64,000 nt of DNA, taken from Lentzea waywayandensis. Its GTDB lineage: Bacteria; Actinomycetota; Actinomycetes; Mycobacteriales; Pseudonocardiaceae. Shown here one piece after another: positions 1 to 64,000 of this stretch. The notes under the pieces are model-generated. The model was given only the letters and a program-made list of their open reading frames with translations. It had not been told where the DNA came from and did no database searches. The position numbers and the translations under genes were made by a program. The stretch's first letter is position 1. The number at the start of each line of letters is the position of its first letter. The stretch covers positions 806,001-870,000 of the forward strand of contig NZ_FOYL01000004.1 in the NCBI RefSeq assembly GCF_900115955.1, read 5' to 3'.

Positions 1-1089
1 CGACGCCCAGCCGCCGCCGCGGATCAGGATCGGCTTGCCGTTGATCTGGTACTGGACGTTGCCACTGATCATCTTCGAGGTGACCTCGCGGATGCCGAAC
101 GTCGTCTTCTGCTCGTCGGACTTCGCGCCGGACACCGTCGCCACAGCAGTCGCGTCGTACAGCGGCTGCGCGCCCATCTGGTACGGCCACCAGATCTGCG
201 GGTTGGCGACGGTGAGCGGGAACGTGACGGTCTTGGTCTCGTTCGCGGCCAGGCTCACGTTCTGGCTGTAGTTCTGGCCCGCCGCGCTGCCGGCGACGGT
301 CGTGGTGACCGCGCCGCCGGTGTTGTTGCGCGCGTCCACCTTCACGGTGACCGTGGCGCTGTTCAGGTTCGGCAACGGCAGGTCGGAGAGCACGTGCAGG
401 CCGCGCAACGAGACCGCGCCGCTCTGCACGATGTCGACGTCGCGGAAGAGGCCCTGGTTGCGGTCCGGCGGGAGCTGGGCCCAGTCGATGAAGTGGATCA
501 CCAGGTCCTTGGCCGGGTCGGACGGCGACGCCTTGATGGCGAGCGCGTTGTCCCCCTTGCGCAGCAGGCTGGTGACGTTGAACTCGAACGTCGGGTACGC
601 GCCGATGACGGTGTCGGTGCCGGCGACCTTCGTGCCGTTCAGCCACACCTCACCGCGGGAGATCACGCCGCCGTTGAGCTTGAGGAACGTGTTCACGCCC
701 GGCTGCGGGTCGGCCTGGAAGACCTTGCGGTACCACCACGGCACCTTGAAGTCGTTGGCGTTGGCCTTCTTCAGGTTCTCCGAGTAGTTGACGTCCCCGT
801 ACCTGTTGTTCGCGATCAGGCCGGCCATCACGGTCGACCGCGCGGGCACGGTCAGCCAGCCGGCGTCCGAGTACGCCGGGCCGGAGATCACGCTGCCGGC
901 CTGCGTCGCGGTGGCGCTGGTCTGCATGCGCCAGTCCGGGATGGTGGAGGTCTGTCCTGGGACGGCGGCCACCTTGAGCGCCGCTCCGGTGCCGGGCACG
1001 GGACCCGCGTTGGCTGAGGTACCTGGCACCAGCAGGGCCAGACCCACCGCCGCCACGACCAGAGTCGGTAGTGGTCGGTTGCGCAGCAT
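1..1089 (-). CDS. csxA: Exo-beta-D-glucosaminidase, GH2 family (CsxA-like), 3' end outside window
   Basis: The gene runs off the left edge; 363 N-terminal residues are present. It starts at the ATG at 1089 with a secretion signal (MLRNRPLPTLVVAAVGLALL, followed by an Ala-rich cleavage region). Next comes a GH2 sugar-binding fold with the stretch VPWWYRKVFQ, an immunoglobulin-like middle domain, and the start of the TIM barrel (INGKPILIRGGGWAS). That layout matches CsxA-type exo-chitosanases, which release glucosamine from the non-reducing end of chitosan outside the cell. The catalytic glutamates lie beyond the window. It diverges from the DUF3558 lipoprotein gene. A chitinase at 49.4-51.9 kb would act earlier in the same polymer route. 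Another GH2 activity is possible, but the RGGGW motif favours CsxA. Confidence 0.85.
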   Translation of the reverse strand, partial: MLRNRPLPTLVVAAVGLALLVPGTSANAGPVPGTGAALKVAAVPGQTSTIPDWRMQTSATATQAGSVISGPAYSDAGWLTVPARSTVMAGLIANNRYGDVNYSENLKKANANDFKVPWWYRKVFQADPQPGVNTFLKLNGGVISRGEVWLNGTKVAGTDTVIGAYPTFEFNVTSLLRKGDNALAIKASPSDPAKDLVIHFIDWAQLPPDRNQGLFRDVDIVQSGAVSLRGLHVLSDLPLPNLNSATVTVKVDARNNTGGAVTTTVAGSAAGQNYSQNVSLAANETKTVTFPLTVANPQIWWPYQMGAQPLYDATAVATVSGAKSDEQKTTFGIREVTSKMISGNVQYQINGKPILIRGGGWAS

Positions 1090-1126
1090 ATCGCTCCTCG
1101 ACGCATCGGGGCGGCGGCGCTTCGGG

Positions 1127-1152
1127 GTATCGTAAAGAAGGTTTCCTTTTTG
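1127..1152. promoter_or_regulatory. A/T-rich imperfect inverted repeat in the csxA upstream region
   Basis: An imperfect inverted repeat (AAAGAAGG-TTT-CCTTTTTG, 1134-1152) sits about 45 bp before the csxA start in otherwise very GC-rich DNA. It lies between csxA and the divergent lipoprotein gene. It could be an operator or a promoter element; which protein binds is unknown. Confidence 0.3.
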
Positions 1153-1239
1153 TGGGGTCGGCGGCAATGGACCTTATGGGTGACGCGGGACACGTCGTTC
1201 GCCACCCTCCGTGCCCGGTGATCCGATATTTTGGCCCGC

Positions 1240-1833
1240 ATGCGTCGACTTGCCGTCCCGTTCCTGCTGGCAGCGGTCCTGACCGGGTGTTCTTCGACAG
1301 AACCGGGGAAGCCCTCCGCAGGGGATCAGACGGGCTCCGCGCCGACGACCGGAACTTCTGCCGGTTCCGCTCCGGTGAACAGGCCCAAGGCCGTCGACCT
1401 GAAGACCGTCGACCCGTGCTCCCTGATCACGCCGGAGCAGAAGACCGCTCTGGGTTTGAGCACCGTCAAAGCGGGTACCCCGCTGCCCGTGTACGGGGAG
1501 GGGAGCAAGCGGTGCAACCAGAGCTATGTGGACCGCAAGTACATCGGCGACATCCACACGCTCCTCAACGGCGGCGTGGACAGGCTGAAGAAGACGACGG
1601 GTGAGTCGAAGCTCACCGCGCTTCAGATCGCGGGATATCCCGCCTACCTGACGCAGCGGGAGTCACCGGGATCAGCCGGCGCCTGTGAGATCTACATCGA
1701 CGCGAACGACGGCCAGTTGTTGCTGGTGGACGCGGTTGCGGGGTTCGCTGAGGACAGTGCGACGCTGGACGGCGCGTGCGAGCGGGCGAAGGCGCTGGCG
1801 GGGGCCGCGGGTGCCGTTCTCGCCACCAAGTGA
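1240..1833 (+). CDS. DUF3558-type secreted lipoprotein
   Basis: The protein of about 197 residues begins MRRLAVPFLLAAVLTGCSS, a lipoprotein signal with the lipobox LTGC. A low-complexity Ser/Thr/Pro linker follows, then a globular domain (VDPCSLITPEQKTALGL, later AYLTQRESPGSAGACEIYID). The pattern of VDPCSLLT near the start and a second Cys in the later half is typical of DUF3558, a family of actinobacterial cell-envelope lipoproteins of unknown function. The ATG at 1240 is preferred over an in-frame TTG at 1231 because it gives a compact signal peptide. The gene is monocistronic, divergent from csxA. Confidence 0.75.
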   Translation: MRRLAVPFLLAAVLTGCSSTEPGKPSAGDQTGSAPTTGTSAGSAPVNRPKAVDLKTVDPCSLITPEQKTALGLSTVKAGTPLPVYGEGSKRCNQSYVDRKYIGDIHTLLNGGVDRLKKTTGESKLTALQIAGYPAYLTQRESPGSAGACEIYIDANDGQLLLVDAVAGFAEDSATLDGACERAKALAGAAGAVLATK

Positions 1834-1959
1834 CAGTTGAGTAGAAGTACGCACCTTGTACCGGGAACCGGCCACTCGCGTAATGCATCAGAGCTAAAGT
1901 CGTCCCAAAAGCACACACGGCCCGATTTTCTGGGGGGCCGTTACTGAGGAGGGTGTGCC

Positions 1960-2331
1960 GTGTTTCTCGCGGATGGTGGTGGAGGCGCGTCGTCGCCGCC
2001 CGAGTTCGGGCAGCGCAAGCTGAAGGTGGACCCGTCAGCCATTCCACAGGCGAGGAAGGCCTTCGAGCAGGCGCTGGCGGAGTTCGAGGAGAAGATCGAG
2101 CGATCGGTCGAAAGTCTGCCCACCAAGCCGTGGGCCGGCGACCCGATCAGCAGCGAGACCTCGAAGGCGTTCAACGACCAGACCTCCGACAAAGCGCTCG
2201 CCGCGCTGACCTTCTACAAGAAGCAGCTCGTCGGCGTGATCGACCAGCTCAGGATGATCGAGGAGCAGTACCGCCAGGTCGAGGGCGACAACGCGGCCAT
2301 GTGGGGCAAGCACCTGCGAGACCAGGACTGA
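1960..2331 (+). CDS. PE-like type VII secretion protein
   Basis: This is a 123-residue helical protein with no signal peptide, starting at GTG 1960 after GAGGAGG. After a short Gly-rich N-terminus it has two predicted helices: VDPSAIPQARKAFEQAL... and ...KALAALTFYKKQLVGVIDQL. They are joined by a loop with PWAGDPISSET. This is the layout of PE-family helical hairpins in Pseudonocardiales. It is followed 15 bp later by a PPE-like gene and then an EspG-like gene, the classic set in which PE and PPE pair and EspG is their cytosolic chaperone. It is probably one half of a secreted heterodimer. The family call rests on pattern and context. Confidence 0.7.
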   Translation: MFLADGGGGASSPPEFGQRKLKVDPSAIPQARKAFEQALAEFEEKIERSVESLPTKPWAGDPISSETSKAFNDQTSDKALAALTFYKKQLVGVIDQLRMIEEQYRQVEGDNAAMWGKHLRDQD

Positions 2332-2346
2332 GAGGGGGACTGACCG

Positions 2347-3597
2347 ATGACTGACCACCGCTTCCAGGGGTACGGACACCCCGAGCTGTACAAGATGATC
2401 AACTCCGGTCCCGGCGTCTCCGCCTCCATCCCGGTGGAGCAGGGCTGGAAGACCATCGCCGCGACGCTCGCGCAGATCGACGCCGACCTGCACACCGGCC
2501 TGTCGAAGATGGGCGCGGACTGGGAGTCCGACGCCGCCGACGCCGCCCAGGGCGCGCTTTCGCCGCTGGCCGAGTGGGCGGGCTTCGCCGAGACCGGCGC
2601 CACGACCATGGAGAGCTCCGCGCGCCTGCAGGGCGAGTACATCGCCGACGCGCGCAAGAAGATGCCCGAGGTCGTCCCGATCACGACCGAGAAGCCGGGC
2701 TTCCTCGACATCGCGGCCGGCGCGCTGACCGGTCCCGCCGGCATGGCCCACGTGGTCGGCCAGCAGGTGGACCACGAGCGGCAGGAAGCCGCCGCGGACA
2801 ACGCCGCCGCCAAGGCCGTCCAGGTCATGGAGGACTACCAGTCGGACAGCCGCTGGAACTCCTCGACGCTCGGTGACTTCCCGACGCCGCCGCAGGTCGT
2901 GATCGACACGCCGCCTCCCGGCGACACGGGCACCGGCAGCACGCGCGTCGGCTACTCCTCGACCGGCACGGGCGGGCCGTCCGGCACGAACACCGGCACG
3001 ACCAACCCCTCGTGGACGCAGCCTCCGACGACGACGCAGCAGCAGGTCTCGACCGGCTGGACGCCGCCGCCCACCGACACCACGCACACGTCGTGGACGC
3101 AGCCTCCGGCGACGCCGCCTCCCACGCACACCCCGCCGCCCACGAACCTGCCGACCCCGACGCCGACCCCCACGCCGACGCCGGCCCCTGGCGGTCCGGT
3201 GTTCACGCGGCCTGGCACGAGCGGTCCTGGTGGCCCTGGCGGCTCCGGTGGCGTTCGCGGTGGTCAGCTCGGTGGCGGCAAGGCGTTCGGGCCGATGTCC
3301 GGCTCGCTCGGCGCGTCCGGCCAGCAGGGCGCGATGAAGCCCGGTGGAATGCCCGGCGGCATGTCCGGTCTGGGCTCCGGCCCTGACGGCGTGCGCGGCG
3401 GTGCCATGGGCTCCGGTGCGGGCGCGGGCAAGGCCGGTGCGGCCGGTGCCGGTGCCGGCGGTGGCGCGCACGGCCAGAAGGGCGAGGGCGAGGACGACAT
3501 CGAGCACAAGGTCGCCGACTACCTGGTCGAGACCGACGACGTGTTCGGCGACGAGCGCATGGTCGCGCCGCCGGTCATCGGCGGCCTGTCAGAGTGA
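2347..3597 (+). CDS. PPE-like type VII secretion substrate with Pro/Thr and Gly-rich tail
   Basis: A 416-residue protein. Residues 1-160 are a PPE-like helical domain carrying DWESDAADAA, a WxG-like turn with W-E-S. Residues of about 185-285 are a Pro/Thr-rich linker with repeated WTQPP and PTPTP units. Residues of about 285-385 are Gly-rich. The C-terminus is an acidic segment, DYLVETDDVFGDERMVAPPV, that resembles the conserved end of actinobacterial ESX substrates. It is predicted to pair with the upstream PE-like protein and leave through a type VII secretion system. Its stop overlaps the EspG-like start (GTGA), implying translational coupling. The surface function is unknown. Confidence 0.75.
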   Translation: MTDHRFQGYGHPELYKMINSGPGVSASIPVEQGWKTIAATLAQIDADLHTGLSKMGADWESDAADAAQGALSPLAEWAGFAETGATTMESSARLQGEYIADARKKMPEVVPITTEKPGFLDIAAGALTGPAGMAHVVGQQVDHERQEAAADNAAAKAVQVMEDYQSDSRWNSSTLGDFPTPPQVVIDTPPPGDTGTGSTRVGYSSTGTGGPSGTNTGTTNPSWTQPPTTTQQQVSTGWTPPPTDTTHTSWTQPPATPPPTHTPPPTNLPTPTPTPTPTPAPGGPVFTRPGTSGPGGPGGSGGVRGGQLGGGKAFGPMSGSLGASGQQGAMKPGGMPGGMSGLGSGPDGVRGGAMGSGAGAGKAGAAGAGAGGGAHGQKGEGEDDIEHKVADYLVETDDVFGDERMVAPPVIGGLSE

Positions 3598-4400
3598 GCC
3601 TGTTCGGCGCTCCGGCGGAGAGAGAGCCGATCACTCTCTCCGCCGAGGAGTTCGACGTGCTGTGGGAACGCATGAACGTCGGCCCCATGCCGCTCGTGCT
3701 CAAAGTTCCCACCCCGGGTAAGACGCGGGACGAGCGCATCCAGCTCGAGAACCGCGTCTACCAGCAGTTGGACCACCGGCGCCTGGGCAACTCGCGCGGC
3801 CTCTCGTCCCAGTTGGACGGGTTGCTGCGGATGTTCGTGAAGCCCGAGCGGGAGGCGGACGGCCGCCTCTGGCTCGGCCACAGCCTGCGCGTCCTCGCCG
3901 TGGCGAACGGCGACTGGGGCGCCGTGGCGACGTTGCGGGACGACCAGCTGACGTTCCAGCCGTGGGAGGGCTCCGGGCTCGCCTCGGCGGTGCTGTCCGT
4001 GCTGCCGGCGCACCCGGCCGGGACCGGTCTGTCGGTGACGCTGCCGAGCGCCGACATCGAGAAGGCGATCGGGCAGACCGACGGCTCGCCGAAGTCGACG
4101 GAGGCCGCGTTCCGGGGCATCGGCCTGCGCGAGGACGACGCGAAGGCGCTGGTGAAGATGTTCACCGGGATCGTGCACACCGGGAACTTCGGCGCGTCGG
4201 CTCGCGACAAGTACGGCAAGCGCTGGCGGCCTGAACGCGTGATCGGGTTCTTCGACACCGAAGAGGGTCGCTACCTGCAACAACGCCGTGCCTCGCCCGG
4301 CCAGCCGCCGTGGAGCACGTTCACGCCGACCGACGCGCGCCGGATGCTGCACCAGGTGGACGAGCTGATCTCCGAGGCGGTTCGTTCCGCAGGGGCCTGA
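3594..4400 (+). CDS. EspG-family type VII secretion chaperone
   Basis: A 268-residue soluble protein without signal or membrane segments. It starts with ITLSAEEFDVLWERMNVGPMPLVL and ends with a helical region (DARRMLHQVDELISEAV). This matches the EspG fold, which binds the tip of the PPE helix and keeps PE/PPE pairs soluble until export. The GTG start at 3594 overlaps the PPE-like stop by four bases. With the two genes upstream it forms a three-gene operon. No ESX core genes (eccB, D, E, mycP) are in the window, so the secretion machine must be elsewhere. Confidence 0.8.
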   Translation: MSLFGAPAEREPITLSAEEFDVLWERMNVGPMPLVLKVPTPGKTRDERIQLENRVYQQLDHRRLGNSRGLSSQLDGLLRMFVKPEREADGRLWLGHSLRVLAVANGDWGAVATLRDDQLTFQPWEGSGLASAVLSVLPAHPAGTGLSVTLPSADIEKAIGQTDGSPKSTEAAFRGIGLREDDAKALVKMFTGIVHTGNFGASARDKYGKRWRPERVIGFFDTEEGRYLQQRRASPGQPPWSTFTPTDARRMLHQVDELISEAVRSAGA

Positions 4401-4456
4401 TGTCTGGTTTGATCTGACCACCGCCGCCGTGGCCAAGACCCCTTGGAGACGGCGAA

Positions 4457-6100
4457 ATGAGCATCGACAGACGGCAATTCCTGCTGGCTACAGGGGTTGC
4501 GGTAGTCGGGACGTCAGCGTTGACGGGGACTGCTTCCGCGCAGTCCTCAGCTTCGCTGTGGCAGGAGTTCGTTGCCAACCCGTACAACCACCCGCAGATC
4601 CCGAACATCTCGTTCGCCGGCTATCGCGCCGGTGAGAAGCCCGCCCGTCGCCCCGTTCTCGCGAACGTCCTGTTCTTCGGCGCGCGCCGAGACGGTTCGG
4701 CCGACGCGTCCGCGGCGATCAACAAGGCGATCGAGTTCGTCGGCAGGCTGGGCGGTGGCACCGTCCACGTGCCACCGGGCCGCTACCGGATCGACGACAT
4801 CATCCGCATCGGCTACGACAACGTGGTGCTGCGTGGCGCGGGCAGCGCGAAGACGACGTTCTACGCGACCCGGTCGCTGGAGGAGATCGTCGGCATCAAC
4901 CGCAGCCGCTACGGCTCGGAGAACTCGGCGTGGAGCTGGTCGGGCGGCCTGGTGTGGGTCTGCCACCGCGACCGCCACCAGCCGCTGGTGGACGCGATCA
5001 AGGCGAAGAAGTGGCCGTTCGAGGGCTGGACGGGCAACGAGCTGGAGCAGGGTTCGACGCTGACGGCCGTGACCGGTTCTGCGGCAAGGGGTTCGTTCGT
5101 CGTGACCGTCGAGAATGGACGTTCGTTGCGGCCCGGCCAGCGGGTGTTGTTGCGGCTGGACGACTCCGGGTACTCGCTGCCCAAGCACATGTGCGGCGAC
5201 GTCCCCGGCACTCAGACCTACCGGTGGGACGACAAGGACAAGCTCCTGTCGTACTTCCCGTTCCTGTGGCCGGTGCGCGTGGAGTGGGTGCGCGGCAACA
5301 GGGTGAAGCTCGCGCAGCCGTTGCCGCTGGAGATCCGCCCGGAGTGGAAGGCACGCCTGACCACGATGGCGCCGGTCGTCACGGGTGCGGGCGTCGAGGG
5401 CATCAAGATCGAGATGTTCAAGGTGCCGACGCCGAAGCACCTGCAGGACAAGGGGTACAACGGTCTCGCGTTCCAGTGCGCGTGGGACTGCTGGGCCGAC
5501 GACGTGCACGTCCAGGACGTCGACAACGGCTTCCTCCTGGTGTCCTCCAAGGGAATCTCACTGCTGAACACGCACGTGTCCGGCCGCGGCCACCACCACG
5601 CATACGCGGTGCGCGAGCAGTCCCACGACAATCTGACCGACGGGTTCGTGATCGAGGCGCCGTCCGAGCCCTCGCAGGCGGGCGCCGGCAACCACGGGCT
5701 GAACGTCGAAGGCCTGTCCTGCGGCAACGTCTGGACCCGCGGCCGCATGGACCACGACGTCTTCGACACCCACCGCGGCCTGCCGTTCGCCAACGTCCGC
5801 ACCGAGATCACCATCAACAACGTCGGCGCGCACGGCGGCAGCGCGAACGCGGGCCCGTTGTACGGCGCCCGTTTCGCGCACTGGAACGTCACCGTCACCA
5901 ACCAGCGCGCCGGCAACGTCCGCATCGACCAGGTGGCGCCGTGCAGTGCCACCGTCGCGATCTCCGAGGTCCGCGACTTCGGCCAGATCGACAAGCCGGA
6001 CTTCACCGGCGAGCTGAACTCCCGCCTGGAGCTCTACGGGACGACCACTGTGACACCGCGCAACCTCTATGACGCACAACGAAAGTTGCGCCGTTCATGA
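4457..6100 (+). CDS. Tat-exported right-handed beta-helix protein (pectate lyase superfamily)
   Basis: A 547-residue protein. The N-terminus MSIDRRQFLLATGVAVVG carries a twin-arginine motif (RRQFLL) and ends in ASAQ, a Tat signal. After it comes VLFFGARRDGSADASAAINKAIEFV, the usual opening of pectate-lyase-3/pre-toxin beta helices. Gly/Asn/Val-rich turns follow (GGTVHVPPGRYRIDDIIRIGYDNVVLRGAG). The rest is beta-helix, with DNGFLLVSSKGISLLNTHVSGRGHHHAYAV. It probably acts outside the cell on a polysaccharide. No specific catalytic site can be assigned, so substrate and reaction (lyase or hydrolase) are open. The stop overlaps the convergent EccC-like gene by a few bases. Confidence 0.75.
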   Translation: MSIDRRQFLLATGVAVVGTSALTGTASAQSSASLWQEFVANPYNHPQIPNISFAGYRAGEKPARRPVLANVLFFGARRDGSADASAAINKAIEFVGRLGGGTVHVPPGRYRIDDIIRIGYDNVVLRGAGSAKTTFYATRSLEEIVGINRSRYGSENSAWSWSGGLVWVCHRDRHQPLVDAIKAKKWPFEGWTGNELEQGSTLTAVTGSAARGSFVVTVENGRSLRPGQRVLLRLDDSGYSLPKHMCGDVPGTQTYRWDDKDKLLSYFPFLWPVRVEWVRGNRVKLAQPLPLEIRPEWKARLTTMAPVVTGAGVEGIKIEMFKVPTPKHLQDKGYNGLAFQCAWDCWADDVHVQDVDNGFLLVSSKGISLLNTHVSGRGHHHAYAVREQSHDNLTDGFVIEAPSEPSQAGAGNHGLNVEGLSCGNVWTRGRMDHDVFDTHRGLPFANVRTEITINNVGAHGGSANAGPLYGARFAHWNVTVTNQRAGNVRIDQVAPCSATVAISEVRDFGQIDKPDFTGELNSRLELYGTTTVTPRNLYDAQRKLRRS

Positions 6101-7813
6101 GCTAGCCATCGCCACGGGCAGCGACCACACCACGTCGTGCAGGTCGGTGGGGAGCACGACACTCTCCACCGACCTCCCGATCCGCCGCGTCCAGCCCTCG
6201 TCGGTGAGTTCCAGCCGGTACGACGTGTGGACGTCCGGCAGGTCAGCGGGTGTCGTGTCGGACAGCAGCAGGTGCTGGCCGTAGGTGCGCCCGTCCCTGC
6301 TCAGGGTCTGAAGCACCTTCAGGAACTCCGGGCGTTCCCGCACGAGGCCGTGCACGCCGTCGACGCAGACCAGAAGTTCCGGCAACGGGCCGAGACCTGC
6401 CGCGCGGTAGTCCCAGATGTTCCGGTAGTTGCCGCTGTCGACCAGCTTCCGGAGGCGCTGTTCGTGGTCCTCCAACAGGTCCACGAGCCCGTGCCGCACG
6501 TGCGGTGCGCCGTCCAGGCCCGCGAACATCCCGTTGCCGTGGAAGTCGATGAAGACGACCTGAAGCTCGTCCGGTGAGTGGCGCAGCATCTGCCCGAGAA
6601 CCAGTGCGCGGATGCCTTCCGCCCGTCGGTTCTCCGGCGCGGTCACCTCGCCGTGCGGGCCCATCCCGTCCTGGAGGTGCTTCGACTTCAGGTCGATCTC
6701 GACCCGCTGCCCGTACTCGTCCACACCCACCGAGACCCGGTACTGAAGCTTGACCGGCCGTGGCCGCCACACGTGTTTGTTCGGCACGTCGTGCAGCGCG
6801 AAGAAGTCCGGCGCGGGTTCCTCCTGGAGCATCGACCGCGGCAACGACTCCGCCACCTCGCCGAGGTTCGCGGGCGCAACGCAGTCGTCGATCAGCAGGT
6901 CCGTCACCTCGTGCGGACTGTCGAGCAGCAGCTGCATCCCGGACTTGCCGACGTCCTGCGCGATGGTCGCGAGTGCCGTGCCGAGCTCGGTCGCCTGGAG
7001 GTCCGCGAAACCGTTGACGCAGATGAGGAGTTGCGGCAGCACCTGGTCGAAGCCGCGGTGGTCGAAGATCGTCCAGGTGTTGCCGACGACGTCGAGCCTG
7101 CGTTCCGACTCGGCCAGCAGTGCCTCCGCGATCGGCGCGGGATCCCTTGCCGCGTCACGATGATGAGCCTGCACGTGCGGCGCCTGATCAAGCCCGGCGA
7201 ACGCGTTCGTGTCGTGCGCGTCGATGAAGACCGTCCGGAACAGCTTGGGCGAGTGCGTGGTCATCAACCCCAGCACCAGACTCCGGAACGCGTCCGGTGC
7301 GGTGACGCTCAGATGCGATCCCGTGCGCCACTTCCCGTCGGCGAAGTGCGTCAGTTCCACGACCACCGGCCTGCCGTCCGAGCCGACGCCGATCGGAACC
7401 TTCCACCACCGGCCCTTCCAGGCGAGCGCCTTGGTGAAGTGTCGCAACCCGTGCAGCGCGAGGAAGTCCAGCACCTCGATCCGCAACGGCACCCGTTCCG
7501 GCAGCTCGTCCACCGCCCGCGCGGTGATGATCACCCGGACGTTCCACGAGGCCGCGGCGATCCACCGGACGGTGTCGGCGAGCCCGGGATCGATCGCGGT
7601 GCAGTGCTTCCAGTCGTCGACCAGCAGGGTGGCGCCGGGCTCGGCCCCGCGTTCGAACCAGGCCAGCAGGTTCTGCCGCCGCCGCTCGTCGCCGGGGTCG
7701 AAGCTCACCGCGACGCCCGCCACGTCACCCTTGCCGATGCGGTAGACGCCTTGCATCGCAGCGATTCGGGACGCGACGGCGTCAGGCGGGCCGATGAGGG
7801 CGAGGTGGTTCAC
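6095..7813 (-). CDS. EccC-related FtsK/SpoIIIE-like protein, Walker A lost in both modules
   Basis: A 572-residue protein starting at GTG 7813. Residues 1-130 form a small domain with LLVDDW (63-68). Residues of about 138-320 and 355-560 are two FtsK/SpoIIIE-like modules of the EccC type: PIGVGSDGRPVVVEL...LGLMTTHSP...AFAGLDQAPHV and GMGPHGEVTAPENRRAE...LGQMLRHSP...GNGMFAGLDGAPHV. Where EccC has its Walker A (G-A-T-G-S-G-K-S), these read TAPDAFRS (171-178) and TAPENRRAE (391-399), so ATP binding should be lost. The Walker B-like strand LLVCVDG lacks the catalytic Glu. It overlaps its upstream partner by GTGA. No membrane segment is seen. The role is probably structural or regulatory in type VII secretion; this is inference. 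Confidence 0.7.
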   Translation of the reverse strand: MNHLALIGPPDAVASRIAAMQGVYRIGKGDVAGVAVSFDPGDERRRQNLLAWFERGAEPGATLLVDDWKHCTAIDPGLADTVRWIAAASWNVRVIITARAVDELPERVPLRIEVLDFLALHGLRHFTKALAWKGRWWKVPIGVGSDGRPVVVELTHFADGKWRTGSHLSVTAPDAFRSLVLGLMTTHSPKLFRTVFIDAHDTNAFAGLDQAPHVQAHHRDAARDPAPIAEALLAESERRLDVVGNTWTIFDHRGFDQVLPQLLICVNGFADLQATELGTALATIAQDVGKSGMQLLLDSPHEVTDLLIDDCVAPANLGEVAESLPRSMLQEEPAPDFFALHDVPNKHVWRPRPVKLQYRVSVGVDEYGQRVEIDLKSKHLQDGMGPHGEVTAPENRRAEGIRALVLGQMLRHSPDELQVVFIDFHGNGMFAGLDGAPHVRHGLVDLLEDHEQRLRKLVDSGNYRNIWDYRAAGLGPLPELLVCVDGVHGLVRERPEFLKVLQTLSRDGRTYGQHLLLSDTTPADLPDVHTSYRLELTDEGWTRRIGRSVESVVLPTDLHDVVWSLPVAMASS

Positions 7814-9312
7814 GGGAGCGCGATCTGCGTGTGGAGGCGGTGAGGTACGGAGAGGCCGAAGCCTGGCCGATCCGGCACTCGGGCGGCCAGGCGGGCGTCG
7901 ACGAGCGACGTGGCCGGGTCGTCCAGGCGGAACTCGACGGCGAAGGCCAGGCTGTTCCTGATGAACGGCGGCACCTGGTCCCACGAGCGGGCGGTCACGA
8001 CGATGTGGCGTTGCGGGTCGAGCGGTTCGCCGGGGCCGTCAAGTAGCTGGTAGCGAACGACATCGTTGCCGAGGACCGCGGCGAGGGTGCGCAGCGTGGT
8101 GCTCTTGCCCGTGCCCGGTTTGCCGACGATGGCGCCGTGGCGGAGTTCGTCGGTGAACGCGGGGAACAGGACGTCGCGGCGTTGCTCCGACGGCTTGTCG
8201 AGCACGCCGATTCCGCCCGGTGGCAGCATTTCCAGTTGGAGGTCGACGTTGGTCCGGTGCAGTGGCGGCAGCACGAGGGCGTGCGCGGAAGGGCCGGAGC
8301 CGATCAGACCCCGCGGCAGGACCTCCGCCCACTCCTCCAGGTCGTACGGCGGGTTCGCGGACGGCCACTCGGGGAGCTGGAACGGCAGGGAGACCGGGAA
8401 GGCGTCGCCGGAACAGAGCACGTGGACGCCCAGCGCGCGGTCGGCGCGGAGGAGGGACTCCAGCACGTCCTGGTAGCCCGGGAACCGTTCGACCAGCACT
8501 TCGGCGCTGTCCACGCAGATCAGCAGGGCCGGGACGGGTTCGCCGGACCCTGCGAGCCGCCGGCGGCGGTCGAGTTCACCGGCGAGGCCGTCCTGGAACC
8601 GCTCGAACAGCTCGTTGTCGCTTTCCCCCGTCAGCGCGAACGACACGTGCGGCGCCGCGTCCAAGCCGTCGAACACACCGATGTTCTTCATGTCGAACAG
8701 ACCGAGGTTCAGGTCCGTCGACGAGTGCGTGACCATGAGGCCCAGCAATGCGGCGAGGAGCCTCTGCTCACGAACAGCGGCAGGACCGAGGTAGGTGCCG
8801 TTCGGCCCGTGGGCGCCGATGTCCAGGTACACCGGCCAGCCGCGGTCGTTGGAACCGATGGCGGCCTTGAGATCGTGGCGCTGGTGCTTGTTGCCCAGAT
8901 CGGGCTCGATGCCGTGCAACGCGAGGAAGTCCGTCGCCTCACCGTGCAGGTGCCGCCGCAACCGGTCCGGCAGAACCGCCCACTTCCGGGCCGTGACGAC
9001 GACCTGCACGCCCCGCGCCGGCCCGAACGCGGCGATCCACTCGACGGTTCTGTCGAGTTCCGGGTCGAGGTCGAAGCACAGCGCCCAGTCGTCCACCAGC
9101 AGCACCGCGCCCGACGGCGCCCCGCGCTCGAACCAGTCCAGCAGGCTGCGGCAGCCCGACTGGTCCGCCGGGTCGAAGGTCGCCGAGACGGGCAACGGGT
9201 CCGCACCCCGCCCGATCCGGTAGACGGCCATGTCCGGCGCGGCCGCGAGAGCCGCCGTCAGCCGCTCCCTGGTCGCCTGCCCTGGACCGACCACGGCGAA
9301 GTTCCTGATCAC
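7810..9312 (-). CDS. EccC-related protein with one degenerate module and one intact P-loop
   Basis: A 500-residue paralog of the downstream protein, starting at GTG 9312. Residues 1-135 repeat the small N-terminal domain (LLVDDW at 71-76, then VVVTARKW). Residues of about 150-300 are an EccC-like FtsK module with LGLMVTHSS and FDGLDAAPHVSF but no Walker A (YLGPAAVREQRLL in its place). The C-terminal part has a good Walker A, GKPGTGKST, at 397-405 (AIVGKPGTGKSTTLRTLAAVL). This looks like the third ATPase domain of EccC, shortened. The pair is co-translated (GTGA). It lies about 5 kb from the PE/PPE/EspG operon. ATP use, if any, would be confined to this protein. Confidence 0.7.
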   Translation of the reverse strand: MIRNFAVVGPGQATRERLTAALAAAPDMAVYRIGRGADPLPVSATFDPADQSGCRSLLDWFERGAPSGAVLLVDDWALCFDLDPELDRTVEWIAAFGPARGVQVVVTARKWAVLPDRLRRHLHGEATDFLALHGIEPDLGNKHQRHDLKAAIGSNDRGWPVYLDIGAHGPNGTYLGPAAVREQRLLAALLGLMVTHSSTDLNLGLFDMKNIGVFDGLDAAPHVSFALTGESDNELFERFQDGLAGELDRRRRLAGSGEPVPALLICVDSAEVLVERFPGYQDVLESLLRADRALGVHVLCSGDAFPVSLPFQLPEWPSANPPYDLEEWAEVLPRGLIGSGPSAHALVLPPLHRTNVDLQLEMLPPGGIGVLDKPSEQRRDVLFPAFTDELRHGAIVGKPGTGKSTTLRTLAAVLGNDVVRYQLLDGPGEPLDPQRHIVVTARSWDQVPPFIRNSLAFAVEFRLDDPATSLVDARLAARVPDRPGFGLSVPHRLHTQIALP

Positions 9313-9362
9313 GGCCCCAGATATACCAACAGCTCCGGGAACGCCGCTGCCCCTTCGCTAAT

Positions 9363-9749
9363 GTGGGCGACGTGCCAGCCAAAGCCGTCGACCCCGCCGA
9401 GATGCGCGCCGCCGTCCAGGCCGTGCTCCCGTGGCTGCGCGGCGAGGCTGACCAGCCAGAACGTCCCGTGCTCGCCGCCGCCGTCCGGCTGAGCCTGCGC
9501 ACCCTCGAGCAGATCGCGCCCGGCCGCAGCGTCGAGGTGCGCGTTCCCCCGTTCGCCGCCGTGCAGTGCGTCGAAGGGCCGCGCCACACCCGCGGCACGC
9601 CCCCGAACGTCGTGGAGACCGACCCCCGCACGTGGCTGGAGCTGGCCACCGGCGGCCTGGCGTGGGCCGACGCGCTGGACGGCGCTCGGGTCACCGCGTC
9701 GGGGACCCGAGCCGACATCTCACCTCTGCTGCCGGTCGTGAAGTTCTAG
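9363..9749 (+). CDS. Sterol-carrier-family (SCP2-like) protein
   Basis: A small soluble protein of 128 residues (125 if GTG 9372 is the start). It contains DPAEMRAAVQAVLPWL and a C-terminal stretch DPRTWLELATGGLAWADALDGARVTASGTRADISPLLPV. The pattern TWxxLATGxLxWxDAxxxGxVxASGxRADLSxLLPV is typical of the actinobacterial sterol-carrier-like family often found beside purF (in Mycobacterium tuberculosis, Rv0807 next to purF). Here purF is 5 kb away, separated by the DUF1023 and lipoprotein genes. A lipid-binding role is a family-level guess; no ligand is known. Confidence 0.75.
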   Translation: MGDVPAKAVDPAEMRAAVQAVLPWLRGEADQPERPVLAAAVRLSLRTLEQIAPGRSVEVRVPPFAAVQCVEGPRHTRGTPPNVVETDPRTWLELATGGLAWADALDGARVTASGTRADISPLLPVVKF

Positions 9750-11716
9750 AACCAAGACCCGATCGTCTTGACCGCGCCGCCGACGCCGTCCACGACGTCG
9801 CGTCCGAGCTCCACCGCGTTGCCCACCGTGTCGACCACGACGTCACCGACATCGCTCGCGACCTCGCCGACCGTGTCCACCGCGTGCCCGGCCGCGTCAC
9901 CCCAGCGGCCGTTCGAGACGTCGTCCACGACCTGACCGCCACCGCGCCAGATGTCCTCGCCCATGTCGAGGACCTCCTTGCCGGTGTTGACACCCCAGTC
10001 GATGACGGGGCCCGCCACCGGCAGGTCCGAACCGGGCACCTCGACGGGCACCGGCGAGTCCTGCCAGCGCTGCTCGGTGACGTCGCCGCCGTGACCGGTG
10101 GCGATCTTGGCCAGGTTGTTCAGCGACTCGGAATCCTTGTCGTAGTACGCGGAGTGCGCGTGCCCGATCCAGTCCTCGCCAGAGGTGCCGAACTGCGTCG
10201 CGCCGAACGACGAGTCGTACGGACCGGTCGACGACCCGTCCTTGGTGAACCAGTCGCCACTGGTCCCCTGGATCACCGGGTCGTGCTCGGTACCGCCGAC
10301 GTAGACGTGCCCGGCACCCGGTCCGAGCTGGTTCACGTTGGACGCACCGACGCCCGGCGAGCCGACGAACGCGATGTCGTCCGCCTTCAGGCCGTTGTCC
10401 ATGGCGGAGTAGCCGACGACCGTGCTGCCGTAGCTGTGACCGATCACCGTGACGTGTGCGTTGGGGTTGGCGACGCGGTAGCCCTCGACGTCCGCGGCGA
10501 GGATCCGACCGCCCTCGATGGCCTGCGCCGGGTCGTTGACCTGGCCGAGCGCGGCAGCGGGAGCGTCGTAGCCGAGCCACTGGATCGCGGCACCGTCCGG
10601 CCCCATGGCCTCGCTGAGGTTCGCAGCCTGCGCCTGGCTGAACCCGGTGAGGTCGGAGGTCGTGCCAGGAACGGCAACGGCGAGGTGCTTGGCGGTGTCG
10701 GGGTTGCCGAACGCGATGGCCATCGTGCCCTCTTTGTTGCCGGGCCCGTCCGGACTCCAGTGCAGGAGGTAGGCGTTCTTGCCGATATCTCCTGCCTGGC
10801 CGTTGGCTTCTTCCATCCGGATCGCGGCGTTCTTCGAGTTCTCGGCGCGACGCGCGGCCTCGTCGTGCTGCGCCATCAGCTGGGAGCCCTGAGGGTCGTT
10901 GCGCAGCGCGCGTTCGGCCTCCGGCGTGCCAGGCGTGACGCCCAGTTCACGGGCACGCGCTTCGAGCTGTGCCTTCAGCTCGGCTTCCTGTCGCCCGAAC
11001 CGATCGACGTCATCCGCGATGCGTTTGCGGTTCGCGTCGTCCAGCACGTCGGCGGGGAGCCCGCGGAGCTGGCCGAGCTCCTGGAACTTGGAGTTCTTGA
11101 GCGCTTCCTGCTGGTCCTTGCTCAGTGACTTCCACCAGTCGGCGACGGCCTTCGGGTCGGAGCCCGGCGGCGGCACCGGCGGCAGAGCACCGCCCGCACC
11201 ACCGCGTTGGGCGGCGCGATCCCAGCCGCAGTCCGTGCGTGCCGACTCCTCGAAGCCCGGCGGGATCTTGGTGAGCGCGCTCGCGTAGGAGCGCAAGACG
11301 TTGTTGTAGCCCGATTTCACCTTGTCCAGGTGCTCGTTGACCTGGTTGGCGAGCTGGCGGGTCTGCTCGGCGTCCATGCCGGGAGGACGGCCGCGCCACA
11401 CGCCGATCGCCTGGTCCGCGGCACCACGCATCTGGCCGTAGGCACGGGAAGCGGCCTGCACGATGTCGACGCCCGCGCCGAGTCGTTCGGCGGCAGCCTT
11501 GGCCGCGGTCGCGGAGAGCTGGGCGCGCGCGGTGAACTTCGTGGCGGCCTCGCCGGTCCAGTTGCTCACGGCGGTCTTGCCACCGTTGGCGACGGACTCT
11601 CCAGCGCGACCGACCGCGCTGATCGCGCCGGTGATCGGGTCTGCGGCGGCGGCGATCCGGCCGACATCGCCGGACGCGAGCCTGCCGTACAGGCTCTCGG
11701 GATCCGTGTAGCTCAC
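9746..11716 (-). CDS. DUF1023 alpha/beta hydrolase with ESX-type N-terminal helical domain
   Basis: A 656-residue protein starting at GTG 11716, which overlaps the upstream stop as GTGA. Residues 1-200 are a WXG-like helical region (SNWTGEAATKFTARAQL near 51-67). Residues of about 200-330 are a charged, partly coiled-coil linker. Residues of about 340-560 are the DUF1023 alpha/beta hydrolase domain with nucleophile elbow GHSYGS (Ser about 428) and HDPV further on. The tail is a run of Val/Gly/Asp-rich amphipathic repeats. There is no signal peptide. The WXG-like N-terminus and the small upstream partner suggest export through a type VII system. The substrate is unknown; lipase, esterase or toxin activity are all possible. 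Confidence 0.75.
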   Translation of the reverse strand: MSYTDPESLYGRLASGDVGRIAAAADPITGAISAVGRAGESVANGGKTAVSNWTGEAATKFTARAQLSATAAKAAAERLGAGVDIVQAASRAYGQMRGAADQAIGVWRGRPPGMDAEQTRQLANQVNEHLDKVKSGYNNVLRSYASALTKIPPGFEESARTDCGWDRAAQRGGAGGALPPVPPPGSDPKAVADWWKSLSKDQQEALKNSKFQELGQLRGLPADVLDDANRKRIADDVDRFGRQEAELKAQLEARARELGVTPGTPEAERALRNDPQGSQLMAQHDEAARRAENSKNAAIRMEEANGQAGDIGKNAYLLHWSPDGPGNKEGTMAIAFGNPDTAKHLAVAVPGTTSDLTGFSQAQAANLSEAMGPDGAAIQWLGYDAPAAALGQVNDPAQAIEGGRILAADVEGYRVANPNAHVTVIGHSYGSTVVGYSAMDNGLKADDIAFVGSPGVGASNVNQLGPGAGHVYVGGTEHDPVIQGTSGDWFTKDGSSTGPYDSSFGATQFGTSGEDWIGHAHSAYYDKDSESLNNLAKIATGHGGDVTEQRWQDSPVPVEVPGSDLPVAGPVIDWGVNTGKEVLDMGEDIWRGGGQVVDDVSNGRWGDAAGHAVDTVGEVASDVGDVVVDTVGNAVELGRDVVDGVGGAVKTIGSWF

Positions 11717-12036
11717 TGACCGCCCCCAAGTCCCGAGAAGAGCTTCTTCAGCGCTGCCGCGTGGTCCTCGTCGGTGCGCTGGTAGGCCTCGGCGTTCGAC
11801 ACGAGACCCTCTGCCGCGTCGGTGAACCACGAGGAACCGCGCTGGAGGTCCTGGGAGTGCGTGCCGACGAACTTCGACAGCGCGTCCGCGAACTCCGCGG
11901 CGGCGTCGACCTCCCCGAACGCGCCCGCGTCGAGCTGGAGCATCGAGATCATCTCCGCTGCCTCGCGCACCGCGTCGGAGCCGTTGCCGAACTCCTTGGA
12001 CGCGTTGCGCAGCAGCTCTGGCTCAACGCCGAACAT
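11713..12036 (-). CDS. Small ESX-type (WXG100-like) partner protein
   Basis: A helical protein of 107 residues, beginning MFGVEPELLRNASKEFGNG. The ATG at 12036 is chosen because AGGGGG lies about five bases before it; an in-frame GTG lies at 12042. The sequence is two long helices (NASKEFGNGSDAVREAAEMIS and ADALSKFVGTHSQDLQRGSSW) with a small turn, as in type VII secretion target proteins of about 100 residues. It is coupled by GTGA to the DUF1023 hydrolase, whose N-terminal helical domain it probably pairs with. It ends in a flexible Gly-rich tail (FSGLGGGQ). Signal and membrane segments are absent. Confidence 0.7.
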   Translation of the reverse strand: MFGVEPELLRNASKEFGNGSDAVREAAEMISMLQLDAGAFGEVDAAAEFADALSKFVGTHSQDLQRGSSWFTDAAEGLVSNAEAYQRTDEDHAAALKKLFSGLGGGQ

Positions 12037-12121
12037 CGCCACCCCCTGTTGGTCACCGATCAATGCGACGCAGATACATGATGGCCGGTTCCCCACTCAC
12101 CCGTAGACCGTTTCGGGCACG

Positions 12122-12877
12122 ATGTCGTTCATGGTGCAGACAGGGTGGACGGCCCAGCGGTGGACCGCTGTGTTCATCGAGCAGGCGGAGTTGTTCCGCA
12201 AGGCAGTGGCGGAGGCGGATCCGGCGGCCGAGGTGCCGACACGTCCGGGATGGACCGTGCAGGACCTGGTCATCCACGTCGGCCGGTTCCTGGAGACCTC
12301 CACCGAGTACCTGCGCACCGGCAGTCGCAACCCGATCAAGCCGACGCCTCCGCGGAGCGGGCTGGCCCCGCTCGAGTACCTCGACCTCCAGCTCGTCGGC
12401 GCGAGCGAGATCCTGGCTGCCGTGCCGGGAAATCGGCCGGTGTGGACGTTCTCGCCGGCCGCACCCGACCTCGCGTGGGTGTGGCACCGCCGGATCGCCC
12501 ATGAGACGGTCCTGCGCCGGTTCGACGCTCAGACGGTCGTCCGGCAGGTCACCGCCACGGATGCGGACCTCTGCGTCGACGGCATCGACGAGGTGCTGAC
12601 CACGATCGTCGCGGCGAAGCTCGACGGCGACTCCCCGCACGAGGTGACGGGCACCGCCGTGGTGCGGTCGACTGACGTGCCGGAGTCGTGGTTGATCTCC
12701 CTCACCGCTGGGGAGGTGCCGGAGACCCGTGCCGCGGCCCCTGGGGAAGAGGGCGACGCGCAGGTGACCGGCGAGGCCGAACTCGTCTACTTCTGGCTCT
12801 GGAATCGGATGAACCTCAAGGAGATGGCCGGAGACCAGCGCGTGCTGGACGTTCTTCGAGTTGGGCGGGGGCACTGA
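12122..12877 (+). CDS. Maleylpyruvate isomerase-like (MDMPI/DinB-fold) protein, mycothiol-linked family
   Basis: A 251-residue protein. It opens with an MDMPI N-terminal four-helix domain (WTAVFIEQAELFRKAV ... VPTRPGWTVQDLVIHVGRFLETS, with the metal-binding H in VIHVGR). The HRRIAHETVLRRFDAQ stretch supplies further candidate metal ligands. The C-terminal half resembles the MDMPI C-terminal domain (ELVYFWLWNRMN). The family includes mycothiol-dependent isomerases and many of unknown reaction. The start at 12122 could also be ATG 12131. The stop TGA shares its A with the ATG of the first lipoprotein gene, so this gene heads the six-gene run. Confidence 0.7.
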   Translation: MSFMVQTGWTAQRWTAVFIEQAELFRKAVAEADPAAEVPTRPGWTVQDLVIHVGRFLETSTEYLRTGSRNPIKPTPPRSGLAPLEYLDLQLVGASEILAAVPGNRPVWTFSPAAPDLAWVWHRRIAHETVLRRFDAQTVVRQVTATDADLCVDGIDEVLTTIVAAKLDGDSPHEVTGTAVVRSTDVPESWLISLTAGEVPETRAAAPGEEGDAQVTGEAELVYFWLWNRMNLKEMAGDQRVLDVLRVGRGH

Positions 12878-13197
12878 TGCGCAAGCTCGCGATCGCGGTG
12901 CTCGCCTGTCTGCTGCTGACCGGTTGTGCGGCGAACTGGCAGGCACAGGAAGTGCGATACAAGATCGTCTCGCAGGAGAGCCAGTCCTCGTCCGAGTTCT
13001 TCAAGCTGGAACTGGTGGGTGACGCGCCCAAGGGCGCGCTGAAGCCCGAGGACCTGAAGAACAGGTCTCTGCTGACGTTCCGGGCCGAAGGCGCGCAGGT
13101 CGGCGATGAGCTGCTGTGCGTGGTCGAGCAGAAGAAGGGCAGCGCGGTCGGGGACTCGAACGTCGTGACGAGCCTGCAGAGCTGCAAGAAGGCCTGA
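12877..13197 (+). CDS. Small lipoprotein, copy 1 of a five-gene tandem family
   Basis: A 106-residue protein with lipoprotein signal MRKLAIAVLACLLLTGCAA and the mature start NWQAQEVRYKIVSQE. It has the family core FKLELVGDAP, then VGDELLCVVEQKKG and C-terminal SLQSCKKA. The two non-lipobox cysteines (in ELLC and QSC) are conserved in all five copies and may form a disulfide. The ATG at 12877 overlaps the previous stop as TGATG. No known domain is recognised. It is presumably anchored to the outer face of the membrane; the function is unknown. Confidence 0.8.
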   Translation: MRKLAIAVLACLLLTGCAANWQAQEVRYKIVSQESQSSSEFFKLELVGDAPKGALKPEDLKNRSLLTFRAEGAQVGDELLCVVEQKKGSAVGDSNVVTSLQSCKKA

Positions 13198-13535
13198 TGC
13201 GCAAGATCGGCGTGGTGCTTGTGGGCTGCCTCGTGCTGGCCGGCTGCGGCGCCTCGGAGTGGCGGCAGCAGGTGCGGTACGAGGTCACCAAGATCTTCGA
13301 GCGTCCCTTTCCGGGGAACCCGGAGAACGCCAACGTGCGGCTGGAACTGGTCGGCGACCCGCCGGACGACGTGCTGGAACCGCTGACGCTGACGCCCGCG
13401 GTCGTCGGCTACCGGACGTTGCGCGGCGACTACGAGGTGGGCGACCGGTTCCTCTGCTGGGCCGAGCAGAAGTCCGAGGGCCACGCCCGGACGATGACGA
13501 TCAGGACCGACGTGTCCTCGTGTGAGAAGGCCTGA
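13197..13535 (+). CDS. Small lipoprotein, copy 2 of the tandem family
   Basis: A 112-residue paralog that begins MRKIGVVLVGCLVLAGCGA, with lipobox LAGC, then SEWRQQVRYEVTKIFERPF. The conserved core appears as VRLELVGDPPDDVLEPL, VGDRFLCWAEQKSEG and the end VSSCEKA. It joins its neighbours at both ends through TGATG overlaps, so ribosomes can pass directly from one gene to the next. The WAEQ segment in place of VVEQ shows moderate divergence between copies. No catalytic motif is visible. Function unknown. Confidence 0.8.
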   Translation: MRKIGVVLVGCLVLAGCGASEWRQQVRYEVTKIFERPFPGNPENANVRLELVGDPPDDVLEPLTLTPAVVGYRTLRGDYEVGDRFLCWAEQKSEGHARTMTIRTDVSSCEKA

Positions 13536-13876
13536 TGCGCAAGATCGCTGTCATCGTTCTCGCGAGCTGCCTCGTGCTCACCGGGTGCGCGGGCGACTGG
13601 CAGGCCGAGGTCAGGCTGAAGGTGACCAAGATCGAGGAGGAACCGGCACAGCCGACCTTCCCCGGCCGCACGGATGTGTGGCTCGACCCGATCGGTGAGT
13701 TGCCCGACGGCGCGTTCGACCGGGAGAACTTCGTCGGCAAGATCGTCCAACCCGAGGAGATCGACGGCGACGTGAAGGCTGGTGACGAGGTCGTCTGCAT
13801 CGCGAAGCAACGAACTGTCGGCGCGCTGCAGACCAACACCGTCCAGACCGAGCTGTTCCGGTGCAGGAGAGCGTGA
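13535..13876 (+). CDS. Small lipoprotein, copy 3 of the tandem family
   Basis: A 113-residue paralog. The signal MRKIAVIVLASCLVLTGCAG leads to GDWQAEVRLKVTKIEEEP. The core is VWLDPIGELPDGAFDRENF, then AGDEVVCIAKQRTVG and a C-terminal ELFRCRRA. It keeps the shared spacing between the second and third cysteines. TGATG overlaps link it to copies 2 and 4. The middle variable loop (QPTFPGRTD) differs most from the other copies, suggesting that loop carries any specificity. Function unknown. Confidence 0.8.
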   Translation: MRKIAVIVLASCLVLTGCAGDWQAEVRLKVTKIEEEPAQPTFPGRTDVWLDPIGELPDGAFDRENFVGKIVQPEEIDGDVKAGDEVVCIAKQRTVGALQTNTVQTELFRCRRA

Positions 13877-14184
13877 TGCGGAAGGTCATCGTGGCGTGCG
13901 CCGCCTGTCTCGTGCTGGCCGGGTGCTCCTCCGAGTGGCAGGGCGAGATCGACTTCAGGGTCGCGGAGTTCTACGACCACCGGCTTCCCGACGGCGCGAC
14001 CGAGAAACGGGTGAGGCTCGAGCCTGTCGGCTCACTGCCGGAGGACGCGGAGGAGAAGGACATCAAGGGCATGTCGGTCCTGGAGACAGACATCGCCGGC
14101 ACGGTCGGGGTGGACGACGGCGTGGTCTGCGTCGCACGGCACGAGTCGGGCGAGACGAAGCTCAGCCAGTGCGAGAAGGCTTGA
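13876..14184 (+). CDS. Small lipoprotein, copy 4 of the tandem family
   Basis: A 102-residue paralog, the shortest copy. The true start is ATG 13876, which overlaps the previous stop; a longer reading from 13861 would add five residues and break the pattern. Signal MRKVIVACAACLVLAGCSS is followed by EWQGEIDFRVAEFYDH. Core motifs are VRLEPVGSLPEDAEEKD, VDDGVVCVARHESGE and the end LSQCEKA. Both conserved cysteines are kept. Function unknown. Confidence 0.8.
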   Translation: MRKVIVACAACLVLAGCSSEWQGEIDFRVAEFYDHRLPDGATEKRVRLEPVGSLPEDAEEKDIKGMSVLETDIAGTVGVDDGVVCVARHESGETKLSQCEKA

Positions 14185-14546
14185 TGCGCAAGATCATCGC
14201 GGCGCTCGCGGCCTGCCTCGTCCTGGCCGGCTGCGGGCTCGGCCGCTGGGAAGGCGAGATCCGCTTCAAGGTCACCAGCATCAACAACTGCTACGCCGGC
14301 TACAGCGACGTCATCTGCGCGACCCGCATCTACCTCGACCTCGCGGGCGCTCTGCCCGCCGGCGCACCCGGCAAGACCTCCTTCAAGGGCGCCTTCGCGG
14401 AGCCGGACGACTTCGAGGACGAGTCGAAGGTGCGCGACGAGGTGGCGGTGGGCGACGAGATCATCTGTGTCGGCCAGGAACAGTCCGAGGGCTTCGAGTA
14501 CCTCAACGGGATCCCGCTGCAGCTCTCGAAGTGCCGGATCGCATGA
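14184..14546 (+). CDS. Small lipoprotein, copy 5 of the tandem family
   Basis: A 120-residue paralog, the longest copy. Signal MRKIIAALAACLVLAGCGL precedes GRWEGEIRFKVTSINNCY. It has two extra cysteines in an inserted loop (NNCYAGYSDVICATRIYL). The shared end VGDEIICVGQEQSEG ... LQLSKCRIA is retained. The gene starts at the ATG overlapping the copy 4 stop (TGATG) and ends the lipoprotein run. A GC-rich hairpin follows before purF. Function unknown. Confidence 0.8.
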   Translation: MRKIIAALAACLVLAGCGLGRWEGEIRFKVTSINNCYAGYSDVICATRIYLDLAGALPAGAPGKTSFKGAFAEPDDFEDESKVRDEVAVGDEIICVGQEQSEGFEYLNGIPLQLSKCRIA

Positions 14547-14570
14547 GTTTCATCACCTCACCAGGGGTCT

Positions 14571-14596
14571 GGAGGGGGTAGTTGGCCCCCTGCTCC
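14571..14596 (+). terminator. GC-rich hairpin between the lipoprotein array and purF
   Basis: GGAGGGGG (14571-14578) faces CCCCCTGCTCC (14586-14596) across a short loop, giving a G/C stem with one bulge. It lies 25 bp after the last lipoprotein stop and about 50 bp before purF. There is no U tract. It could end the lipoprotein transcript or shape the purF leader. Confidence 0.4.
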
Positions 14597-14643
14597 ACTT
14601 ACACTCGGGTTGCAGCCAGCCCCATCGTGAGGGAGCCAATTCG

Positions 14644-16149
14644 GTGGTCGACGACCATTCCCAGTCCGAACAGGAACCCCGTGAGGAGTGTGGCGTCTTC
14701 GGCGTCTGGGCTCCCGGTGAAGACGTCTCGAAGATGACCTACTACGGGCTCTACGCCCTGCAGCACCGCGGCCAGGAGGCGGCGGGCATCTCGGTCGGAG
14801 ACGGGGCGCAGGTCGTCGTCTTCAAGGACCTCGGACTCGTCAGCCAGGTGTTCGACGAGCAGGTCCTGCAGAGCCTGAAGGGCCACGTGGCCGTCGGGCA
14901 CTGCCGTTACTCCACCACCGGGTCCACGACCTGGGAGAACGCGCAGCCCACGTTCCGCACCACCGCCGCCGGCTCGGGTCTGAGCCTCGGTCACAACGGC
15001 AACCTGGTGAACACCGCCGAGCTGCTGGAGAAGGCCAAGAGCCTCGGCATCGTCGAGCGCAACGGCGCCACCACCGACTCGGACATCCTCTGCGGCCTGC
15101 TCGCCCACGCGGCGGCCGACAAGGGCATCGAGCAGGCCGCGCTGGAGCTGCTGCCGACGGTCAAGGGCGCGTACTGCCTGACGTTCTCCGACGAGTCCAC
15201 CCTCTACGCGGCGCGCGACCCGCACGGCGTCCGCCCGCTGGTGCTCGGCCGGTTGGAACGCGGCTGGGTCGTGGCGAGCGAGACCGCGGCGCTCGACATC
15301 GTCGGCGCGAGCTTCGTGCGCGAGGTCGAGCCCGGTGAGCTGATCGCGATCGACGGTGACGGCCTGCGGTCGACCCGGTTCGCGACGCCCGAGCCCAAGG
15401 GCTGCGTCTTCGAGTACGTCTACCTGGCGCGGCCGGACACGACGATCTCCGGGCGCGGCGTCCACGCGACGCGCGTCGAGATCGGCCGCCGCCTCGCCAA
15501 GGAGCACCCGGTCGAGGCCGACCTGGTGATCCCGGTGCCGGAGTCCGGCACGCCGGCCGCCATCGGCTACGCGCAGGCCAGCGGCATCCCGTACGGGTCC
15601 GGCCTGGTCAAGAACGCCTACGTCGGCCGGACGTTCATCCAGCCGTCGCAGACCATCCGCCAGCTCGGCATCCGGTTGAAGCTGAACCCGTTGCGCGACG
15701 TCATCCGCGGCAAGCGGCTGGTCGTCGTGGACGACTCGATCGTGCGCGGCAACACCCAGCGCGCACTCGTCCGCATGCTGCGCGAGGCCGGTGCGCTCGA
15801 AGTGCACGTGCGGATCGCGTCCCCGCCCGTCAAGTGGCCGTGCTTCTACGGCATCGACTTCGCCTCACGCGCGGAGCTCATCGCGAACGGCCTCGACGAC
15901 GACGGCATCCGCCGCTCGGTCGGCGCGGACTCGCTCGGGTACGTGTCGCTGGAGCAGCTCGTCGCGGCGACCGAGCAGCCCAAGTCGCGGCTGTGCTCGG
16001 CGTGCTTCGACGGCGAGTACCCGATCGAACTGCCGCAGGACGCGCTCATCGGCAAGCACCTGCTCGAGGGCCTCAAGGGCGTGTCGGGCTCGGCCGCTCC
16101 CGTCCTGGCGAGCGGCTATGGTGCCGAAGACGCCCTGCGTCGTCCCTGA
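14644..16149 (+). CDS. purF: Amidophosphoribosyltransferase
   Basis: A 501-residue enzyme for the first committed step of purine synthesis, making 5-phosphoribosylamine from PRPP and glutamine. The GTG start at 14644 follows AGGGAG. Cys16, in EECGVFGVWAP, is the N-terminal nucleophile exposed after propeptide removal. The glutaminase part has LQHRGQEAAGIS and GHNGNLVN. The PRPP-binding loop VVVDDSIVRGNT lies at about residues 358-370. C-terminal cysteines (SRLCSACFDGEYPIELP) fit the Fe-S-containing Bacillus-type PurF. It is followed 29 bp later by purM, the order conserved in actinobacteria. Confidence 0.97.
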   Translation: MVDDHSQSEQEPREECGVFGVWAPGEDVSKMTYYGLYALQHRGQEAAGISVGDGAQVVVFKDLGLVSQVFDEQVLQSLKGHVAVGHCRYSTTGSTTWENAQPTFRTTAAGSGLSLGHNGNLVNTAELLEKAKSLGIVERNGATTDSDILCGLLAHAAADKGIEQAALELLPTVKGAYCLTFSDESTLYAARDPHGVRPLVLGRLERGWVVASETAALDIVGASFVREVEPGELIAIDGDGLRSTRFATPEPKGCVFEYVYLARPDTTISGRGVHATRVEIGRRLAKEHPVEADLVIPVPESGTPAAIGYAQASGIPYGSGLVKNAYVGRTFIQPSQTIRQLGIRLKLNPLRDVIRGKRLVVVDDSIVRGNTQRALVRMLREAGALEVHVRIASPPVKWPCFYGIDFASRAELIANGLDDDGIRRSVGADSLGYVSLEQLVAATEQPKSRLCSACFDGEYPIELPQDALIGKHLLEGLKGVSGSAAPVLASGYGAEDALRRP

Positions 16150-16178
16150 GCACCCAGATCCAAGTGGAAGAAGTTGAC

Positions 16179-17240
16179 GTGACCGACAGCGCCAAGGCCA
16201 CCTACGCCGCCGCCGGAGTCAGTATCGCCGCAGGTGACGAGGCGGTGGAGAAGCTCAAGCCGTGGGCGGCCAAGGCGCATCGGCCCGAGGTGCTCGGTGG
16301 CATCGGTGGCTTCGCCGGCCTGTTCCAGCTCAAGCTCGACCGCTGGAAGGAGCCGATTCTCGCGTCCTCCACGGACGGTGTCGGCACCAAGATCGCGATC
16401 GCGCAGGCGCTCGACAAGCACGACACCATCGGCGTCGACCTCGTCGCCATGATCGTGGACGACCTGGTCGTGTGCGGCGCCGAGCCGTTGTTCGTGCAGG
16501 ACTACATCGCGGTCGGCAAGGTTGTTCCGGACCGGATCGCGTCGCTGGTCAAGGGCATCGCCGAAGGCTGTGTCCAGGCCGGTTGCGCGCTGCTCGGCGG
16601 CGAGACCGCGGAGCACCCCGGCCTGATGGGCGACGACGACTACGACATCTCCGGCACCGGCGTCGGCGTGGTCGAGCACTCGAAGCTGCTCGGTCCCGAC
16701 CGGGTCCGCGACGGCGACGTCGTGATCGCGATGGGCTCGTCCGGCCTGCACTCCAACGGCTACTCGCTCGCCCGGCACGTGCTGCTGGAGATCGCGCGCA
16801 TGCCGCTCGAGGGCCACGTCGAGGAGTTCGGCCGCACCCTCGGCGAGGAGATGCTGGAGCCGACCAAGATCTACGCCAAGGACTGCCTCGCGCTGATCGC
16901 CGAGACCGAGGTCCGCGGGTTCTCCCACGTCACCGGTGGTGGCCTGGCCGCGAACCTGGCCCGCGTGCTGCCGGAGGGCCTGCACGCGACGCTGGACCGC
17001 GGCACCTGGACGCCCGCGCCCGTCTTCCAGCTCATCGCCCAGCGCGGCCGCGTCGAGCGCGAGGAGATGGAGAAGGCGTTCAACATGGGCGTCGGCATGG
17101 TCGCTGTCGTCGCGCCCGAGGACGTCGACCGCGCGCTGGCCGTGCTCACCGCCCGCCACGTCCCGGCGTGGGTGCTCGGCGAGATCACCAAGTCCGCCGA
17201 GGGCGGCGCCGCGCTCGTCGGCGACCACCCGCGATTCTGA
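16179..17240 (+). CDS. purM: Phosphoribosylformylglycinamidine cyclo-ligase (AIR synthetase)
   Basis: A 353-residue enzyme that closes the imidazole ring of aminoimidazole ribotide with ATP, step five of purine synthesis. Hallmarks are YAAAGVSIAAGDEAVEKLKP, the ATP-binding STDGVGTKIAIA, VDDLVVCGAEPLFVQDYIA, GCALLGGETAEHPGLM and SHVTGGGLAANLARVLP. The GTG at 16179 is preferred over GTG 16164 because GGAAGAAG then sits as its ribosome-binding site. It is in the purF operon. Length and motifs are normal for the family. Confidence 0.97.
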   Translation: MTDSAKATYAAAGVSIAAGDEAVEKLKPWAAKAHRPEVLGGIGGFAGLFQLKLDRWKEPILASSTDGVGTKIAIAQALDKHDTIGVDLVAMIVDDLVVCGAEPLFVQDYIAVGKVVPDRIASLVKGIAEGCVQAGCALLGGETAEHPGLMGDDDYDISGTGVGVVEHSKLLGPDRVRDGDVVIAMGSSGLHSNGYSLARHVLLEIARMPLEGHVEEFGRTLGEEMLEPTKIYAKDCLALIAETEVRGFSHVTGGGLAANLARVLPEGLHATLDRGTWTPAPVFQLIAQRGRVEREEMEKAFNMGVGMVAVVAPEDVDRALAVLTARHVPAWVLGEITKSAEGGAALVGDHPRF

Positions 17241-17293
17241 GGCAACCTCCCGAGGCGGTCGTCGCGTACTAAGCGGCGACCGAGGAGGGGCAC

Positions 17294-18478
17294 TTGGACC
17301 GCGACCGCGAGTTCGGGGAATTCGTCGACGCACGTGCGCTCGTCATGCGCCGCACGGCATACCTGCTGTGCGGCGACTGGCACCGCGCCGAGGACATCGT
17401 CCAGACCGCGCTGATCAAGATGTACGTGGCCTGGTCGCGCGTGCGCAAGGACAGCGCCGACGCCTACGCCCGCAAAGTGCTGGTGCGCACGGCCATCGAT
17501 GAGGGCCGCCGCGGGTTCTTCCAGCGTGAACGGTCCGTTGACGCCGTGCCCGAACACCCGGTGACCGACGACTCGGCGGACTTCGACCTGCGGCTGGCAC
17601 TCGACGCGTTGCCGCCAGGGCAACGTGCTGTCGTCGTGCTGCGGTACTGGGAGGACCTCAGCGTCACCGAGACCGCCCGCATCCTCGGCAGGACGGAGGG
17701 CACGGTGAAGAGCCAGGCGGCCAAAGGGCTCGCGTCGTTGCGCGACCTGCTGGAGGACGAGCCGAAGCTGCGGATCCACCGCTCCGAGGTCATCCGCAGG
17801 GGCAAGACCAAGCTGGCCCGCAGGCGGACCGCCATCGCGACGGCGGTGGCCTTCGTGGTGCTGGCGGGTGTGGGCACGGCCGGCTATCTGGCGTTGCCAC
17901 GGCCGACCGGCACTGCGGGGATGTCCTCCGCGGACTCCGGGGTGAATCCAGCGGCCGACCGCAACGCCCAGCTCACCGAGTTGCTTCGGAAGAACTACCA
18001 GCTGCCGGCCGGCATCACCGCCGAGGACGTCCCCGAGATCAACGCCAAGGCGTTCGTGTTCTTCACTCGCACCAACACCAACACGCCCGACAACCTGCGG
18101 CGGGCGGTGGCCAGGCTGCGAGACGCACAGGGCGTCGGCGGTGTCGCGATCACGATCGGGCCCGCTCCCGCCGGCGGCCTCGGCACGTGCGAGGAGGACA
18201 GGTACTGCTGGCACGAGGAACGCAACGGCATCAAGCTCCGTACCACCCAGTTCCCGATCCCCGCCAAGAATCCCGGCGATCCTGAGCGGCTGCGGATGAC
18301 CGTCAGCGCCATCTACCCCGACGGCACCGTCGTCAGCGTTCACAGCGACAACATGGGCGCTTTCGACGACGGCACCTGGGGCGACCCCGGGATTGCCGGG
18401 AGCCCGCAGCGGCCGAACATCGTGCTCGACCGCGAGGAGCTGATAAAGATCGCGACATTGCCGGGCCTCACCTTCTAA
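17294..18478 (+). CDS. SigE-type sigma-70 factor fused to a membrane anchor and extracytoplasmic domain
   Basis: A 394-residue protein starting at TTG 17294, chosen because GAGGAGGGG ends four bases before it. Residues 8-75 are sigma region 2 (AYLLCGDWHRAEDIVQTALIKMYVAWSRV). Residues of about 96-155 are region 4 (LALDALPPGQRAVVVLRYWEDLSVTETARILGRTEGTVKSQ). A transmembrane helix follows at about 178-200 (RRTAIATAVAFVVLAGVGTA). The last 190 residues would lie outside the membrane and contain a Cys pair (GTCEEDRYC). SigE-family factors are usually soluble with a separate membrane protein, so here factor and membrane partner appear fused. Regulation is unknown. Confidence 0.85.
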   Translation: MDRDREFGEFVDARALVMRRTAYLLCGDWHRAEDIVQTALIKMYVAWSRVRKDSADAYARKVLVRTAIDEGRRGFFQRERSVDAVPEHPVTDDSADFDLRLALDALPPGQRAVVVLRYWEDLSVTETARILGRTEGTVKSQAAKGLASLRDLLEDEPKLRIHRSEVIRRGKTKLARRRTAIATAVAFVVLAGVGTAGYLALPRPTGTAGMSSADSGVNPAADRNAQLTELLRKNYQLPAGITAEDVPEINAKAFVFFTRTNTNTPDNLRRAVARLRDAQGVGGVAITIGPAPAGGLGTCEEDRYCWHEERNGIKLRTTQFPIPAKNPGDPERLRMTVSAIYPDGTVVSVHSDNMGAFDDGTWGDPGIAGSPQRPNIVLDREELIKIATLPGLTF

Positions 18479-18487
18479 CCTTGAGGC

Positions 18488-18916
18488 ATGAACGACGTGA
18501 CCGTGACGAGGACGCTGGTGGTGCCGGCGTCCGAGCTGCGCGAACGTTTTTCCAGGTCAGGTGGGCCGGGCGGGCAGGGAGTGAACACGGCGGACAGCCG
18601 TGTGGAGCTCTCGTTCGACCTGGCTGCCTCGCCGTCGATCCCCGATCACCTCAAGCGCCGGATGCTCGACCGCCTGGAAACCCGGCTGATCGACGGCGTG
18701 CTCACGATCGCCGCGTCCGAGCACCGCGCGCAGCTGCAGAACCGCGCCGCCGCGCGCGAACGCCTCGCCGCGATCCTGCGCAGTGCCGCCGCTCCGCCAC
18801 CGCCGGTGCGCAGGCCGACGAAGCCCACCAGGGGTTCGCAGGAACGCCGCATCGCCTCGAAGAAGCGCCGTGCGGACACCAAGCGCGGCCGGGGCCGTTC
18901 AGGCTCCTGGGACTAG
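18488..18916 (+). CDS. arfB: Alternative ribosome-rescue peptidyl-tRNA hydrolase ArfB
   Basis: A 142-residue protein with the release-factor GGQ loop (SGGPGGQGVNTADSRVELSFD, residues of about 24-44) and no codon-recognition domain. The basic tail (SKKRRADTKRGRGRSG) fits the ArfB helix that enters the empty mRNA channel of stalled ribosomes. It releases the nascent peptide from non-stop complexes. The start is ATG 18488. Its 3' end overlaps the convergent response-regulator gene by 18 bp. Confidence 0.93.
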   Translation: MNDVTVTRTLVVPASELRERFSRSGGPGGQGVNTADSRVELSFDLAASPSIPDHLKRRMLDRLETRLIDGVLTIAASEHRAQLQNRAAARERLAAILRSAAAPPPPVRRPTKPTRGSQERRIASKKRRADTKRGRGRSGSWD

Positions 18917-19570
18917 CGCGTAGATCCGTTCTGGCCGGCCGGTTCCGCCATAACGCAGCCGGACCTCGGCCCGTCCTGTCGACACGAAGTGCTCCAGGTA
19001 CCGGCGCGCGCTGACCCTCGCGACGCCCGTGGAGGAAGCACATTCCGACGCTGACAGCCCATCCGGACGCGACCGCAGCGCGTTGTCCACGAGCCGCGCG
19101 GTCTCTGGCGTCAAACCCTTGGGCAGCAACGGTTTCGAGGTGGGACGGGCACCGAAGACCTGGTCCACGTCCGCCTGCCCGGCCGAGTCGAGCCGGTGCA
19201 GCTTGTCCCGCAACGACGCGAAGTGCGCGAGCTGGTCGCGCAGGGCCGAGTAGTCGAACGGCTTGATCAGGTAGTGCAGCACGCCACCGCGCATCGCACT
19301 GCGCACGGTCTCGACGTCGGTCGCCGCCGTGATCACGATGACGTCCACGTCCTCGTTGGCGCGCAACGACTTCAGCACCTCCAGCCCGCTCTGGTCGGGC
19401 AGGTAGATGTCGAGCAGCACGAGGTCCGGCTTCAGCGAGGCGGCCAGCCGCAACGCGTCCCCGCCGGTGTGCGCGACCCCGGCGACCTCGAACCCGTCGG
19501 TGCGCGCGACATAGCCGCTGTGCACCTTGGCCACCATGAAGTCGTCGTCGACGACCAGCACCCGGATCAC
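18899..19570 (-). CDS. CitB/DctR-family response regulator
   Basis: A 223-residue regulator. Receiver domain 1-120 opens with VIRVLVVDDDFMVAKVHSGYV. The phosphoacceptor Asp is in LVLLDIYLPDQSG, and the switch residues are in VIVITAATD and YLIKPFD. The C-terminal domain (LTPETARLVDNALRS ... LSASECASSTGVARVSARRYLEHF) is the helix-turn-helix of CitB/DcuR regulators. Its GTG start overlaps the kinase stop (GTGA). With the kinase it probably controls the divergent tctCBA tricarboxylate transporter, as in known TctE/TctD and CitA/CitB pairs. Confidence 0.92.
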   Translation of the reverse strand: MIRVLVVDDDFMVAKVHSGYVARTDGFEVAGVAHTGGDALRLAASLKPDLVLLDIYLPDQSGLEVLKSLRANEDVDVIVITAATDVETVRSAMRGGVLHYLIKPFDYSALRDQLAHFASLRDKLHRLDSAGQADVDQVFGARPTSKPLLPKGLTPETARLVDNALRSRPDGLSASECASSTGVARVSARRYLEHFVSTGRAEVRLRYGGTGRPERIYALVPGA

Positions 19571-21105
19571 CAGGGCAGCCTTGCCGTGAACACCGAACCG
19601 GACACGCTCACCGAACCGCCGCGCCGCAGGCACGCCCGCCTGATCAGCGCGAGCCCGATGCCACGTTCGCCGTGCGATGCCGCCTTGGTCGTGAACCCGT
19701 GCCGGAACACCTCTTCCGCGAGTTCCGGCGCCACACCGGGACCGGAGTCGCGCACCACGACCTGGACCTCGTCGTCCAACTGCATCACACCCACCTCGAT
19801 CCACTTCCCCGCGCCGTTCGTGTTCAGCGAACTCAGCGCGTCCAACGCGTTGTCGACGAGATTTCCCAGCACCATCACCAGATCCGCCGACAACGCCTCG
19901 TCGACCCTGCCCAGCACGCTGTCCGGTCCCATCCGCAGCGCCGTGCCGCGTTCGGCCGCGAGCGACGCCTTGGCGATCAGCAGCGCCGCCACGGCGGGGT
20001 CGCCGATCGACTCGCCGACCTCGGCCCGCCACTGGTCCTGCGCCGAGCTGATCTGGTGAATGTAGTTGGTGACCTCGTCGTACTCCTTGAGCGCGATCAG
20101 CCCGGCGATGGTGTGCAGCCGGTTCGCGAACTCGTGCGCCTGCGCCCGCAGCGTGTCCGTCGCGTGCTGGGAGGCGTCGAGTTCGTGTTGCAGCGCAAGG
20201 AGTTCCGTGCGGTCTCGCAACGTCACGACCGCGCCCTCGCCGCCCTCGATCGGCATGCGGTTCAGCGTCAGCACCACGCCCTGCCGCAGCACCAGCTGGT
20301 CGACGCCGGTCGCACGGCCGGTCAGCACGTCGCGCAGCCGGTCGTTGAGCTCCAGCTCCTCGACCGAGCGGCCGACGGCGTCCTCCGGCAACGCCAGCAG
20401 GTCGCTCGCGTGGTCGTTGACCAGCGTGATCCGGTTCTGCCCGTCGAGACCGACGACGCCCTCGCGGATGCCGTGCAGCAACGCCTCGCGGTTCTCGACC
20501 AGCGCGGTGATCTCGTGCGGCTCCAGCCCGAGCGTCTGGTTCTTCACCCTGCGGGCCAGCAGCAACGAGCCGGTGACGCCGATGAGCAACGCGATCGCCA
20601 GGTAGCGCAGCACGTCGACGGGCTGCGCCAGCGCGCCGGCGAAGATCCCCGGGTCCTCGGCGCCCGCGATCACCATGCCGTTGACCCGGCGGCTGGTCGG
20701 GTCGAACACCGGCACGTGCGCCTCGATCGAGTCGCCGACGGTGCCCGTCCAGGACCGGCCCTCCAGCGCGGTGGTGCGGGTGTCCAGAGTGGACCCGATC
20801 TGGGACGGGTCCGGAGAGGCGATCACGAGCCGGTTCTCGTTGAGGATCAGCACGTAGGAGGCGCCGGACAGGCTGCGGGCCGTCTCGGCGGGCGCGGACA
20901 GCAGGCGCCAGTTGCCCATCTCCTCCTGGACCAGCGAGTTCGCGGCGACGGTCTCGGCGACCGACAGCATCCGGCGTTCCTCGTTGGAGCGAAAGTTGCT
21001 GCCCGTCTGGACGACAGTCAGCGCGCCCACCGCGCACAGTAGCAACGTGACGACTACGAGTTGCCATGCGAGAAGTTGACTGGCCAGGGAACGGCGCCGG
21101 CGCAT
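19567..21105 (-). CDS. CitA/DcuS-family sensor histidine kinase
   Basis: A 512-residue kinase starting at ATG 21105, eight bases after GGGAGG. Transmembrane helix 1 (LLAWQLVVVTLLLCAVGAL) is followed by a periplasmic-type PAS sensor (about 45-170, with SYVLILNENRLVIASPD). Helix 2 (VLRYLAIALLIGVTGSLLLA) precedes a cytosolic PAS. The phosphoacceptor His is in RAQAHEFANRLHTIAGL. The ATPase domain has VLGNLVDNALDAL (N box), RDSGPGVAPE (G1) and ERGIGLALIRR (G2). CitA/DcuS kinases sense di- or tricarboxylates directly. It is divergent from tctC with about 110 bp between starts. Confidence 0.92.
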   Translation of the reverse strand: MRRRRSLASQLLAWQLVVVTLLLCAVGALTVVQTGSNFRSNEERRMLSVAETVAANSLVQEEMGNWRLLSAPAETARSLSGASYVLILNENRLVIASPDPSQIGSTLDTRTTALEGRSWTGTVGDSIEAHVPVFDPTSRRVNGMVIAGAEDPGIFAGALAQPVDVLRYLAIALLIGVTGSLLLARRVKNQTLGLEPHEITALVENREALLHGIREGVVGLDGQNRITLVNDHASDLLALPEDAVGRSVEELELNDRLRDVLTGRATGVDQLVLRQGVVLTLNRMPIEGGEGAVVTLRDRTELLALQHELDASQHATDTLRAQAHEFANRLHTIAGLIALKEYDEVTNYIHQISSAQDQWRAEVGESIGDPAVAALLIAKASLAAERGTALRMGPDSVLGRVDEALSADLVMVLGNLVDNALDALSSLNTNGAGKWIEVGVMQLDDEVQVVVRDSGPGVAPELAEEVFRHGFTTKAASHGERGIGLALIRRACLRRGGSVSVSGSVFTARLPW

Positions 21106-21217
21106 GAAACCTCCCGTGACCAGAAAGACCGAAAGAAACCTTAGAAGCGCAAGAGCGACATCAAGGTTTACACGAGAGCAACATGTCCAACCACGCGGAT
21201 GAGAGGCGGGGATCACA

Positions 21218-22204
21218 GTGTCGGTGAAGGTGTGGGTGGCGGTGGCGACGGCGTTGCTCGCCGTCCTGCTCGTGCCGCCGCTGCTGACGCCGGGTGCGGA
21301 CAGCGGCGAGACGAGCCAGGTGCGGGCGCTGCGGGTGCTGGTGCCGAACGCGCCGGGCGGCGGTTACGACATCACGGCCCGTACGGCGGCGAAGGCCATG
21401 GAGGACGCTGACCTGCTGCGCAACGCCGAGGTGTTCAACCTCCCCGGCGCCGGCGGCACGGTCGGGCTCGGGCGCACGGTCGGTGAGCGCGGCAACGGCA
21501 AGCTGATCATGTCGATGGGCCTGGGCGTCGTGGGCGCGGTGTACACGAACAAGTCGCCGAACTCGCTGCTCGACACCACCCCGATCGCGAAGCTGATCGA
21601 GGAACCGGACATCGTCGTGGTCGCGAAGGACTCGCCGTACACGTCGATGCAACAACTCGTCGACGCGTGGAAGGCCAATCCCGGCACGGTGACGGTCGGC
21701 GGCGGCTCGGCTCCCGGCGGCCCCGACCACCTGGCGCCGATGCTGATCGCGAAGGCCGTCGGGCTGCAGCCCAAGACCGTCAACTACATCCCGTTCGACG
21801 GCGGTGGCGAGCTGCTGGCCAGCGTTCTGGGCGGCAAGGTCGCGTTCGGCGTCTCCGGCGTCGGCGAGTACCGCGACCAGATCCAGGCCGGCACGTTGCG
21901 GGTGCTCGCGGTGACGAGCAAGGACCGCATCCAGGGCATCGACGCGCCGACGTTGCAGCAGTCCGGTGTGGACGTCGAGTTCACGAACTGGCGCGGCATC
22001 GTCGCGCCGCCGGGCATCTCGGCGACCGACAAGGCGAAGCTGGTCGAGGTGTTCCAGAACCTCCAGAAGACGCCGCAGTGGAAGGAAGCGTTGCAGCGCA
22101 ACGGCTGGACGGACGCCTTCGCGCCGGGAGACGAGTTCAGGACCTTCCTGGAGAACGAGAACAAGCGGGTGGCAACGGTGCTCAAGGACTTGGGGCTGGC
22201 ATGA
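21218..22204 (+). CDS. tctC: Tripartite tricarboxylate transporter, extracytoplasmic binding protein TctC
   Basis: A 328-residue secreted binding protein starting at GTG 21218. Signal-like helix SVKVWVAVATALLAVLLVP lacks a lipobox. The TctC/Bug fold shows VLVPNAPGGGYDITARTAAKAM, then VFNLPGAGGTVGLGRTVG and VTVGGGSAPGGPDHLAPML and YIPFDGGGELLASVLGGKV. It captures a tricarboxylate or related acid and passes it to TctAB. It is first in an operon with tctB (ATGA overlap) and tctA. The exact ligand cannot be read from sequence. Confidence 0.92.
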   Translation: MSVKVWVAVATALLAVLLVPPLLTPGADSGETSQVRALRVLVPNAPGGGYDITARTAAKAMEDADLLRNAEVFNLPGAGGTVGLGRTVGERGNGKLIMSMGLGVVGAVYTNKSPNSLLDTTPIAKLIEEPDIVVVAKDSPYTSMQQLVDAWKANPGTVTVGGGSAPGGPDHLAPMLIAKAVGLQPKTVNYIPFDGGGELLASVLGGKVAFGVSGVGEYRDQIQAGTLRVLAVTSKDRIQGIDAPTLQQSGVDVEFTNWRGIVAPPGISATDKAKLVEVFQNLQKTPQWKEALQRNGWTDAFAPGDEFRTFLENENKRVATVLKDLGLA

Positions 22205-22719
22205 CGACCGAGACGCTGCCGGAGCGGAAGAACTGGCTCCGCGAACACTCCGAGCTGGGCATCTGCGCCCTGCTGGTCGTGCTCGGCGTGCTGGTGCTCA
22301 CCGACGCGATGAGCATCCCCACGGACTTCGCCCAGCGCGGCCCCGTCGGCCCGAAGGCGGTGCCGATCCTGGTCGGCTCGCTGCTGCTGATCGTCGCCGC
22401 GCTGCTGGCGCGCGACGTGCTGCGCGGCGGCAAGGGCGAGGCGGAGGCCGGCGAGGACGTCGACCTGTCCGCACCCGCCGACTGGCGCACGGTTCTCCTG
22501 CTGTGCGGTGCCTTCCTCGCGAACGCCGCGCTGATCGGCGTGGTCGGGTTCCCGATCTCCGGCGCGATCCTGTTCTGGGGCGCGGCCTACGCGCTCGGCA
22601 GCCGCAACCTGGTGCGCGACCCGTTGATCGCGGCCGGTCTGTCGATCTTCACCTTCGTCGTGTTCAACAACCTGCTCGGTGTCCCGCTCCCCGGTGGCCC
22701 GTTGATGGAGGTGTTCTAG
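22201..22719 (+). CDS. tctB: Tripartite tricarboxylate transporter small membrane subunit TctB
   Basis: A 172-residue protein with four predicted membrane helices: LGICALLVVLGVLVLTDAM, ILVGSLLLIVAALLARDVL, TVLLLCGAFLANAALIGVV, and a last pair around FGAAYALG/FTFVVFNNLLGV-type segments. The conserved PTDFAQRGPVGPKAVP after helix 1 fits TctB (G-P-x-x-P-x motif). It sits between tctC and tctA, overlapping tctC by ATGA and touching tctA without a gap. TctB is poorly conserved, so context carries much of the call. Confidence 0.88.
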   Translation: MTTETLPERKNWLREHSELGICALLVVLGVLVLTDAMSIPTDFAQRGPVGPKAVPILVGSLLLIVAALLARDVLRGGKGEAEAGEDVDLSAPADWRTVLLLCGAFLANAALIGVVGFPISGAILFWGAAYALGSRNLVRDPLIAAGLSIFTFVVFNNLLGVPLPGGPLMEVF

Positions 22720-24231
22720 GTGGAACAACTGCTCGACGGCTTCGCGACCGCGCTGACGCCGACACATCTGCTGCTCGCCGCGGTCGGCGTGCTCCTGGGC
22801 ACCGCGATCGGCGTCCTGCCGGGCATCGGCCCGGCCATGGCGGTGGCCCTGCTGCTGCCCGTCACCTACGGCATGGAGCCGACCGGCGCGTTCATCATGT
22901 TCGCGGGCATCTACTACGGCGGCATGTTCGGCGGTTCGACCACGTCGATCCTGCTCAACACGCCAGGGGAGAGCGCCGCGGTCGTGGCGGCGTTCGAAGG
23001 CAATCCGATGGCCCGCAAGGGACGTGGTGCGCAAGCGCTTGCCGCCGCCGCCATCGGCCACTTCACCGGCGGCATCATCGGCACGATCCTGATCGTCCTG
23101 CTGGCGCCGTTCGTGGCCAAGCACGCCGTAGACATCGGCGCGCCCGACCTGTTCGCGGTCATGGTGCTGGCGTTCATCGCCGTCACCTCGGTGCTCGGTG
23201 CCTCCCGGATCCGCGGGTTCGCGTCGTTGCTCATCGGCCTGACGCTCGGCCTGGTCGGCCTCGACGAGATGACCGGCCAGCAGCGCCTGACGTTCGGCTC
23301 GCTGCACCTCGCCGACGGCATCGACATCGTCGTGGTCGCGGTGGCGTTGTTCGCGGTCGGCGAGGCCCTGTGGGTCGCCGCCCACCTGCGCCGCAAGCCG
23401 TTCGAACCGATTCCGGTCGGCCGTCCGTGGCTGTCGAAGGCGGACCTGAAGCGCACCTGGAAGCCGTGGCTGCGCGGCCCGGTGATCGGGTTCCCGTTCG
23501 GCGCGATCCCGGCCGGCGGCGCGGAGATCCCGACGTTCCTGTCGTACGTGACGGAGAAGCGGCTCTCCAAGCACAAGGACGAGTTCGGCAAGGGCGCCAT
23601 CGAAGGCGTGGCGGGCCCGGAGTCCACGGCTTCGGCTTCCGCCGCGGGCACTCTCGTCACGATGCTGACGCTGGGTCTGCCGACCACGGCGGTCGCGGCG
23701 GTCATGCTCGCGGCGTTCCAGCAGTACGGCATCCAGCCAGGCCCGCTGCTGTTCCAGCGCGAGTCAGGGCTGGTGTGGGCGCTGATCGCGTCGTTGTTCA
23801 TCGGCCTGACCCTGCTGCTGGTGCTGAACCTGCCGCTGGCGCCGCTGTGGGCGAAGCTGCTGCGCATTCCCCGGCCGTACCTCTACGCGGGCATCCTGTT
23901 CTTCGCCTCGGTCGGCGCCTACGCGGTCAACGCGGACATCTTCGACCTGCTGCTGATGTTCGTGATCGGCCTGCTGGGCTTCGGCATGCGCCGCTATGGG
24001 CTGCCGGTGTTGCCCGCGATCATCGGCGTGATCCTCGGCCCGGCCGCGGAACAGCAGATGCGCCGCTCGCTGCAACTCTCCGACGGCTCGCTGACCGGCC
24101 TGGTCAACAGCCCGATGGCGGTCATCGTCTACGTGATCATCGTGGTGATCCTGTTCTTCCCGCTGCTCAAGCGGTTCCTGCCGAAGCCGCCTGCCGCGGC
24201 GGAACCGGAACGCGAGAAGGTCGACGCCTAA
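22720..24231 (+). CDS. tctA: Tripartite tricarboxylate transporter large membrane subunit TctA
   Basis: A 503-residue protein of about 11-12 membrane helices, starting at GTG 22720 directly after the tctB stop. It has the family signatures [25 protein letters not shown] and [22 protein letters not shown], and a second matching half ([20 protein letters not shown] ... [23 protein letters not shown]). TctA forms the ion-driven channel for the ligand bound by TctC. The gene ends the operon. Length is typical. Confidence 0.95.
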
Positions 24232-24318
24232 AAGATCATCGAAGTTTTCGGGGAGATCCGCCTCGATCCGCGCACGTACCTCTCGCAAGGCCCACCGCCT
24301 TCGGGAAGGAAGTGCACG

Positions 24319-25257
24319 ATGAGGAATCTCCTCCTGCTGGTCCTGACCATGATCGGCCTGGCCGCGGGTGTGCAGAGCGCACCCGCGGCCAGTGCCGCTC
24401 CCGCACCCATGACGCCGTGGTCGAGGTGCCAGAACGGGCAGCCCGCCACGTACACCGCGACCAAGTGGGTGCACGGCTCGACGTACCTGACGGCCGCGCC
24501 CATCGCGCTCGAACCGGGTGACGTCGTCCACCTCAGCGCCACTGGCACGATCAACACCGGTGGCTGGTCCGGCAGCCACGGCCCGGCCGGCTCGAACACG
24601 ATCACCTGGTTCGGCAGCTGGCCGCACCAGGGCGGCCGCGCGTACTCCCTCTACGGGCGATTCGCCTCCAACGGCGTCAAGTTCCTGGCCGCCAACACGG
24701 GCTGCACGGACCCGGCCGGGTACTACGCCGGCGGCCACGACCGCATCGACCTCGGCATCAACGACGAGAACCTGTCCGACAACACCGGCGGCTTCACCGT
24801 CACCATGCGCGTCTACCGCAACCTGGTGAAGGACGGCGGCTTCGAACGGCAGCCGAACCGCGGCGTCTCCGCACCGTGGAACGTCGAGGGCCCTGACGGC
24901 AAGGGCGTCGACATCCGCCTCGGCTACGCCAACTCCGGCGGCAACAACGCGTTCATCCGCACCGGTTCCCGCAACTGGAACGCGCTCACCCAGAACGTCT
25001 CGCTGAAGCCGTACACCTGGTACCGGATGCGGGTCTTCCTGCGCACCAGCCCGGTGTTCGGCGCGGGCTACCTCGGTGTGCGCGGCGCGTTCAACGGTCT
25101 GGTCGAGCGGCCGTACGGCGTCGTGAACGGCTACCAGGAACACACCATCGACTTCAGCACCGGCGAGAACGGCACGGTGACGGTCTTCCTCGGCTACTGG
25201 GCTCCCGGCACGGACTCATGGGTCCAAATGGATGATTTCGCGATCTATCCGGCCTGA
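24319..25257 (+). CDS. Secreted protein with two beta-sandwich, lectin/CBM-like domains
   Basis: A 312-residue protein. Signal peptide MRNLLLLVLTMIGLAAGVQS leads to APAASAAPAP. Residues of about 40-170 resemble a bacterial lectin-type jelly roll (ALEPGDVVHLSATGTINTGG ... RIDLGINDENLSDNTGGFTV). Residues of about 175-312 resemble a CBM4/9-type carbohydrate-binding module (LVKDGGFERQPNRGVSAPWNVEG ... VSLKPYTWYRMRVFLRT). No catalytic domain is seen, so it probably binds a glycan outside the cell. It is followed by a perfect hairpin and then the large sigma-receptor gene in the same direction. Domain calls are by pattern only. Confidence 0.65.
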   Translation: MRNLLLLVLTMIGLAAGVQSAPAASAAPAPMTPWSRCQNGQPATYTATKWVHGSTYLTAAPIALEPGDVVHLSATGTINTGGWSGSHGPAGSNTITWFGSWPHQGGRAYSLYGRFASNGVKFLAANTGCTDPAGYYAGGHDRIDLGINDENLSDNTGGFTVTMRVYRNLVKDGGFERQPNRGVSAPWNVEGPDGKGVDIRLGYANSGGNNAFIRTGSRNWNALTQNVSLKPYTWYRMRVFLRTSPVFGAGYLGVRGAFNGLVERPYGVVNGYQEHTIDFSTGENGTVTVFLGYWAPGTDSWVQMDDFAIYPA

Positions 25258-25267
25258 TCAGAGCTCT

Positions 25268-25295
25268 GCGCCCTGGGCCACCCGGCCCAGGGCGC
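25268..25295 (+). terminator. Perfect 12-bp stem terminator
   Basis: GCGCCCTGGGCC (25268-25279), loop ACCC, GGCCCAGGGCGC (25284-25295). It lies 11 bp after the lectin-like gene stop and 28 bp before the preferred start of the sigma-receptor gene. There is no U tract, as is usual in this group. It argues that the next gene has its own start of translation downstream of it, and perhaps read-through control. Confidence 0.7.
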
Positions 25296-25322
25296 GTAAT
25301 GCCGCCACCACAGGGAGAGATG

Positions 25323-28300
25323 GTGTCGATGATGGCCGACGAGGATCTGGTCAACCGGCTCCGGGCAGACGAGGGCGCTGCCCGGCATGAGCTGTTCGTG
25401 CGGTGCCAGGCCAAACTGCGCCCGTACTTCCGCCACCGCCTGCGCGGCCAGCACCACCACGACGTCGACGACCTCGTGAGCGAGGTCCTCGTCCGTGCGC
25501 TGGAAGGGATTCGCCAGGGGCACGAGCCGAAAGTGCTCGACGCGTGGCTGACCGGTATCGCGTGGAATCTGCTCAAGGACCGCTACGAGGAGTTCGACCG
25601 GCGCGACGACCGCGACGTGCCGGACCTCGCGCACGACGTGGACATCGCCGAGCTGATGGGCCGCACCGAGCTGCTGACCGTGCTGACGGCGGCGCTCGAC
25701 GGCCTGAAACCCGCGCTGCGCGACGTGATGACCGCGCACGTGCGGCTCACGTTGCAACGGGACCACCTGGTGGTCGGTGGTGAGCTGGCCACCGCGCTGG
25801 ACATCCCGAGGAGCCAGGCCGACCGGCAGTTGAAACGTGCTCGCGAGGCCACCTACGAAGCCATCGCCTCCTACGTGCTGACCCGCGTAGGCCGCAGGCA
25901 CTGCACCGCACTGGACGCGCTGGCCACCGGCACGTTCGACCCGAAGACGTCCGCCGCCGTGATCAAGCACGCGACGGGGTGCACGGCCTGCGAGACGCAT
26001 CTGAAGGAAGCTCGTGACTTCAGCCGCTGGGCGCTCGGTCCCGGCCTGGTGGGACTGGTCGACGACGAGGAGAACAAGCGCACGCTCGTCGCCTTCTTCA
26101 GCCGTGGCAGCGATTTCGCGGTGGGACGGACGAGCGTGCTCGGCACCATCACGACTCGCGTCGCGGCCGTGCCCGGCGTGGACACGGTCGTGCGGCTGGC
26201 GCAGGAGAACCCCGTCGTGGCCAGGGTGGTGGCCGGCGGCGTCGGACTGGTGGCGGCGGCGGTGATCGCGCTGCTCGCGGCGAGCGACGACACCCCGCGT
26301 GACGAGATCGCCCTGCCCGCGCCGACCGGAACCTCCTCCCGCACAACGACTTCCACCACCGGTCCAGCCGTCCTGACTTCGAGGACGAGCGGGCCGGCCG
26401 CGCCTGCCACGACCGCTCCGCCGGGCGCGCCACTCGTCGCCGTCACCACCGCGGTGGCGAAGACGCCGACGTCCACGCGCACGACCGAGGCGGAGCCGAA
26501 CCCCGGTTCCACCACGACTTCCGCGGCCTCGCCGCCTCCTCCTCCTCCTCCTCCTCCGCCACCTCCGCCTCCGCCCGCCAAGTGGGCGTTCGCGCGGATC
26601 GACCAGAACACCGCGCCGATCGGTCAGGAGACCGCCGTCCAGCCCGCGTGGCAGTGGGGCACGACGAGCTCCGTCACCGTGGTCCGCGAGAGCACAGGCG
26701 TGTACCGGGTGCGCATGCCCGGAGCGGCCTCGCCGTCCGCGCTCGCGCACGTCACGGTCGCGTACTACCAGCTGCCGAACCCGGTCGGCTGCGTCGTCCG
26801 GGACAACCGTTCCGAGGGCGCGGACCAGGTGGTGCTGGTGGCGTGCCACGAACGCGCTGCCGCACAGGACCTGCGCTTCACGGTCCTGCTCGCCGAACCG
26901 GACGGCCGGTCCGTCGTCCGGCCCGGCGACCAGGTCCGCGTGCTGGGGCCGGGCCGCTACGAGGCCGACGTCGCAGGACCGTTGCGGGGCAACGGCTACG
27001 CGCAGATCACCCCGTACTCCCCTGAGCACGTCCGCTGTCAGCCGGGCGGCGTCAGGGCCACCGCGACCGGCGTGACGATCGGCGTGCACTGCACGGGGGA
27101 GAGCCGGTTCGCCCTGACGTACGCGGAGAACGGGCCGCTGGCCGGCTCGGTCGGCGCGTACGCCCAGACCGCCGGCACCTCCACGGATCTGCGCATCGAC
27201 CCGGCCAGGTCGTACAACAGCACGGGCGGCGCGATGACGTTGCAGCGCTGGGGTCCCGGCCAGTACGTCGTGCTGATGAAGGGCGTCGGGATGCAGGGTG
27301 GCACGGTGCAGGCCGGCGCCACCGAGACCGGCTACTGCCACGCCATGAACTGGTCGTCCTTTCCCGCGCCGATCAACGACGTGTGGGTGACCGTGCAGTG
27401 CGTGAACGATGCCGGGACGGTCGCCGATCTGCCGTTCGGCGTGGCGGTGCTGCGTCCTCCGCTCGCTCCCGGCGAACAGGTGGGACCGTTGCGGCCCAAG
27501 GATCCCGGCGTGCACGGCCCCGGCGACCAATGGGGCTACGTGCAGGTGCAGTGGCCGTCCACGCCAGTCGGCGTGCCGACGCAGATGCATCCGTACTGGC
27601 AGTGGTCCACGTGGGCGGGCAGGCTCGGCGACAACGACTCGTGGTGGTCGCGCAAGGTCACCGTGACCAGGGAGGGCATCGGCCGCTACCTGGTGCGGAT
27701 GCCGGGAATTGGCTCCTCCCAGGCGGTTCCGCACGTCACCGCGTACTCGCCCAACGCCGACGGCTGCGTCGTGCGCGACCACCGCGTCGACGGGATCGAC
27801 GGCCTGGTCGGCGTCAACTGCTACGGCGTCACCGCGCTGCCGAAGGACGTGCCGTTCCACCTGTTCCTCGGCGTGCCGAAGTCGGGTTCGGTGACGTCGG
27901 ACCAGGCGACGAGGACCGGCACCGGCACGTACGAGGTGACGGTTCCGGGAGCGGAGGCGGGTTTCGCGAAGGTGACCCCGCTCGGCGACGGCCCGGCGCG
28001 ATGCGGTCACGACGGTGGTGTCGCGACCGGTGAGCAGGTCCGGTTCCGGGTGATCTGCGACCGCGACACCCGCTGGCGGCTCGGCCACGTCCAGGGCACC
28101 GGCCTGCACCAGGACACCTCCGCGCCCGCCGCGTACCTGACGGCCACCGGTGCCGGGCAGGTCGTCCGCTCGTTCGGCGAGGTGCCCGAGATCGTCCGCA
28201 CCTCGGCAGGGCGGTACCAGGTGAAGTACCGGACGCTCGGCAATCCTGTCGTCTGGCCGGCGGACGCCGTGCAGGTGACGACGCTCGGGTCGGCGCGGAC

Positions 28301-28430
28301 GTGCACGGCGGTCGGGTTGAACTCGTACAGCGCGCCCGCTCGCAACGTCTGGCTGAACGTGCACTGCTTCGACCAGGCGGGACTTCCGGCGGACTCGGAC
28401 TTCGGGGTGGCCTACGTGCGCAGACCCTGA
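25323..28430 (+). CDS. Sigma-70 factor / zinc-finger anti-sigma / transmembrane / ectodomain fusion
   Basis: A protein of about 1035 residues. Sigma region 2 lies at about 20-95 (DVDDLVSEVLVRALEGI ... WLTGIAWNLLKDRY) and region 4 at about 110-185 (LKPALRDVMTAHVRL ... LDIPRSQADRQLKRARE). Next comes a zinc anti-sigma motif, H216-x3-C220-x2-C223, with H193/C194 upstream. A membrane helix spans about 302-320. A Thr/Ser/Pro linker with 15 consecutive prolines (404-418) leads to an ectodomain of about 600 residues. The ectodomain is built of some six modules of about 100 residues, each with a GxYxV strand and paired cysteines. GTG 25323 is chosen because GGGAG (25313-25317) lies five bases before it; ATG 25329 is an alternative. 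No separate anti-sigma gene is adjacent. Confidence 0.85.
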   Translation: MSMMADEDLVNRLRADEGAARHELFVRCQAKLRPYFRHRLRGQHHHDVDDLVSEVLVRALEGIRQGHEPKVLDAWLTGIAWNLLKDRYEEFDRRDDRDVPDLAHDVDIAELMGRTELLTVLTAALDGLKPALRDVMTAHVRLTLQRDHLVVGGELATALDIPRSQADRQLKRAREATYEAIASYVLTRVGRRHCTALDALATGTFDPKTSAAVIKHATGCTACETHLKEARDFSRWALGPGLVGLVDDEENKRTLVAFFSRGSDFAVGRTSVLGTITTRVAAVPGVDTVVRLAQENPVVARVVAGGVGLVAAAVIALLAASDDTPRDEIALPAPTGTSSRTTTSTTGPAVLTSRTSGPAAPATTAPPGAPLVAVTTAVAKTPTSTRTTEAEPNPGSTTTSAASPPPPPPPPPPPPPPPAKWAFARIDQNTAPIGQETAVQPAWQWGTTSSVTVVRESTGVYRVRMPGAASPSALAHVTVAYYQLPNPVGCVVRDNRSEGADQVVLVACHERAAAQDLRFTVLLAEPDGRSVVRPGDQVRVLGPGRYEADVAGPLRGNGYAQITPYSPEHVRCQPGGVRATATGVTIGVHCTGESRFALTYAENGPLAGSVGAYAQTAGTSTDLRIDPARSYNSTGGAMTLQRWGPGQYVVLMKGVGMQGGTVQAGATETGYCHAMNWSSFPAPINDVWVTVQCVNDAGTVADLPFGVAVLRPPLAPGEQVGPLRPKDPGVHGPGDQWGYVQVQWPSTPVGVPTQMHPYWQWSTWAGRLGDNDSWWSRKVTVTREGIGRYLVRMPGIGSSQAVPHVTAYSPNADGCVVRDHRVDGIDGLVGVNCYGVTALPKDVPFHLFLGVPKSGSVTSDQATRTGTGTYEVTVPGAEAGFAKVTPLGDGPARCGHDGGVATGEQVRFRVICDRDTRWRLGHVQGTGLHQDTSAPAAYLTATGAGQVVRSFGEVPEIVRTSAGRYQVKYRTLGNPVVWPADAVQVTTLGSARTCTAVGLNSYSAPARNVWLNVHCFDQAGLPADSDFGVAYVRRP

Positions 28431-28445
28431 CGGTCGAACGGAAGA

Positions 28446-28470
28446 GGCCGCGGGCGTGGTGCCCGCGGCC
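28446..28470. terminator. Bidirectional terminator between convergent genes
   Basis: GGCCGCGGGC (28446-28455), loop GTGGT, GCCCGCGGCC (28461-28470), with a T-rich tail on the plus strand (GCTTCGTTTC). It lies between the stop of the sigma-receptor gene and the stop of the convergent CxxC-repeat gene, and serves both. Confidence 0.8.
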
Positions 28471-28481
28471 GCTTCGTTTCC

Positions 28482-29024
28482 TCAGTACCTCAGCAGGTAG
28501 GACCACGACTGGGCCGTGTCGTGCCGGCCGCCGGCCGCGCACCGGCCGTTGGGGCCGCCGGTGGGGGTGAAGAAGAGCACGCTGCAGTTCGCGCACGAAC
28601 GCCAGCCGCGCTGGTGCCGCTCGCTCGGGAACTGCGGCTCGAAGTCCACCAGGTAGTACCAGGACTTGCCGATGGCGTAGCTGGAGATCCGGTGTCCGTT
28701 GAGGTCGCCGGCGCAGCGCCCCGCCGTGGCGCCGGACCACCACAGGCACTGGCAGGTCGCGCACGACCGCCAGTCGTTCTGTCCGGAGCCGCCGTCGGAC
28801 TGCACCTTCACCCGGTAGACGAAGCTGCCGTCCTTCGTGTGGTGGCCACCGGCCGGACACGGGATCACGTACGGCGTGTTCGGCCACCACAGCGACTGGC
28901 ACTTGGCGCAGGCGGTCCAGCCCGCCTGCGCCGCGAGAGCGGTACCCGGTGTGGCGAGCTGGGTGGCGGCGGTGGCCACGGCGAGCGTGGCCGCCGCACC
29001 GATGGCCTGTCGTCGGTTGATCAT
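28482..29024 (-). CDS. Tat-exported protein with three tandem CxxC...C...H modules
   Basis: A 180-residue protein. MINRRQAIGAAATLAVATAA is a twin-arginine signal ending near ALAA. The mature part is three repeats of about 45 residues: W36-C39xxC42-WW-C56-GGHH, W85-C88xxC91-WW-C104-NGH111, W141-C144xxC147-FF-C162-GGRH168. Each ends in an aromatic strand such as SWYYLV or SWSYLL. The Cys/His spacing suggests a small zinc-binding or disulfide-stabilised fold, and the paired aromatics suggest a ligand or glycan contact. I do not recognise the family name. It converges on the sigma-receptor gene. Confidence 0.75.
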   Translation of the reverse strand: MINRRQAIGAAATLAVATAATQLATPGTALAAQAGWTACAKCQSLWWPNTPYVIPCPAGGHHTKDGSFVYRVKVQSDGGSGQNDWRSCATCQCLWWSGATAGRCAGDLNGHRISSYAIGKSWYYLVDFEPQFPSERHQRGWRSCANCSVLFFTPTGGPNGRCAAGGRHDTAQSWSYLLRY

Positions 29025-29103
29025 GGGGAGACCCCTTTCCGTTGCGGTTCACCGGGTAGGTGGCGCGACGGGAGGAGATCTCCCCGATTTCGGCCGAGGT
29101 CTT

Positions 29104-30597
29104 TCAGCCGTGAGTGGGGAAGCCGAGGTTCACACCGTGCTGCTGCGGCCACCGAGCCGTGACCGCCTTGGCGCGCGTGTAGAACTTCACGCCCTCAGCG
29201 CCGTGCACGTGCGTGTCGCCGAACAGCGAGTCCTTCCAGCCACCGAACGAGTAGTAGGCCATCGGCACGGGGATCGGCACGTTGATGCCGACCATGCCGA
29301 CGTGCACGCGCCGCTGGTACTCGCGGGCGGCGAGGCCGTCACCGGTGTAGATGGCGGTGCCGTTTCCGTACTGGTTGGCGTTCACCAGTTCCAGGGCGTC
29401 CTCGAACGTGTCGGTGCGCACGACCGTGAGCACCGGGCCGAAGATCTCGTCGGTGTAGATGGTCATGTCACGGGTGACGTGGTCGAACAACGTCGGCGCG
29501 AGCCAGAAACCATCCGAATGTCCCTCAGGCGCATAGCCGCGGCCGTCCACGACCAGCGACGCGCCGGCCGCCTCGCCCGCGTCCACATAGGACCGGACGC
29601 GGTCCCGGTGGACGCCGGTGACCAGCGGCCCCATCTGAGCGGCGGGATCGGTGCCCGGCAGCACCGACGGGTGCAGGTCACGGGTCCGCGAGGCGATCTT
29701 CGACACCAGCTCGTCGCCCGTCTCGCCCACCGCCACGACCACCGAGATCGCCATGCAACGCTCGCCGGCAGAGCCGTAACCGGCGGAAACAGCGGCGTCG
29801 GCGGCCACGTCGAGGTCGGCGTCGGGCAGCACGACCATGTGGTTCTTGGCGCCGCCCAGGGCCTGCACGCGCTTGCCGGCCGCGGTGCCGCGGGAGTAGA
29901 CGTGCCGCGCGATCGGGGTCGAGCCGACGAACGACGCGGCGGCGACGTCCGGGTGGTCGAGCAGCGCGTTGACCGCGAAGGCGTCGCCCTGCAGGACGTT
30001 CAGCACGCCGTCGGGTAGCCCAGCCTCCTTGAACAGCTCGGCCAGCCTCAAAGAAGCCGACGGGTCGCGCTCGGAAGGCTTGAGGATGAACGTGTTCCCG
30101 GTCGCGATGGCGATGGGGAACATCCACATCGGCACCATCACGGGGAAGTTGAAAGGCGTGATGCCCGCGACGACACCCAGCGGCTGCCGGAACGAGTACG
30201 CGTCGACCCCACGCGAGACCTGCTCGGAGTGTTCGCCCTTGAGCAGTTGCGGGATGCCGCACGCGAACTCGACGACCTCAAGGCCGCGCTGCACCTCCCC
30301 GGCCGCGTCGGACAGCACCTTGCCGTGCTCGGACGTGATGATCGCGGCGAGCTCGTCGCGGTGCGTGTGCAGCAGGTGGCGGTACTCGAAGAGGATGCGC
30401 GACCGCGTCGACAACGACGACTCCGACCAGGACTGCGCTGCCTTCAGCGAAGAAGCGACAGCGAGGTCGACGTCGGCCTGCTCGGCCAGCACGACCTGCG
30501 TGGCAACGGAGCCCGTCGCCGGGTTGAAGACGTCGGACTTGCGAGACGACACCCCCGTGGTGCGGGCGCCGTCGATCCAGTGGGGGATGGTGCTCAA
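29104..30597 (-). CDS. iolA: CoA-acylating methylmalonate-semialdehyde dehydrogenase
   Basis: A 497-residue NAD-dependent aldehyde dehydrogenase that turns malonate semialdehyde from inositol (or methylmalonate semialdehyde from valine) into acetyl-CoA (or propionyl-CoA). The catalytic Cys is in YGSAGERCMAISVVVAVG. Other family marks are GVVAGITPFNFPVMVPMWMFP, ILKPSERDPSASLRLAEL and FFTRAK-like FYTRAKAVTARWP. It starts at TTG 30597, supported by GGAGG six bases before. It lies 15 bp after the LacI-type regulator in one operon, divergent from iolG. Confidence 0.93.
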   Translation of the reverse strand: MSTIPHWIDGARTTGVSSRKSDVFNPATGSVATQVVLAEQADVDLAVASSLKAAQSWSESSLSTRSRILFEYRHLLHTHRDELAAIITSEHGKVLSDAAGEVQRGLEVVEFACGIPQLLKGEHSEQVSRGVDAYSFRQPLGVVAGITPFNFPVMVPMWMFPIAIATGNTFILKPSERDPSASLRLAELFKEAGLPDGVLNVLQGDAFAVNALLDHPDVAAASFVGSTPIARHVYSRGTAAGKRVQALGGAKNHMVVLPDADLDVAADAAVSAGYGSAGERCMAISVVVAVGETGDELVSKIASRTRDLHPSVLPGTDPAAQMGPLVTGVHRDRVRSYVDAGEAAGASLVVDGRGYAPEGHSDGFWLAPTLFDHVTRDMTIYTDEIFGPVLTVVRTDTFEDALELVNANQYGNGTAIYTGDGLAAREYQRRVHVGMVGINVPIPVPMAYYSFGGWKDSLFGDTHVHGAEGVKFYTRAKAVTARWPQQHGVNLGFPTHG

Positions 30598-30612
30598 CGC
30601 GTGCCTCCGTGT

Positions 30613-31665
30613 CTATTGGTCGCGGCTTTGCCGCTCCGGCGACTTCGCCTTGAAGTCGGCCGTCCGGCGCGAAGTCGCAGGGGGAGCTGTCGTGCCGCGG
30701 ACTACGAGCGAGGGATTGAGGAGATGGCGCACGGGTTCGGTGCGTTCTTCACGAACACGCTGCAGAAGCGCGTCAGCGGCCAACCGGCCGAACTCGGCAC
30801 GGGGCTGGTCGATCGTGGTCAGCGACACGTGGCGCAACGCGGCCAGCGAAGTGTTGTCGTACCCCACGACGGACACGTCCTGAGGCACGCGCAGCCCGGC
30901 GTCCTCCAACGCGGAGATCGCGCCGACGGCGTTGAAGTCGTTGCAGGACAAGATGGCTGTGGGCAGGGCGTCATCGGCGATCAACGAACGGATCGCGCGC
31001 GCCCCAGCCGCATCGGTGTACTCGGACGACACGACCTGAGGCACGAGCCCGTGGGCTTCCATGGCGGCGACGTACCCGCGCCGGCGAGGTCCGGCCTGTG
31101 TCCCCTCACCGCCGTCTAAATGCGCAATGCGCTTGTGGCCCAAGGACACCAGGTGCTCGACGGCCAATCGCGCGCCCTGCTCGCCGTCGTCGTTCACGGT
31201 ATCCACAGTGGACACACGAGAAGACCGGGCGACCAGGACGACAGGAAGTTGTTCGGCGGCCTTGCCGATGGCTGTCGCCGGCACGACCGGCGACAGCAGG
31301 ATCAGTCCGGCGGGGCGGAAGGACAGCAGTGACTCCAGTGCGCGGCGCTCACGAGCGGGTGAGCGGCCACCGGTGTTGATGATGATGTCGAAGCCCTGCT
31401 CGCGCGCGACCTCGTCGATGCCGTCGACGACCTCCGCGAAGAACGCGTTGTGCAGGTCGGACACCATCACGCCGAGAACTGTCGACGTGCGTGAGGCCAG
31501 TGACCGCGCCATGGCGTGCGGGGAGTACCCCAGTTCCTCGGCGGCCTTCAGAACAGCGGTGCGTCGCAGCTCGCTCACCTTGGGTGAACCGCGCATCACC
31601 AGTGACACCAGTGCGCGGGACACGCCCGCCCGCAGAGCGACGTCTTCCATCGTCGGCCTGACCAC
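30613..31665 (-). CDS. LacI-family regulator of the inositol locus
   Basis: A 350-residue repressor. The N-terminal helix-turn-helix is MEDVALRAGVSRALVSLVMRG, with hinge helix SPHAMARSLASR. The periplasmic-binding-like core has VLGVMVSDLHNAFFAEVVDGID and LSCNDFNAVGAISALEDAG. The start is GTG 31665. It is divergent from the iolG-led operon, and the two palindromes at 31737-31767 in between are its likely operators. The ligand is probably inositol or a breakdown product. The co-transcribed iolA would be under its own control. Confidence 0.9.
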   Translation of the reverse strand: MVRPTMEDVALRAGVSRALVSLVMRGSPKVSELRRTAVLKAAEELGYSPHAMARSLASRTSTVLGVMVSDLHNAFFAEVVDGIDEVAREQGFDIIINTGGRSPARERRALESLLSFRPAGLILLSPVVPATAIGKAAEQLPVVLVARSSRVSTVDTVNDDGEQGARLAVEHLVSLGHKRIAHLDGGEGTQAGPRRRGYVAAMEAHGLVPQVVSSEYTDAAGARAIRSLIADDALPTAILSCNDFNAVGAISALEDAGLRVPQDVSVVGYDNTSLAALRHVSLTTIDQPRAEFGRLAADALLQRVREERTEPVRHLLNPSLVVRGTTAPPATSRRTADFKAKSPERQSRDQ

Positions 31666-31736
31666 CTGGAACCACCTCCCCTCACGTCACGGACTGGAAA
31701 CCCACCCTTGACACCCGTGTGACGGAAGCTACAGCA

Positions 31737-31767
31737 TTAGAGCGCTCCAACCAATAGAGCGCTCTAA
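31737..31767. promoter_or_regulatory. Paired LacI-type operators in the iol divergent promoter
   Basis: Two near-identical palindromes: TTAGAGCGCTCCAA (31737-31750) and ATAGAGCGCTCTAA (31754-31767). The second holds a perfect 12-bp palindrome, TAGAGCGCTCTA, with the central CG typical of LacI-family sites. Centres are 17 bp apart. They lie 33 bp before the iolG start and 72 bp before the regulator start, well placed to control both directions. Confidence 0.8.
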
Positions 31768-31799
31768 CACATCACGTCGATGAACAGGGGAAACCTGCG

Positions 31800-32795
31800 A
31801 TGCGGATCGGAGTAGCAGGTGTCGGCAGGATCGGCACCATGCATGCGACCAACCTCGCCGCACTGGATCGAGTCGACGAGGTGCTTCTCTTCGACCCGGT
31901 GCCCGGCAGGGCAGCGCAGGCGTCGGCCGAGCTCGCCGGGACCAAGGCGGTCGACGACCTCGACACGCTCCTGGGCAACGTCGACGGCGTACTGCTCGCC
32001 ACCCCGACGAACACCCACCCCGAGATGCTCCGCGCGGCCATCGCGAAGGGCGTTCCCACGCTGTGCGAGAAGCCGATCGCGAGCGACGTCGCCGAGATGG
32101 CCGCGCTGATCGCGGACGTCGAGAAGTCCGGCGTCGAGGTGCTCGTCGGCTTCCAGCGCCGGTTCGACCCGGCCATCTACGAGCTCAACCGCCGCATCCG
32201 CGCGGGTGAGGTCGGCGACATCTACCTGGTCAGGGCCGTAGGCAACGACGCGAACCCGCCGGACTTCTCCTACCTGCCCGCCTCCGGGGGCATCTTCCGC
32301 GACCTGCTGATCCACGACCTGGACTGCGTGCCGTGGCTGGTCGGGCAGCCGGTCGTCGAGGTCTACGCGAGCGGCTCGGTCCTGGTGCACCAGGCGTTCG
32401 CGGACGCCGACGACGTGGACAACGCGGTCGTGATGCTGAAGTTCGAGGGCGGCGCGCACGCCACGCTGGCCGGCGGACGGCACGACCCGGTCGGCTACGA
32501 CCACCGCATCGAGGTGCTGGGCAGCAAGGACTCCCTGGTCGCGGGCGTCGACGCGCGCACCCCGCTGAACTCGCTGGAGCCTGGCGGTCACGTGGCCGGA
32601 CCGGACGCCTACCCCGGCTTCCCGGAGCGTTTCCACCGCGCGTACGTCAACGAGATGAACCTGTTCACGCAGGTCATCAAGGGCGAGGTCGCGAACCCGT
32701 CGCCGGCGCGAGAGAGTTTGATCAGCCTCCGCCTGGCTGAAGCTTGTGAGCAGTCGCGCCGCAGCGGCGCACCGGTGAGGATCGAGGGGAACTAG
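31800..32795 (+). CDS. iolG: Inositol 2-dehydrogenase (Gfo/Idh/MocA family)
   Basis: A 331-residue NAD-dependent enzyme that oxidises myo-inositol to 2-keto-myo-inositol, the entry step. The N-terminal Rossmann motif is MRIGVAGVGRIGTMHATNLA. The catalytic Lys is in TLCEKPIASD, with GFQRRFDPAIYELNRRI and RDLLIHDLDCVPWLVGQPV behind it. It starts at ATG 31800, first gene of the long iol operon. A scyllo-inositol or other polyol dehydrogenase cannot be excluded by sequence, but the locus fits IolG. Confidence 0.9.
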   Translation: MRIGVAGVGRIGTMHATNLAALDRVDEVLLFDPVPGRAAQASAELAGTKAVDDLDTLLGNVDGVLLATPTNTHPEMLRAAIAKGVPTLCEKPIASDVAEMAALIADVEKSGVEVLVGFQRRFDPAIYELNRRIRAGEVGDIYLVRAVGNDANPPDFSYLPASGGIFRDLLIHDLDCVPWLVGQPVVEVYASGSVLVHQAFADADDVDNAVVMLKFEGGAHATLAGGRHDPVGYDHRIEVLGSKDSLVAGVDARTPLNSLEPGGHVAGPDAYPGFPERFHRAYVNEMNLFTQVIKGEVANPSPARESLISLRLAEACEQSRRSGAPVRIEGN

Positions 32796-32797
32796 GC

Positions 32798-33658
32798 ATG
32801 GCGAAGATCGCTGGGGCACCGATCTCCTGGGGTGTGTGCGAGGTGCCGGGCTGGGGCAACGTGCTCCCGTCCGACACGGTCCTCGCCGAGATGCACTCCC
32901 TGGGCCTCACCGCCACCGAACTCGGCCCGCCCGACTACCTGCCGGCCGACCCCGAAGCGTTGAAAACCCTCCTGAGCAGCCACGACCTCACCCTGGTCGG
33001 TGGCTTCCTCGCGGTCACCCTGCACACGAACGTCCAGTCCACTCTGGACGAAGCAGACCGGGTGGCCGCGATCCTGAAGGCCGGTGGCGCCGAGGTGCTC
33101 GTGCTCGCCGCCGCGACCGGGCTGGACGGCTACGACGAGACGCCGAAGCTCACCGACGACGAGTGGAACACCCTCGTCGCCACCTGCGCGAAGATCCGTG
33201 AGATCGCCGCCGCGCACGGCCTCAAAACCGTGCTGCACCCGCACGTGGGCACCCACGTCGAGCGGGAGGCGGAGGTCGACAGGTTCCTCGCGGACTCCGA
33301 TCTCCAGCTCTGCCTGGACACCGGCCACCTCCTCATCGGTGGCACGGACCCGGTCGAGCTGGCGCGCCGCTACCCGGACCGGATCGGTCACGTGCACCTC
33401 AAGGACGTGCGTGACGAGATCGCGGCGAAGGTGCGCAGCGGCGAACTCAGTTACACCGATGCCGTGGAACAGGGCATCTACGTGCCGCTCGGGGACGGCG
33501 ACGTGGACGTGGAAGCGCTGGTGAAGCTCGTTCAAGAGGCGGGCTACACCGGTTGGTTCGTGCTTGAGCAGGACACCCAGCTCAAGGACGGAAGTCCAGT
33601 GGACAAGCCACTGAAGGACACCGGGCGCAGCCTCGCGCACCTCAGCAAGATCCTCTGA
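32798..33658 (+). CDS. iolE: Inosose dehydratase IolE-type TIM-barrel protein
   Basis: A 286-residue xylose-isomerase-like barrel. It has GAPISWGVCEVPGWGNVLP at the start, metal-site stretches LQLCLDTGHLLIGG and IGHVHLKDVR, and a late WFVLEQDTQ. This matches 2-keto-myo-inositol dehydratase, the second step of the pathway. It begins three bases after the iolG stop. An IolI-type inosose isomerase would look similar; PISWGVCE and the length favour IolE. Confidence 0.85.
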   Translation: MAKIAGAPISWGVCEVPGWGNVLPSDTVLAEMHSLGLTATELGPPDYLPADPEALKTLLSSHDLTLVGGFLAVTLHTNVQSTLDEADRVAAILKAGGAEVLVLAAATGLDGYDETPKLTDDEWNTLVATCAKIREIAAAHGLKTVLHPHVGTHVEREAEVDRFLADSDLQLCLDTGHLLIGGTDPVELARRYPDRIGHVHLKDVRDEIAAKVRSGELSYTDAVEQGIYVPLGDGDVDVEALVKLVQEAGYTGWFVLEQDTQLKDGSPVDKPLKDTGRSLAHLSKIL

Positions 33659-33672
33659 AGGGACTGGAGACG

Positions 33673-34656
33673 ATGAAGTCTCGTCTGGTCATCCGTGCGG
33701 GCGTCGCCCTCGCCGGTGTTGCTCTACTGGCCGCGTGCAGCGGCCCCACGGGAACGAACTCCCAGACCACGCAGAACAACAGCACGCCGGCAACGGGTGA
33801 TCTCAAGGTCGCCGTCATCACGCACGGCACCGCGGGTGACGCGTTCTGGAGCGTCGTGAAGGTCGGCGCCGAGGACGCGGGCAAGCAGCTCGGCGTCGGC
33901 GTCACCTACAACTCCGACGGCGACCCCGGCGCCCAGGCCAAGCTGATCGACAACGCCGTGTCGCAGAAGGTCGGCGGCATCGTGGTGTCGATGGCGAACC
34001 CGGACGCGCTCAAGACGTCGATCGAGAACGCGGTGAAGGCCGGCATCCCGGTCATCACGATCAACTCCGGCAGCGCGAAGAGCGCGGAGTTCGGTGCCAT
34101 GGCGCACGTCGGCCAGGAGGAGTCGATCGCCGGTGAGGAAGCCGGCAAGAAGCTCAAGGCCGCCGGCAAGACCAAGCTGCTCTGCGTGATCCACGAGGCC
34201 GGCAACACGGGCCTCAACCAGCGCTGCGACGGTGCCCGCACCGGCTTCGGCGGCCCGGTGGAGAACCTCCAGGTCGACATCTCCAACCCGACCGACATCG
34301 AGGCCCGCATCAAGGCCAAGCTCCAGTCCGACACCGCGGTCGACGGCGTGCTGGCGCTCAACCCGCAGGTCGCCGTGAACGCGGCCTCCGCGATCAAGGG
34401 CGCGGGCTCGAAGGCGCAGGTCGCGACGTTCGACCTGAACGCCGACGTGGTCACCTCGATCAAGGCCGGCGAGGTGCTGTTCGCCGTCGACCAGCAGCAG
34501 TACCAGCAGGGCTACCTGCCGATCGTGATGCTGAAGCTGTTCAAGGACAACGCCAACACCCTCGGTGGCGGCAAGCCCGTCCTCACCGGTCCCGGCTTCG
34601 TCGACAAGTCCAATGTGGACAAGGTCGCGGAGTACGCCAAGAACGGCAAGAGGTAA
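33673..34656 (+). CDS. Sugar/inositol ABC transporter substrate-binding lipoprotein
   Basis: A 327-residue protein with lipoprotein signal ending [10 protein letters not shown] and a periplasmic-binding type I core ([26 protein letters not shown] ... [30 protein letters not shown]). It resembles ribose/inositol-binding proteins. It lies inside the iol operon between iolE and the permease, so inositol is the probable ligand. The closing [18 protein letters not shown] is typical of the family. Confidence 0.9.
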
Positions 34657-34671
34657 GGAGGAGGCGGGGAG

Positions 34672-35721
34672 ATGACCGTGACGGCCACAGCTCCACCGGC
34701 TGCAGACGAACGGCTGAGCAAACCCAGGGCGATGGATCAGCTGATCAAACGCCCGGAGATCGGCGCCATGCTCGGCGCACTGCTCGTGTTCCTGTTCTTC
34801 TCCGTGGTCACCGAGCAGTTCCTGAGCGTGGGTGGTGCGGCCACCTGGCTGGACGACGCCTCCATGCTCGGCATCATGGCGGTCGCGGTGGCGATGCTGA
34901 TGATCGGTGGCGAGTTCGACCTGTCCGCCGGCGTCATGACCGCGTCCACCGCGCTCGTCACGGCTCTCCTCGCCACCCAGCTGGGACTCAACGTCTGGCT
35001 GTCGCTACTGGTGTCGCTCGCCTTCGCACTGGTGGTGGGCGCGCTGAACGGCTGGCTCGTGATGCGCACGGGCCTGCCGAGCTTCATCGTGACGCTGGGC
35101 AGTTTCCTGGCGTTGCAGGGCCTCAACCTCGGCATCACGCGTCTGGTGACGGGCAGCGTGCAGGTGTCGGGCATGCGGGAGACGGCCGGCTACGAGTCGG
35201 CCGGGTTCCTGTTCGCCTCGACGTTCCAGATCGCCGGCGTGAGCTTCTACGTGTCGATCATCTGGTGGGTCCTGTTCACGGTCGTCGCGTCGACCGTGTT
35301 GATGCGCACCAAGTTCGGCAACTGGATCTTCGCGATCGGCGGTGCCGCGCAGAGTTCGCGCGCGGTCGGCGTGCCGGTCATGCGGTCGAAGATCCTGCTG
35401 TTCATGACGACGGCGTTCGCCGCGTGGCTCGTGGGTTCGATCAACATCCTGCGGTACGCGAGCGTGCAGGCGAACCAGGGCATCGGCCTGGAGTTCCAGT
35501 ACATCATCGCGGCGGTGATCGGCGGGTGCCTGCTCACCGGTGGCTTCGGTTCCGCGGTGGGTGCGGCGATCGGCGCGCTGATCTTCGGCATGGCCCGGCA
35601 GGGCATCGTCTACGCCGGCTGGAACAGCGACTGGTTCCAGCTGTTCCTCGGCGTGATGCTGCTGGCCGCCGTGCTGGTGAACAACATGCTGCGCCGCCGA
35701 GCGGAAAGGGTCAGGCGATGA
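34672..35721 (+). CDS. ABC transporter permease, RbsC type
   Basis: A 349-residue membrane protein of about 8-10 helices. Family marks include [42 protein letters not shown] and [21 protein letters not shown]. It forms the membrane channel of the inositol importer with the binding protein before it and the ATPase after it. Its stop overlaps the ATPase start as ATGA. Confidence 0.92.
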
Positions 35722-36488
35722 CGCCACTCATCGAGACCGAGAACATCGGCAAGACCTACGGCAGCGTCATCGCGCTCAGCGATGTGTCCACTGTGGTCAA
35801 CGCGGGTGAGGTCACCTGCGTGCTCGGCGACAACGGCGCCGGCAAGTCGACCCTGATCAAGATCCTGGCCGGTGTCCATCAGCACGACCAGGGCTCGTTC
35901 AAGGTCGAGGGCGAGGAGATCCGCTTCTCGTCGCCCCGCGAGGCGCTGGACCACGGCATCGCGACCGTGTACCAGGACCTCGCGGTGGTGCCGCTGATGT
36001 CGGTGTGGCGCAACTTCTTCCTGGGCTCGGAGCCGACGACGAAGTTCGGTTTCCTGGACCGCAAGAAGGGCAAGGAGATCACCAAGAAGGCGTTGTCCGA
36101 CATGGGCATCGACCTTCGGGACGTCGAACAGCCGGTCGGCACGCTGTCCGGTGGTGAACGGCAGTGCGTCGCCATCGCCCGCGCGGTGCACTTCGGTGCC
36201 AAGGTGCTGATCCTGGACGAGCCGACGGCCGCGTTGGGCGTCAAGCAGGCCGGTGTGGTGCTCAAGTACGTGGCCCAGGCACGTGATCGTGGCCTCGGCG
36301 TCGTGCTGATCACCCACAACCCGCACCACGCCTACCCGGTCGCCAACCGGTTCCTGCTGCTCAAGCGCGGTCGCGCGTTGGGCAGCTACGAGAAGGACGA
36401 GATCGACATCAACGAGCTGACGCGGCAGATGGCCGGCGGTGCCGAACTCGAAGCGCTGGAGCACGAGCTGCGGGGTGTCGAGGCGTGA
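35718..36488 (+). CDS. ABC transporter ATPase, single-domain RbsA/MglA relative
   Basis: A 256-residue ATPase with Walker [10 protein letters not shown], signature LSGGERQ, Walker [12 protein letters not shown] and switch His in VLITHNP. Ribose-type importers usually have a fused double ATPase of about 500 residues. This one has a single domain, so it should work as a homodimer. It starts at ATG 35718 inside the permease stop and overlaps iolC by GTGA. Confidence 0.92.
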
Positions 36489-37417
36489 CGTCGCTCGAAG
36501 TGCTGACCGTGGGCCGGGTCGGGGTGGATCTGTACCCGGAGCAGTCCGGGGTGCCGCTGGCCCAGGTCAGCACCTTCGCCAAGTCGCTCGGCGGGACCGC
36601 GACCAACGTCGCGGTCGCCGCCGCGCGGCTCGGCCGTCGTGCCGGTGTGCTCACCAAGGTCGGCCCGGACGGCTTCGGCACCTACGTTCGCGAGGCGCTG
36701 GAAGGGTTCGGGGTGTCGTCGAAGTACGTCGGCACCTCGCCGGACCTGCTGACACCGGTGGTGTTCTGCGAGCTCAACCCGCCCGCGGACCCGCCGCTGC
36801 TGTTCTACCGGCTGCCGATCGCGCCGGACCTGACCATCGGCGAGGACGACGTGCCGTGGTCGCTCACGCGCGAAGTCCCGCTGCTGTGGGTCACCGGCAC
36901 CGGGGTTTCCGCCGAGCCTGCTCGCACGTCGCAGCGGATGATGCTGGCGAACCGGGCTCGCAGCGGGCACACCGTGCTGGACCTGGACTACCGGCCGATG
37001 TTCTGGCCGGACGTCGAGACCGCGCGCGCCGAGATCAGCTGGATGCTCGACCACGTGACCGTCGCCGTGGGCAACCGGACCGAGTGCGAGATCGCGGTCG
37101 GCACGTCCGATCCCGATCTCGCGGCTGACCGGCTGCTGGCGCGCGGAATCTCGTTGGCGCTGGTCAAGAAGGGTGCCGAGGGCGTTCTCGTGGCCACGCC
37201 AGAAGGTCGCTGGACGGTCGAGCCGAACCCGGTCGAGGTCGTCTGCGGGCTCGGCGCTGGTGACGCGTTCGGCGGCTCGGTGGTGCACGGCCTGCTGTCG
37301 GGCTGGGACCCGGTGAAGATCGCCCGCTACGCCAACGCGGCCGGCGCGATCGTCGCCTCCCGGCTGGCCTGCGCCGACGCGATGCCCGACCAGAAAGAGA
37401 TCGAGGAACTGCTGTGA
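36485..37417 (+). CDS. iolC: 5-dehydro-2-deoxygluconokinase (PfkB family)
   Basis: A 310-residue sugar kinase. [19 protein letters not shown] and [23 protein letters not shown] form the substrate site. The catalytic PfkB motif is [18 protein letters not shown]. It phosphorylates 2-deoxy-5-keto-gluconate before aldol cleavage. The start is GTG 36485, overlapping the ATPase stop. The next gene overlaps its stop in the same way. Confidence 0.92.
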
Positions 37418-38319
37418 TCACCGATGGCCAGTGGCGCGAACTGCTGTGGCGGCGGGCCGAGGATCCCGGCTCGATCAGGCGGGCCTACCAGGCGCGCAAG
37501 CGGCGCAACTCGTTGCTGAACGGCAAGTCCACGCTGTTCCTGGTCGCGGCGGACCACCCGGCGCGCGGTGCTCTCGGCGTCGGCGGCGACCCGCTGGCGA
37601 TGGCCGACCGGCGCTCGTTGCTGGCCCGGTTGCTGACAGCGCTGGCGAATCCCGAGGTCGACGGTGTGCTCGGCACGCCGGACGTGATCGAGGATCTCCT
37701 TCTGCTGGACGGCCTGAACGACCGCGTGGTCATCGGTTCGATGAACCGCGGTGGCCTCGCCGGCGCGGACTGGGAGATCGACGACAGGTTCACCGCGTAC
37801 GACGCGTCGTCCATCGCGACGTTCGGGCTCGACGGCGGCAAGATGCTGCTGCGCCTGGTCGACTCGGACCCCGGCACGATCCCGACGCTGGAAGGCTGCG
37901 CGCGGGCCGTCACCGAACTCGCCGAGCACGGCCTGATGGCCATGGTCGAACCGCTGCCGTACAAGCGTGATCACAACGACAAACTGGTGCTGCAGAAGGA
38001 CTCCGCAGCGCTCTCTCGTGCTTCCGCCGTCGCTGCGGGACTGGGCGCGACCTCCGCCTACACCTGGTTGAAGCTGCCCGCGCCGGAGGAACCGGAGATC
38101 GTGCTGGACACCACCGCGTTGCCCGCGCTGGTGCTCGGCGGTGTGCCGTCCGCGAACCCCCAGGACGACCTCGCGTCGTGGGGCCGATCGCTGGGCCACC
38201 CGACCGTGCGCGGCCTGGTCGTCGGCCGGGCGTTGCTCTACCCGCCGGACGGCGATGTCGCCGCCGCCGTGGCCGCCGCCGCCGAAATCCTCCGTACCGC
38301 GAAGGGGATCACGGAATGA
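37414..38319 (+). CDS. Class I aldolase-like barrel (Cgl0158/IolJ-equivalent)
   Basis: A 301-residue alpha/beta-barrel protein with FLVAADHPARGALGVGG, DGVLGTPDVIEDLLLL, GGKMLLRLVDSDPGTIPTLE and LMAMVEPLPYKR. It resembles the Cgl0158 family found in corynebacterial inositol clusters. By position between iolC and iolB it probably cleaves 2-deoxy-5-keto-gluconate 6-phosphate into dihydroxyacetone phosphate and malonate semialdehyde, replacing IolJ. The reaction is inferred from context. It starts at GTG 37414. Confidence 0.75.
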   Translation: MITDGQWRELLWRRAEDPGSIRRAYQARKRRNSLLNGKSTLFLVAADHPARGALGVGGDPLAMADRRSLLARLLTALANPEVDGVLGTPDVIEDLLLLDGLNDRVVIGSMNRGGLAGADWEIDDRFTAYDASSIATFGLDGGKMLLRLVDSDPGTIPTLEGCARAVTELAEHGLMAMVEPLPYKRDHNDKLVLQKDSAALSRASAVAAGLGATSAYTWLKLPAPEEPEIVLDTTALPALVLGGVPSANPQDDLASWGRSLGHPTVRGLVVGRALLYPPDGDVAAAVAAAAEILRTAKGITE

Positions 38320-39203
38320 CCCTGCACCGTCCACACGGGACTCTCTCGACCTCGACCGACGTCATCCACCTGACGCCGGAGGACGCGGGCTGGACGTACA
38401 CCGGTCTGCGCGTGCTGCGGATCGAGGCCGGCTGGGTGCGCACGATCGAGACCGGCGAGTTCGAGGCGTTCGTGCTGCCGCTCGCCGGGTCGCTGACGGT
38501 CGAGGTCGACGACGAGCGCTACGAGCTGCAGGGCCGTGACTCGGTCTTCACCCGCGTCACGGACTTCGCGTACGTGCCGCGCGACGCCTCGGTCAAACTG
38601 TCCTCTGTGGACGGCTGCGAGATCGCACTACCGATGGCGCGCTGCGAGAACCGACTGACGCCGAAGTACGGCCCGGCCGACGGCGTTCCCGTCGAGGTGC
38701 GCGGCTCCGGCAACGCCACCCGTCAGGTCACGAACTTCGGCGTGCCGGGCGTGTGGGACCACGCGGACAAGCTCAACGCGTGCGAGCTGATCACCCCGGA
38801 CGGCAACTGGTCCTCGTACCCGCCGCACAAGCACGACGAGTCCGAGCCGTGCGAGGTGAACAACGAGGAGATCTACTACTTCCGCATCGCCGACCGGGAC
38901 CAGGTCACCCCGTCCCGCACCGGCTTCGGCTTCCACCGCACGTACACCGACGACGGCACGATCGACGAGGACGTGACGGTGCGGGACGGCGACGTCTTCC
39001 TGATCCCGCGCGGCTACCACGGTCCGTGCGTCGCGGCGCCCGGATATCCCATGTACTACCTGAACGTTCTGGCCGGTCCTGGCGACGAGCGTTCGATGGC
39101 GTTCTGCGACGACCCGGCGCACACCTGGATCCGGGACAGCTGGGCGACCCAGGAGCTCGATTCCCGTTGTCCCGTAACGACTGCCGAGGGGCGGGTCAAG
39201 TGA
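38316..39203 (+). CDS. iolB: 5-deoxy-glucuronate isomerase
   Basis: A 295-residue double-cupin protein. The N-terminal half holds GEFEAFVLPLAGSLTVEVDDERYEL. The metal site in the second half is SSYPPHKHDE, with EEIYYFRI and IPRGYHGPCVAAPGYPMYYLNVLAGP. It converts 5-deoxy-glucuronate to 2-deoxy-5-keto-gluconate. The start is ATG 38316, overlapping the aldolase stop (ATGA); the stop overlaps iolD (GTGA). Confidence 0.95.
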   Translation: MTLHRPHGTLSTSTDVIHLTPEDAGWTYTGLRVLRIEAGWVRTIETGEFEAFVLPLAGSLTVEVDDERYELQGRDSVFTRVTDFAYVPRDASVKLSSVDGCEIALPMARCENRLTPKYGPADGVPVEVRGSGNATRQVTNFGVPGVWDHADKLNACELITPDGNWSSYPPHKHDESEPCEVNNEEIYYFRIADRDQVTPSRTGFGFHRTYTDDGTIDEDVTVRDGDVFLIPRGYHGPCVAAPGYPMYYLNVLAGPGDERSMAFCDDPAHTWIRDSWATQELDSRCPVTTAEGRVK

Positions 39204-41053
39204 AGCTCACGACCGCGCAGGCACTGGTCCGCTGGATGCTGGCCCAGCGCACCGAACTCTTCGACGGCACGCAGGCACCGCTGTTCCCCGGCGTGTTCGC
39301 GATCTTCGGCCACGGCAACGTCCTCGGCCTGGGCAACGCCCTGGAGGAGGTCCGCGACCGCATCCCGGTGTGGCGCGGCCACAACGAGCAGGGCATGGCC
39401 CTCGCCGCCGTCGGCATCGGCAAGGCCACCCACCGCCGCCAGGTGGGCGTCGCGACGTCGTCGATCGGCCCCGGCGCCCTGAACATGGTCACCGCGGCCG
39501 GCGTTGCCCACGCCAACCGCCTGCCTCTCCTGCTGCTGCCCGGCGACACCTTCACCGGCCGCGCCCCGGATCCCGTTCTCCAGCAGGTCGAGCACTTCCA
39601 CGACCCGACCGCCACGGTCAACGACGCGTTCCGCGCGGTCAGCCGCTACTTCGACCGGATCACCCGCCCCGAACAGCTGCTCTCCACGTTGCCGCAGGTG
39701 GCGCGCGTCCTGACCGACCCGGCCGACTGCGGCCCGGTCACCCTGGCGCTGCCGCAGGACGTCCAGGCCGAGTCCTACGACTTCCCCGACGCGCTGTTCG
39801 CTCCCGTCGTGCACCGCCCGCTGCGCCAACGCCCCGACCTGCTCGCGCTGGCCGAGGCGGCGTCGGCGATCCGCAAAGCCTCCCGTCCGCTGCTGGTCCT
39901 GGGCGGCGGCGTCCGCTACTCGGGCGCGGCGGGCCGGGCTCTGCGCTTCGCCGAACAGCACAACATCCCCGTCGTCGAGACCACCGCCGGCCGGACGCTG
40001 ATCCCGCACGAGCACCCGCTGCACGCCGGTCCGCTGGGCATCACCGGTTCGACCTCGGCCAACGTCCTGGCGGGCGAGGCCGACCTGGTCATCGCCGTGG
40101 GCACCCGCCTGCAGGACTTCACCACCGCGTCCTGGACCGTCTTCTCCCCGGACGCCCACCTGCTCTCCCTGAACGCGGCCCGCTTCGACGCCGTGAAGCA
40201 CGGCTCGTTCGCCCTGGTCGCCGACGCCGACGAGGGTCTGCGCGAACTCACCGACGTCCTGGGCTCCTGGCAGGCCCCGGCGGACTGGGCAGGCCGCGCC
40301 CAGACCGAACGCGCGAAGTGGGACGCCCACATCACCTCGCTGCGCACGCCGTCCACCGCTCTCCCGACGTACGCCCAGGTGGTCGGCGTCGTGAACGACG
40401 TCAGCGAGCCCACCGACTACGTCATGACGGCGTCCGGTGGTCTCCCCGGCGAACTGATCGGCGGCTGGCGCGCCACCGGCGAGTCCACAATGGACGTCGA
40501 GTACGGCTTCTCCTGCATGGGTTACGAACTGGCAGGGGCCTGGGGTGCCGCGATCGCCCACACCCAGGGCGTCGTCACCACGCTGCTCGGCGACGGCTCG
40601 TACCTGATGCTGAACTCCGAGCTCTTCTCGGCGGCTTTCGCGGGCCACGGTTTCGTGGCCGTCGTCTGCGACAACGACGGCTATGCCGTGATCCACCGCC
40701 TGCAGACGGGCCAGGGCGGCGCGGGCTTCAACAACTTCTACGCCGACTGCACGACCGGCCACTCCGAACCCCCGCGCACCGACTTCGCCGCGCACGCCTC
40801 GGCGATGGGCTGCGCGGTCTTCCCGGTCGACTCACTGGCCGATCTGGAAGGCGCTTACCGCAAGGCCCGTGAGGTCGCGGTCGCCGAGAAACGCCCTGCC
40901 GTCGTCGTGATCCGCACGCACCCGTCGTCGTGGACCGAGGCCGGAGCCTGGTGGGAGGTCGGCGTGCCGGAGGTCTCACACCGGTCCGAGATCGCTCAGG
41001 CCCGCGAAGAAGTGCTGGAAGGCAAGTCCAAACAGGTCCGTTATCTGAGCTGA
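39200..41053 (+). CDS. iolD: 3D-(3,5/4)-trihydroxycyclohexane-1,2-dione acylhydrolase
   Basis: A 617-residue thiamine-diphosphate enzyme that opens the inositol ring. N-terminal domain: FGHGNVLGLGNALEE and WRGHNEQGMALAAVGIGKA, with the ThDP Glu replaced by the family's NEQ context. The cofactor motif is LLGDGSYLMLNSELFSAAF with VVCDNDGYAVIHRLQ. It starts at GTG 39200 inside the iolB stop and is the last gene of the iol operon. Confidence 0.95.
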   Translation: MKLTTAQALVRWMLAQRTELFDGTQAPLFPGVFAIFGHGNVLGLGNALEEVRDRIPVWRGHNEQGMALAAVGIGKATHRRQVGVATSSIGPGALNMVTAAGVAHANRLPLLLLPGDTFTGRAPDPVLQQVEHFHDPTATVNDAFRAVSRYFDRITRPEQLLSTLPQVARVLTDPADCGPVTLALPQDVQAESYDFPDALFAPVVHRPLRQRPDLLALAEAASAIRKASRPLLVLGGGVRYSGAAGRALRFAEQHNIPVVETTAGRTLIPHEHPLHAGPLGITGSTSANVLAGEADLVIAVGTRLQDFTTASWTVFSPDAHLLSLNAARFDAVKHGSFALVADADEGLRELTDVLGSWQAPADWAGRAQTERAKWDAHITSLRTPSTALPTYAQVVGVVNDVSEPTDYVMTASGGLPGELIGGWRATGESTMDVEYGFSCMGYELAGAWGAAIAHTQGVVTTLLGDGSYLMLNSELFSAAFAGHGFVAVVCDNDGYAVIHRLQTGQGGAGFNNFYADCTTGHSEPPRTDFAAHASAMGCAVFPVDSLADLEGAYRKAREVAVAEKRPAVVVIRTHPSSWTEAGAWWEVGVPEVSHRSEIAQAREEVLEGKSKQVRYLS

Positions 41054-41060
41054 ACTCCAA

Positions 41061-41075
41061 CAGCGGATACCGCTG
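41061..41075 (+). terminator. Short hairpin after the iol operon
   Basis: CAGCGG-ATA-CCGCTG lies 8 bp after the iolD stop. The stem is only six base pairs and has no U tract, so it is a weak candidate for the end of the iol transcript. Confidence 0.35.
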
Positions 41076-41104
41076 GGCGCGTGCCGTCACGAGGATGACT
41101 CTCC

Positions 41105-41899
41105 GTGAGCAAGCGGATGTTCAGGCTCGGCGCGTTCGCCCTGGTAGCACTCGGCGTCGTCCTGGTGGTGCCGCAGACCGCTCCACGATCGGCGGCGCTG
41201 CTGCTCCTCGGCGGGGTGCTGATCGTCGCGGGTGGTGCGCTGGGCTGGTATCAGGTCAGGGACGGCCAGGTCGTCGACCGGTACCGCCGCGCCGTCGAGC
41301 ACCTCGGCAGTGACCAGGCCGAGGTCAGGCTCGGCGGGCTGCACGCGCTGGAGGAGATCGCGAAGGACTCGCCGAGGGGTCGGCAGCTCGTGGACGACAC
41401 CCTCGGGGACTTCCTGCGCGAGCGATCTCCCTGGACGGCCGCGGACCCGTCGTCGGCCCCTGGCAAGGGGTCGGACGTCGAGACGGCTCTGGCGATCCTC
41501 ACCCGGCGGCCCGGCGCGCAGATCGACCTGTCCCACGTCGATCTGCGCGGCGCCGACCTGGGCAAGCAGGTGCTCGCGGGAGCGGTGATCCGCCGGTCGA
41601 ACCTCGCCGGCGCCCGATTGATCGGAACGTGCCTGGACAGCTCCGTCCTCGACGCCACGGATCTTCGTGACGCGGATCTGCGAGGGGCCTCCCTGCGTGA
41701 GGCGTCGCTGCGGGTCGCCTGCCTCGAAGGTGCCGACCTCCGCGCCGCCGACCTGACGGACGCGGACCTGCGCGGCGCCGACATGCGAGCCGTCAACCTG
41801 GACAAGGCCGTCCTGACCGGGGCTCGCGTCAACCGCGGGACGCTGTGGCCGCCTGACTTCACGCCCGCCCGTGTCTCTGCGTCGCTGTTCAGTGACTGA
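41105..41899 (+). CDS. Membrane-anchored pentapeptide-repeat protein
   Basis: A 264-residue protein starting at GTG 41105. Two N-terminal membrane helices (FALVALGVVLVVP and ALLLLGGVLIVAGGALGW) are followed by a conserved helical region (YRRAVEHLGSDQAEVRLGGLHALEEIAKDSP). From about residue 140 there are A(D/N)LxG-type pentapeptide repeats (VDLRGADLGK ... ADLRAADLTDADLRGADMRAVNL). The repeats form a right-handed quadrilateral helix. This actinobacterial arrangement has no assigned function. Confidence 0.85.
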   Translation: MSKRMFRLGAFALVALGVVLVVPQTAPRSAALLLLGGVLIVAGGALGWYQVRDGQVVDRYRRAVEHLGSDQAEVRLGGLHALEEIAKDSPRGRQLVDDTLGDFLRERSPWTAADPSSAPGKGSDVETALAILTRRPGAQIDLSHVDLRGADLGKQVLAGAVIRRSNLAGARLIGTCLDSSVLDATDLRDADLRGASLREASLRVACLEGADLRAADLTDADLRGADMRAVNLDKAVLTGARVNRGTLWPPDFTPARVSASLFSD

Positions 41900-41983
41900 G
41901 ATGGCTCACATCCGGGAACAACACGCCAGGCACGCTCCCTTGAACGATTCGTAGCCCTACGAAACGTGCCAAGGGAGCTTCCC

Positions 41984-42979
41984 GTGAGCTTGCTGTTCTC
42001 CCCGCTGACCCTGCGCTCGGTCACCCTGCCCAACCGCATCGCGGTCAGCCCGATGTGCCAGTACTCGGTGACGAAGGAGGACGGCGTCCCGACCGAGTGG
42101 CACCTCGTCCACCTGGGCTCCCGCGCCGTCGGCGGCGCCGGGCTGGTCATCGCCGAGGCCACCGCCGTCGAGCCGCGCGGCCGGATCTCGCCGCAGGACG
42201 TCGGCATCTGGAACGACGAGCAGGTCGAGGCCTGGAAGCGGATCACCGCGTTCATCAAGGAGCACGGCTCGGTGCCCGGCATCCAGCTCGCTCACGCCGG
42301 CCGCAAGGCGATCGGTGACTGGGTGCCGGTGGCGCCCACCACCGAGCCGTTCCCCGGCGGTAACACGCCGGAGAAGCTCGACAACCACACTGGGATCGTG
42401 AAGGCCTTCGTCGATGGCGCGCTCAGGGCGATCGAGGCCGGCTTCGAGGTCCTGGAGATCCACGCCGCCCACGGCTACCTGCTGCACGAGTTCTACTCGC
42501 CGCTGACGAACGAGGGCAGCATCGAGGAACGCATCGCCCCGGCCGTCGAGGTCACGGCGGCGGTGCGTGCGGCGGTCGGCCCAGAGGTGCCGGTGATCGT
42601 GAGGATCAGCGGCTCCGACTGGGTCGACAACGGCTGGACCGCCGACGACAGCGTTGTGCTGGCAACGGCGCTCAAGGCCGCGGGTGCGGACCTGATCGAC
42701 GTGTCCAGCGGCGGCAACACCGCGCAGGCGGACATCCCGATCGGGCCCGGCTACCAGGTGCCGCTCGCCGAAGCGGTGCGACGCAAGGCAGACGTGCCCA
42801 CGGGTACGGTCGGCCTGATCACCGAAGCGAAGCAGGCCGAACAGATTCTGACGGACGGTTCCGCCGACCTGGTCCTGCTCGCACGCGAACTGCTCCGCGA
42901 CCCGTACTGGCCGCTGCACGCGGCACAGCAGCTGGGTGTGGAGATCCACGCGCCGAAGCAGTACGCCAGGGCGTTCTGA
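41984..42979 (+). CDS. Old Yellow Enzyme-family NADH:flavin oxidoreductase (YqjM type)
   Basis: A 331-residue FMN barrel enzyme starting at GTG 41984, after AAGGGAG. It keeps the thermophilic-like/YqjM Cys and Tyr in SPMCQYS, the FMN-contact QLAHAGRKA, and the catalytic pair in HAAHGYLLHEFYSPLTN. The usual RTDxYGGSxxNRxR segment after that point is shortened to EGSIEERIAP, which should change the capping loop. It reduces activated alkenes with NAD(P)H; the natural substrate is unknown. It converges on the DUF3073 gene. Confidence 0.9.
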   Translation: MSLLFSPLTLRSVTLPNRIAVSPMCQYSVTKEDGVPTEWHLVHLGSRAVGGAGLVIAEATAVEPRGRISPQDVGIWNDEQVEAWKRITAFIKEHGSVPGIQLAHAGRKAIGDWVPVAPTTEPFPGGNTPEKLDNHTGIVKAFVDGALRAIEAGFEVLEIHAAHGYLLHEFYSPLTNEGSIEERIAPAVEVTAAVRAAVGPEVPVIVRISGSDWVDNGWTADDSVVLATALKAAGADLIDVSSGGNTAQADIPIGPGYQVPLAEAVRRKADVPTGTVGLITEAKQAEQILTDGSADLVLLARELLRDPYWPLHAAQQLGVEIHAPKQYARAF

Positions 42980-42990
42980 AAGAGCCCTCA

Positions 42991-43039
42991 GAGTTCAAGG
43001 GCTGGGCGCCGGAGAACCGGCAACCCAACCCTTGAACTC
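42991..43039. terminator. Bidirectional nested-hairpin terminator
   Basis: A 16-bp stem with one mismatch (GAGTTCAAGGGCTGGG, 42991-43006, against 43024-43039) encloses a second small hairpin, GCCGG-AGAA-CCGGC (43008-43021). It sits between the OYE stop and the DUF3073 stop, which point at each other. Confidence 0.8.
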
Positions 43040-43051
43040 CGAAGGCTGAAT

Positions 43052-43240
43052 TCAGCGACGGTAGTCGTCGTAGTCGTCGTACGGGTCGTCGTGTGGCTCA
43101 TCGCCACCACTACTCCCGTTCGGCGACCTTTCATCAGTCGACAGCTCGCGCTGCAACGCAGCGAAGTCGGTCTCATGAGAGCTGTATTTGAGCTCCCTGG
43201 CGACCTTCGTCTGCTTGGCCTTAGCTCGGCCGCGCCCCAT
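43052..43240 (-). CDS. DUF3073 small protein
   Basis: A 62-residue protein starting at ATG 43240, with GAGGGGG seven bases upstream. It begins MGRGRAKAKQTKVARELKYS and ends in a very acidic Asp/Tyr tail (DDPYDDYDDYRR). This basic-head, acidic-tail layout is DUF3073, found across actinobacteria as a single-copy gene of unknown function, possibly nucleic-acid linked. A longer in-frame reading upstream has unrelated composition and is not used. Confidence 0.88.
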   Translation of the reverse strand: MGRGRAKAKQTKVARELKYSSHETDFAALQRELSTDERSPNGSSGGDEPHDDPYDDYDDYRR

Positions 43241-43413
43241 GGCTCGACCCCCTCGCACAGGGACGGGGGCGGCCGGGGGAACGGCGGCCCCACTCGTCTC
43301 GACAACTGATTCCTGGTAACTACCGTACCGTGCCGATGGGGTTCCTCGCGACGCGGTAGGCGTGACACGTACCGCCAAATCTCGCGGCCCCCCTCGCGTG
43401 GAAGGATGCACAC

Positions 43414-44274
43414 GTGCCCAGACCGTTCGTCGCCTACCTACGGGTGTACGAACCGTTATCGGTATTGGACGCACCGCTAGCTGCCAAGGTCGAAAAAGCC
43501 CTGGAAGCGGGCCCTGTCCCCCGGTCGGAGGTAGGTGACCGGGAACGGGAGCTGTGGTTGCGATCACAGTTGGGACAAAAGCTCCTCCCGGGCGAGTCCT
43601 TCGACGTGATGACGATCAGTCCGGCGGAGGTTCCGACCTCCGAAGCGGCCCGTGTCGGCCCGGGACCACTCGTCTGCCCGCTTGATCTCAGGGCAAGGTC
43701 CGCAGCCGCTCTGGTGGGCTTCCTGGCCACCGCGCCGCCGATCCTTCAGGACGCGGCCCTCGGCCTCTCGCCGGAAACGGTCCGGGCGCGCGCGTCCTCC
43801 GTGATGGCCGAACTCTCCGCGGGCGCGGTCCACGTGATCTCCACGACCTGGACGGTCCCGCTGCCGTGGTTCGCCCTCGTCGACCCCGCCCAGCGCCGCG
43901 TGGTGCTGGCCAGCGCCCAGGACGACCCGGAACGGCAGGTGTCTTGGCGCGTGGCCATGGCCGACGCCCGGCGACGGGTCGCGCGGGCGCTCAAGGTCGT
44001 GAAGGGCTCACTGGGCGAGGACGGGCCCGCCAAGATCCTCTCCGACACCGGCCGCTGGCTGGAGCACTTCCACCCGCACTCGGCCGTCGAGCTCGACTAC
44101 GGCGGCCTGGTGCAGCTGCTGGAGGACAAGGACCTGCTGGAGGACACCTCCGCGGCCGACGTGAACGCGATCGTGGACGCCCTCGAAGCGGAGGACGCCG
44201 AGGAGGTCGCGTTGCGCTACGAGACGCTGCGCGAGTTCTGGGGCGAGCTGGCCCGCAGAGAACGCCACGGCTGA
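43414..44274 (+). CDS. Conserved actinobacterial hypothetical protein
   Basis: A 286-residue soluble protein starting at GTG 43414 (MPRPFVAYLRVYEPLSVLDA). It has helical stretches and an acidic C-terminus (EAEDAEEVALRYETLREFWGELA). A mid-region reads VHVISTTWTVPLPWFALVDPAQR. I recognise it as a conserved single-copy actinobacterial family but know no function. It starts 173 bp from the divergent DUF3073 gene, a pairing that may be conserved. No signal, membrane or catalytic motif is apparent. Confidence 0.75.
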   Translation: MPRPFVAYLRVYEPLSVLDAPLAAKVEKALEAGPVPRSEVGDRERELWLRSQLGQKLLPGESFDVMTISPAEVPTSEAARVGPGPLVCPLDLRARSAAALVGFLATAPPILQDAALGLSPETVRARASSVMAELSAGAVHVISTTWTVPLPWFALVDPAQRRVVLASAQDDPERQVSWRVAMADARRRVARALKVVKGSLGEDGPAKILSDTGRWLEHFHPHSAVELDYGGLVQLLEDKDLLEDTSAADVNAIVDALEAEDAEEVALRYETLREFWGELARRERHG

Positions 44275-44308
44275 ATCAGCACGCAGTGTTAGTTCACGAG
44301 TAACCAGT

Positions 44309-45472
44309 TCATGAATGGCGTACGCCACGGAGGGAGCGCTGGCCGCGCAATACGGCGACGCTTGCGAGTGCCGCCACGGCCGCCAGCAGCATCGCCGCAG
44401 GCCACGCCACGTGCACCGCGACAAAGCTCGCCACGAACGGTGTCACCGCCGCGCTCAGGTAGTTCGCCGAGTTCTGCATGGCGATCGCGGTGGCGCTGCG
44501 GCCTTCCGGAGCGAGCTCGCCGGCCTCGGTGACCGCCAGGCCGTTCCAGCACAGCGCGAACAGGCTGGTCGGCACGAGGACCGCGATCAGCAGCGGCAAC
44601 GGCGCCTGGTCCAGCGCCGCGACCAGCACGAACCCGCAAGCGGTGAGCACAGAGACGATCTTCAGTGGCCCGATCCGGCTGCGCACCCGGTCCGACCACA
44701 CGCCGACCGCCAGCCGTCCGGCTCCGCCGAGCAGCTGGGCGACGGCGAAGATGGCCGCGGCCGCCGTCACGCTCATGCCGCGGTGCCCGTGCAGCAGCGG
44801 GACCAGCAGGGCCGTGGCGGTGAACTGGGGCACGACCAGCAGTCCGCTGGCCAGCGACAGCCGCAGCAGCTTCGGATCTTTGAGCACCAGCCCGTGCTCC
44901 GTGCTCGCCCGGATCGCGCCAGGCGGTTCCCTGACCAGCAGAGCCACCGCCAGCGCGACGAACGCCGTTACGCCGGCGAGCACGACGAACGCCGTGGGGA
45001 TGCCGGCCGAGATCGCGATTCCCGGCAGGACGGCCGCGGTGAGGGCCGCGCCGAGCGGGGTCGCCGTCTGCCGGACGCCCATGGCGAGGCCGCGGGACTC
45101 CCGGCTGAACCACGACATCACCGCCCGGCCGCTGGCCGCGTTGACGCTGGCCCCGAACAGCCCGGCGCCGAGCAGCGCGAGACCGGCGATCCAGGCGTTG
45201 CCCAGCGCCACGGAGAGCAGACACGCGGCGGCGCCCACGCCACCGATGGTCATCACGAGGCGTTCGCCGCGTCGGTCCGCGACGACTCCCCACGGCACGA
45301 GGGCGATCATCGTGCCGAGGTTGACCGCGCCGAGAAGCAGCCCGATCTGGGGCAGCGCCAGCGAGAAGTGCTGCTGGAGTTGTGGGCTGATCGCGGGCAG
45401 TCCGAGGAACACGGCCGCGTTCGTGCCCTGAGCCAACGCCCCCACAGACAGCACGACCCAGCGGTACCCCAT
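44309..45472 (-). CDS. MFS transporter
   Basis: A 387-residue protein with about 12 membrane helices (GALAQGTNAAVFLGLPAISPQL, LGTMIALVPWGVVADRRGERLVM). The GxxaDRxGer loop between helices 2 and 3 is the major-facilitator signature; RESRGLAMGVRQTATPLGAAL is a typical helix 4-5 region. The cargo is unknown. It stands alone, converging on the gene to its left. Confidence 0.88.
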   Translation of the reverse strand: MGYRWVVLSVGALAQGTNAAVFLGLPAISPQLQQHFSLALPQIGLLLGAVNLGTMIALVPWGVVADRRGERLVMTIGGVGAAACLLSVALGNAWIAGLALLGAGLFGASVNAASGRAVMSWFSRESRGLAMGVRQTATPLGAALTAAVLPGIAISAGIPTAFVVLAGVTAFVALAVALLVREPPGAIRASTEHGLVLKDPKLLRLSLASGLLVVPQFTATALLVPLLHGHRGMSVTAAAAIFAVAQLLGGAGRLAVGVWSDRVRSRIGPLKIVSVLTACGFVLVAALDQAPLPLLIAVLVPTSLFALCWNGLAVTEAGELAPEGRSATAIAMQNSANYLSAAVTPFVASFVAVHVAWPAAMLLAAVAALASVAVLRGQRSLRGVRHS

Positions 45473-45515
45473 GGGGGCACGCTAGGTCGGCTGCTCAGAA
45501 AGTGGAAAGCTCTTC

Positions 45516-46085
45516 TTACCTCTTGGGACGGTGATGCCCGCGCTCGGCAGCCAGCAGCTCGTCCACCGATGCACTCCCGCGCTGGTAGCGCGCAGCGATC
45601 TCGGCGTTGAGCCGGTCCACGACCACCTGAACCTCGCGCCGGCGCACCGACACGGACGCCTCTTCCGAGATGAGCGTCTCCAGCACGTCGCCGAGGCGAT
45701 CGTCGGCCAACGAGCTCACGTCGGAGAGGTCCACGTCGGAGATGAGCGCCTCGACGTGCCGTTGATGCGCATCAGCACGTGACGGCTCATGGGTCTGATA
45801 GCGACCCAGACCGGTCGCGGGACCCACGGCGTTCGTGGAGAGGATGGTGGCCAGCTGCTCGACCACGGCCGAGCCACCGGAGCTGCGGCGTTCCTGCTCC
45901 GCACGCACGATGTCGATGCGCGCGTGCAACAGCCGCCGCAGGTAGGACAGATCTGTCTCTTCCTGCGCGGCCTCGTCGCGGAGTTCGCGCACCTCGACGA
46001 GCGGGCGCTGCTCGACGCCCTCCGTGTAGTCGGGGGCGAGCACCCGGTCGATTCGGCGGCGCCCGCCAGGACGCACCTCGATCAC
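45516..46085 (-). CDS. rsiG: RsiG-type c-di-GMP-dependent anti-sigma factor
   Basis: A 189-residue coiled-coil protein with RRRIDRVLAPDYTEGV near the start. Two helices carry the c-di-GMP signature E-x3-S-x2-R-x3-Q-x3-D: copy 2 is exact (E142, S146, R149, Q153, D157), while copy 1 has His for Gln (E43, S47, R50, H54, D58). In Streptomyces, RsiG with c-di-GMP holds the sporulation sigma factor WhiG inactive. GTG 46085 is preferred since it gives the short N-terminus expected of the family; ATG 46124 is also open. No whiG is in the window. Confidence 0.85.
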   Translation of the reverse strand: MIEVRPGGRRRIDRVLAPDYTEGVEQRPLVEVRELRDEAAQEETDLSYLRRLLHARIDIVRAEQERRSSGGSAVVEQLATILSTNAVGPATGLGRYQTHEPSRADAHQRHVEALISDVDLSDVSSLADDRLGDVLETLISEEASVSVRRREVQVVVDRLNAEIAARYQRGSASVDELLAAERGHHRPKR

Positions 46086-46145
46086 GTGTCCATCCTGCGG
46101 TAGATCCTCCTCACCCGCCAACACATCCCATGCACCAAACTTGTC

Positions 46146-46970
46146 TCAAATGTGCACGCCCAGCAGCTTTCGCGCCTCATCAGGTGTCAAAGCGGGTCGC
46201 TGGGCGATCTTGGAGAGACCTGCGGCACGTGCCACGAGCTGTGCGTTGTCCCGCACCGGCACCCCCCGCGAGTAGCTGATGGTGTCCTCCATACCCACTC
46301 GGAGGTGGCCACCCGCACCCAAAGCGGTGAACATCACGGGCAGGGTGGTCCGGCCGATCCCGGTGGCGGAGAACGTTGCCCCGTCCGGCAGAGCGTTGAC
46401 CGCGGCGACCAGCGTCGCCGCGTCACCGGGCATGCCGCCGGGCACGCCCATCACGAAGTCGACGTGCACGTGGCCGCCCGCGGGCAGGCCGTGCTGGTCG
46501 AGCAGGCGCTTCAACGACGCGAGCTGCCCGATGTCGAAGATCTCGTACTCCGGGACGATCGAGCGCTCCTGCATGCCCTTGTGCAGGGAGACGATGAACT
46601 CCCAGCGGTTCATGAACACGTCGTCACCGAAGTTGACGGTGCCCATCGTGCAGGACGCCGAGTCCGGCATCGCCTCCAGCACGCGCAGCCGGTCCGCCTC
46701 GGGGTCGTGCACCGACCCGCCGGTGGAGAGCTGCACGACGAGGCTGGTTTCAGAGCGCAGCGCCTCGACGGTGGCCTTCAACCGGCCGAGGTCCAGCGAC
46801 GGCTTCGCGTCCTCGCCACGGATGTGGACGTGGATCATCGCCGCGCCGACCTGCTCGCAGCTCTGCGCCGTCGAGACCAGCTCTTCCAGGGTCACCGGAA
46901 GCTGCGGGACGTCGGCTTTCGCGTGCTCCGCTCCTGTTGGAGCGACAGTGATCAGCGTGCCCAGGGACAT
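46146..46970 (-). CDS. Beta-keto acid cleavage enzyme (BKACE/DUF849)
   Basis: A 274-residue TIM-barrel enzyme. It has ITVAPTGAEHAKADVPQLPVT, the zinc-binding HVHIRGEDAKPSLD and GGHVHVDFVMGVPGGMPGD, and a late VGMEDTISYSRG. The family splits a beta-keto acid with acetyl-CoA into a CoA ester and acetoacetate (Kce in lysine breakdown is the model). The specific substrate is unknown. The rsiG gene follows on the same strand. Confidence 0.9.
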   Translation of the reverse strand: MSLGTLITVAPTGAEHAKADVPQLPVTLEELVSTAQSCEQVGAAMIHVHIRGEDAKPSLDLGRLKATVEALRSETSLVVQLSTGGSVHDPEADRLRVLEAMPDSASCTMGTVNFGDDVFMNRWEFIVSLHKGMQERSIVPEYEIFDIGQLASLKRLLDQHGLPAGGHVHVDFVMGVPGGMPGDAATLVAAVNALPDGATFSATGIGRTTLPVMFTALGAGGHLRVGMEDTISYSRGVPVRDNAQLVARAAGLSKIAQRPALTPDEARKLLGVHI

Positions 46971-46988
46971 AGGCGCGACTCTAGGGGG

Positions 46989-48050
46989 TCATCCCCGCAG
47001 GTTGCGAACGGCTTCCCGGCCCAGACCGGGCGTGTCCGCGGGCACCGAGTCGGGGTCGATTCGTGCCGGAACCTCCCGTTCGGGGGCACCGGCGATGAGC
47101 TCGGCCTCGACCGGTACAGAACGCTTGACCAGCGCCAACGCGATCGCGCCGAGTTCGTGGTGAAGGGTCACGGTGCCCACCCGGCCGACCACGCGCCCGT
47201 CCAGCGTCACCGGGTCACCGGTCTCCGGCTGGGCGTCGGCAGAACCATCCAGGTGGAGTAGGAGCATTCGCCTGGGCGGGCGTCCCACGTTGTGGACCTT
47301 CGCGACCGTCTCCTGGCCGCGGTAGCACCCCTTGCTCAGGTGCACGGCCGGGTCGATCAGGCCGACCTCGTGCGGGATCGTGCGCTCGTCGGTGTCGATG
47401 CCCTGACGGGCCCGCAGCGACTCGACCCGCAGCGCCTCGAACGCGTAGCTGCCGGCCGGGCGCGCGCCCGCGTCCGTGATGCGCTGCCACCAGTCCGCCC
47501 GCTCGGAGCGCGGGACCAGCAGGTCGACCGCGTTCTGACCGGGCCACGACGTCCTGCGCACGAAACCCTCGCCGAGCGCGTCCACGTCCGACGGCACCGG
47601 GATGCCGAGCTTCTCCAGCAGCGCGGGCGTGTCCGGGCCGACGAGCGTCAGCAGCGCGAACTCCTCGGTGGCGTCACGCGGCTCCACCTTGGACCAGAAC
47701 ACCATCTTCTTCAGGTACGCCAGCAGGTCGTCGACCTTCTCGACGTCGAGGAACACCGTGCCGCCGACGTTCGCGACGACCATGTGGTGCTCCAGGCGGC
47801 CCTGGGCGTCGAGGATCAGCGCCTCGGTGGCCGCGCCCTCGCCCAGGTGCTCGAAGTGCTGGCTCGTCAGCTGGTGCAGCCACGTGAGCCGGTCCTCGCC
47901 CGGGATCGCGATCACACCGCGGTTCGAGCGGTCGAAGACGACCGCGGAACGGGCGGCGGAGCGTTGCTCGGCGAACGGGTCGCCGTAGTGCCAGGCAACG
48001 CCCGCGTCGGTGGAATCGTCGGGCGGCGGGACGGCTCCGGGGAGGGTCAC
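46989..48050 (-). CDS. ygfZ: Folate-binding Fe-S assembly protein YgfZ
   Basis: A 353-residue protein of the GcvT/YgfZ fold. The hallmark KGCYRGQETVAKVHNVG carries the YgfZ Cys (K-G-C-Y-x-G-Q-E). The N-terminal part has VVFDRSNRGVIAIPGEDRLTWLHQLTSQ. It helps maintain iron-sulfur enzymes using tetrahydrofolate. The start is GTG 48050, overlapping the stop of the Fur-family gene as GTGA. Confidence 0.92.
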   Translation of the reverse strand: MTLPGAVPPPDDSTDAGVAWHYGDPFAEQRSAARSAVVFDRSNRGVIAIPGEDRLTWLHQLTSQHFEHLGEGAATEALILDAQGRLEHHMVVANVGGTVFLDVEKVDDLLAYLKKMVFWSKVEPRDATEEFALLTLVGPDTPALLEKLGIPVPSDVDALGEGFVRRTSWPGQNAVDLLVPRSERADWWQRITDAGARPAGSYAFEALRVESLRARQGIDTDERTIPHEVGLIDPAVHLSKGCYRGQETVAKVHNVGRPPRRMLLLHLDGSADAQPETGDPVTLDGRVVGRVGTVTLHHELGAIALALVKRSVPVEAELIAGAPEREVPARIDPDSVPADTPGLGREAVRNLRG

Positions 48051-48481
48051 TCGGTCTCCTGCTCCTGCGTCAAACAGTCGCGGCAAGTGCCGGACAGCGC
48101 GAGATGGCTTGCATCAAGTTCGAACCCGTCGCGCTCCCGCAATGTTCCGACCAGGGGGTCGAGAAGCTCACACGGGATTTCCTGGATCGAGCCGCAGACG
48201 TGGCACACCAGGTGAACGTGCTGGTGGTCGTCGACCGAGTAGCTCGGCGCCCCATGGCCCAGGTGCGTGTGCCGCACGAGCCCGAGCCGGTCGAGCAGGT
48301 CGAGCGTGCGGTAGATCGTCGTGATGTTGACCGTCGGCGCCGTCTCCTGGACGCGCTGACAGATCTGCTCCGGCGTCGCGTGTTCGAGCGACCTGACCGC
48401 GTCCAGCACGAGCTGACGCTGCGGCGTCATCCTCATGCCGCGGTCGTGCAGGGTTTTGCGCAGCCCTCTTGCGGTCTCCAC
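48047..48481 (-). CDS. Fur-family metal-responsive regulator (Nur/Zur-like)
   Basis: A 144-residue regulator starting at GTG 48481. The winged helix is MRMTPQRQLVLDAVRSLEHATPEQICQRV ... TVNITTIYRTLDLLDRLGLV. The metal sites include YSVDDHQHVHLVCHVCG and the C-terminal CRDC. The HQHVH cluster and the place next to ygfZ resemble Nur, the nickel regulator of Streptomyces, but Zur or Fur cannot be excluded. It is divergent from pabC with only 26 bp between starts, so their promoters must overlap. Confidence 0.85.
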   Translation of the reverse strand: METARGLRKTLHDRGMRMTPQRQLVLDAVRSLEHATPEQICQRVQETAPTVNITTIYRTLDLLDRLGLVRHTHLGHGAPSYSVDDHQHVHLVCHVCGSIQEIPCELLDPLVGTLRERDGFELDASHLALSGTCRDCLTQEQETE

Positions 48482-48507
48482 ATCAGTGATGTTAGTAGGC
48501 TCGTTCC

Positions 48508-49350
48508 ATGCGCGTGCTGGCACTGCTCGACGGAACCCTCGCTGACCCCGACTCGCCGCAGATCCGCGTCGAGGACCTCGGACTCATGCGCGGTGACGGT
48601 GTGTTCGAAACGATCCTCGTGGTCGACGGGAAACCCCGCGAACTCACGCCCCATCTCGACCGGCTCGACCGGTCCGCGGCCATGCTCGACATGCAGCCGC
48701 CTCCCCGTGCGGAGTTCGAGCGCGCGGTCGAGCTCGTCATCGGCAACTGGGCCGGTGGCAAGGAGTTCGCCCTCAAGCTCGTCTACACCCGCGGCGTCGA
48801 GGGCGGTGACGGCACGCCCACCGGTTTCGCGCTCGGCATGGAGATCGGCGCGAAGGTGCTCAAGCAGCGCGCCGAGGGCCTGTCCGCGGTGACCCTGGAC
48901 CGCGGCATCGACGCGAACCTCGCCGACCGCGCGCCGTGGCTGCTGCTGGGCGCGAAGTCCCTGTCGTACGCGATCAACATGGCCGCCCTGCGCGAGGCCG
49001 AGCGCCGCGGTGCCGCGGAGGTCGTCTTCACCACGTCGGACGGTTCGGTGCTCGAAGGCCCGACCTCGACGCTGATCCTGGTGCGCGGCAAGACCCTGGT
49101 CACGCCGCCGTCCAAGCTCGGCATCCTGCCCGGCACCACCCAGTACGCGCTGTTCCGCGCCGCCGAGCGCGCCGGCTGGACCGTGCTCGTGGAGCCGATC
49201 CAGACCGGCGAGCTCTACGACGCCGAGGGCGTGTTCCTCGCGTCCAGCGTCCGCAAGATCACGCGGGTGAACGTGCTGGACGGCAAGCAGCTGCCCGACT
49301 CGGCGGCCCTGCTGACCGAGCTGCAGGGCCTGTACGAGTCCGAGTACTGA
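48508..49350 (+). CDS. pabC: 4-amino-4-deoxychorismate lyase (class IV PLP enzyme)
   Basis: A 280-residue branched-chain-aminotransferase-fold enzyme. LGLMRGDGVFETILVVDGKP is the family entry. The PLP lysine is in LLGAKSLSYAINMAALREA. VFTTSDGSVLEGPTSTLILVRG and PGTTQYALFRAAERAG follow. It releases pyruvate to give 4-aminobenzoate for folate, which fits the folate-binding ygfZ nearby. A D-amino-acid aminotransferase is the main alternative. Confidence 0.85.
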   Translation: MRVLALLDGTLADPDSPQIRVEDLGLMRGDGVFETILVVDGKPRELTPHLDRLDRSAAMLDMQPPPRAEFERAVELVIGNWAGGKEFALKLVYTRGVEGGDGTPTGFALGMEIGAKVLKQRAEGLSAVTLDRGIDANLADRAPWLLLGAKSLSYAINMAALREAERRGAAEVVFTTSDGSVLEGPTSTLILVRGKTLVTPPSKLGILPGTTQYALFRAAERAGWTVLVEPIQTGELYDAEGVFLASSVRKITRVNVLDGKQLPDSAALLTELQGLYESEY

Positions 49351-49353
49351 TCC

Positions 49354-49416
49354 TTACCTGAGTTACCCGAGTTACCCGAGTTACCCGAGTTACCCGAGTT
49401 ACCCGAGTTACCTGAG
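49354..49416. repeat. Seven-copy 9-bp tandem repeat
   Basis: Five perfect units of TTACCCGAG are flanked on each side by one unit of TTACCTGAG. The array fills the gap between the convergent pabC and chitinase genes. Its last unit forms the final two codons and TAA stop of the chitinase gene on the minus strand, and every unit carries TAA in that frame. Confidence 0.95.
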
Positions 49417-51942
49417 TCCGGCGTCGACCGCGGCCATCAACGGGCCGCGGTCGCCCGACATCTCCCAGAACATCGCGCCCAGCAGGTTCTTCGACTTGAG
49501 CCACGCGGTCTTCTTCTGGATCGACCAGGCGTCGTCGAAGGTCCACCACTGGTTGCCGGTGTAGCAGGACGTCGCCACGGCGACTTCGTCGTGGTAGACG
49601 GTGCAGTTCGGCACGGACGCGACGAGGTTGGCGTACCCGCGCGTGCCCGACTCCTCCGGGAACTGCCCCGGCGCCGCACCACCCGCGGTCTGCCACTCCC
49701 CGTTCTTGCCGCCGTTGGCCACGTTCTGCCAGCCGCGGCCGTAGAACGCGAGCCCGAGCGTGATCTTGCGGGACGGCACTCCGGCGTCGAGGTAGGCCTG
49801 AACCGTGCTCTCCACGCTGAACTTCGTCGTGTAGGGGTCGTCCGGGTCCGGGTAGAGGTTGCCCTGGTGGCCGGTCCGGTTCGGCTCCCACGAGTTGTCG
49901 CTGCCGGAGCCGTGGAAGTCGTAGCCCTGGACGTTGAAGATGTCCATCGACTGCGCGACCCGCCCGAGCTCCCAGCCCGCCGCGATCTTGCCGGGGTCGG
50001 CCGGAGTGAACGCCGTGAGCTGGTAGCGCTTGCCCGTGGTGGTGCTGTACGCGTCCATCTGCCGGCGGAACTCCTCGATCAACAGGGTGTTGTTGACCTT
50101 GTCCTGCGGGCCGAAGTGGTTGCCCGCGTGGCCTTCCGCACCCGGCCACTCCCAGTCGAGGTCGAAGCCGTCGAAGATGCCCGCCGCGGTGCCGGGGCCG
50201 CCGGCGCCGTTGTACACAGGCAGGTTTCCCTTGAGGTAGACGTCGATGCACGACGACACGAACTTCTTGCGCGCCGCGTCCGTCGCCGCCACGTCGGAGA
50301 AGTACTTGGAGTACGTCCAACCACCGAGCGAGATCAGGACCTTGAGGTTGGGGTAGCGGGCCTTGAGCTTCTTGAGCTGGTTGTAGTTGCCGCGCAACGG
50401 TTCCCAGCCGCTGTCCGCGACGCCGTCGACGGACTGCGCCGCGCTCATCGGCCTGCTGTAGTCCGCTTCCGCGTCGCCCGCGCCGTCACCCTGGTTCGGG
50501 TCCTGCGGGTTCGGGCTCGTGCCCTTCGTGACGCCGTGCAGACACGTCAGGTTGACCGGGTCGATGTTGCCGAACGCGTAGTTGACGTGCGTCATCTTCG
50601 CGGCGTCCATGTCCTTCACGAAGTACTGGCGCCCGTAGATGCCCCACTGCACGAAGTACCCGACACGGGCATATCCGCCGACGATGTCACCAGTGCGCTC
50701 GTTCAGCGCGTTGCTCGCCGCGGACACGTTGTCGTAGAGGTCCCGTGCTTTGACGGTGAAGGTGTAGTTGGTGGACGGCGAGAGGCCGCTGACGACCGCT
50801 GTGGTGCCGGAGACCGTCTGTTTCACGGTCGAGCCCACGTAGACGTCGTAGTTCGCGATCCCGCTGTTGTCCGTGGAGGCGTTCCACGCCAGTGTGACGC
50901 TGCCCGCGTCCTTCGCCGTCGAACGCAGGTTGCCCGGTGCGGTCGGGGGCGTGGTGTCGTTGGCGGGGTTGTTGGTGGTGACGCTCAGCGCGGCGCTGGG
51001 GGCGCTTTGCGTTCCCTTGGTGTCCTTGGCCCGCACCGTGAAGGAGTACGCGGTGTTCGGGTTCAGGCCGGTGATGATCGTGGACGTCGTGGTGGAGCTG
51101 CCGGCGAGGTTCGAGCCGTTGTAGACGTCGTAGCCGGCGATCGGCAGCGAACCCGGCGTGGAGGCGTTCCACTGCAACGTCACCGTGCGCGTGGTCTTCG
51201 TCGGTGCGGCGAGACCCGTTGGCGTGCTCGGCGGAGTGTCCGCGCTGCCGTCGCAGTTCGCGTTGTTGATCCGGCAAGTCACCGGCTCGACGTTCTGGCT
51301 GATCGAGAACGTCGGGCTGTACGGCTCGGTGCTACCCCCAGCCGCGACGGTCTTGTTGTAGTGCGCAGGGGTGATCGTGACCTGGTTGCCGTTCTGGGCG
51401 ACCGTGCCGTTCTGGCCGTTGCTCGCCGTCACGCCGTTGGGCAGCGTGAAGGAGATCGACCAGTCGGAGACTGCGGCGGTGGAGTGGTTGCGGACGACGA
51501 ACTTCGCCGCGCCACCGGCCACCGAGTACTCGGCGGTCAGCCCGGTCGGCGCCGGCGGCGCGGTGCCGCTGCCGTCGCACGCCATGTTGTTGATCGTGCA
51601 GGTGGTCGGGTCGGCCGCGGCGCTCAGCGTGAACGTCGGGCTGTAGGGCTCGGTGTTGCGTCCGGCGGGAAGGTTGTTGATGTAGAAGGCAGGAGTGAGC
51701 GTGACTCTCGTGCCGTTCTGGGTGATCGTCGCGTTCTGGGGGCTGCTCGCCGTGACACCGGCGGGCAGGTCGAACTTGACCGACCAGCCGTTGAGCGCGG
51801 TCGTGCTCGCGTTGGCGACCACGAACTTGCCGGTCGTACCGGTGCGGGAGAAGGTCGCGGTGATGCCCGTGGCGGCCTGTGCAGGGACCGCCAGAGCTAA
51901 CGCAGCTATCAGAACTGCTAGGAGGGCAGGGATCCGGCGCAT
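49408..51942 (-). CDS. Secreted GH18 chitinase with two CBM-like and two FN3 domains
   Basis: An 844-residue enzyme. Signal peptide MRRIPALLAVLIAALALAVP; then two related modules of about 105 residues (24-128 and 134-236) that resemble CBM2-type cellulose/chitin binding, each with paired cysteines. Two fibronectin-III domains (about 242-330 and 336-420) follow. The GH18 barrel (about 430-844) carries FDGFDLDWEWP, the DxxDxDxE catalytic motif, and LISLGGWTYSKYF. It cleaves chitin outside the cell. A DasR-like site lies 51-67 bp upstream. The last codons and stop belong to a 9-bp tandem repeat. Confidence 0.95.
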   Translation of the reverse strand: MRRIPALLAVLIAALALAVPAQAATGITATFSRTGTTGKFVVANASTTALNGWSVKFDLPAGVTASSPQNATITQNGTRVTLTPAFYINNLPAGRNTEPYSPTFTLSAAADPTTCTINNMACDGSGTAPPAPTGLTAEYSVAGGAAKFVVRNHSTAAVSDWSISFTLPNGVTASNGQNGTVAQNGNQVTITPAHYNKTVAAGGSTEPYSPTFSISQNVEPVTCRINNANCDGSADTPPSTPTGLAAPTKTTRTVTLQWNASTPGSLPIAGYDVYNGSNLAGSSTTTSTIITGLNPNTAYSFTVRAKDTKGTQSAPSAALSVTTNNPANDTTPPTAPGNLRSTAKDAGSVTLAWNASTDNSGIANYDVYVGSTVKQTVSGTTAVVSGLSPSTNYTFTVKARDLYDNVSAASNALNERTGDIVGGYARVGYFVQWGIYGRQYFVKDMDAAKMTHVNYAFGNIDPVNLTCLHGVTKGTSPNPQDPNQGDGAGDAEADYSRPMSAAQSVDGVADSGWEPLRGNYNQLKKLKARYPNLKVLISLGGWTYSKYFSDVAATDAARKKFVSSCIDVYLKGNLPVYNGAGGPGTAAGIFDGFDLDWEWPGAEGHAGNHFGPQDKVNNTLLIEEFRRQMDAYSTTTGKRYQLTAFTPADPGKIAAGWELGRVAQSMDIFNVQGYDFHGSGSDNSWEPNRTGHQGNLYPDPDDPYTTKFSVESTVQAYLDAGVPSRKITLGLAFYGRGWQNVANGGKNGEWQTAGGAAPGQFPEESGTRGYANLVASVPNCTVYHDEVAVATSCYTGNQWWTFDDAWSIQKKTAWLKSKNLLGAMFWEMSGDRGPLMAAVDAGLR

Positions 51943-51992
51943 GCGGAACTCCAGTTTGGTAGAGATTCCGCGGCGGCTGGGAGTTACGGTAT

Positions 51993-52009
51993 TTGGTCTG
52001 GACCACTTC
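51993..52009. promoter_or_regulatory. DasR-responsive-element-like palindrome upstream of the chitinase
   Basis: TTTGGTCTGGACCACTT holds TGGTCTGGACCA (51995-52006), one base away from the DasR consensus TGGTCTAGACCA. On the chitinase strand it reads TGGTCCAGACCA, which is also close to the direct repeats known in Streptomyces chitinase promoters. DasR represses chitin genes until glucosamine phosphate is present. Confidence 0.75.
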
Positions 52010-52026
52010 CGTCAACGGCGTGATCC

Positions 52027-52887
52027 TCAGTCGATCGGGCGGAACCTGACCTTCGTGCCGGGCCGAGCCTGCCCGAGAAACCGCAGGTAATCGTTGTCCA
52101 CCACACCGATGACGGGGTAGCCGCCGGTCGTCGGATGGTCGTTGAGGAAGACCACGGGCTGCCCGTCCGGCGGCACCTGAACCGCGCCGGTGATCATTCC
52201 CTCGCTGGGAATCTCCCCGTCACGACGATTCAGTGCCGTGCCCTGAAGTCGCGCGCCCACCCGGTTGCTGCGGTCCGACACCGTCCAGGACCCTTGCCGC
52301 AGCTGGGTTTCCGCCTGCTCGAACCAGTCGTCGCGCGGCCCGAGCCGGATCGGGATGACCAACGTTTGCAGCGCGCGGATCGGCGGCACGACATCTGCGC
52401 CATTGGGCAGGTTCGGCGCCCCAAGATGCAGGACGTCGTTGTCCCGCAACGGATCTGGACCGATTCCGGAGAGCAGGTCGGTGGAGCGGCTGCCGAGTTC
52501 CTCCGGTACCGCGATGCCACCGGAGATGGCGAGATAGCTGCGCAGGCCGGTCTGCGGGGTGCCGATCTCCAGAAGTTGGCCGGGGCTGAGGTGGATCGGC
52601 TGGTGGGAGTCGGCAAGCCTGCCGTCGACCTTGAGTTCAGTTGACGGCCCGGTGACGGCGATCGTGCAGCTCGTGTCGGCCTTGAGCGCGAGGCCGCCGA
52701 GCAGGAGTTCCAGCCCGGCCGCTTCCTCGGCGTTGCCGACGAGGCGGTTGGCGAGCTTGAGCGAGTCCTGGTCCAGCGCGCCGGACGGAGGTACGCCGAG
52801 GTGTGCGTTGCCCGGCCGGCCGAGGTCCTGGACCAGTGCCTGCGGGCCGGTTCTGATGATCGTGACGCTGCGGTTCGTGTGGTTCAC
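52027..52887 (-). CDS. pxpC: 5-oxoprolinase subunit C (KipA family)
   Basis: A 286-residue biotin-carboxylase-relative domain protein. ALVQDLGRPGNAHLGVPPSGALDQDSLKLANRLVGN is the family signature, followed by SYLAISGGIAVPEELGSRST and the C-terminal TTGGYPVIGVVDNDYLRFLGQARPGTKVRF. With PxpA and PxpB it forms the ATP-dependent 5-oxoprolinase that recycles pyroglutamate. The start is GTG 52887, overlapping the pxpB stop. PxpA is not in the window. Confidence 0.92.
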   Translation of the reverse strand: MNHTNRSVTIIRTGPQALVQDLGRPGNAHLGVPPSGALDQDSLKLANRLVGNAEEAAGLELLLGGLALKADTSCTIAVTGPSTELKVDGRLADSHQPIHLSPGQLLEIGTPQTGLRSYLAISGGIAVPEELGSRSTDLLSGIGPDPLRDNDVLHLGAPNLPNGADVVPPIRALQTLVIPIRLGPRDDWFEQAETQLRQGSWTVSDRSNRVGARLQGTALNRRDGEIPSEGMITGAVQVPPDGQPVVFLNDHPTTGGYPVIGVVDNDYLRFLGQARPGTKVRFRPID

Positions 52888-53471
52888 GCGACCACGAACC
52901 TGACCTGGTCGCCCGGCTGCAACAGTGCGGGGGTCTCGGCCTTGGCGTCGAACAGCGTGATCCCGGTGCGGCCGATCAGCCGCCAGCCGCCCGGTGTCGG
53001 CCTGGGGTAGGCGGCGGTGAACTCGCCCGCGATGCCGACCGAGCCCTGCGGGACCTTCGTCCGCGGCGAGTCGAGCCTGGGCTGCTGGAGGTTCTGCGGG
53101 AGGCCGGTGAGGTAGGCGAAGCCCGGTGCGAAGCCGCAGAACGCGACCTCGTAGGTGGCCTCGGTGTGGAGTTTGATCACCTCGTCCGGGGTGATGCCGG
53201 CTGTCTCGGCGACGAGGCTCAGGTCCGGGCCGTCGTAGCTGACGGGGATGGTGATCTCGCGCGGGTGGGTCGCGGGAGCCTTGGTCAGGTCGATGGTCTT
53301 CAGCGCGTCCCTGACCTGGTTCAGTGCGCCCTTGACCAGCACCGTCCGGGCGGCCGGGACGAGCTCCTCGATGCCGTCGAGTCGTGCGAGGGCGGCGCGG
53401 ACGGCCGCGACCTCGCTCAGTGAGTCGACCTCGACCAGGAGCGCGTCGGTTCCGCAGCGCCGCAGAAGCAT
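52884..53471 (-). CDS. pxpB: 5-oxoprolinase subunit B (KipI family)
   Basis: A 195-residue cyclophilin-like-fold protein. Marks are YDGPDLSLVAETAGITPDEVIKLH, VAFCGFAPGFAYLTGLP, RTKVPQGSVGIAG and TPGGWRLIGRTG. It is partner to PxpC in the 5-oxoprolinase complex; Bacillus KipI also inhibits a sporulation kinase. It starts at ATG 53471, just 25 bp from the first palindrome of the upstream array, which probably regulates it. Confidence 0.93.
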   Translation of the reverse strand: MLLRRCGTDALLVEVDSLSEVAAVRAALARLDGIEELVPAARTVLVKGALNQVRDALKTIDLTKAPATHPREITIPVSYDGPDLSLVAETAGITPDEVIKLHTEATYEVAFCGFAPGFAYLTGLPQNLQQPRLDSPRTKVPQGSVGIAGEFTAAYPRPTPGGWRLIGRTGITLFDAKAETPALLQPGDQVRFVVA

Positions 53472-53495
53472 GCGTCCATGCTACGGGGAATCGTG

Positions 53496-53733
53496 GGATT
53501 GTTGAACAATCCGACACGCGAATCGTTCAACAATCCTGCGATCCAGCAGGCTGGTGGTCGGATTGTTCAACGATCCGACGATGCAGCAACCCGACGATGC
53601 AGCAACCCGACGATGCAGCAACCCGACGAGTCGACAATCCGACAATCCAACGATCCGGCCGGATCGTTCAACGATCCTGCGATGCTCCTGACGGATCGTT
53701 CAACGATCCTCGCGTTGGATCGTTCAACGATCC
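53496..53733. promoter_or_regulatory. Array of six 17-bp palindromes upstream of pxpBC
   Basis: Copies: GGATTGTTGAACAATCC (53496-53512), a diverged copy (53520-53536), GGATTGTTCAACGATCC (53560-53576), then three identical GGATCGTTCAACGATCC at 53661-53677, 53693-53709 and 53717-53733. Half-sites (CAATCC, AACGATCC) lie between at 53635-53656. The TTGTTnAACAA core resembles GntR/FadR-type operators. The array fills the gap between the nitrobindin stop and the pxpB start. Confidence 0.8.
53575..53630. repeat. 16-bp direct repeat, three and a half copies
   Basis: The unit CCGACGATGCAGCAAC occurs at 53575-53590, 53591-53606 and 53607-53622, head to tail with no spacer, plus a partial copy to 53630. 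It is embedded in the palindrome array and starts within the last bases of the third palindrome. Confidence 0.95.
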
Positions 53734-53735
53734 AG

Positions 53736-54347
53736 TCAGCCGACGATGCGCTTGAGGTGCGCCGACGCGTGCGGCTGCATCTCCTGGCCCATCATGGCGC
53801 GCTCCTCGACGTACGCGAGGTCGCCGTTCACCACGCCGTACAGCCGCTGCGCGCCCTTGACCTCCTTGGCCGTGGCGGAGCGGATGATCGCGTCCGTCTC
53901 GAACTCCCAGGAAGTCTGCGTGCGCACCTGGCCGTAGTACAGCTCCACGATGCCCGTGTTGTGCGTCAGCAGGAGCTCGATCGTGTCGTCTTCCTTCGGG
54001 CGCCAGAAACCCTGCTCCCTGGCCGCCGGGCGGATGACCTCGCCTGCCTCGTTGAGCAGCCACGACCGCGCCTCGTAGACGAGGAACGGACGGCCGTCGT
54101 GGGCGAAGGTGATCTGCTGGCCGAAGCGGAACGGGCCGTCGATCGTCGGGTAGACGATCTCGCCCTCGCCTCGCCACACGCCCACCAGCGGGAGGACGCC
54201 CAGGAGAGCGTCGTTCAGGTCAGCGCCCTCTCTCAGGTTCGCCGTGTCCGCCGGGATCGGCATGTCGGTGAACTGGGGGAGGTTGCGCTGCTTCGTGGCC
54301 GCCGCTCGTTCCTCGGCCAGGCGGATGGCCTCGTCGCCGCTGGTCAT
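53736..54347 (-). CDS. Nitrobindin-type heme-binding beta-barrel protein
   Basis: A 203-residue protein of the FABP-like nitrobindin family (DUF1794). [17 protein letters not shown] holds the GxWxGxG motif, and [13 protein letters not shown] and [17 protein letters not shown] are barrel strands. A late His (HASAHLKRI) is placed like the heme ligand. These proteins bind ferric heme and detoxify peroxynitrite or NO. The start is ATG 54347, which overlaps the stop of a very small membrane-protein gene (ATGA). Confidence 0.88.
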
Positions 54348-54442
54348 CGCTGGTCGGAGTAGAGGCGGTAGACGACGTAGCCGGCGAACCACATTACGGC
54401 GATCGTCACTAGCACCAGGAGTCCGGTGAAGATGTGTTCCAC
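54344..54442 (-). CDS. 32-residue single-span membrane protein
   Basis: A short reading frame from GTG 54442 encodes one membrane helix: [20 protein letters not shown], then [12 protein letters not shown]. The positive end suggests an N-out topology. It overlaps the nitrobindin start by ATGA, so translation is probably coupled. The ribosome-binding site is weak, and the longer in-frame reading upstream is low-complexity. The function is unknown. Confidence 0.5.
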
Positions 54443-55030
54443 GGTGGAGAGGATATCTCCCTGGTCGGGACGTGCAGGGTTGTGGTGGTGGAGGACACCG
54501 GGGGCCTCGCCTTCGGCCTCGAGGGTGCGCGTTCGTTGCGTAGGTCGTCCCCCTGGTTCGTTGGCGGGTGCCTGTTGCGTCGTCCGTAGGTGGTCACCTT
54601 GCGGGCGTGACCTTGCGCTGCTTCCTGGGGCTCCGCCCCAGACCCCGCCAATCTGATCCAAAACCGGGGCCTACGCCATACGCGGGTTGATGGCACGCCT
54701 GGTGCGTTGGGCGGAGGCGCGTTGCTTAGTGGGGCGCGTTGGTGGGGTGGCTTCGTCACGAGCCGTACCAAGAGCGGGCCACATCAGGGAAGGGGTGTCA
54801 AGCGGGCGAAAAGCGTGCCCGCTTGACACCCCTTCCCTGATGCAGCAAGAGCTATGGCACGACTCGTGACGAAACCACCCCACCCGGACCGCACGGTAAG
54901 GACGGCTCGCCTTCGGCTTCGCGGATGATCAGGCGCTTGCCGTGATTACGCGCTCGGGCTGTCCGCCCTCACCCTTCGTCCGTCTAGCCCGCCCCGTCCG
55001 CTGCCTCCGCCCGCTGTCCGAGACGTGGAA
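54443..55030. other. Gene-poor stretch, about 590 bp
   Basis: I see no convincing gene here on either strand; the open frames are Arg/Pro-rich shadows. It contains a G/C hairpin of the type common between actinomycete genes (GGGGC-TCC-GCCCC, near 54630) and the large inverted repeat listed separately. Confidence 0.6.
54741..54884. repeat. Nested 144-bp inverted repeat
   Basis: An inner perfect 26-bp stem (54782-54807 with 54817-54842, loop of nine bases) is enclosed by a second pair of arms, 54741-54769 with 54856-54884, matching at 26 of 29 positions. The unpaired gaps between inner and outer arms are 12 and 13 bases. The whole unit could fold into one long interrupted hairpin or cruciform. 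Confidence 0.9.
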
Positions 55031-55058
55031 GGCCCCGGCGGTGTGCACCGCCGGGGCC
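55031..55058 (-). terminator. Terminator of the sseA operon
   Basis: GGCCCCGGCGGTG (55031-55043) pairs with CACCGCCGGGGCC (55046-55058), a 13-bp perfect stem whose tip opens to a small loop. It lies 29 bp after the DUF1416 stop on the minus strand. Confidence 0.75.
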
Positions 55059-55086
55059 CTCGTCTTTCCAACCAGGTCTTGCCTGC

Positions 55087-55386
55087 CTACGCGACCGCGA
55101 TCTCCACCGCGTGCACGCCCGGACCGGAGGCCGACACGGCCGCCTGGCCGTTGCCGGTGCGGTGCAGGGCTCGGACGGTCCAGCTGCCCGGTGCCGCGAA
55201 GAAGCGGAAGTCGCCCTCCGGGGAGGTGACCACCTCGGCGGTGAACTCGCCGGTCGAGTCGAGCAGGCGGACGAACGCGCCGCCTACCGGGGTGCCCTCG
55301 GAGAGGACTTTGCCCTCCAGGACGGTTTCCGTCGTCGAAGCGTCGATCGTGCCGCCCTGAGCAGGGGCGCCGCAGCCGTTGGTCAT
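55087..55386 (-). CDS. DUF1416 sulfur-linked protein
   Basis: A 99-residue protein beginning MTNGCGAPAQGGTID. A carboxypeptidase-regulatory-like beta-sandwich follows (VLEGKVLSEGTPVGGAFVRLLD ... VTSPEGDFRFFAAPGSWTVRALH). DUF1416 genes sit directly behind sseA in most actinobacteria. The conserved N-terminal Cys suggests a sulfur acceptor or carrier role for SseA, but this is inference. The gene starts five bases after the sseA stop. Confidence 0.88.
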   Translation of the reverse strand: MTNGCGAPAQGGTIDASTTETVLEGKVLSEGTPVGGAFVRLLDSTGEFTAEVVTSPEGDFRFFAAPGSWTVRALHRTGNGQAAVSASGPGVHAVEIAVA

Positions 55387-55391
55387 GATGA

Positions 55392-56237
55392 TCAGGCCTC
55401 CTTGCCGGAACCGAGCTCGATCGGCACGCCGATCAGCGAGCCGTACTCCGTCCAAGAACCGTCGTAGTTCTTGACGTCTTCGTGGCCGAGCAGTTCGCGC
55501 AGGGCGAACCAGGTGTGCGAGGAGCGCTCGCCGATGCGGCAGTACGCGATGGTCTTGCGGCTGCCGTCGAAGCCTGCCTCGGCGTAGAGCTCGCGGAGCT
55601 CCTCGTCGGACTTGAACGTGCCGTCCTCGTTGGCCGCCTTGGACCACGGGACGTTCACCGCGGACGGGATGTGGCCGCCGCGCTGGGCCTGCTCCTGCGG
55701 GAGGTGGGCCGGGGCGAGGAGCTTGCCGGAGAACTCGTCGGGGGAGCGCACGTCGACGAGGTTCTTGTTGCCGATCGAGTCGACGACCTCGTCGCGGAAG
55801 GCGCGGATCGAGAGGTCCTGCTCCTGGGCGGAGTAGGTCGTCGCGTCGCGGGTGACCTCCTCCTTGTCCAGGGGGCGGCCGTCGAGTTCCCACTTCTTGC
55901 GGCCGCCGTCGAGGAGCTTGACGTTGGTGTGGCCGTAGAGCTTGAAGTACCAGTACGCGTAGGCCGCGAACCAGTTGTTGTTGCCGCCGTAGAGGACGAC
56001 GGTGTCGTCGTTGGAGATGCCCTTGGCCGAGAGCAGCTTCTCGAAGCCCTCGCGGTCCACGAAGTCGCGGCGGACCGGGTCCTGGAGGTCGTTCTTCCAG
56101 TCGATCTTCACGGCACCGGGGATGTGTCCGCCGTCGTACGCGGTGGTGTCCTCGTCGACCTCCGCGAACACGACGCCGGGCGCCTGGAGGTTTTCCTCGG
56201 ACCAGGCGGCCGAGACCAGCACGTTCTCACGGCTCAT
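55392..56237 (-). CDS. sseA: Thiosulfate sulfurtransferase (rhodanese)
   Basis: A 281-residue tandem rhodanese starting at ATG 56237. The N-terminal inactive domain has VVFAEVDEDTTAYDGGHIPGAVKIDW. The C-terminal domain carries the catalytic Cys in TIAYCRIGERSSHTWFAL and the HIPSAVNVPW entry. It moves sulfane sulfur from thiosulfate to an acceptor. The operon is leader peptide, DUF4395, sseA, DUF1416. Confidence 0.95.
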   Translation of the reverse strand: MSRENVLVSAAWSEENLQAPGVVFAEVDEDTTAYDGGHIPGAVKIDWKNDLQDPVRRDFVDREGFEKLLSAKGISNDDTVVLYGGNNNWFAAYAYWYFKLYGHTNVKLLDGGRKKWELDGRPLDKEEVTRDATTYSAQEQDLSIRAFRDEVVDSIGNKNLVDVRSPDEFSGKLLAPAHLPQEQAQRGGHIPSAVNVPWSKAANEDGTFKSDEELRELYAEAGFDGSRKTIAYCRIGERSSHTWFALRELLGHEDVKNYDGSWTEYGSLIGVPIELGSGKEA

Positions 56238-56275
56238 GGGAAGTTGCTCCTGTGTTTTAGTGCGTGTGCTTGTCG

Positions 56276-56713
56276 TTATTGCGGACGTGCGAGGGCGGGT
56301 GCGTACCGGCGCAGCACCAGGTACATCTCGCACCCGAGGCACAGGCCCAGCGCCGCGTTGAGCAGTGCTGCCACCAGTGCGAAGCCGGTTGCCACCATGC
56401 CGAGCGTGGTGAGGCCCGTGGCGTAACCGAGGGTGCCGATCAGAGCGAAGATGAAGCCGACTCCTTGCGCGAACCGCAGCGGGGCGGCTTCCTCGCGTTC
56501 GGTGGTCGGGGTCAGGCGAGGCTGGATCGCGTAGCGGTAGACGTGACCCCACGGGTTCAACTTCAGCGAGATGAACGCGCACATCGCGAAGAGCACCGTC
56601 TGGGCGGCGAGGAGACGCCACCAGCCGGTGAGCAACACGATCGCGAGGATGACCGTGGTCATCCAGGCGGAGAAGCGCGGTCCGCGCGGGTCAACAGGGC
56701 GGTCTTTGGGCAC
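56276..56713 (-). CDS. DUF4395 membrane protein
   Basis: A 145-residue protein with four predicted membrane helices (WMTTVILAIVLLTGWWRLLAAQTVLFAMCAF in two passes, then FAQGVGFIFALIGTLGYATG and ATGFALVAALLNAALGLCLGCEMY). The final CLGCEMYL cysteines are a family mark. DUF4395 commonly neighbours thioredoxin and rhodanese genes, as here. It starts at GTG 56713 with GGAGG before it. It may move or handle reduced sulfur, but that is unproven. Confidence 0.88.
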   Translation of the reverse strand: MPKDRPVDPRGPRFSAWMTTVILAIVLLTGWWRLLAAQTVLFAMCAFISLKLNPWGHVYRYAIQPRLTPTTEREEAAPLRFAQGVGFIFALIGTLGYATGLTTLGMVATGFALVAALLNAALGLCLGCEMYLVLRRYAPALARPQ

Positions 56714-56785
56714 GACGACCTCCGGGCAAACGGACGAGGGGATTCAGTCCGGCAGAGGTAGCTGATGGGCGTCAAGCAGCCCAGT

Positions 56786-56863
56786 TCAGCTCGTCGTGCG
56801 ACACAGGCTGCTGCGCGTGCGGCACAGGTCAACCGCGCGTCGCTTCGTGAGCAGCAAGGTCAT
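56786..56863 (-). CDS. Cysteine-containing leader peptide of the sseA operon
   Basis: A 25-codon frame from ATG 56863, ending 72 bp before the DUF4395 start. It reads MTLLLTKRR, then AVDLCRTRSSLCRTTS. This matches the actinobacterial leader peptides of the type L-T-x-R-R-x-V-D-L-x-R-x-x-S-x-L-C-R, found upstream of cysteine and sulfur genes. Two Cys codons (TGC, TGT) could stall ribosomes when cysteinyl-tRNA is short. No clear ribosome-binding site is seen, so the mRNA may be leaderless. Confidence 0.75.
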   Translation of the reverse strand: MTLLLTKRRAVDLCRTRSSLCRTTS

Positions 56864-56942
56864 GCCAGCGAGGGTAGCCCTCAATCCCTCGGTGCGGGAG
56901 GTATGTCCATCTGGTGGAACAACGCAGGTTCACCCGACCGGA

Positions 56943-57350
56943 TTAGGGCAAATGCGGGCGCAGGGCCTCGATCAACGAGTCGCGTTTCGGCACTCCGCCG
57001 ACTCGCAGAACCTCGGTTCCGTCGGCCGTGAGGGCGAGCGTCGTCGGGGTGCGCATGACGCCGAGTTTGGTGGCGACGTCCGGGAGGTTCGTGACGTCGA
57101 GCTCGGCGTGCGTGAGGCCGTCCGTGCGGTCGGCGAGGTCGCGCAGGATCACCTTCGCGTGCCGGCACGGCGCGCAGAACGTGGTGGAGAGCTGGACCAG
57201 CGTCACCCCCGGCGCGAGCAGGTCGCGCACGGGGGCGGGCAGGTCGGCTGAAGCTGCACGACGAGAGATGCGGCCCTCGCGGACCTTGAGCAGCACACCG
57301 ATCGCGCCGGCCACGGCCAGCGCGCCCAGCAGCGCCCACACACCAGTCAT
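56943..57350 (-). CDS. Membrane-anchored thioredoxin-like protein
   Basis: A 135-residue protein. One N-terminal helix (VWALLGALAVAGAIGVLL) is followed by a thioredoxin fold with active site FCAPCRHAK and the cis-Pro in VMRTPTTLALTADG. It probably reduces disulfides near the membrane. The start ATG 57350 overlaps the DUF2993 stop. It shares direction with the sulfur operon but lies 80 bp before the leader peptide. Confidence 0.9.
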   Translation of the reverse strand: MTGVWALLGALAVAGAIGVLLKVREGRISRRAASADLPAPVRDLLAPGVTLVQLSTTFCAPCRHAKVILRDLADRTDGLTHAELDVTNLPDVATKLGVMRTPTTLALTADGTEVLRVGGVPKRDSLIEALRPHLP

Positions 57351-58180
57351 CGTTGGACCAACGGTACATCCGCGATCTGGCCGCTGAGCTTGAACGAACC
57401 GCTCTCCACCTCGACGGCGGTGGGCGTGGCGTTGAACGGCAGCGTGCCGGGGTCGATCTTGATCGCGAGCGCCTGGCGCAGCTGCGGGATGATCTGCTTG
57501 AGCGAGGCGTCGTCCAGCTCGATGTCATCGATGTTGATCTGGATGGCACCGCTGACCAGCGCGATCTGGCCGTACGCGGTGAGCGTGATGACCTTGCCGG
57601 CGACGTTGGTCTGGCCGGAGAGCTTGATCGCGGCGGTCGTCTTGGGCACCTTGGGGTCGACCGGCGTCTGGGTGGCGGCGCGGTTGTCCGGCTCGATCGA
57701 GAGCTTGTCGAACGGCGTCACCTGGTTCGCGAGGCGGTTCAGGTCCGGCGCCTTGATCCGGACGCTGCCCTCGACGGTGTCGATGGTCGCCTTGGAGACG
57801 TTGCCCGCGAGCAGGTCGGCCAGCTCGACGCGGGTGTGCCGCAGGTCGGCGCCGACGTCGAGGTCGCGCAGGTCGACGCCCTGCTGCTCGTCCTTGATCG
57901 GCACGCCGTACGCGTCGATCCGGACGTGCGTGTAGTCACCGCGGATCGCCTGCAGGATGAACGGGAACCCGTTGATGCGCACCGACGGGTCCTCGTTGAG
58001 CTGGAGCTTCTCCCTCATCCGCTGGGCGATCTGGTACTCGCCAGCCGCCGCCAGCGCGAAGTCGGCCGCCACGAGCAGCACGCCCAGCACGATCACCGCG
58101 ATGACGAGGAACTTCCCGCGCCGCGACTTCTTCTTCGGCTTGGCGCGCGCCGGGTTCTGCCCGGAATAGCCTGCAGTCAT
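57347..58180 (-). CDS. DUF2993 (LmeA-type) envelope protein
   Basis: A 277-residue protein with a basic cytosolic start, one membrane anchor (FLVIAVIVLGVLLVAADFALA) and a DUF2993 domain (QLNEDPSVRINGFPFILQAIRGDYTHVRIDAYGV ... LPFNATPTAVEVESGSFKLSG). The Mycobacterium member LmeA acts in cell-envelope lipomannan elongation. Start and stop overlap both neighbours (ATGA on each side), so it is the middle of a tightly packed operon. Confidence 0.88.
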   Translation of the reverse strand: MTAGYSGQNPARAKPKKKSRRGKFLVIAVIVLGVLLVAADFALAAAGEYQIAQRMREKLQLNEDPSVRINGFPFILQAIRGDYTHVRIDAYGVPIKDEQQGVDLRDLDVGADLRHTRVELADLLAGNVSKATIDTVEGSVRIKAPDLNRLANQVTPFDKLSIEPDNRAATQTPVDPKVPKTTAAIKLSGQTNVAGKVITLTAYGQIALVSGAIQINIDDIELDDASLKQIIPQLRQALAIKIDPGTLPFNATPTAVEVESGSFKLSGQIADVPLVQR

Positions 58181-58914
58181 TCCTCGTCCTCGATCTTGGC
58201 GACGATCCATGCCGCCATCCGGTCTACCAGGTCTGGAGTCGCGGCCGATTCGGCGTGCCGCATGCCGGGCTCGATCCACAACTCGGCATGTCCTGAGGAC
58301 GCGCGGTGCAGCGACCTGGCGTGGTCCACGGAGAAATAGTGGTCCAGGTCACCGTGCACGATCAGCAGTGGGGTGGGCGTGATCCGTCCGACCACCTCCA
58401 GCGGACTCTCCGGCGCTTGTACCCAGCTGCCGCCGAGCCGAACCCCGAGCGCCCGTGCCGCGAGCTTGCCGTGCGGCTGCTCCAGCAACCAGTGCACCCG
58501 GCGCATGGGAGCGGTCTCTCGTGACCACCACCGGGCCGGTCCGCTGACGGAGACCACGGCGTCCGGCCTGGACTCCCCCAGCACCGCGTGCCGCAGGACG
58601 ATCGAGGCACCCATCGAGAACCCGACCGTGGCGATCTTCGAGTAACCGAGCTCGCGGGCCTTCAGAACGGCCGCCTCGATGTCGTGGATCTCGTCCGCGC
58701 CGACCGTGGAACGGCCTTCCGAACGTCCGTGGCCGCGGAAGTCGAACGCGACGACACCGGCTTTCCTGGCCATTCGGGCAAGTACTCGGGAGACGTACGG
58801 CCGCCGCACGTTGTTCGTGAACCCGTGTCCCACAACGAAAGCGAGGTCGCTTTCACTCTTGTAGTGGACGCCGTGCAGACGCACTCCGTCATGTGACATG
58901 GATGTAACAGGCAT
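58177..58914 (-). CDS. Alpha/beta hydrolase
   Basis: A protein of 245 residues (start ATG 58914; longer readings from 58992 are possible). The nucleophile elbow is GFSMGAS, with oxyanion region VVGHGFTNN, VVAFDFRGHGRSEG and a late His (PGMRHAESA). TPLLIVHGDLDHYFSVDHARSLH holds the catalytic Asp. It is first in the operon with DUF2993 and the thioredoxin, and divergent from glnR. Its substrate is unknown. Confidence 0.85.
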   Translation of the reverse strand: MPVTSMSHDGVRLHGVHYKSESDLAFVVGHGFTNNVRRPYVSRVLARMARKAGVVAFDFRGHGRSEGRSTVGADEIHDIEAAVLKARELGYSKIATVGFSMGASIVLRHAVLGESRPDAVVSVSGPARWWSRETAPMRRVHWLLEQPHGKLAARALGVRLGGSWVQAPESPLEVVGRITPTPLLIVHGDLDHYFSVDHARSLHRASSGHAELWIEPGMRHAESAATPDLVDRMAAWIVAKIEDEE

Positions 58915-59073
58915 GACGCTTGTGGAAACAAGTGTGAGCACGGCTTCTTGACCTGGGACTTTCTCGGGGTGCACCGGTATTGTCTCCGTCATCCGCAGGC
59001 AACGGGGCCCGGTCACCGTACGCCGCTGGTCTGGTCCAGGTGACCGACCACGGCCGATTTGGAGGGCGCCGCG

Positions 59074-59832
59074 ATGAGCATCGACGTGCTTCTGCTGACG
59101 ACAGACCCGGACCCGGAGGCCGTGCTTCCGGCGCTGGCTCTGCTTCCCCACGCCGTACGCCCCTTGCGTCCCGAGGTCTCCGCGCTTCTCGAAGCCGGAC
59201 CGCACGACATCGTGCTGATCGACGCTCGCACGGACCTGGTCGGCGCGCGTTCGCTGTGCCGGCTGCTGGACTCGTCCGGTGTGGACGTACCCGTGGTGGC
59301 CGTGGTCACCGAGGGAGGACTGGTCGCGGTCAACTCCGACTGGTCGGTCGACGAGATCCTGCTGCCGAACTCCGGTCCCGCCGAGGTCGACGCACGCCTG
59401 CGGCTGGTCCGCTCGCGCCGCGGCACGACCCAGCCCGGTGGCGACGGCGCGATCCAGCTCGGCGACCTCGTGATCGACGAGGCCACCTACACCGCGCGCC
59501 TCAAGGGCCGCCCGCTCGACCTCACCTACAAGGAGTTCGAGCTGCTCAAGTACCTCGCGCAGCACGCGGGCCGGGTCTTCACCCGCGCCCAGCTGCTGCA
59601 GGAGGTCTGGGGCTACGACTTCTTCGGTGGCACGCGCACGGTCGACGTCCACGTGCGACGGCTGCGCGCCAAGCTCGGCCCCGAGCACGAGGCTCTCATC
59701 GGCACGGTCCGCAACGTGGGCTACAAGTTCGTCCGCCCGCCGCGTCCCGGATCGTCCCGCCGCCCCGACCTGGCCGAGGTGGAGATCGACGACTCCGCCC
59801 ACGTCCTGGATGAGCGTTTGATCGCGCGGTAG
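59074..59832 (+). CDS. glnR: GlnR-type nitrogen regulator (atypical OmpR family)
   Basis: A 252-residue protein starting at ATG 59074 after GGAGGG. The receiver-like domain ([22 protein letters not shown]) keeps one Asp but lacks the usual N-terminal acidic pair, as in GlnR, which works without a kinase. The winged-helix domain reads [53 protein letters not shown] in overlapping blocks. GlnR governs nitrogen uptake genes. The glnR-mshD-pst order matches mycobacteria. Confidence 0.93.
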
Positions 59833-59842
59833 GTTCGCCTGT

Positions 59843-60718
59843 GTGGCGCAACTGAGCTGGTTCGAGGAGCTGACGGCCGACCAGGCCGCCGAGGTGACCG
59901 GGGTGCTGGAGGCTGCCCAGGGCACCGACGGCGTGGCCCCGGTCGGCGAGGCCGTGCGACTGCGGATGCGCCCAGGCGCGACCGGCAGCAGGCACCTCCT
60001 CGCGCGTCTGAACGGCGAGCTGGCCGGGTACGCGCACGTCGACCTGATCGGTGACTCCGGCGGTAACAAGGTCGCCGAACTCGCCGTGCACCCGAAGTAC
60101 CGCCATCAGGGCGTCGGCGAGGCGCTGGTGAAAGCGCTCCCGCAGGAGTCGCTGCGGATCTGGGCGCACGGCGGCCACCCGGACGCCGAGAAGCTCGCCG
60201 AGAAGCTCGGCTTCCGCAAGGTGCGCGAGCTTCTGCGGATGCGGCTGCGCGTCGAGAACGACCTTCCGGAGCCGTCGGTGCCCGAGGGGATCACCATCCG
60301 GCCGTTCGTGCCGGGCAGGGACGAGGCCGCGGTCGTCTACGTGAACCACCGCGCGTTCGACTGGCACCCGGAGCAGGGCGCGATGTCGATCGAGGACGTC
60401 CGCGCGAAGGAAGAAGAGGACTGGTTCGACCCCGAGGGCTTCCTGCTCGCGTTCGACGCGGACGAGAAGCTGGCGGGCTTCCACTGGACCAAGGTGCACA
60501 CGCCCGACCTGGGCGAGGTCTACGTCGTGGGCGTCGACCCGGACCGTCAGGGCGGTGGCCTGGGCAAGGTGCTGACCCTGGCCGGCCTGCGTCACCTGCG
60601 CGAACAGGGCGTCAAGGAAGTCATGCTCTACGTCGAGTCGGACAACACCGCGGCGGTCCGCGTCTACACGAAGCTCGGATTCACTCTTTGGGACGCCGAC
60701 GTCCAGTACGCCCGGTAG
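59843..60718 (+). CDS. mshD: Mycothiol synthase
   Basis: A 291-residue tandem GNAT acetyltransferase that finishes mycothiol by acetylating Cys-GlcN-Ins. The C-terminal active domain shows VYVVGVDPDRQGGGLGKVLTLAGLRHL, the acetyl-CoA loop. The N-terminal domain has AELAVHPKYRHQGVGEALVKAL. It uses a GTG start, 10 bp after glnR. Mycothiol is the actinobacterial thiol, consistent with the MDMPI-type gene in the window. Confidence 0.95.
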   Translation: MAQLSWFEELTADQAAEVTGVLEAAQGTDGVAPVGEAVRLRMRPGATGSRHLLARLNGELAGYAHVDLIGDSGGNKVAELAVHPKYRHQGVGEALVKALPQESLRIWAHGGHPDAEKLAEKLGFRKVRELLRMRLRVENDLPEPSVPEGITIRPFVPGRDEAAVVYVNHRAFDWHPEQGAMSIEDVRAKEEEDWFDPEGFLLAFDADEKLAGFHWTKVHTPDLGEVYVVGVDPDRQGGGLGKVLTLAGLRHLREQGVKEVMLYVESDNTAAVRVYTKLGFTLWDADVQYAR

Positions 60719-60799
60719 TCAACGTACCGTCACAAAACGCATACGCGCTGGTCACGCGGTCACTCTTTTGGCCGTGTGACCCGTCACTTCCCGTTCGGT

Positions 60800-60821
60800 G
60801 TTCACCTCCCGTTCACCCTGA
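60800..60821 (+). promoter_or_regulatory. PHO box (PhoP-type direct repeat) before pstS
   Basis: Two 11-bp units, GTTCACCTCCC (60800-60810) and GTTCACCCTGA (60811-60821), match the GTTCACC repeats bound by actinobacterial PhoP. They lie 96-117 bp before the pstS start. They predict induction of the pst operon under phosphate starvation. Confidence 0.75.
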
Positions 60822-60916
60822 CTAGGTGGGCTGTCCATTCTGGCTACCTACCTTCCGTAGCGAGCGGCGGCGTCCGTCGCGAACCGCTAATGCTTTCCGC
60901 AAGGTGGAGGACCAAG

Positions 60917-62029
60917 GTGAAGATCCAGCGGCACGGTGCCGTTCTCGGCCTCGTCGCGGCCAGCGCGCTGCTGCTCGGTGCGTGTGGTAGCGACAACAAC
61001 GCGCCGACGGGTGGCACGAACACTTCGTCGAACGCTGCCTCCGTCCCGGTCGAGTGTGGCGGCAAGACCAAGCTCAACGCTGAGGGCTCCTCCGCGCAGA
61101 AGAACGCGGTCGACGCGTTCGTGCAGGCCTACCAGGCTGCCTGCCCCGGTGTGGACCTCGCGTACAACCCCTCCGGCTCCGGTGCGGGCGTGAAGAACTT
61201 CAACGCCGGCCAGGTCGACTTCGGTGGCTCCGACTCCGCGCTCAAGGAAGGCGCCGAGACCGAGGCGGCCGCCAAGCGCTGCCAGACCAACCCGGCCTGG
61301 AACCTGCCGCTGGTCTTCGGCCCCGTCGCCGTCGGCTACAAGGTCTCCGGTGTGGACAACCTCGTGCTGGACGCCAAGACCACCGCCGCGATCTTCTCCG
61401 GTGCGGTCAAGAAGTGGAACGACCCGGCCATCAAGGCGCTGAACGGCTCCGCGACCCTGCCGGACAAGGACATCTCGGTCATCTACCGCTCGGACGAGTC
61501 CGGCACGACCGACAACTTCCAGAAGTACCTGAAGGTCGCCGGTGGCTGGACCAAGGGTGACGGCAAGCAGTTCAAGGGTGGTGTCGGCGAGGGCAAGGAG
61601 AAGTCCGCCGGTGTCGCGCAGGCCGTCGGCTCCATCGACGGTGCCATCACCTACGTCGAGTGGTCGTTCGCGCAGGACAACAAGCTCTCGATCGCCAAGA
61701 TCGACTCTGGTGCCGGCGCTGTCGAGCTGACCGCCGAGTCGGCCGGCAAGGCCATCGACGGTGCGAAGATCAAGGGCGAGGGCAACAACCTGGTCCTCGA
61801 CCTCGACTCGATCTACGGCTCCAAGGCCGCCGGTGCGTACCCGCTGCTGCTCGCGACCTACGAGATCGTGTGCTCGAAGGGCTACGACGCCGACACCGCG
61901 AAGGCCGTCAAGGCGTTCCTCACGGTTGCCGCCACCACCGGTCAGGCGCAGCTCGCCGACGCCGGTTACGTGCCGCTGCCCAAGGCGTTCCAGGACAAGC
62001 TCCTGACCGCCGTGAAGGCGATCGCCTGA
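60917..62029 (+). CDS. pstS: Phosphate-binding lipoprotein PstS
   Basis: A 370-residue lipoprotein starting at GTG 60917, with GGAGG six bases before it. Signal ends ASALLLGACGSDNN. The phosphate-binding fold shows KLNAEGSSAQKNAVDAFVQAY, AYNPSGSGAGVKNFNAGQVDFGGSD and VIYRSDESGTTDNFQKYL. It captures phosphate for PstCAB. A longer in-frame reading from 60776 has no signal and is discarded. Confidence 0.96.
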   Translation: MKIQRHGAVLGLVAASALLLGACGSDNNAPTGGTNTSSNAASVPVECGGKTKLNAEGSSAQKNAVDAFVQAYQAACPGVDLAYNPSGSGAGVKNFNAGQVDFGGSDSALKEGAETEAAAKRCQTNPAWNLPLVFGPVAVGYKVSGVDNLVLDAKTTAAIFSGAVKKWNDPAIKALNGSATLPDKDISVIYRSDESGTTDNFQKYLKVAGGWTKGDGKQFKGGVGEGKEKSAGVAQAVGSIDGAITYVEWSFAQDNKLSIAKIDSGAGAVELTAESAGKAIDGAKIKGEGNNLVLDLDSIYGSKAAGAYPLLLATYEIVCSKGYDADTAKAVKAFLTVAATTGQAQLADAGYVPLPKAFQDKLLTAVKAIA

Positions 62030-62062
62030 GGTTGATGCGAGACTTCGACAAACGCTGACGCG

Positions 62063-63127
62063 ATGAATGATCCCGTCGTGGCCAAGCGCCCCGCCGGCTC
62101 CGGTGCAGCCGGAGCCGAGCGGGGCGTTGCGGCTGCTCCCACCGCCTCGGAGGCTCCGATTCCCCCGACACCGGAAGCTCCAGTAACGACCAAGGCACCT
62201 CACGTCCGGCCTGGCGACCGCATCTTCCGTGGCCTGGCGACGGGGTCCGGTGTCTTCATCGTCGTCCTCATCGGCGCGATCGGCCTGTTCCTGATCCTGC
62301 AGGCCATCCCGTCGCTCGGGCTGGACAACGTCAACTTCCTGACCAGCCGTGAGTGGAACACCACCGACCCGACGAACCTGCGGTTCGGCATCCTCGACCT
62401 GACGCTCGTCACGGTCGTGGTCGCGCTGGTGGCCCTGCTGATCGCCATGCCGATCGCGCTGGGCATCGCGCTGTTCCTCACCCAGTACGCGCCGCGCAAC
62501 CTCGCCCGGCCGTTCGCCTACGTCATCGACCTGCTCGCGGCCGTGCCGTCGATCGTCTTCGGCCTCTGGGGCCTGTTCGTCCTCGGCCCGGTGCTCTTCC
62601 CGTTCTCCGAGTGGGTGATCGAGAACCTCGGCTGGATCCCGATCTTCGCCAAGGGCAACGTGAACGTGCAGCTCGGCGGCACCATCTTCACCGCGGGCAT
62701 CGTCGTCGCGGTGATGATCCTGCCGATCATCACGGCCGTCAGCCGTGAGGTCTTCGAGCGCACGCCCACGATGCACGTCGAGGGCGCCATCGCGCTCGGC
62801 GCGACCAAGTGGGAGGTCGTGCGCACGACCGTCCTGCCGTTCGGCAAGGCCGGTTACGTCAGCGCCTCGATGCTCGGCCTCGGGCGTGCACTCGGTGAGA
62901 CCATCGCCGTCGCGATCATCCTGAGCACCGCCACCAGTTCGTTCGGCTGGTCGCTCTTCGACGGTGGTTCGACGTTCGCCTCGAAGATCGCGCTGGCCGC
63001 GCCCGAGTTCAACGACGCGCGCTCGGCCGGTGCCTACATCGCCGCCGGTCTGGTGCTGTTCGTGCTGACCTTCGTCGTGAACGCCATCGCGCGCTCGATC
63101 GTCGCCGGCCACAAGGAGTACGAGTGA
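62063..63127 (+). CDS. pstC: Phosphate ABC transporter permease PstC
   Basis: A 354-residue permease with six predicted helices after a Pro/Ala-rich cytosolic N-terminus. The EAA-like loop is EGAIALGATKWEVVRTTVLPFGKAGYVSASMLGLGRALGETIAV in overlapping blocks. AVPSIVFGLWGLFVLGPVL is a PstC mark. Its stop overlaps the pstA start as GTGA. Confidence 0.95.
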   Translation: MNDPVVAKRPAGSGAAGAERGVAAAPTASEAPIPPTPEAPVTTKAPHVRPGDRIFRGLATGSGVFIVVLIGAIGLFLILQAIPSLGLDNVNFLTSREWNTTDPTNLRFGILDLTLVTVVVALVALLIAMPIALGIALFLTQYAPRNLARPFAYVIDLLAAVPSIVFGLWGLFVLGPVLFPFSEWVIENLGWIPIFAKGNVNVQLGGTIFTAGIVVAVMILPIITAVSREVFERTPTMHVEGAIALGATKWEVVRTTVLPFGKAGYVSASMLGLGRALGETIAVAIILSTATSSFGWSLFDGGSTFASKIALAAPEFNDARSAGAYIAAGLVLFVLTFVVNAIARSIVAGHKEYE

Positions 63128-64000
63128 GCACGAATCTCGCGGATCCTCAGCGCCTCGCGACGCCGCCGACGTTCCAGGCGGTCAGCCTCTCCCGCAGGAT
63201 CAAGAACGGCATCGCCACCGGACTGGTCTGGGGCGCGTTCCTGATCGCGATCATCCCGCTGGTGTGGGTGCTCTACACCGTGATCCAGCGCGGCTTCCCG
63301 GTCATCCTCGACGGTGACTGGTGGCAGAAGTCGATGTCGGGTCTGCTGGCCCGTCAGCAGGGCGGCGGCGCGTACCACGCGATCTACGGCACCCTGGTCC
63401 AGGGCCTCGTCTGCGCCGTGATCTCCGTGCCCATCGGCATCATGATCGCGATCTACCTCGTCGAGTACGGCGGCCGTTCGAAGCTCTCGAAGGCCACGAC
63501 GTTCATGGTCGACATCCTGACCGGTGTCCCGTCGATCGTCGCGGCGCTGTTCGTCTACACGGTCTGGATCACGACCTTCGGTCTCGGCCGCAGCGCGTTC
63601 GCCGTGTCGCTCGCGCTGGTGCTGCTGATGGTGCCGGTCATCGTGCGCACCACCGAGGAAATGCTCAAGATCGTCCCGGACGAGCTGCGCGAGGCCTCCT
63701 ACGCGCTGGGCATCCCGAAGTGGAAGACGATCGTCAAGATCGTCATCCCGACCGCGCTGTCCGGCATCCTGACCGGCATCATGCTGGCGCTCGCCCGCGT
63801 CATGGGTGAGACCGCTCCGGTGCTGGTGCTCGCGGCGTACGCCCCGTTCATCAACTACAACCTGTTCGACGGCCCCATGGCCTCGCTGCCGTTGATGATG
63901 GTGAACGAGCGCAACAACCCGACGGCGGCGGGCTTCGACCGCATCTGGGGAGCGGCGATCACGCTCGTCGTCCTCATCACCCTGTTCAACCTCCTGGCGA
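63124..64000 (+). CDS. pstA: Phosphate ABC transporter permease PstA, 3' end outside window
   Basis: 292 residues are present from GTG 63124; the gene continues past the window. It shows VLYTVIQRGFPVILDGDWW, VDILTGVPSIVAALFVYTVW and the EAA loop ELREASYALGIPKWKTIVKIV. VMGETAPVLVLAAYAPFINYN follows. It pairs with PstC in the membrane; pstB is expected next. Confidence 0.95.
   Translation, partial: MSTNLADPQRLATPPTFQAVSLSRRIKNGIATGLVWGAFLIAIIPLVWVLYTVIQRGFPVILDGDWWQKSMSGLLARQQGGGAYHAIYGTLVQGLVCAVISVPIGIMIAIYLVEYGGRSKLSKATTFMVDILTGVPSIVAALFVYTVWITTFGLGRSAFAVSLALVLLMVPVIVRTTEEMLKIVPDELREASYALGIPKWKTIVKIVIPTALSGILTGIMLALARVMGETAPVLVLAAYAPFINYNLFDGPMASLPLMMVNERNNPTAAGFDRIWGAAITLVVLITLFNLLA

Follow-up and report, generated by a model that had tools for sequence, protein, structure and literature searches.

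The window, by which we mean the whole stretch of 64,000 nucleotides analysed here, belongs to the 10.15 Mb genome of the soil actinomycete Lentzea waywayandensis and contains a gene whose product carries sigma factor regions, a zinc anti-sigma-like domain, a membrane helix, a stalk and a large, presumably extracellular part in a single chain (Table 1). Its reading frame is uninterrupted over 25299-28430 (+), and the ATG at 25320 is the likely start, because the frame of the ortholog in L. albidocapillata opens just two codons 5' of the matching ATG. Of the named relatives found, Lentzea albidocapillata subsp. violacea is the closest, with 84% identity in the best segment and residues 1-1035 matched. 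The original prediction, whose residue numbers are lower by one than those used here, had claimed this single-chain arrangement, and the claim is borne out: the membrane-spanning one-protein sigma factor is real and conserved, and a search for homologs found the same domain order in seven genomes (G000, G345, G526, G540, G556, G424 and G536), that of the window included, the six others being 40-87% identical to the window protein. The recurrence of the fusion in all seven also leads us to reject the idea that a sequencing or assembly error had joined separate genes, although genes for the receptor half only do occur in relatives. Comparison of the window protein with that of L. albidocapillata gave a Ka/Ks of 0.25 overall and of 0.16-0.32 across the sigma, zinc and ectodomain parts, evidence that the chain is under selection.

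A gene for a secreted-looking partner protein and a hairpin lie upstream. On the opposite strand, at 28482-29024 (-), is a gene whose product has repeated C-x2-C ... G-G-x-H blocks and no match to any Pfam family above its cut-off, and which is kept in L002 at 9109-9651. The start of this product bears what we take to be a twin-arginine-like motif.

Table 1. Features of the sigma gene and its upstream neighbourhood, in positions of the window
Feature	Positions	Strand	Residues and basis
Partner protein	24319..25257	+	Signal-peptide-like start (by eye); C-terminal half like the EndoMA1 D-arabinan-binding domain
Hairpin, terminator- or attenuator-like	25267..25296	+	13 bp, GC-rich; between partner and sigma gene; z -2.87
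Whole gene	25320..28430	+	1036 aa; sigma2-sigma4-ZAS-membrane helix-stalk-2x(A-B-C) ectodomain
Sigma region 2	25335..25613	+	6-98; Pfam Sigma70_r2
Sigma region 4	25644..25889	+	About 109-190; profile alignment with related fusions; helices in low-confidence model
Zinc anti-sigma-like domain	25890..26054	+	About 191-245; C195, H217, C221, C224; aligned to zf-HC2-bearing paralogs
Juxtamembrane segment, W-ALGPGL-G--DDE	26025..26213	+	236-298; kept in orthologs, partly in sigma-less relatives
Single membrane helix	26214..26285	+	About 299-322; sole hydropathy peak, 2.54
Thr/Pro stalk	26286..26582	+	323-421; length differs between orthologs
Ectodomain unit copy 1, modules A-B-C	26583..27533	+	Cys 491/509, 573/591, 673/694
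Ectodomain unit copy 2, modules A-B-C	27534..28427	+	Cys 816/834, 895/913, 995/1016

Sigma, zinc and membrane parts

Region 2 of the sigma part is detected both by Pfam (Sigma70_r2, 29.9 bits, cut-off 24) and by structure comparison, in which the top matches of the core model are mostly sigma factors, several of them solved with an anti-sigma factor (RseA, MucA, RsbN, RsiW); the concern that a sigma fold might be missing therefore does not hold. In the window protein, region 4, which had been predicted alongside it, is detected by profile comparison only, Pfam giving no match.

The zinc motif reads C195-x21-H217-x3-C221-x2-C224, where HATGCTAC (residues 217-224) is the H-x3-C-x2-C stretch earlier placed at 216-223, and all four ligands are invariant in the six rows of alignment A3. 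An Hx3Cx2C motif over helices 2-3 is used as the signature of the class I anti-sigma domain (ASDI; PMC7406223), and H217, C221 and C224, with C195, give the window protein this signature of a zinc anti-sigma (ZAS) domain. The Pfam family zf-HC2 (PF13490) has no match in the window protein at E 1; it does match three of five comparable fusions in the same genome (L054, L057 and L062). When the alignment of the window protein with L002 and Embleya (A4) was compared by hhalign with that of the five own-genome fusions and one Streptomyces fusion (A5), the two matched over residues 5-235 with E = 1.9e-20 and a probability of 99.3, the zinc ligands being in register. The homology of the domain to ZAS is established, and it would presumably inhibit the sigma part in cis. 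Beyond it, the single helix that had been proposed at 302-320 was recovered with slightly wider limits, and the run of 15 prolines is present as described, at residues 405-419 (26532-26576); the run is missing from the closest ortholog.

The fusion is not alone in its genome, where Sigma70_r2 has 90 matches, 17 of them, besides the window gene, in frames of at least 426 codons. Of these 17 long sigma reading frames, 16 were examined and five join a sigma part to Hx3Cx2C and a membrane helix, so that at least five further fusions of this kind exist in the genome. As extracellular part, L053 has a CAP domain, L056 a glycosyl hydrolase core, and L054, L057 and L062 regions that are unnamed in Pfam. 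The sigma-ZAS-membrane protein of L056 (1604-3628, +) carries the hydrolase core (PF11790, E 3.5e-53) on its outer side and is possibly an enzyme-sensor sigma factor. A plasmid of Streptomyces anulatus encodes a sigma-ZAS-membrane-CAP protein (L006, 3869-5482, +) that resembles L053. The window itself holds a second sigma-membrane fusion at 17294-18478 (+), which belongs to the SigE family by TIGR02983 (160.2 bits against 141.55); in its product the sigma part is followed by a hydrophobic stretch and about 180 residues, in which no Hx3Cx2C was seen by eye.

The duplicated ectodomain and its relatives

The outer part had been described as six repeated beta modules with paired cysteines. The cysteine pairs stand: there are 12 cysteines in six pairs, with spans of 19, 19 and 22 and again 19, 19 and 22 residues. 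The reading as six equal modules does not, because the two halves align with one another and the spacing recurs, which makes the region a tandem duplicate of a three-module unit. Residues 421-742 and 743-1036 match by BLASTP with E = 2e-35 and 34% identity, and the half-against-half alignment scores 342, where the maximum among 500 shuffles was 75. All six cysteines of each unit are invariant across 11 aligned units from ten proteins, and the pairs probably form disulphides. A model of copy 2 predicted from four sequences is almost entirely beta, at modest confidence (pLDDT 58.8), and had no match of weight in the PDB. Pfam gave no family over the ectodomain at E 1, the NPCBM carbohydrate module (smart00776) included, and neither Pfam nor NCBIfam showed a glycosyl hydrolase or a carbohydrate-binding domain anywhere in the window protein; a glycan-binding domain of another, unrecognised type may be present.

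The ectodomain is present in 6 of 24 genomes of the genus, 3 of 30 of the family and 4 of 296 of the phylum (the last with profile A2), and by a rough count with profile A9 in 42 of 346 family genomes, the own genome being included each time. Apart from the seven double forms, G509, Embleya and G006 have the sigma part, ZAS and helix with one unit. The sigma-like part of G006 escapes Pfam; it is found by one core profile (E 6.5e-8) and weakly by hhalign (probability 63). Four genomes of the window's own genus (L069-L072) have ZAS, helix and one unit without sigma; their zinc and juxtamembrane homology is retained (0 of 500 shuffles in each), with at most a faint remnant of sigma4, and the surrounding regions that were examined showed no sigma gene. 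In G503 the beginning of sigma joins the helix directly, and its sigma2 match was reached by none of 500 shuffles.

The unit is also borne on other chassis. Ten loci (L119, L120, L121, L123, L124, L126, L127, L129, L130 and L134), plus a partial one (L144), have a long cytoplasmic part, then a membrane helix and then the unit; Pfam scans of four of the ten gave AAA_16, NACHT or STAND matches in all four, under the curated cut-offs, and the others were grouped with them by eye. Judged in this way, the ten are candidate NTPase receptors with a sensor outside. In Nonomuraea gerenzanensis (L003, 1583-5050, +) the unit lies at the C-terminus of a protease-like protein with a HELGHSLGLDHGG motif, which is zinc-protease-like, its Pfam matches being sub-threshold, and L122 is a many-helix protein bearing the unit. 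Elsewhere single units, some of them partial, are secreted-looking, as in L005 of Streptomyces, or short-tailed. Ectodomain proteins with short tails are seen at L074, L106, L133 and L141, and the first three have H-(I/V/F)-H stretches close to the N-terminus, presumably of the kind known from conflict-related proteins.

In a tree of 55 ectodomain units, the NTPase-like forms make up a single clade (100/99), whose sister group comprises the sigma forms found in Embleya and G509. Since the four sigma-less forms cluster with G006 (100/99) and G503 falls within copy 1 of the sigma forms, the tree requires at least two changes between sigma-bearing and sigma-lacking states. Loss of sigma is clear in G503, because a piece of sigma2 is retained there; in the four sigma-less forms loss is the likelier direction, a conclusion that depends on the rooting. 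In the double forms, copies 1 and 2 branch apart, which makes the duplication older than the seven genomes; the deeper fork around the two copies is weakly supported (85/50).

Such forms raise the question of whether the sigma part has degenerated and lost its ability to transcribe, with the protein now serving as a wall-anchored adhesin or receptor on its way to a sigma-less form. This would accord with the four same-genus genomes without sigma and with G503, which lacks most of it, with the Pfam-invisible sigma-like part of G006, and with modest sigma scores, as the window protein reaches 36.1 bits for TIGR02937, under the cut-off of 42.9, and those of G526 and G509 remain under the Pfam cut-off. 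That cut-off is, however, passed by region 2 not only in the window but also in G556, G424 and G536, and the G536 ortholog exceeds the TIGR02937 threshold as well (43.8 bits). The RALEG, W-GIA-N and LVVG-ELA blocks are kept across the seven genomes, and Ka/Ks of the two sigma parts (0.32 and 0.19) is similar to that of the remainder. We consider degeneration unlikely.

Proposed release of the sigma part and the neighbouring gene

The reading that we prefer, with a probability of roughly 0.7, is of a membrane-tethered, self-inhibited ECF sigma factor, a one-protein signalling device that would be freed by cleavage after sensing the envelope or a glycan. In the resting state, sigma2 and sigma4 would be clamped by the protein's own zinc domain (191-245) and juxtamembrane segment, the single helix would keep the protein at the membrane, and the stalk would extend the two copies of the three-module ectodomain into the cell wall. 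A change outside, most likely an envelope or environmental glycan being bound or lost, could expose the stalk to a site-1 protease; the helix would then be cut by a site-2 protease and the zinc domain trimmed or unfolded, leaving the sigma part free to load RNA polymerase. Arguing for self-inhibition and release by cleavage are the domain order in seven genomes, the Ka/Ks values, the hhalign match, the structural matches, the sibling fusions and the analogues SCO4117 and IutY. Activation might instead do without cleavage, with a ligand altering the fold of the zinc domain and juxtamembrane segment while the tethered sigma part transcribes at the membrane. The juxtamembrane block is conserved, as this would have it, and conformational change is one of the options named for ECF52 (PMC5826349); yet RNA polymerase would presumably need promoters near the membrane, and the best studied fused case, IutY, relies on proteolysis, which makes this course improbable in our view.

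The glycan element of this proposal comes from the upstream partner. Over residues 167-309 the partner matches the binding domain of EndoMA1, an endo-D-arabinanase (8ic1), with E = 2.3e-12, and of the nine residues that surround the bound D-arabinan tetrasaccharide in the EndoMA1 chain (PMC10509167), six are identical in the partner, including all five of subsite A. The partner adjoins the sigma gene in three of the seven genomes, and its adjacency is kept in G345 and G424 as in the window; on its other flank G424 matches G556, while G536 has the flank of the window and lacks the partner. Because the hairpin between the genes is strong, and the three other genomes folded (G345, G424 and G536) also have hairpins 5' of this sigma gene, co-transcription of the two genes is uncertain. 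The signal might be D-arabinan or arabinogalactan that derives from the wall of the cell itself or of a neighbour and is presented by the secreted partner, which would refine the preferred explanation and is compatible with it. The kept subsite A and the adjacency in two differing genome contexts favour this signal, but the partner is not adjacent in the four other double forms, three of the nine contacts are changed, and the EndoMA1 domain is itself only a putative carbohydrate-binding module according to its authors, who caution on packing artefacts (PMC10509167); we regard it as doubtful.

We speculate further that the A-B-C ectodomain is a mobile actinobacterial sensor cassette, set on at least two unrelated outputs (ECF sigma and a P-loop STAND-like NTPase) and also secreted free, that the sigma-less ZAS receptor acts as an anti-sigma factor in trans, a one-protein system dissolving into two, and that the sigma form with its D-arabinan-binding-like partner monitors arabinan-type wall glycans. 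Taken jointly, these proposals are doubtful.

Comparison with known systems

Few signals of one-protein membrane sigma factors are known, and for SCO4117 the passages cited here name neither signal nor protease. Since the unit is common to sigma factors, NTPases and secreted proteins, the ligand of a secreted form, which is easier to handle, would indicate what signal to expect for the less tractable membrane forms, and the sigma-less relatives offer a natural experiment on conversion between fused and split sigma and anti-sigma factors. The sensor unit is the most interesting part of the window protein.

The arrangement had originally been called little-described, which does not hold: the sigma-ZAS-membrane layout as such is already known, such fusions having been published as groups ECF48, ECF52 and ECF53 (e.g. 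SCO4117; PMC5826349, PMC8999054). Indeed, ECF52 proteins consist of a sigma part, a zinc finger, membrane helices, a proline-rich extension and a carbohydrate-binding domain, with proteolytic release already proposed (PMC5826349, PMC8999054), and in Streptomyces coelicolor a strain that retained SCO4117 solely as its sigma domain was less affected than the knockout (PMC5826349). The window protein has the same order, sigma2 and sigma4, zinc finger, helix, proline-rich stretch and extracellular part in one chain (PMC5826349); the likeness is one of domain layout, and membership of ECF52 is not claimed. Where SCO4117 has NPCBM, the window protein has two copies of the unnamed A-B-C unit. ECF53 and ECF48 likewise join sigma to a zinc-finger and membrane part, with proteolytic activation expected (PMC8999054), and some ECF52 and ECF53 members have predicted glycosyl hydrolase or carbohydrate-binding domains (PMC10766802); the window protein has no hydrolase domain, whereas L056 in the same genome has one.

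In IutY of Pseudomonas putida (ECF243), sigma and a membrane anti-sigma factor are fused into a single protein, as in the window, and activated by Prc and RseP (PMC8999054). It differs in serving iron cell-surface signalling in a Gram-negative host. We take its anti-sigma part to be of the FecR type, that of the window protein being of the zinc type. The pairs SigW-RsiW, SigE-ChrR and sigmaE-RseA share a similar sigma2 fold, and RsiW and ChrR belong, as anti-sigma domains with a zinc motif, to the class of the domain seen in the window (PMC7406223), but each pair consists of two proteins where the window has one. None of the titles and abstract openings searched described the ectodomain, the range of chassis that bear it, the forms without sigma or the partner gene. 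Beside these systems, the part that looks new is the ectodomain, for which Pfam has no name and which relatives carry on differing chassis.
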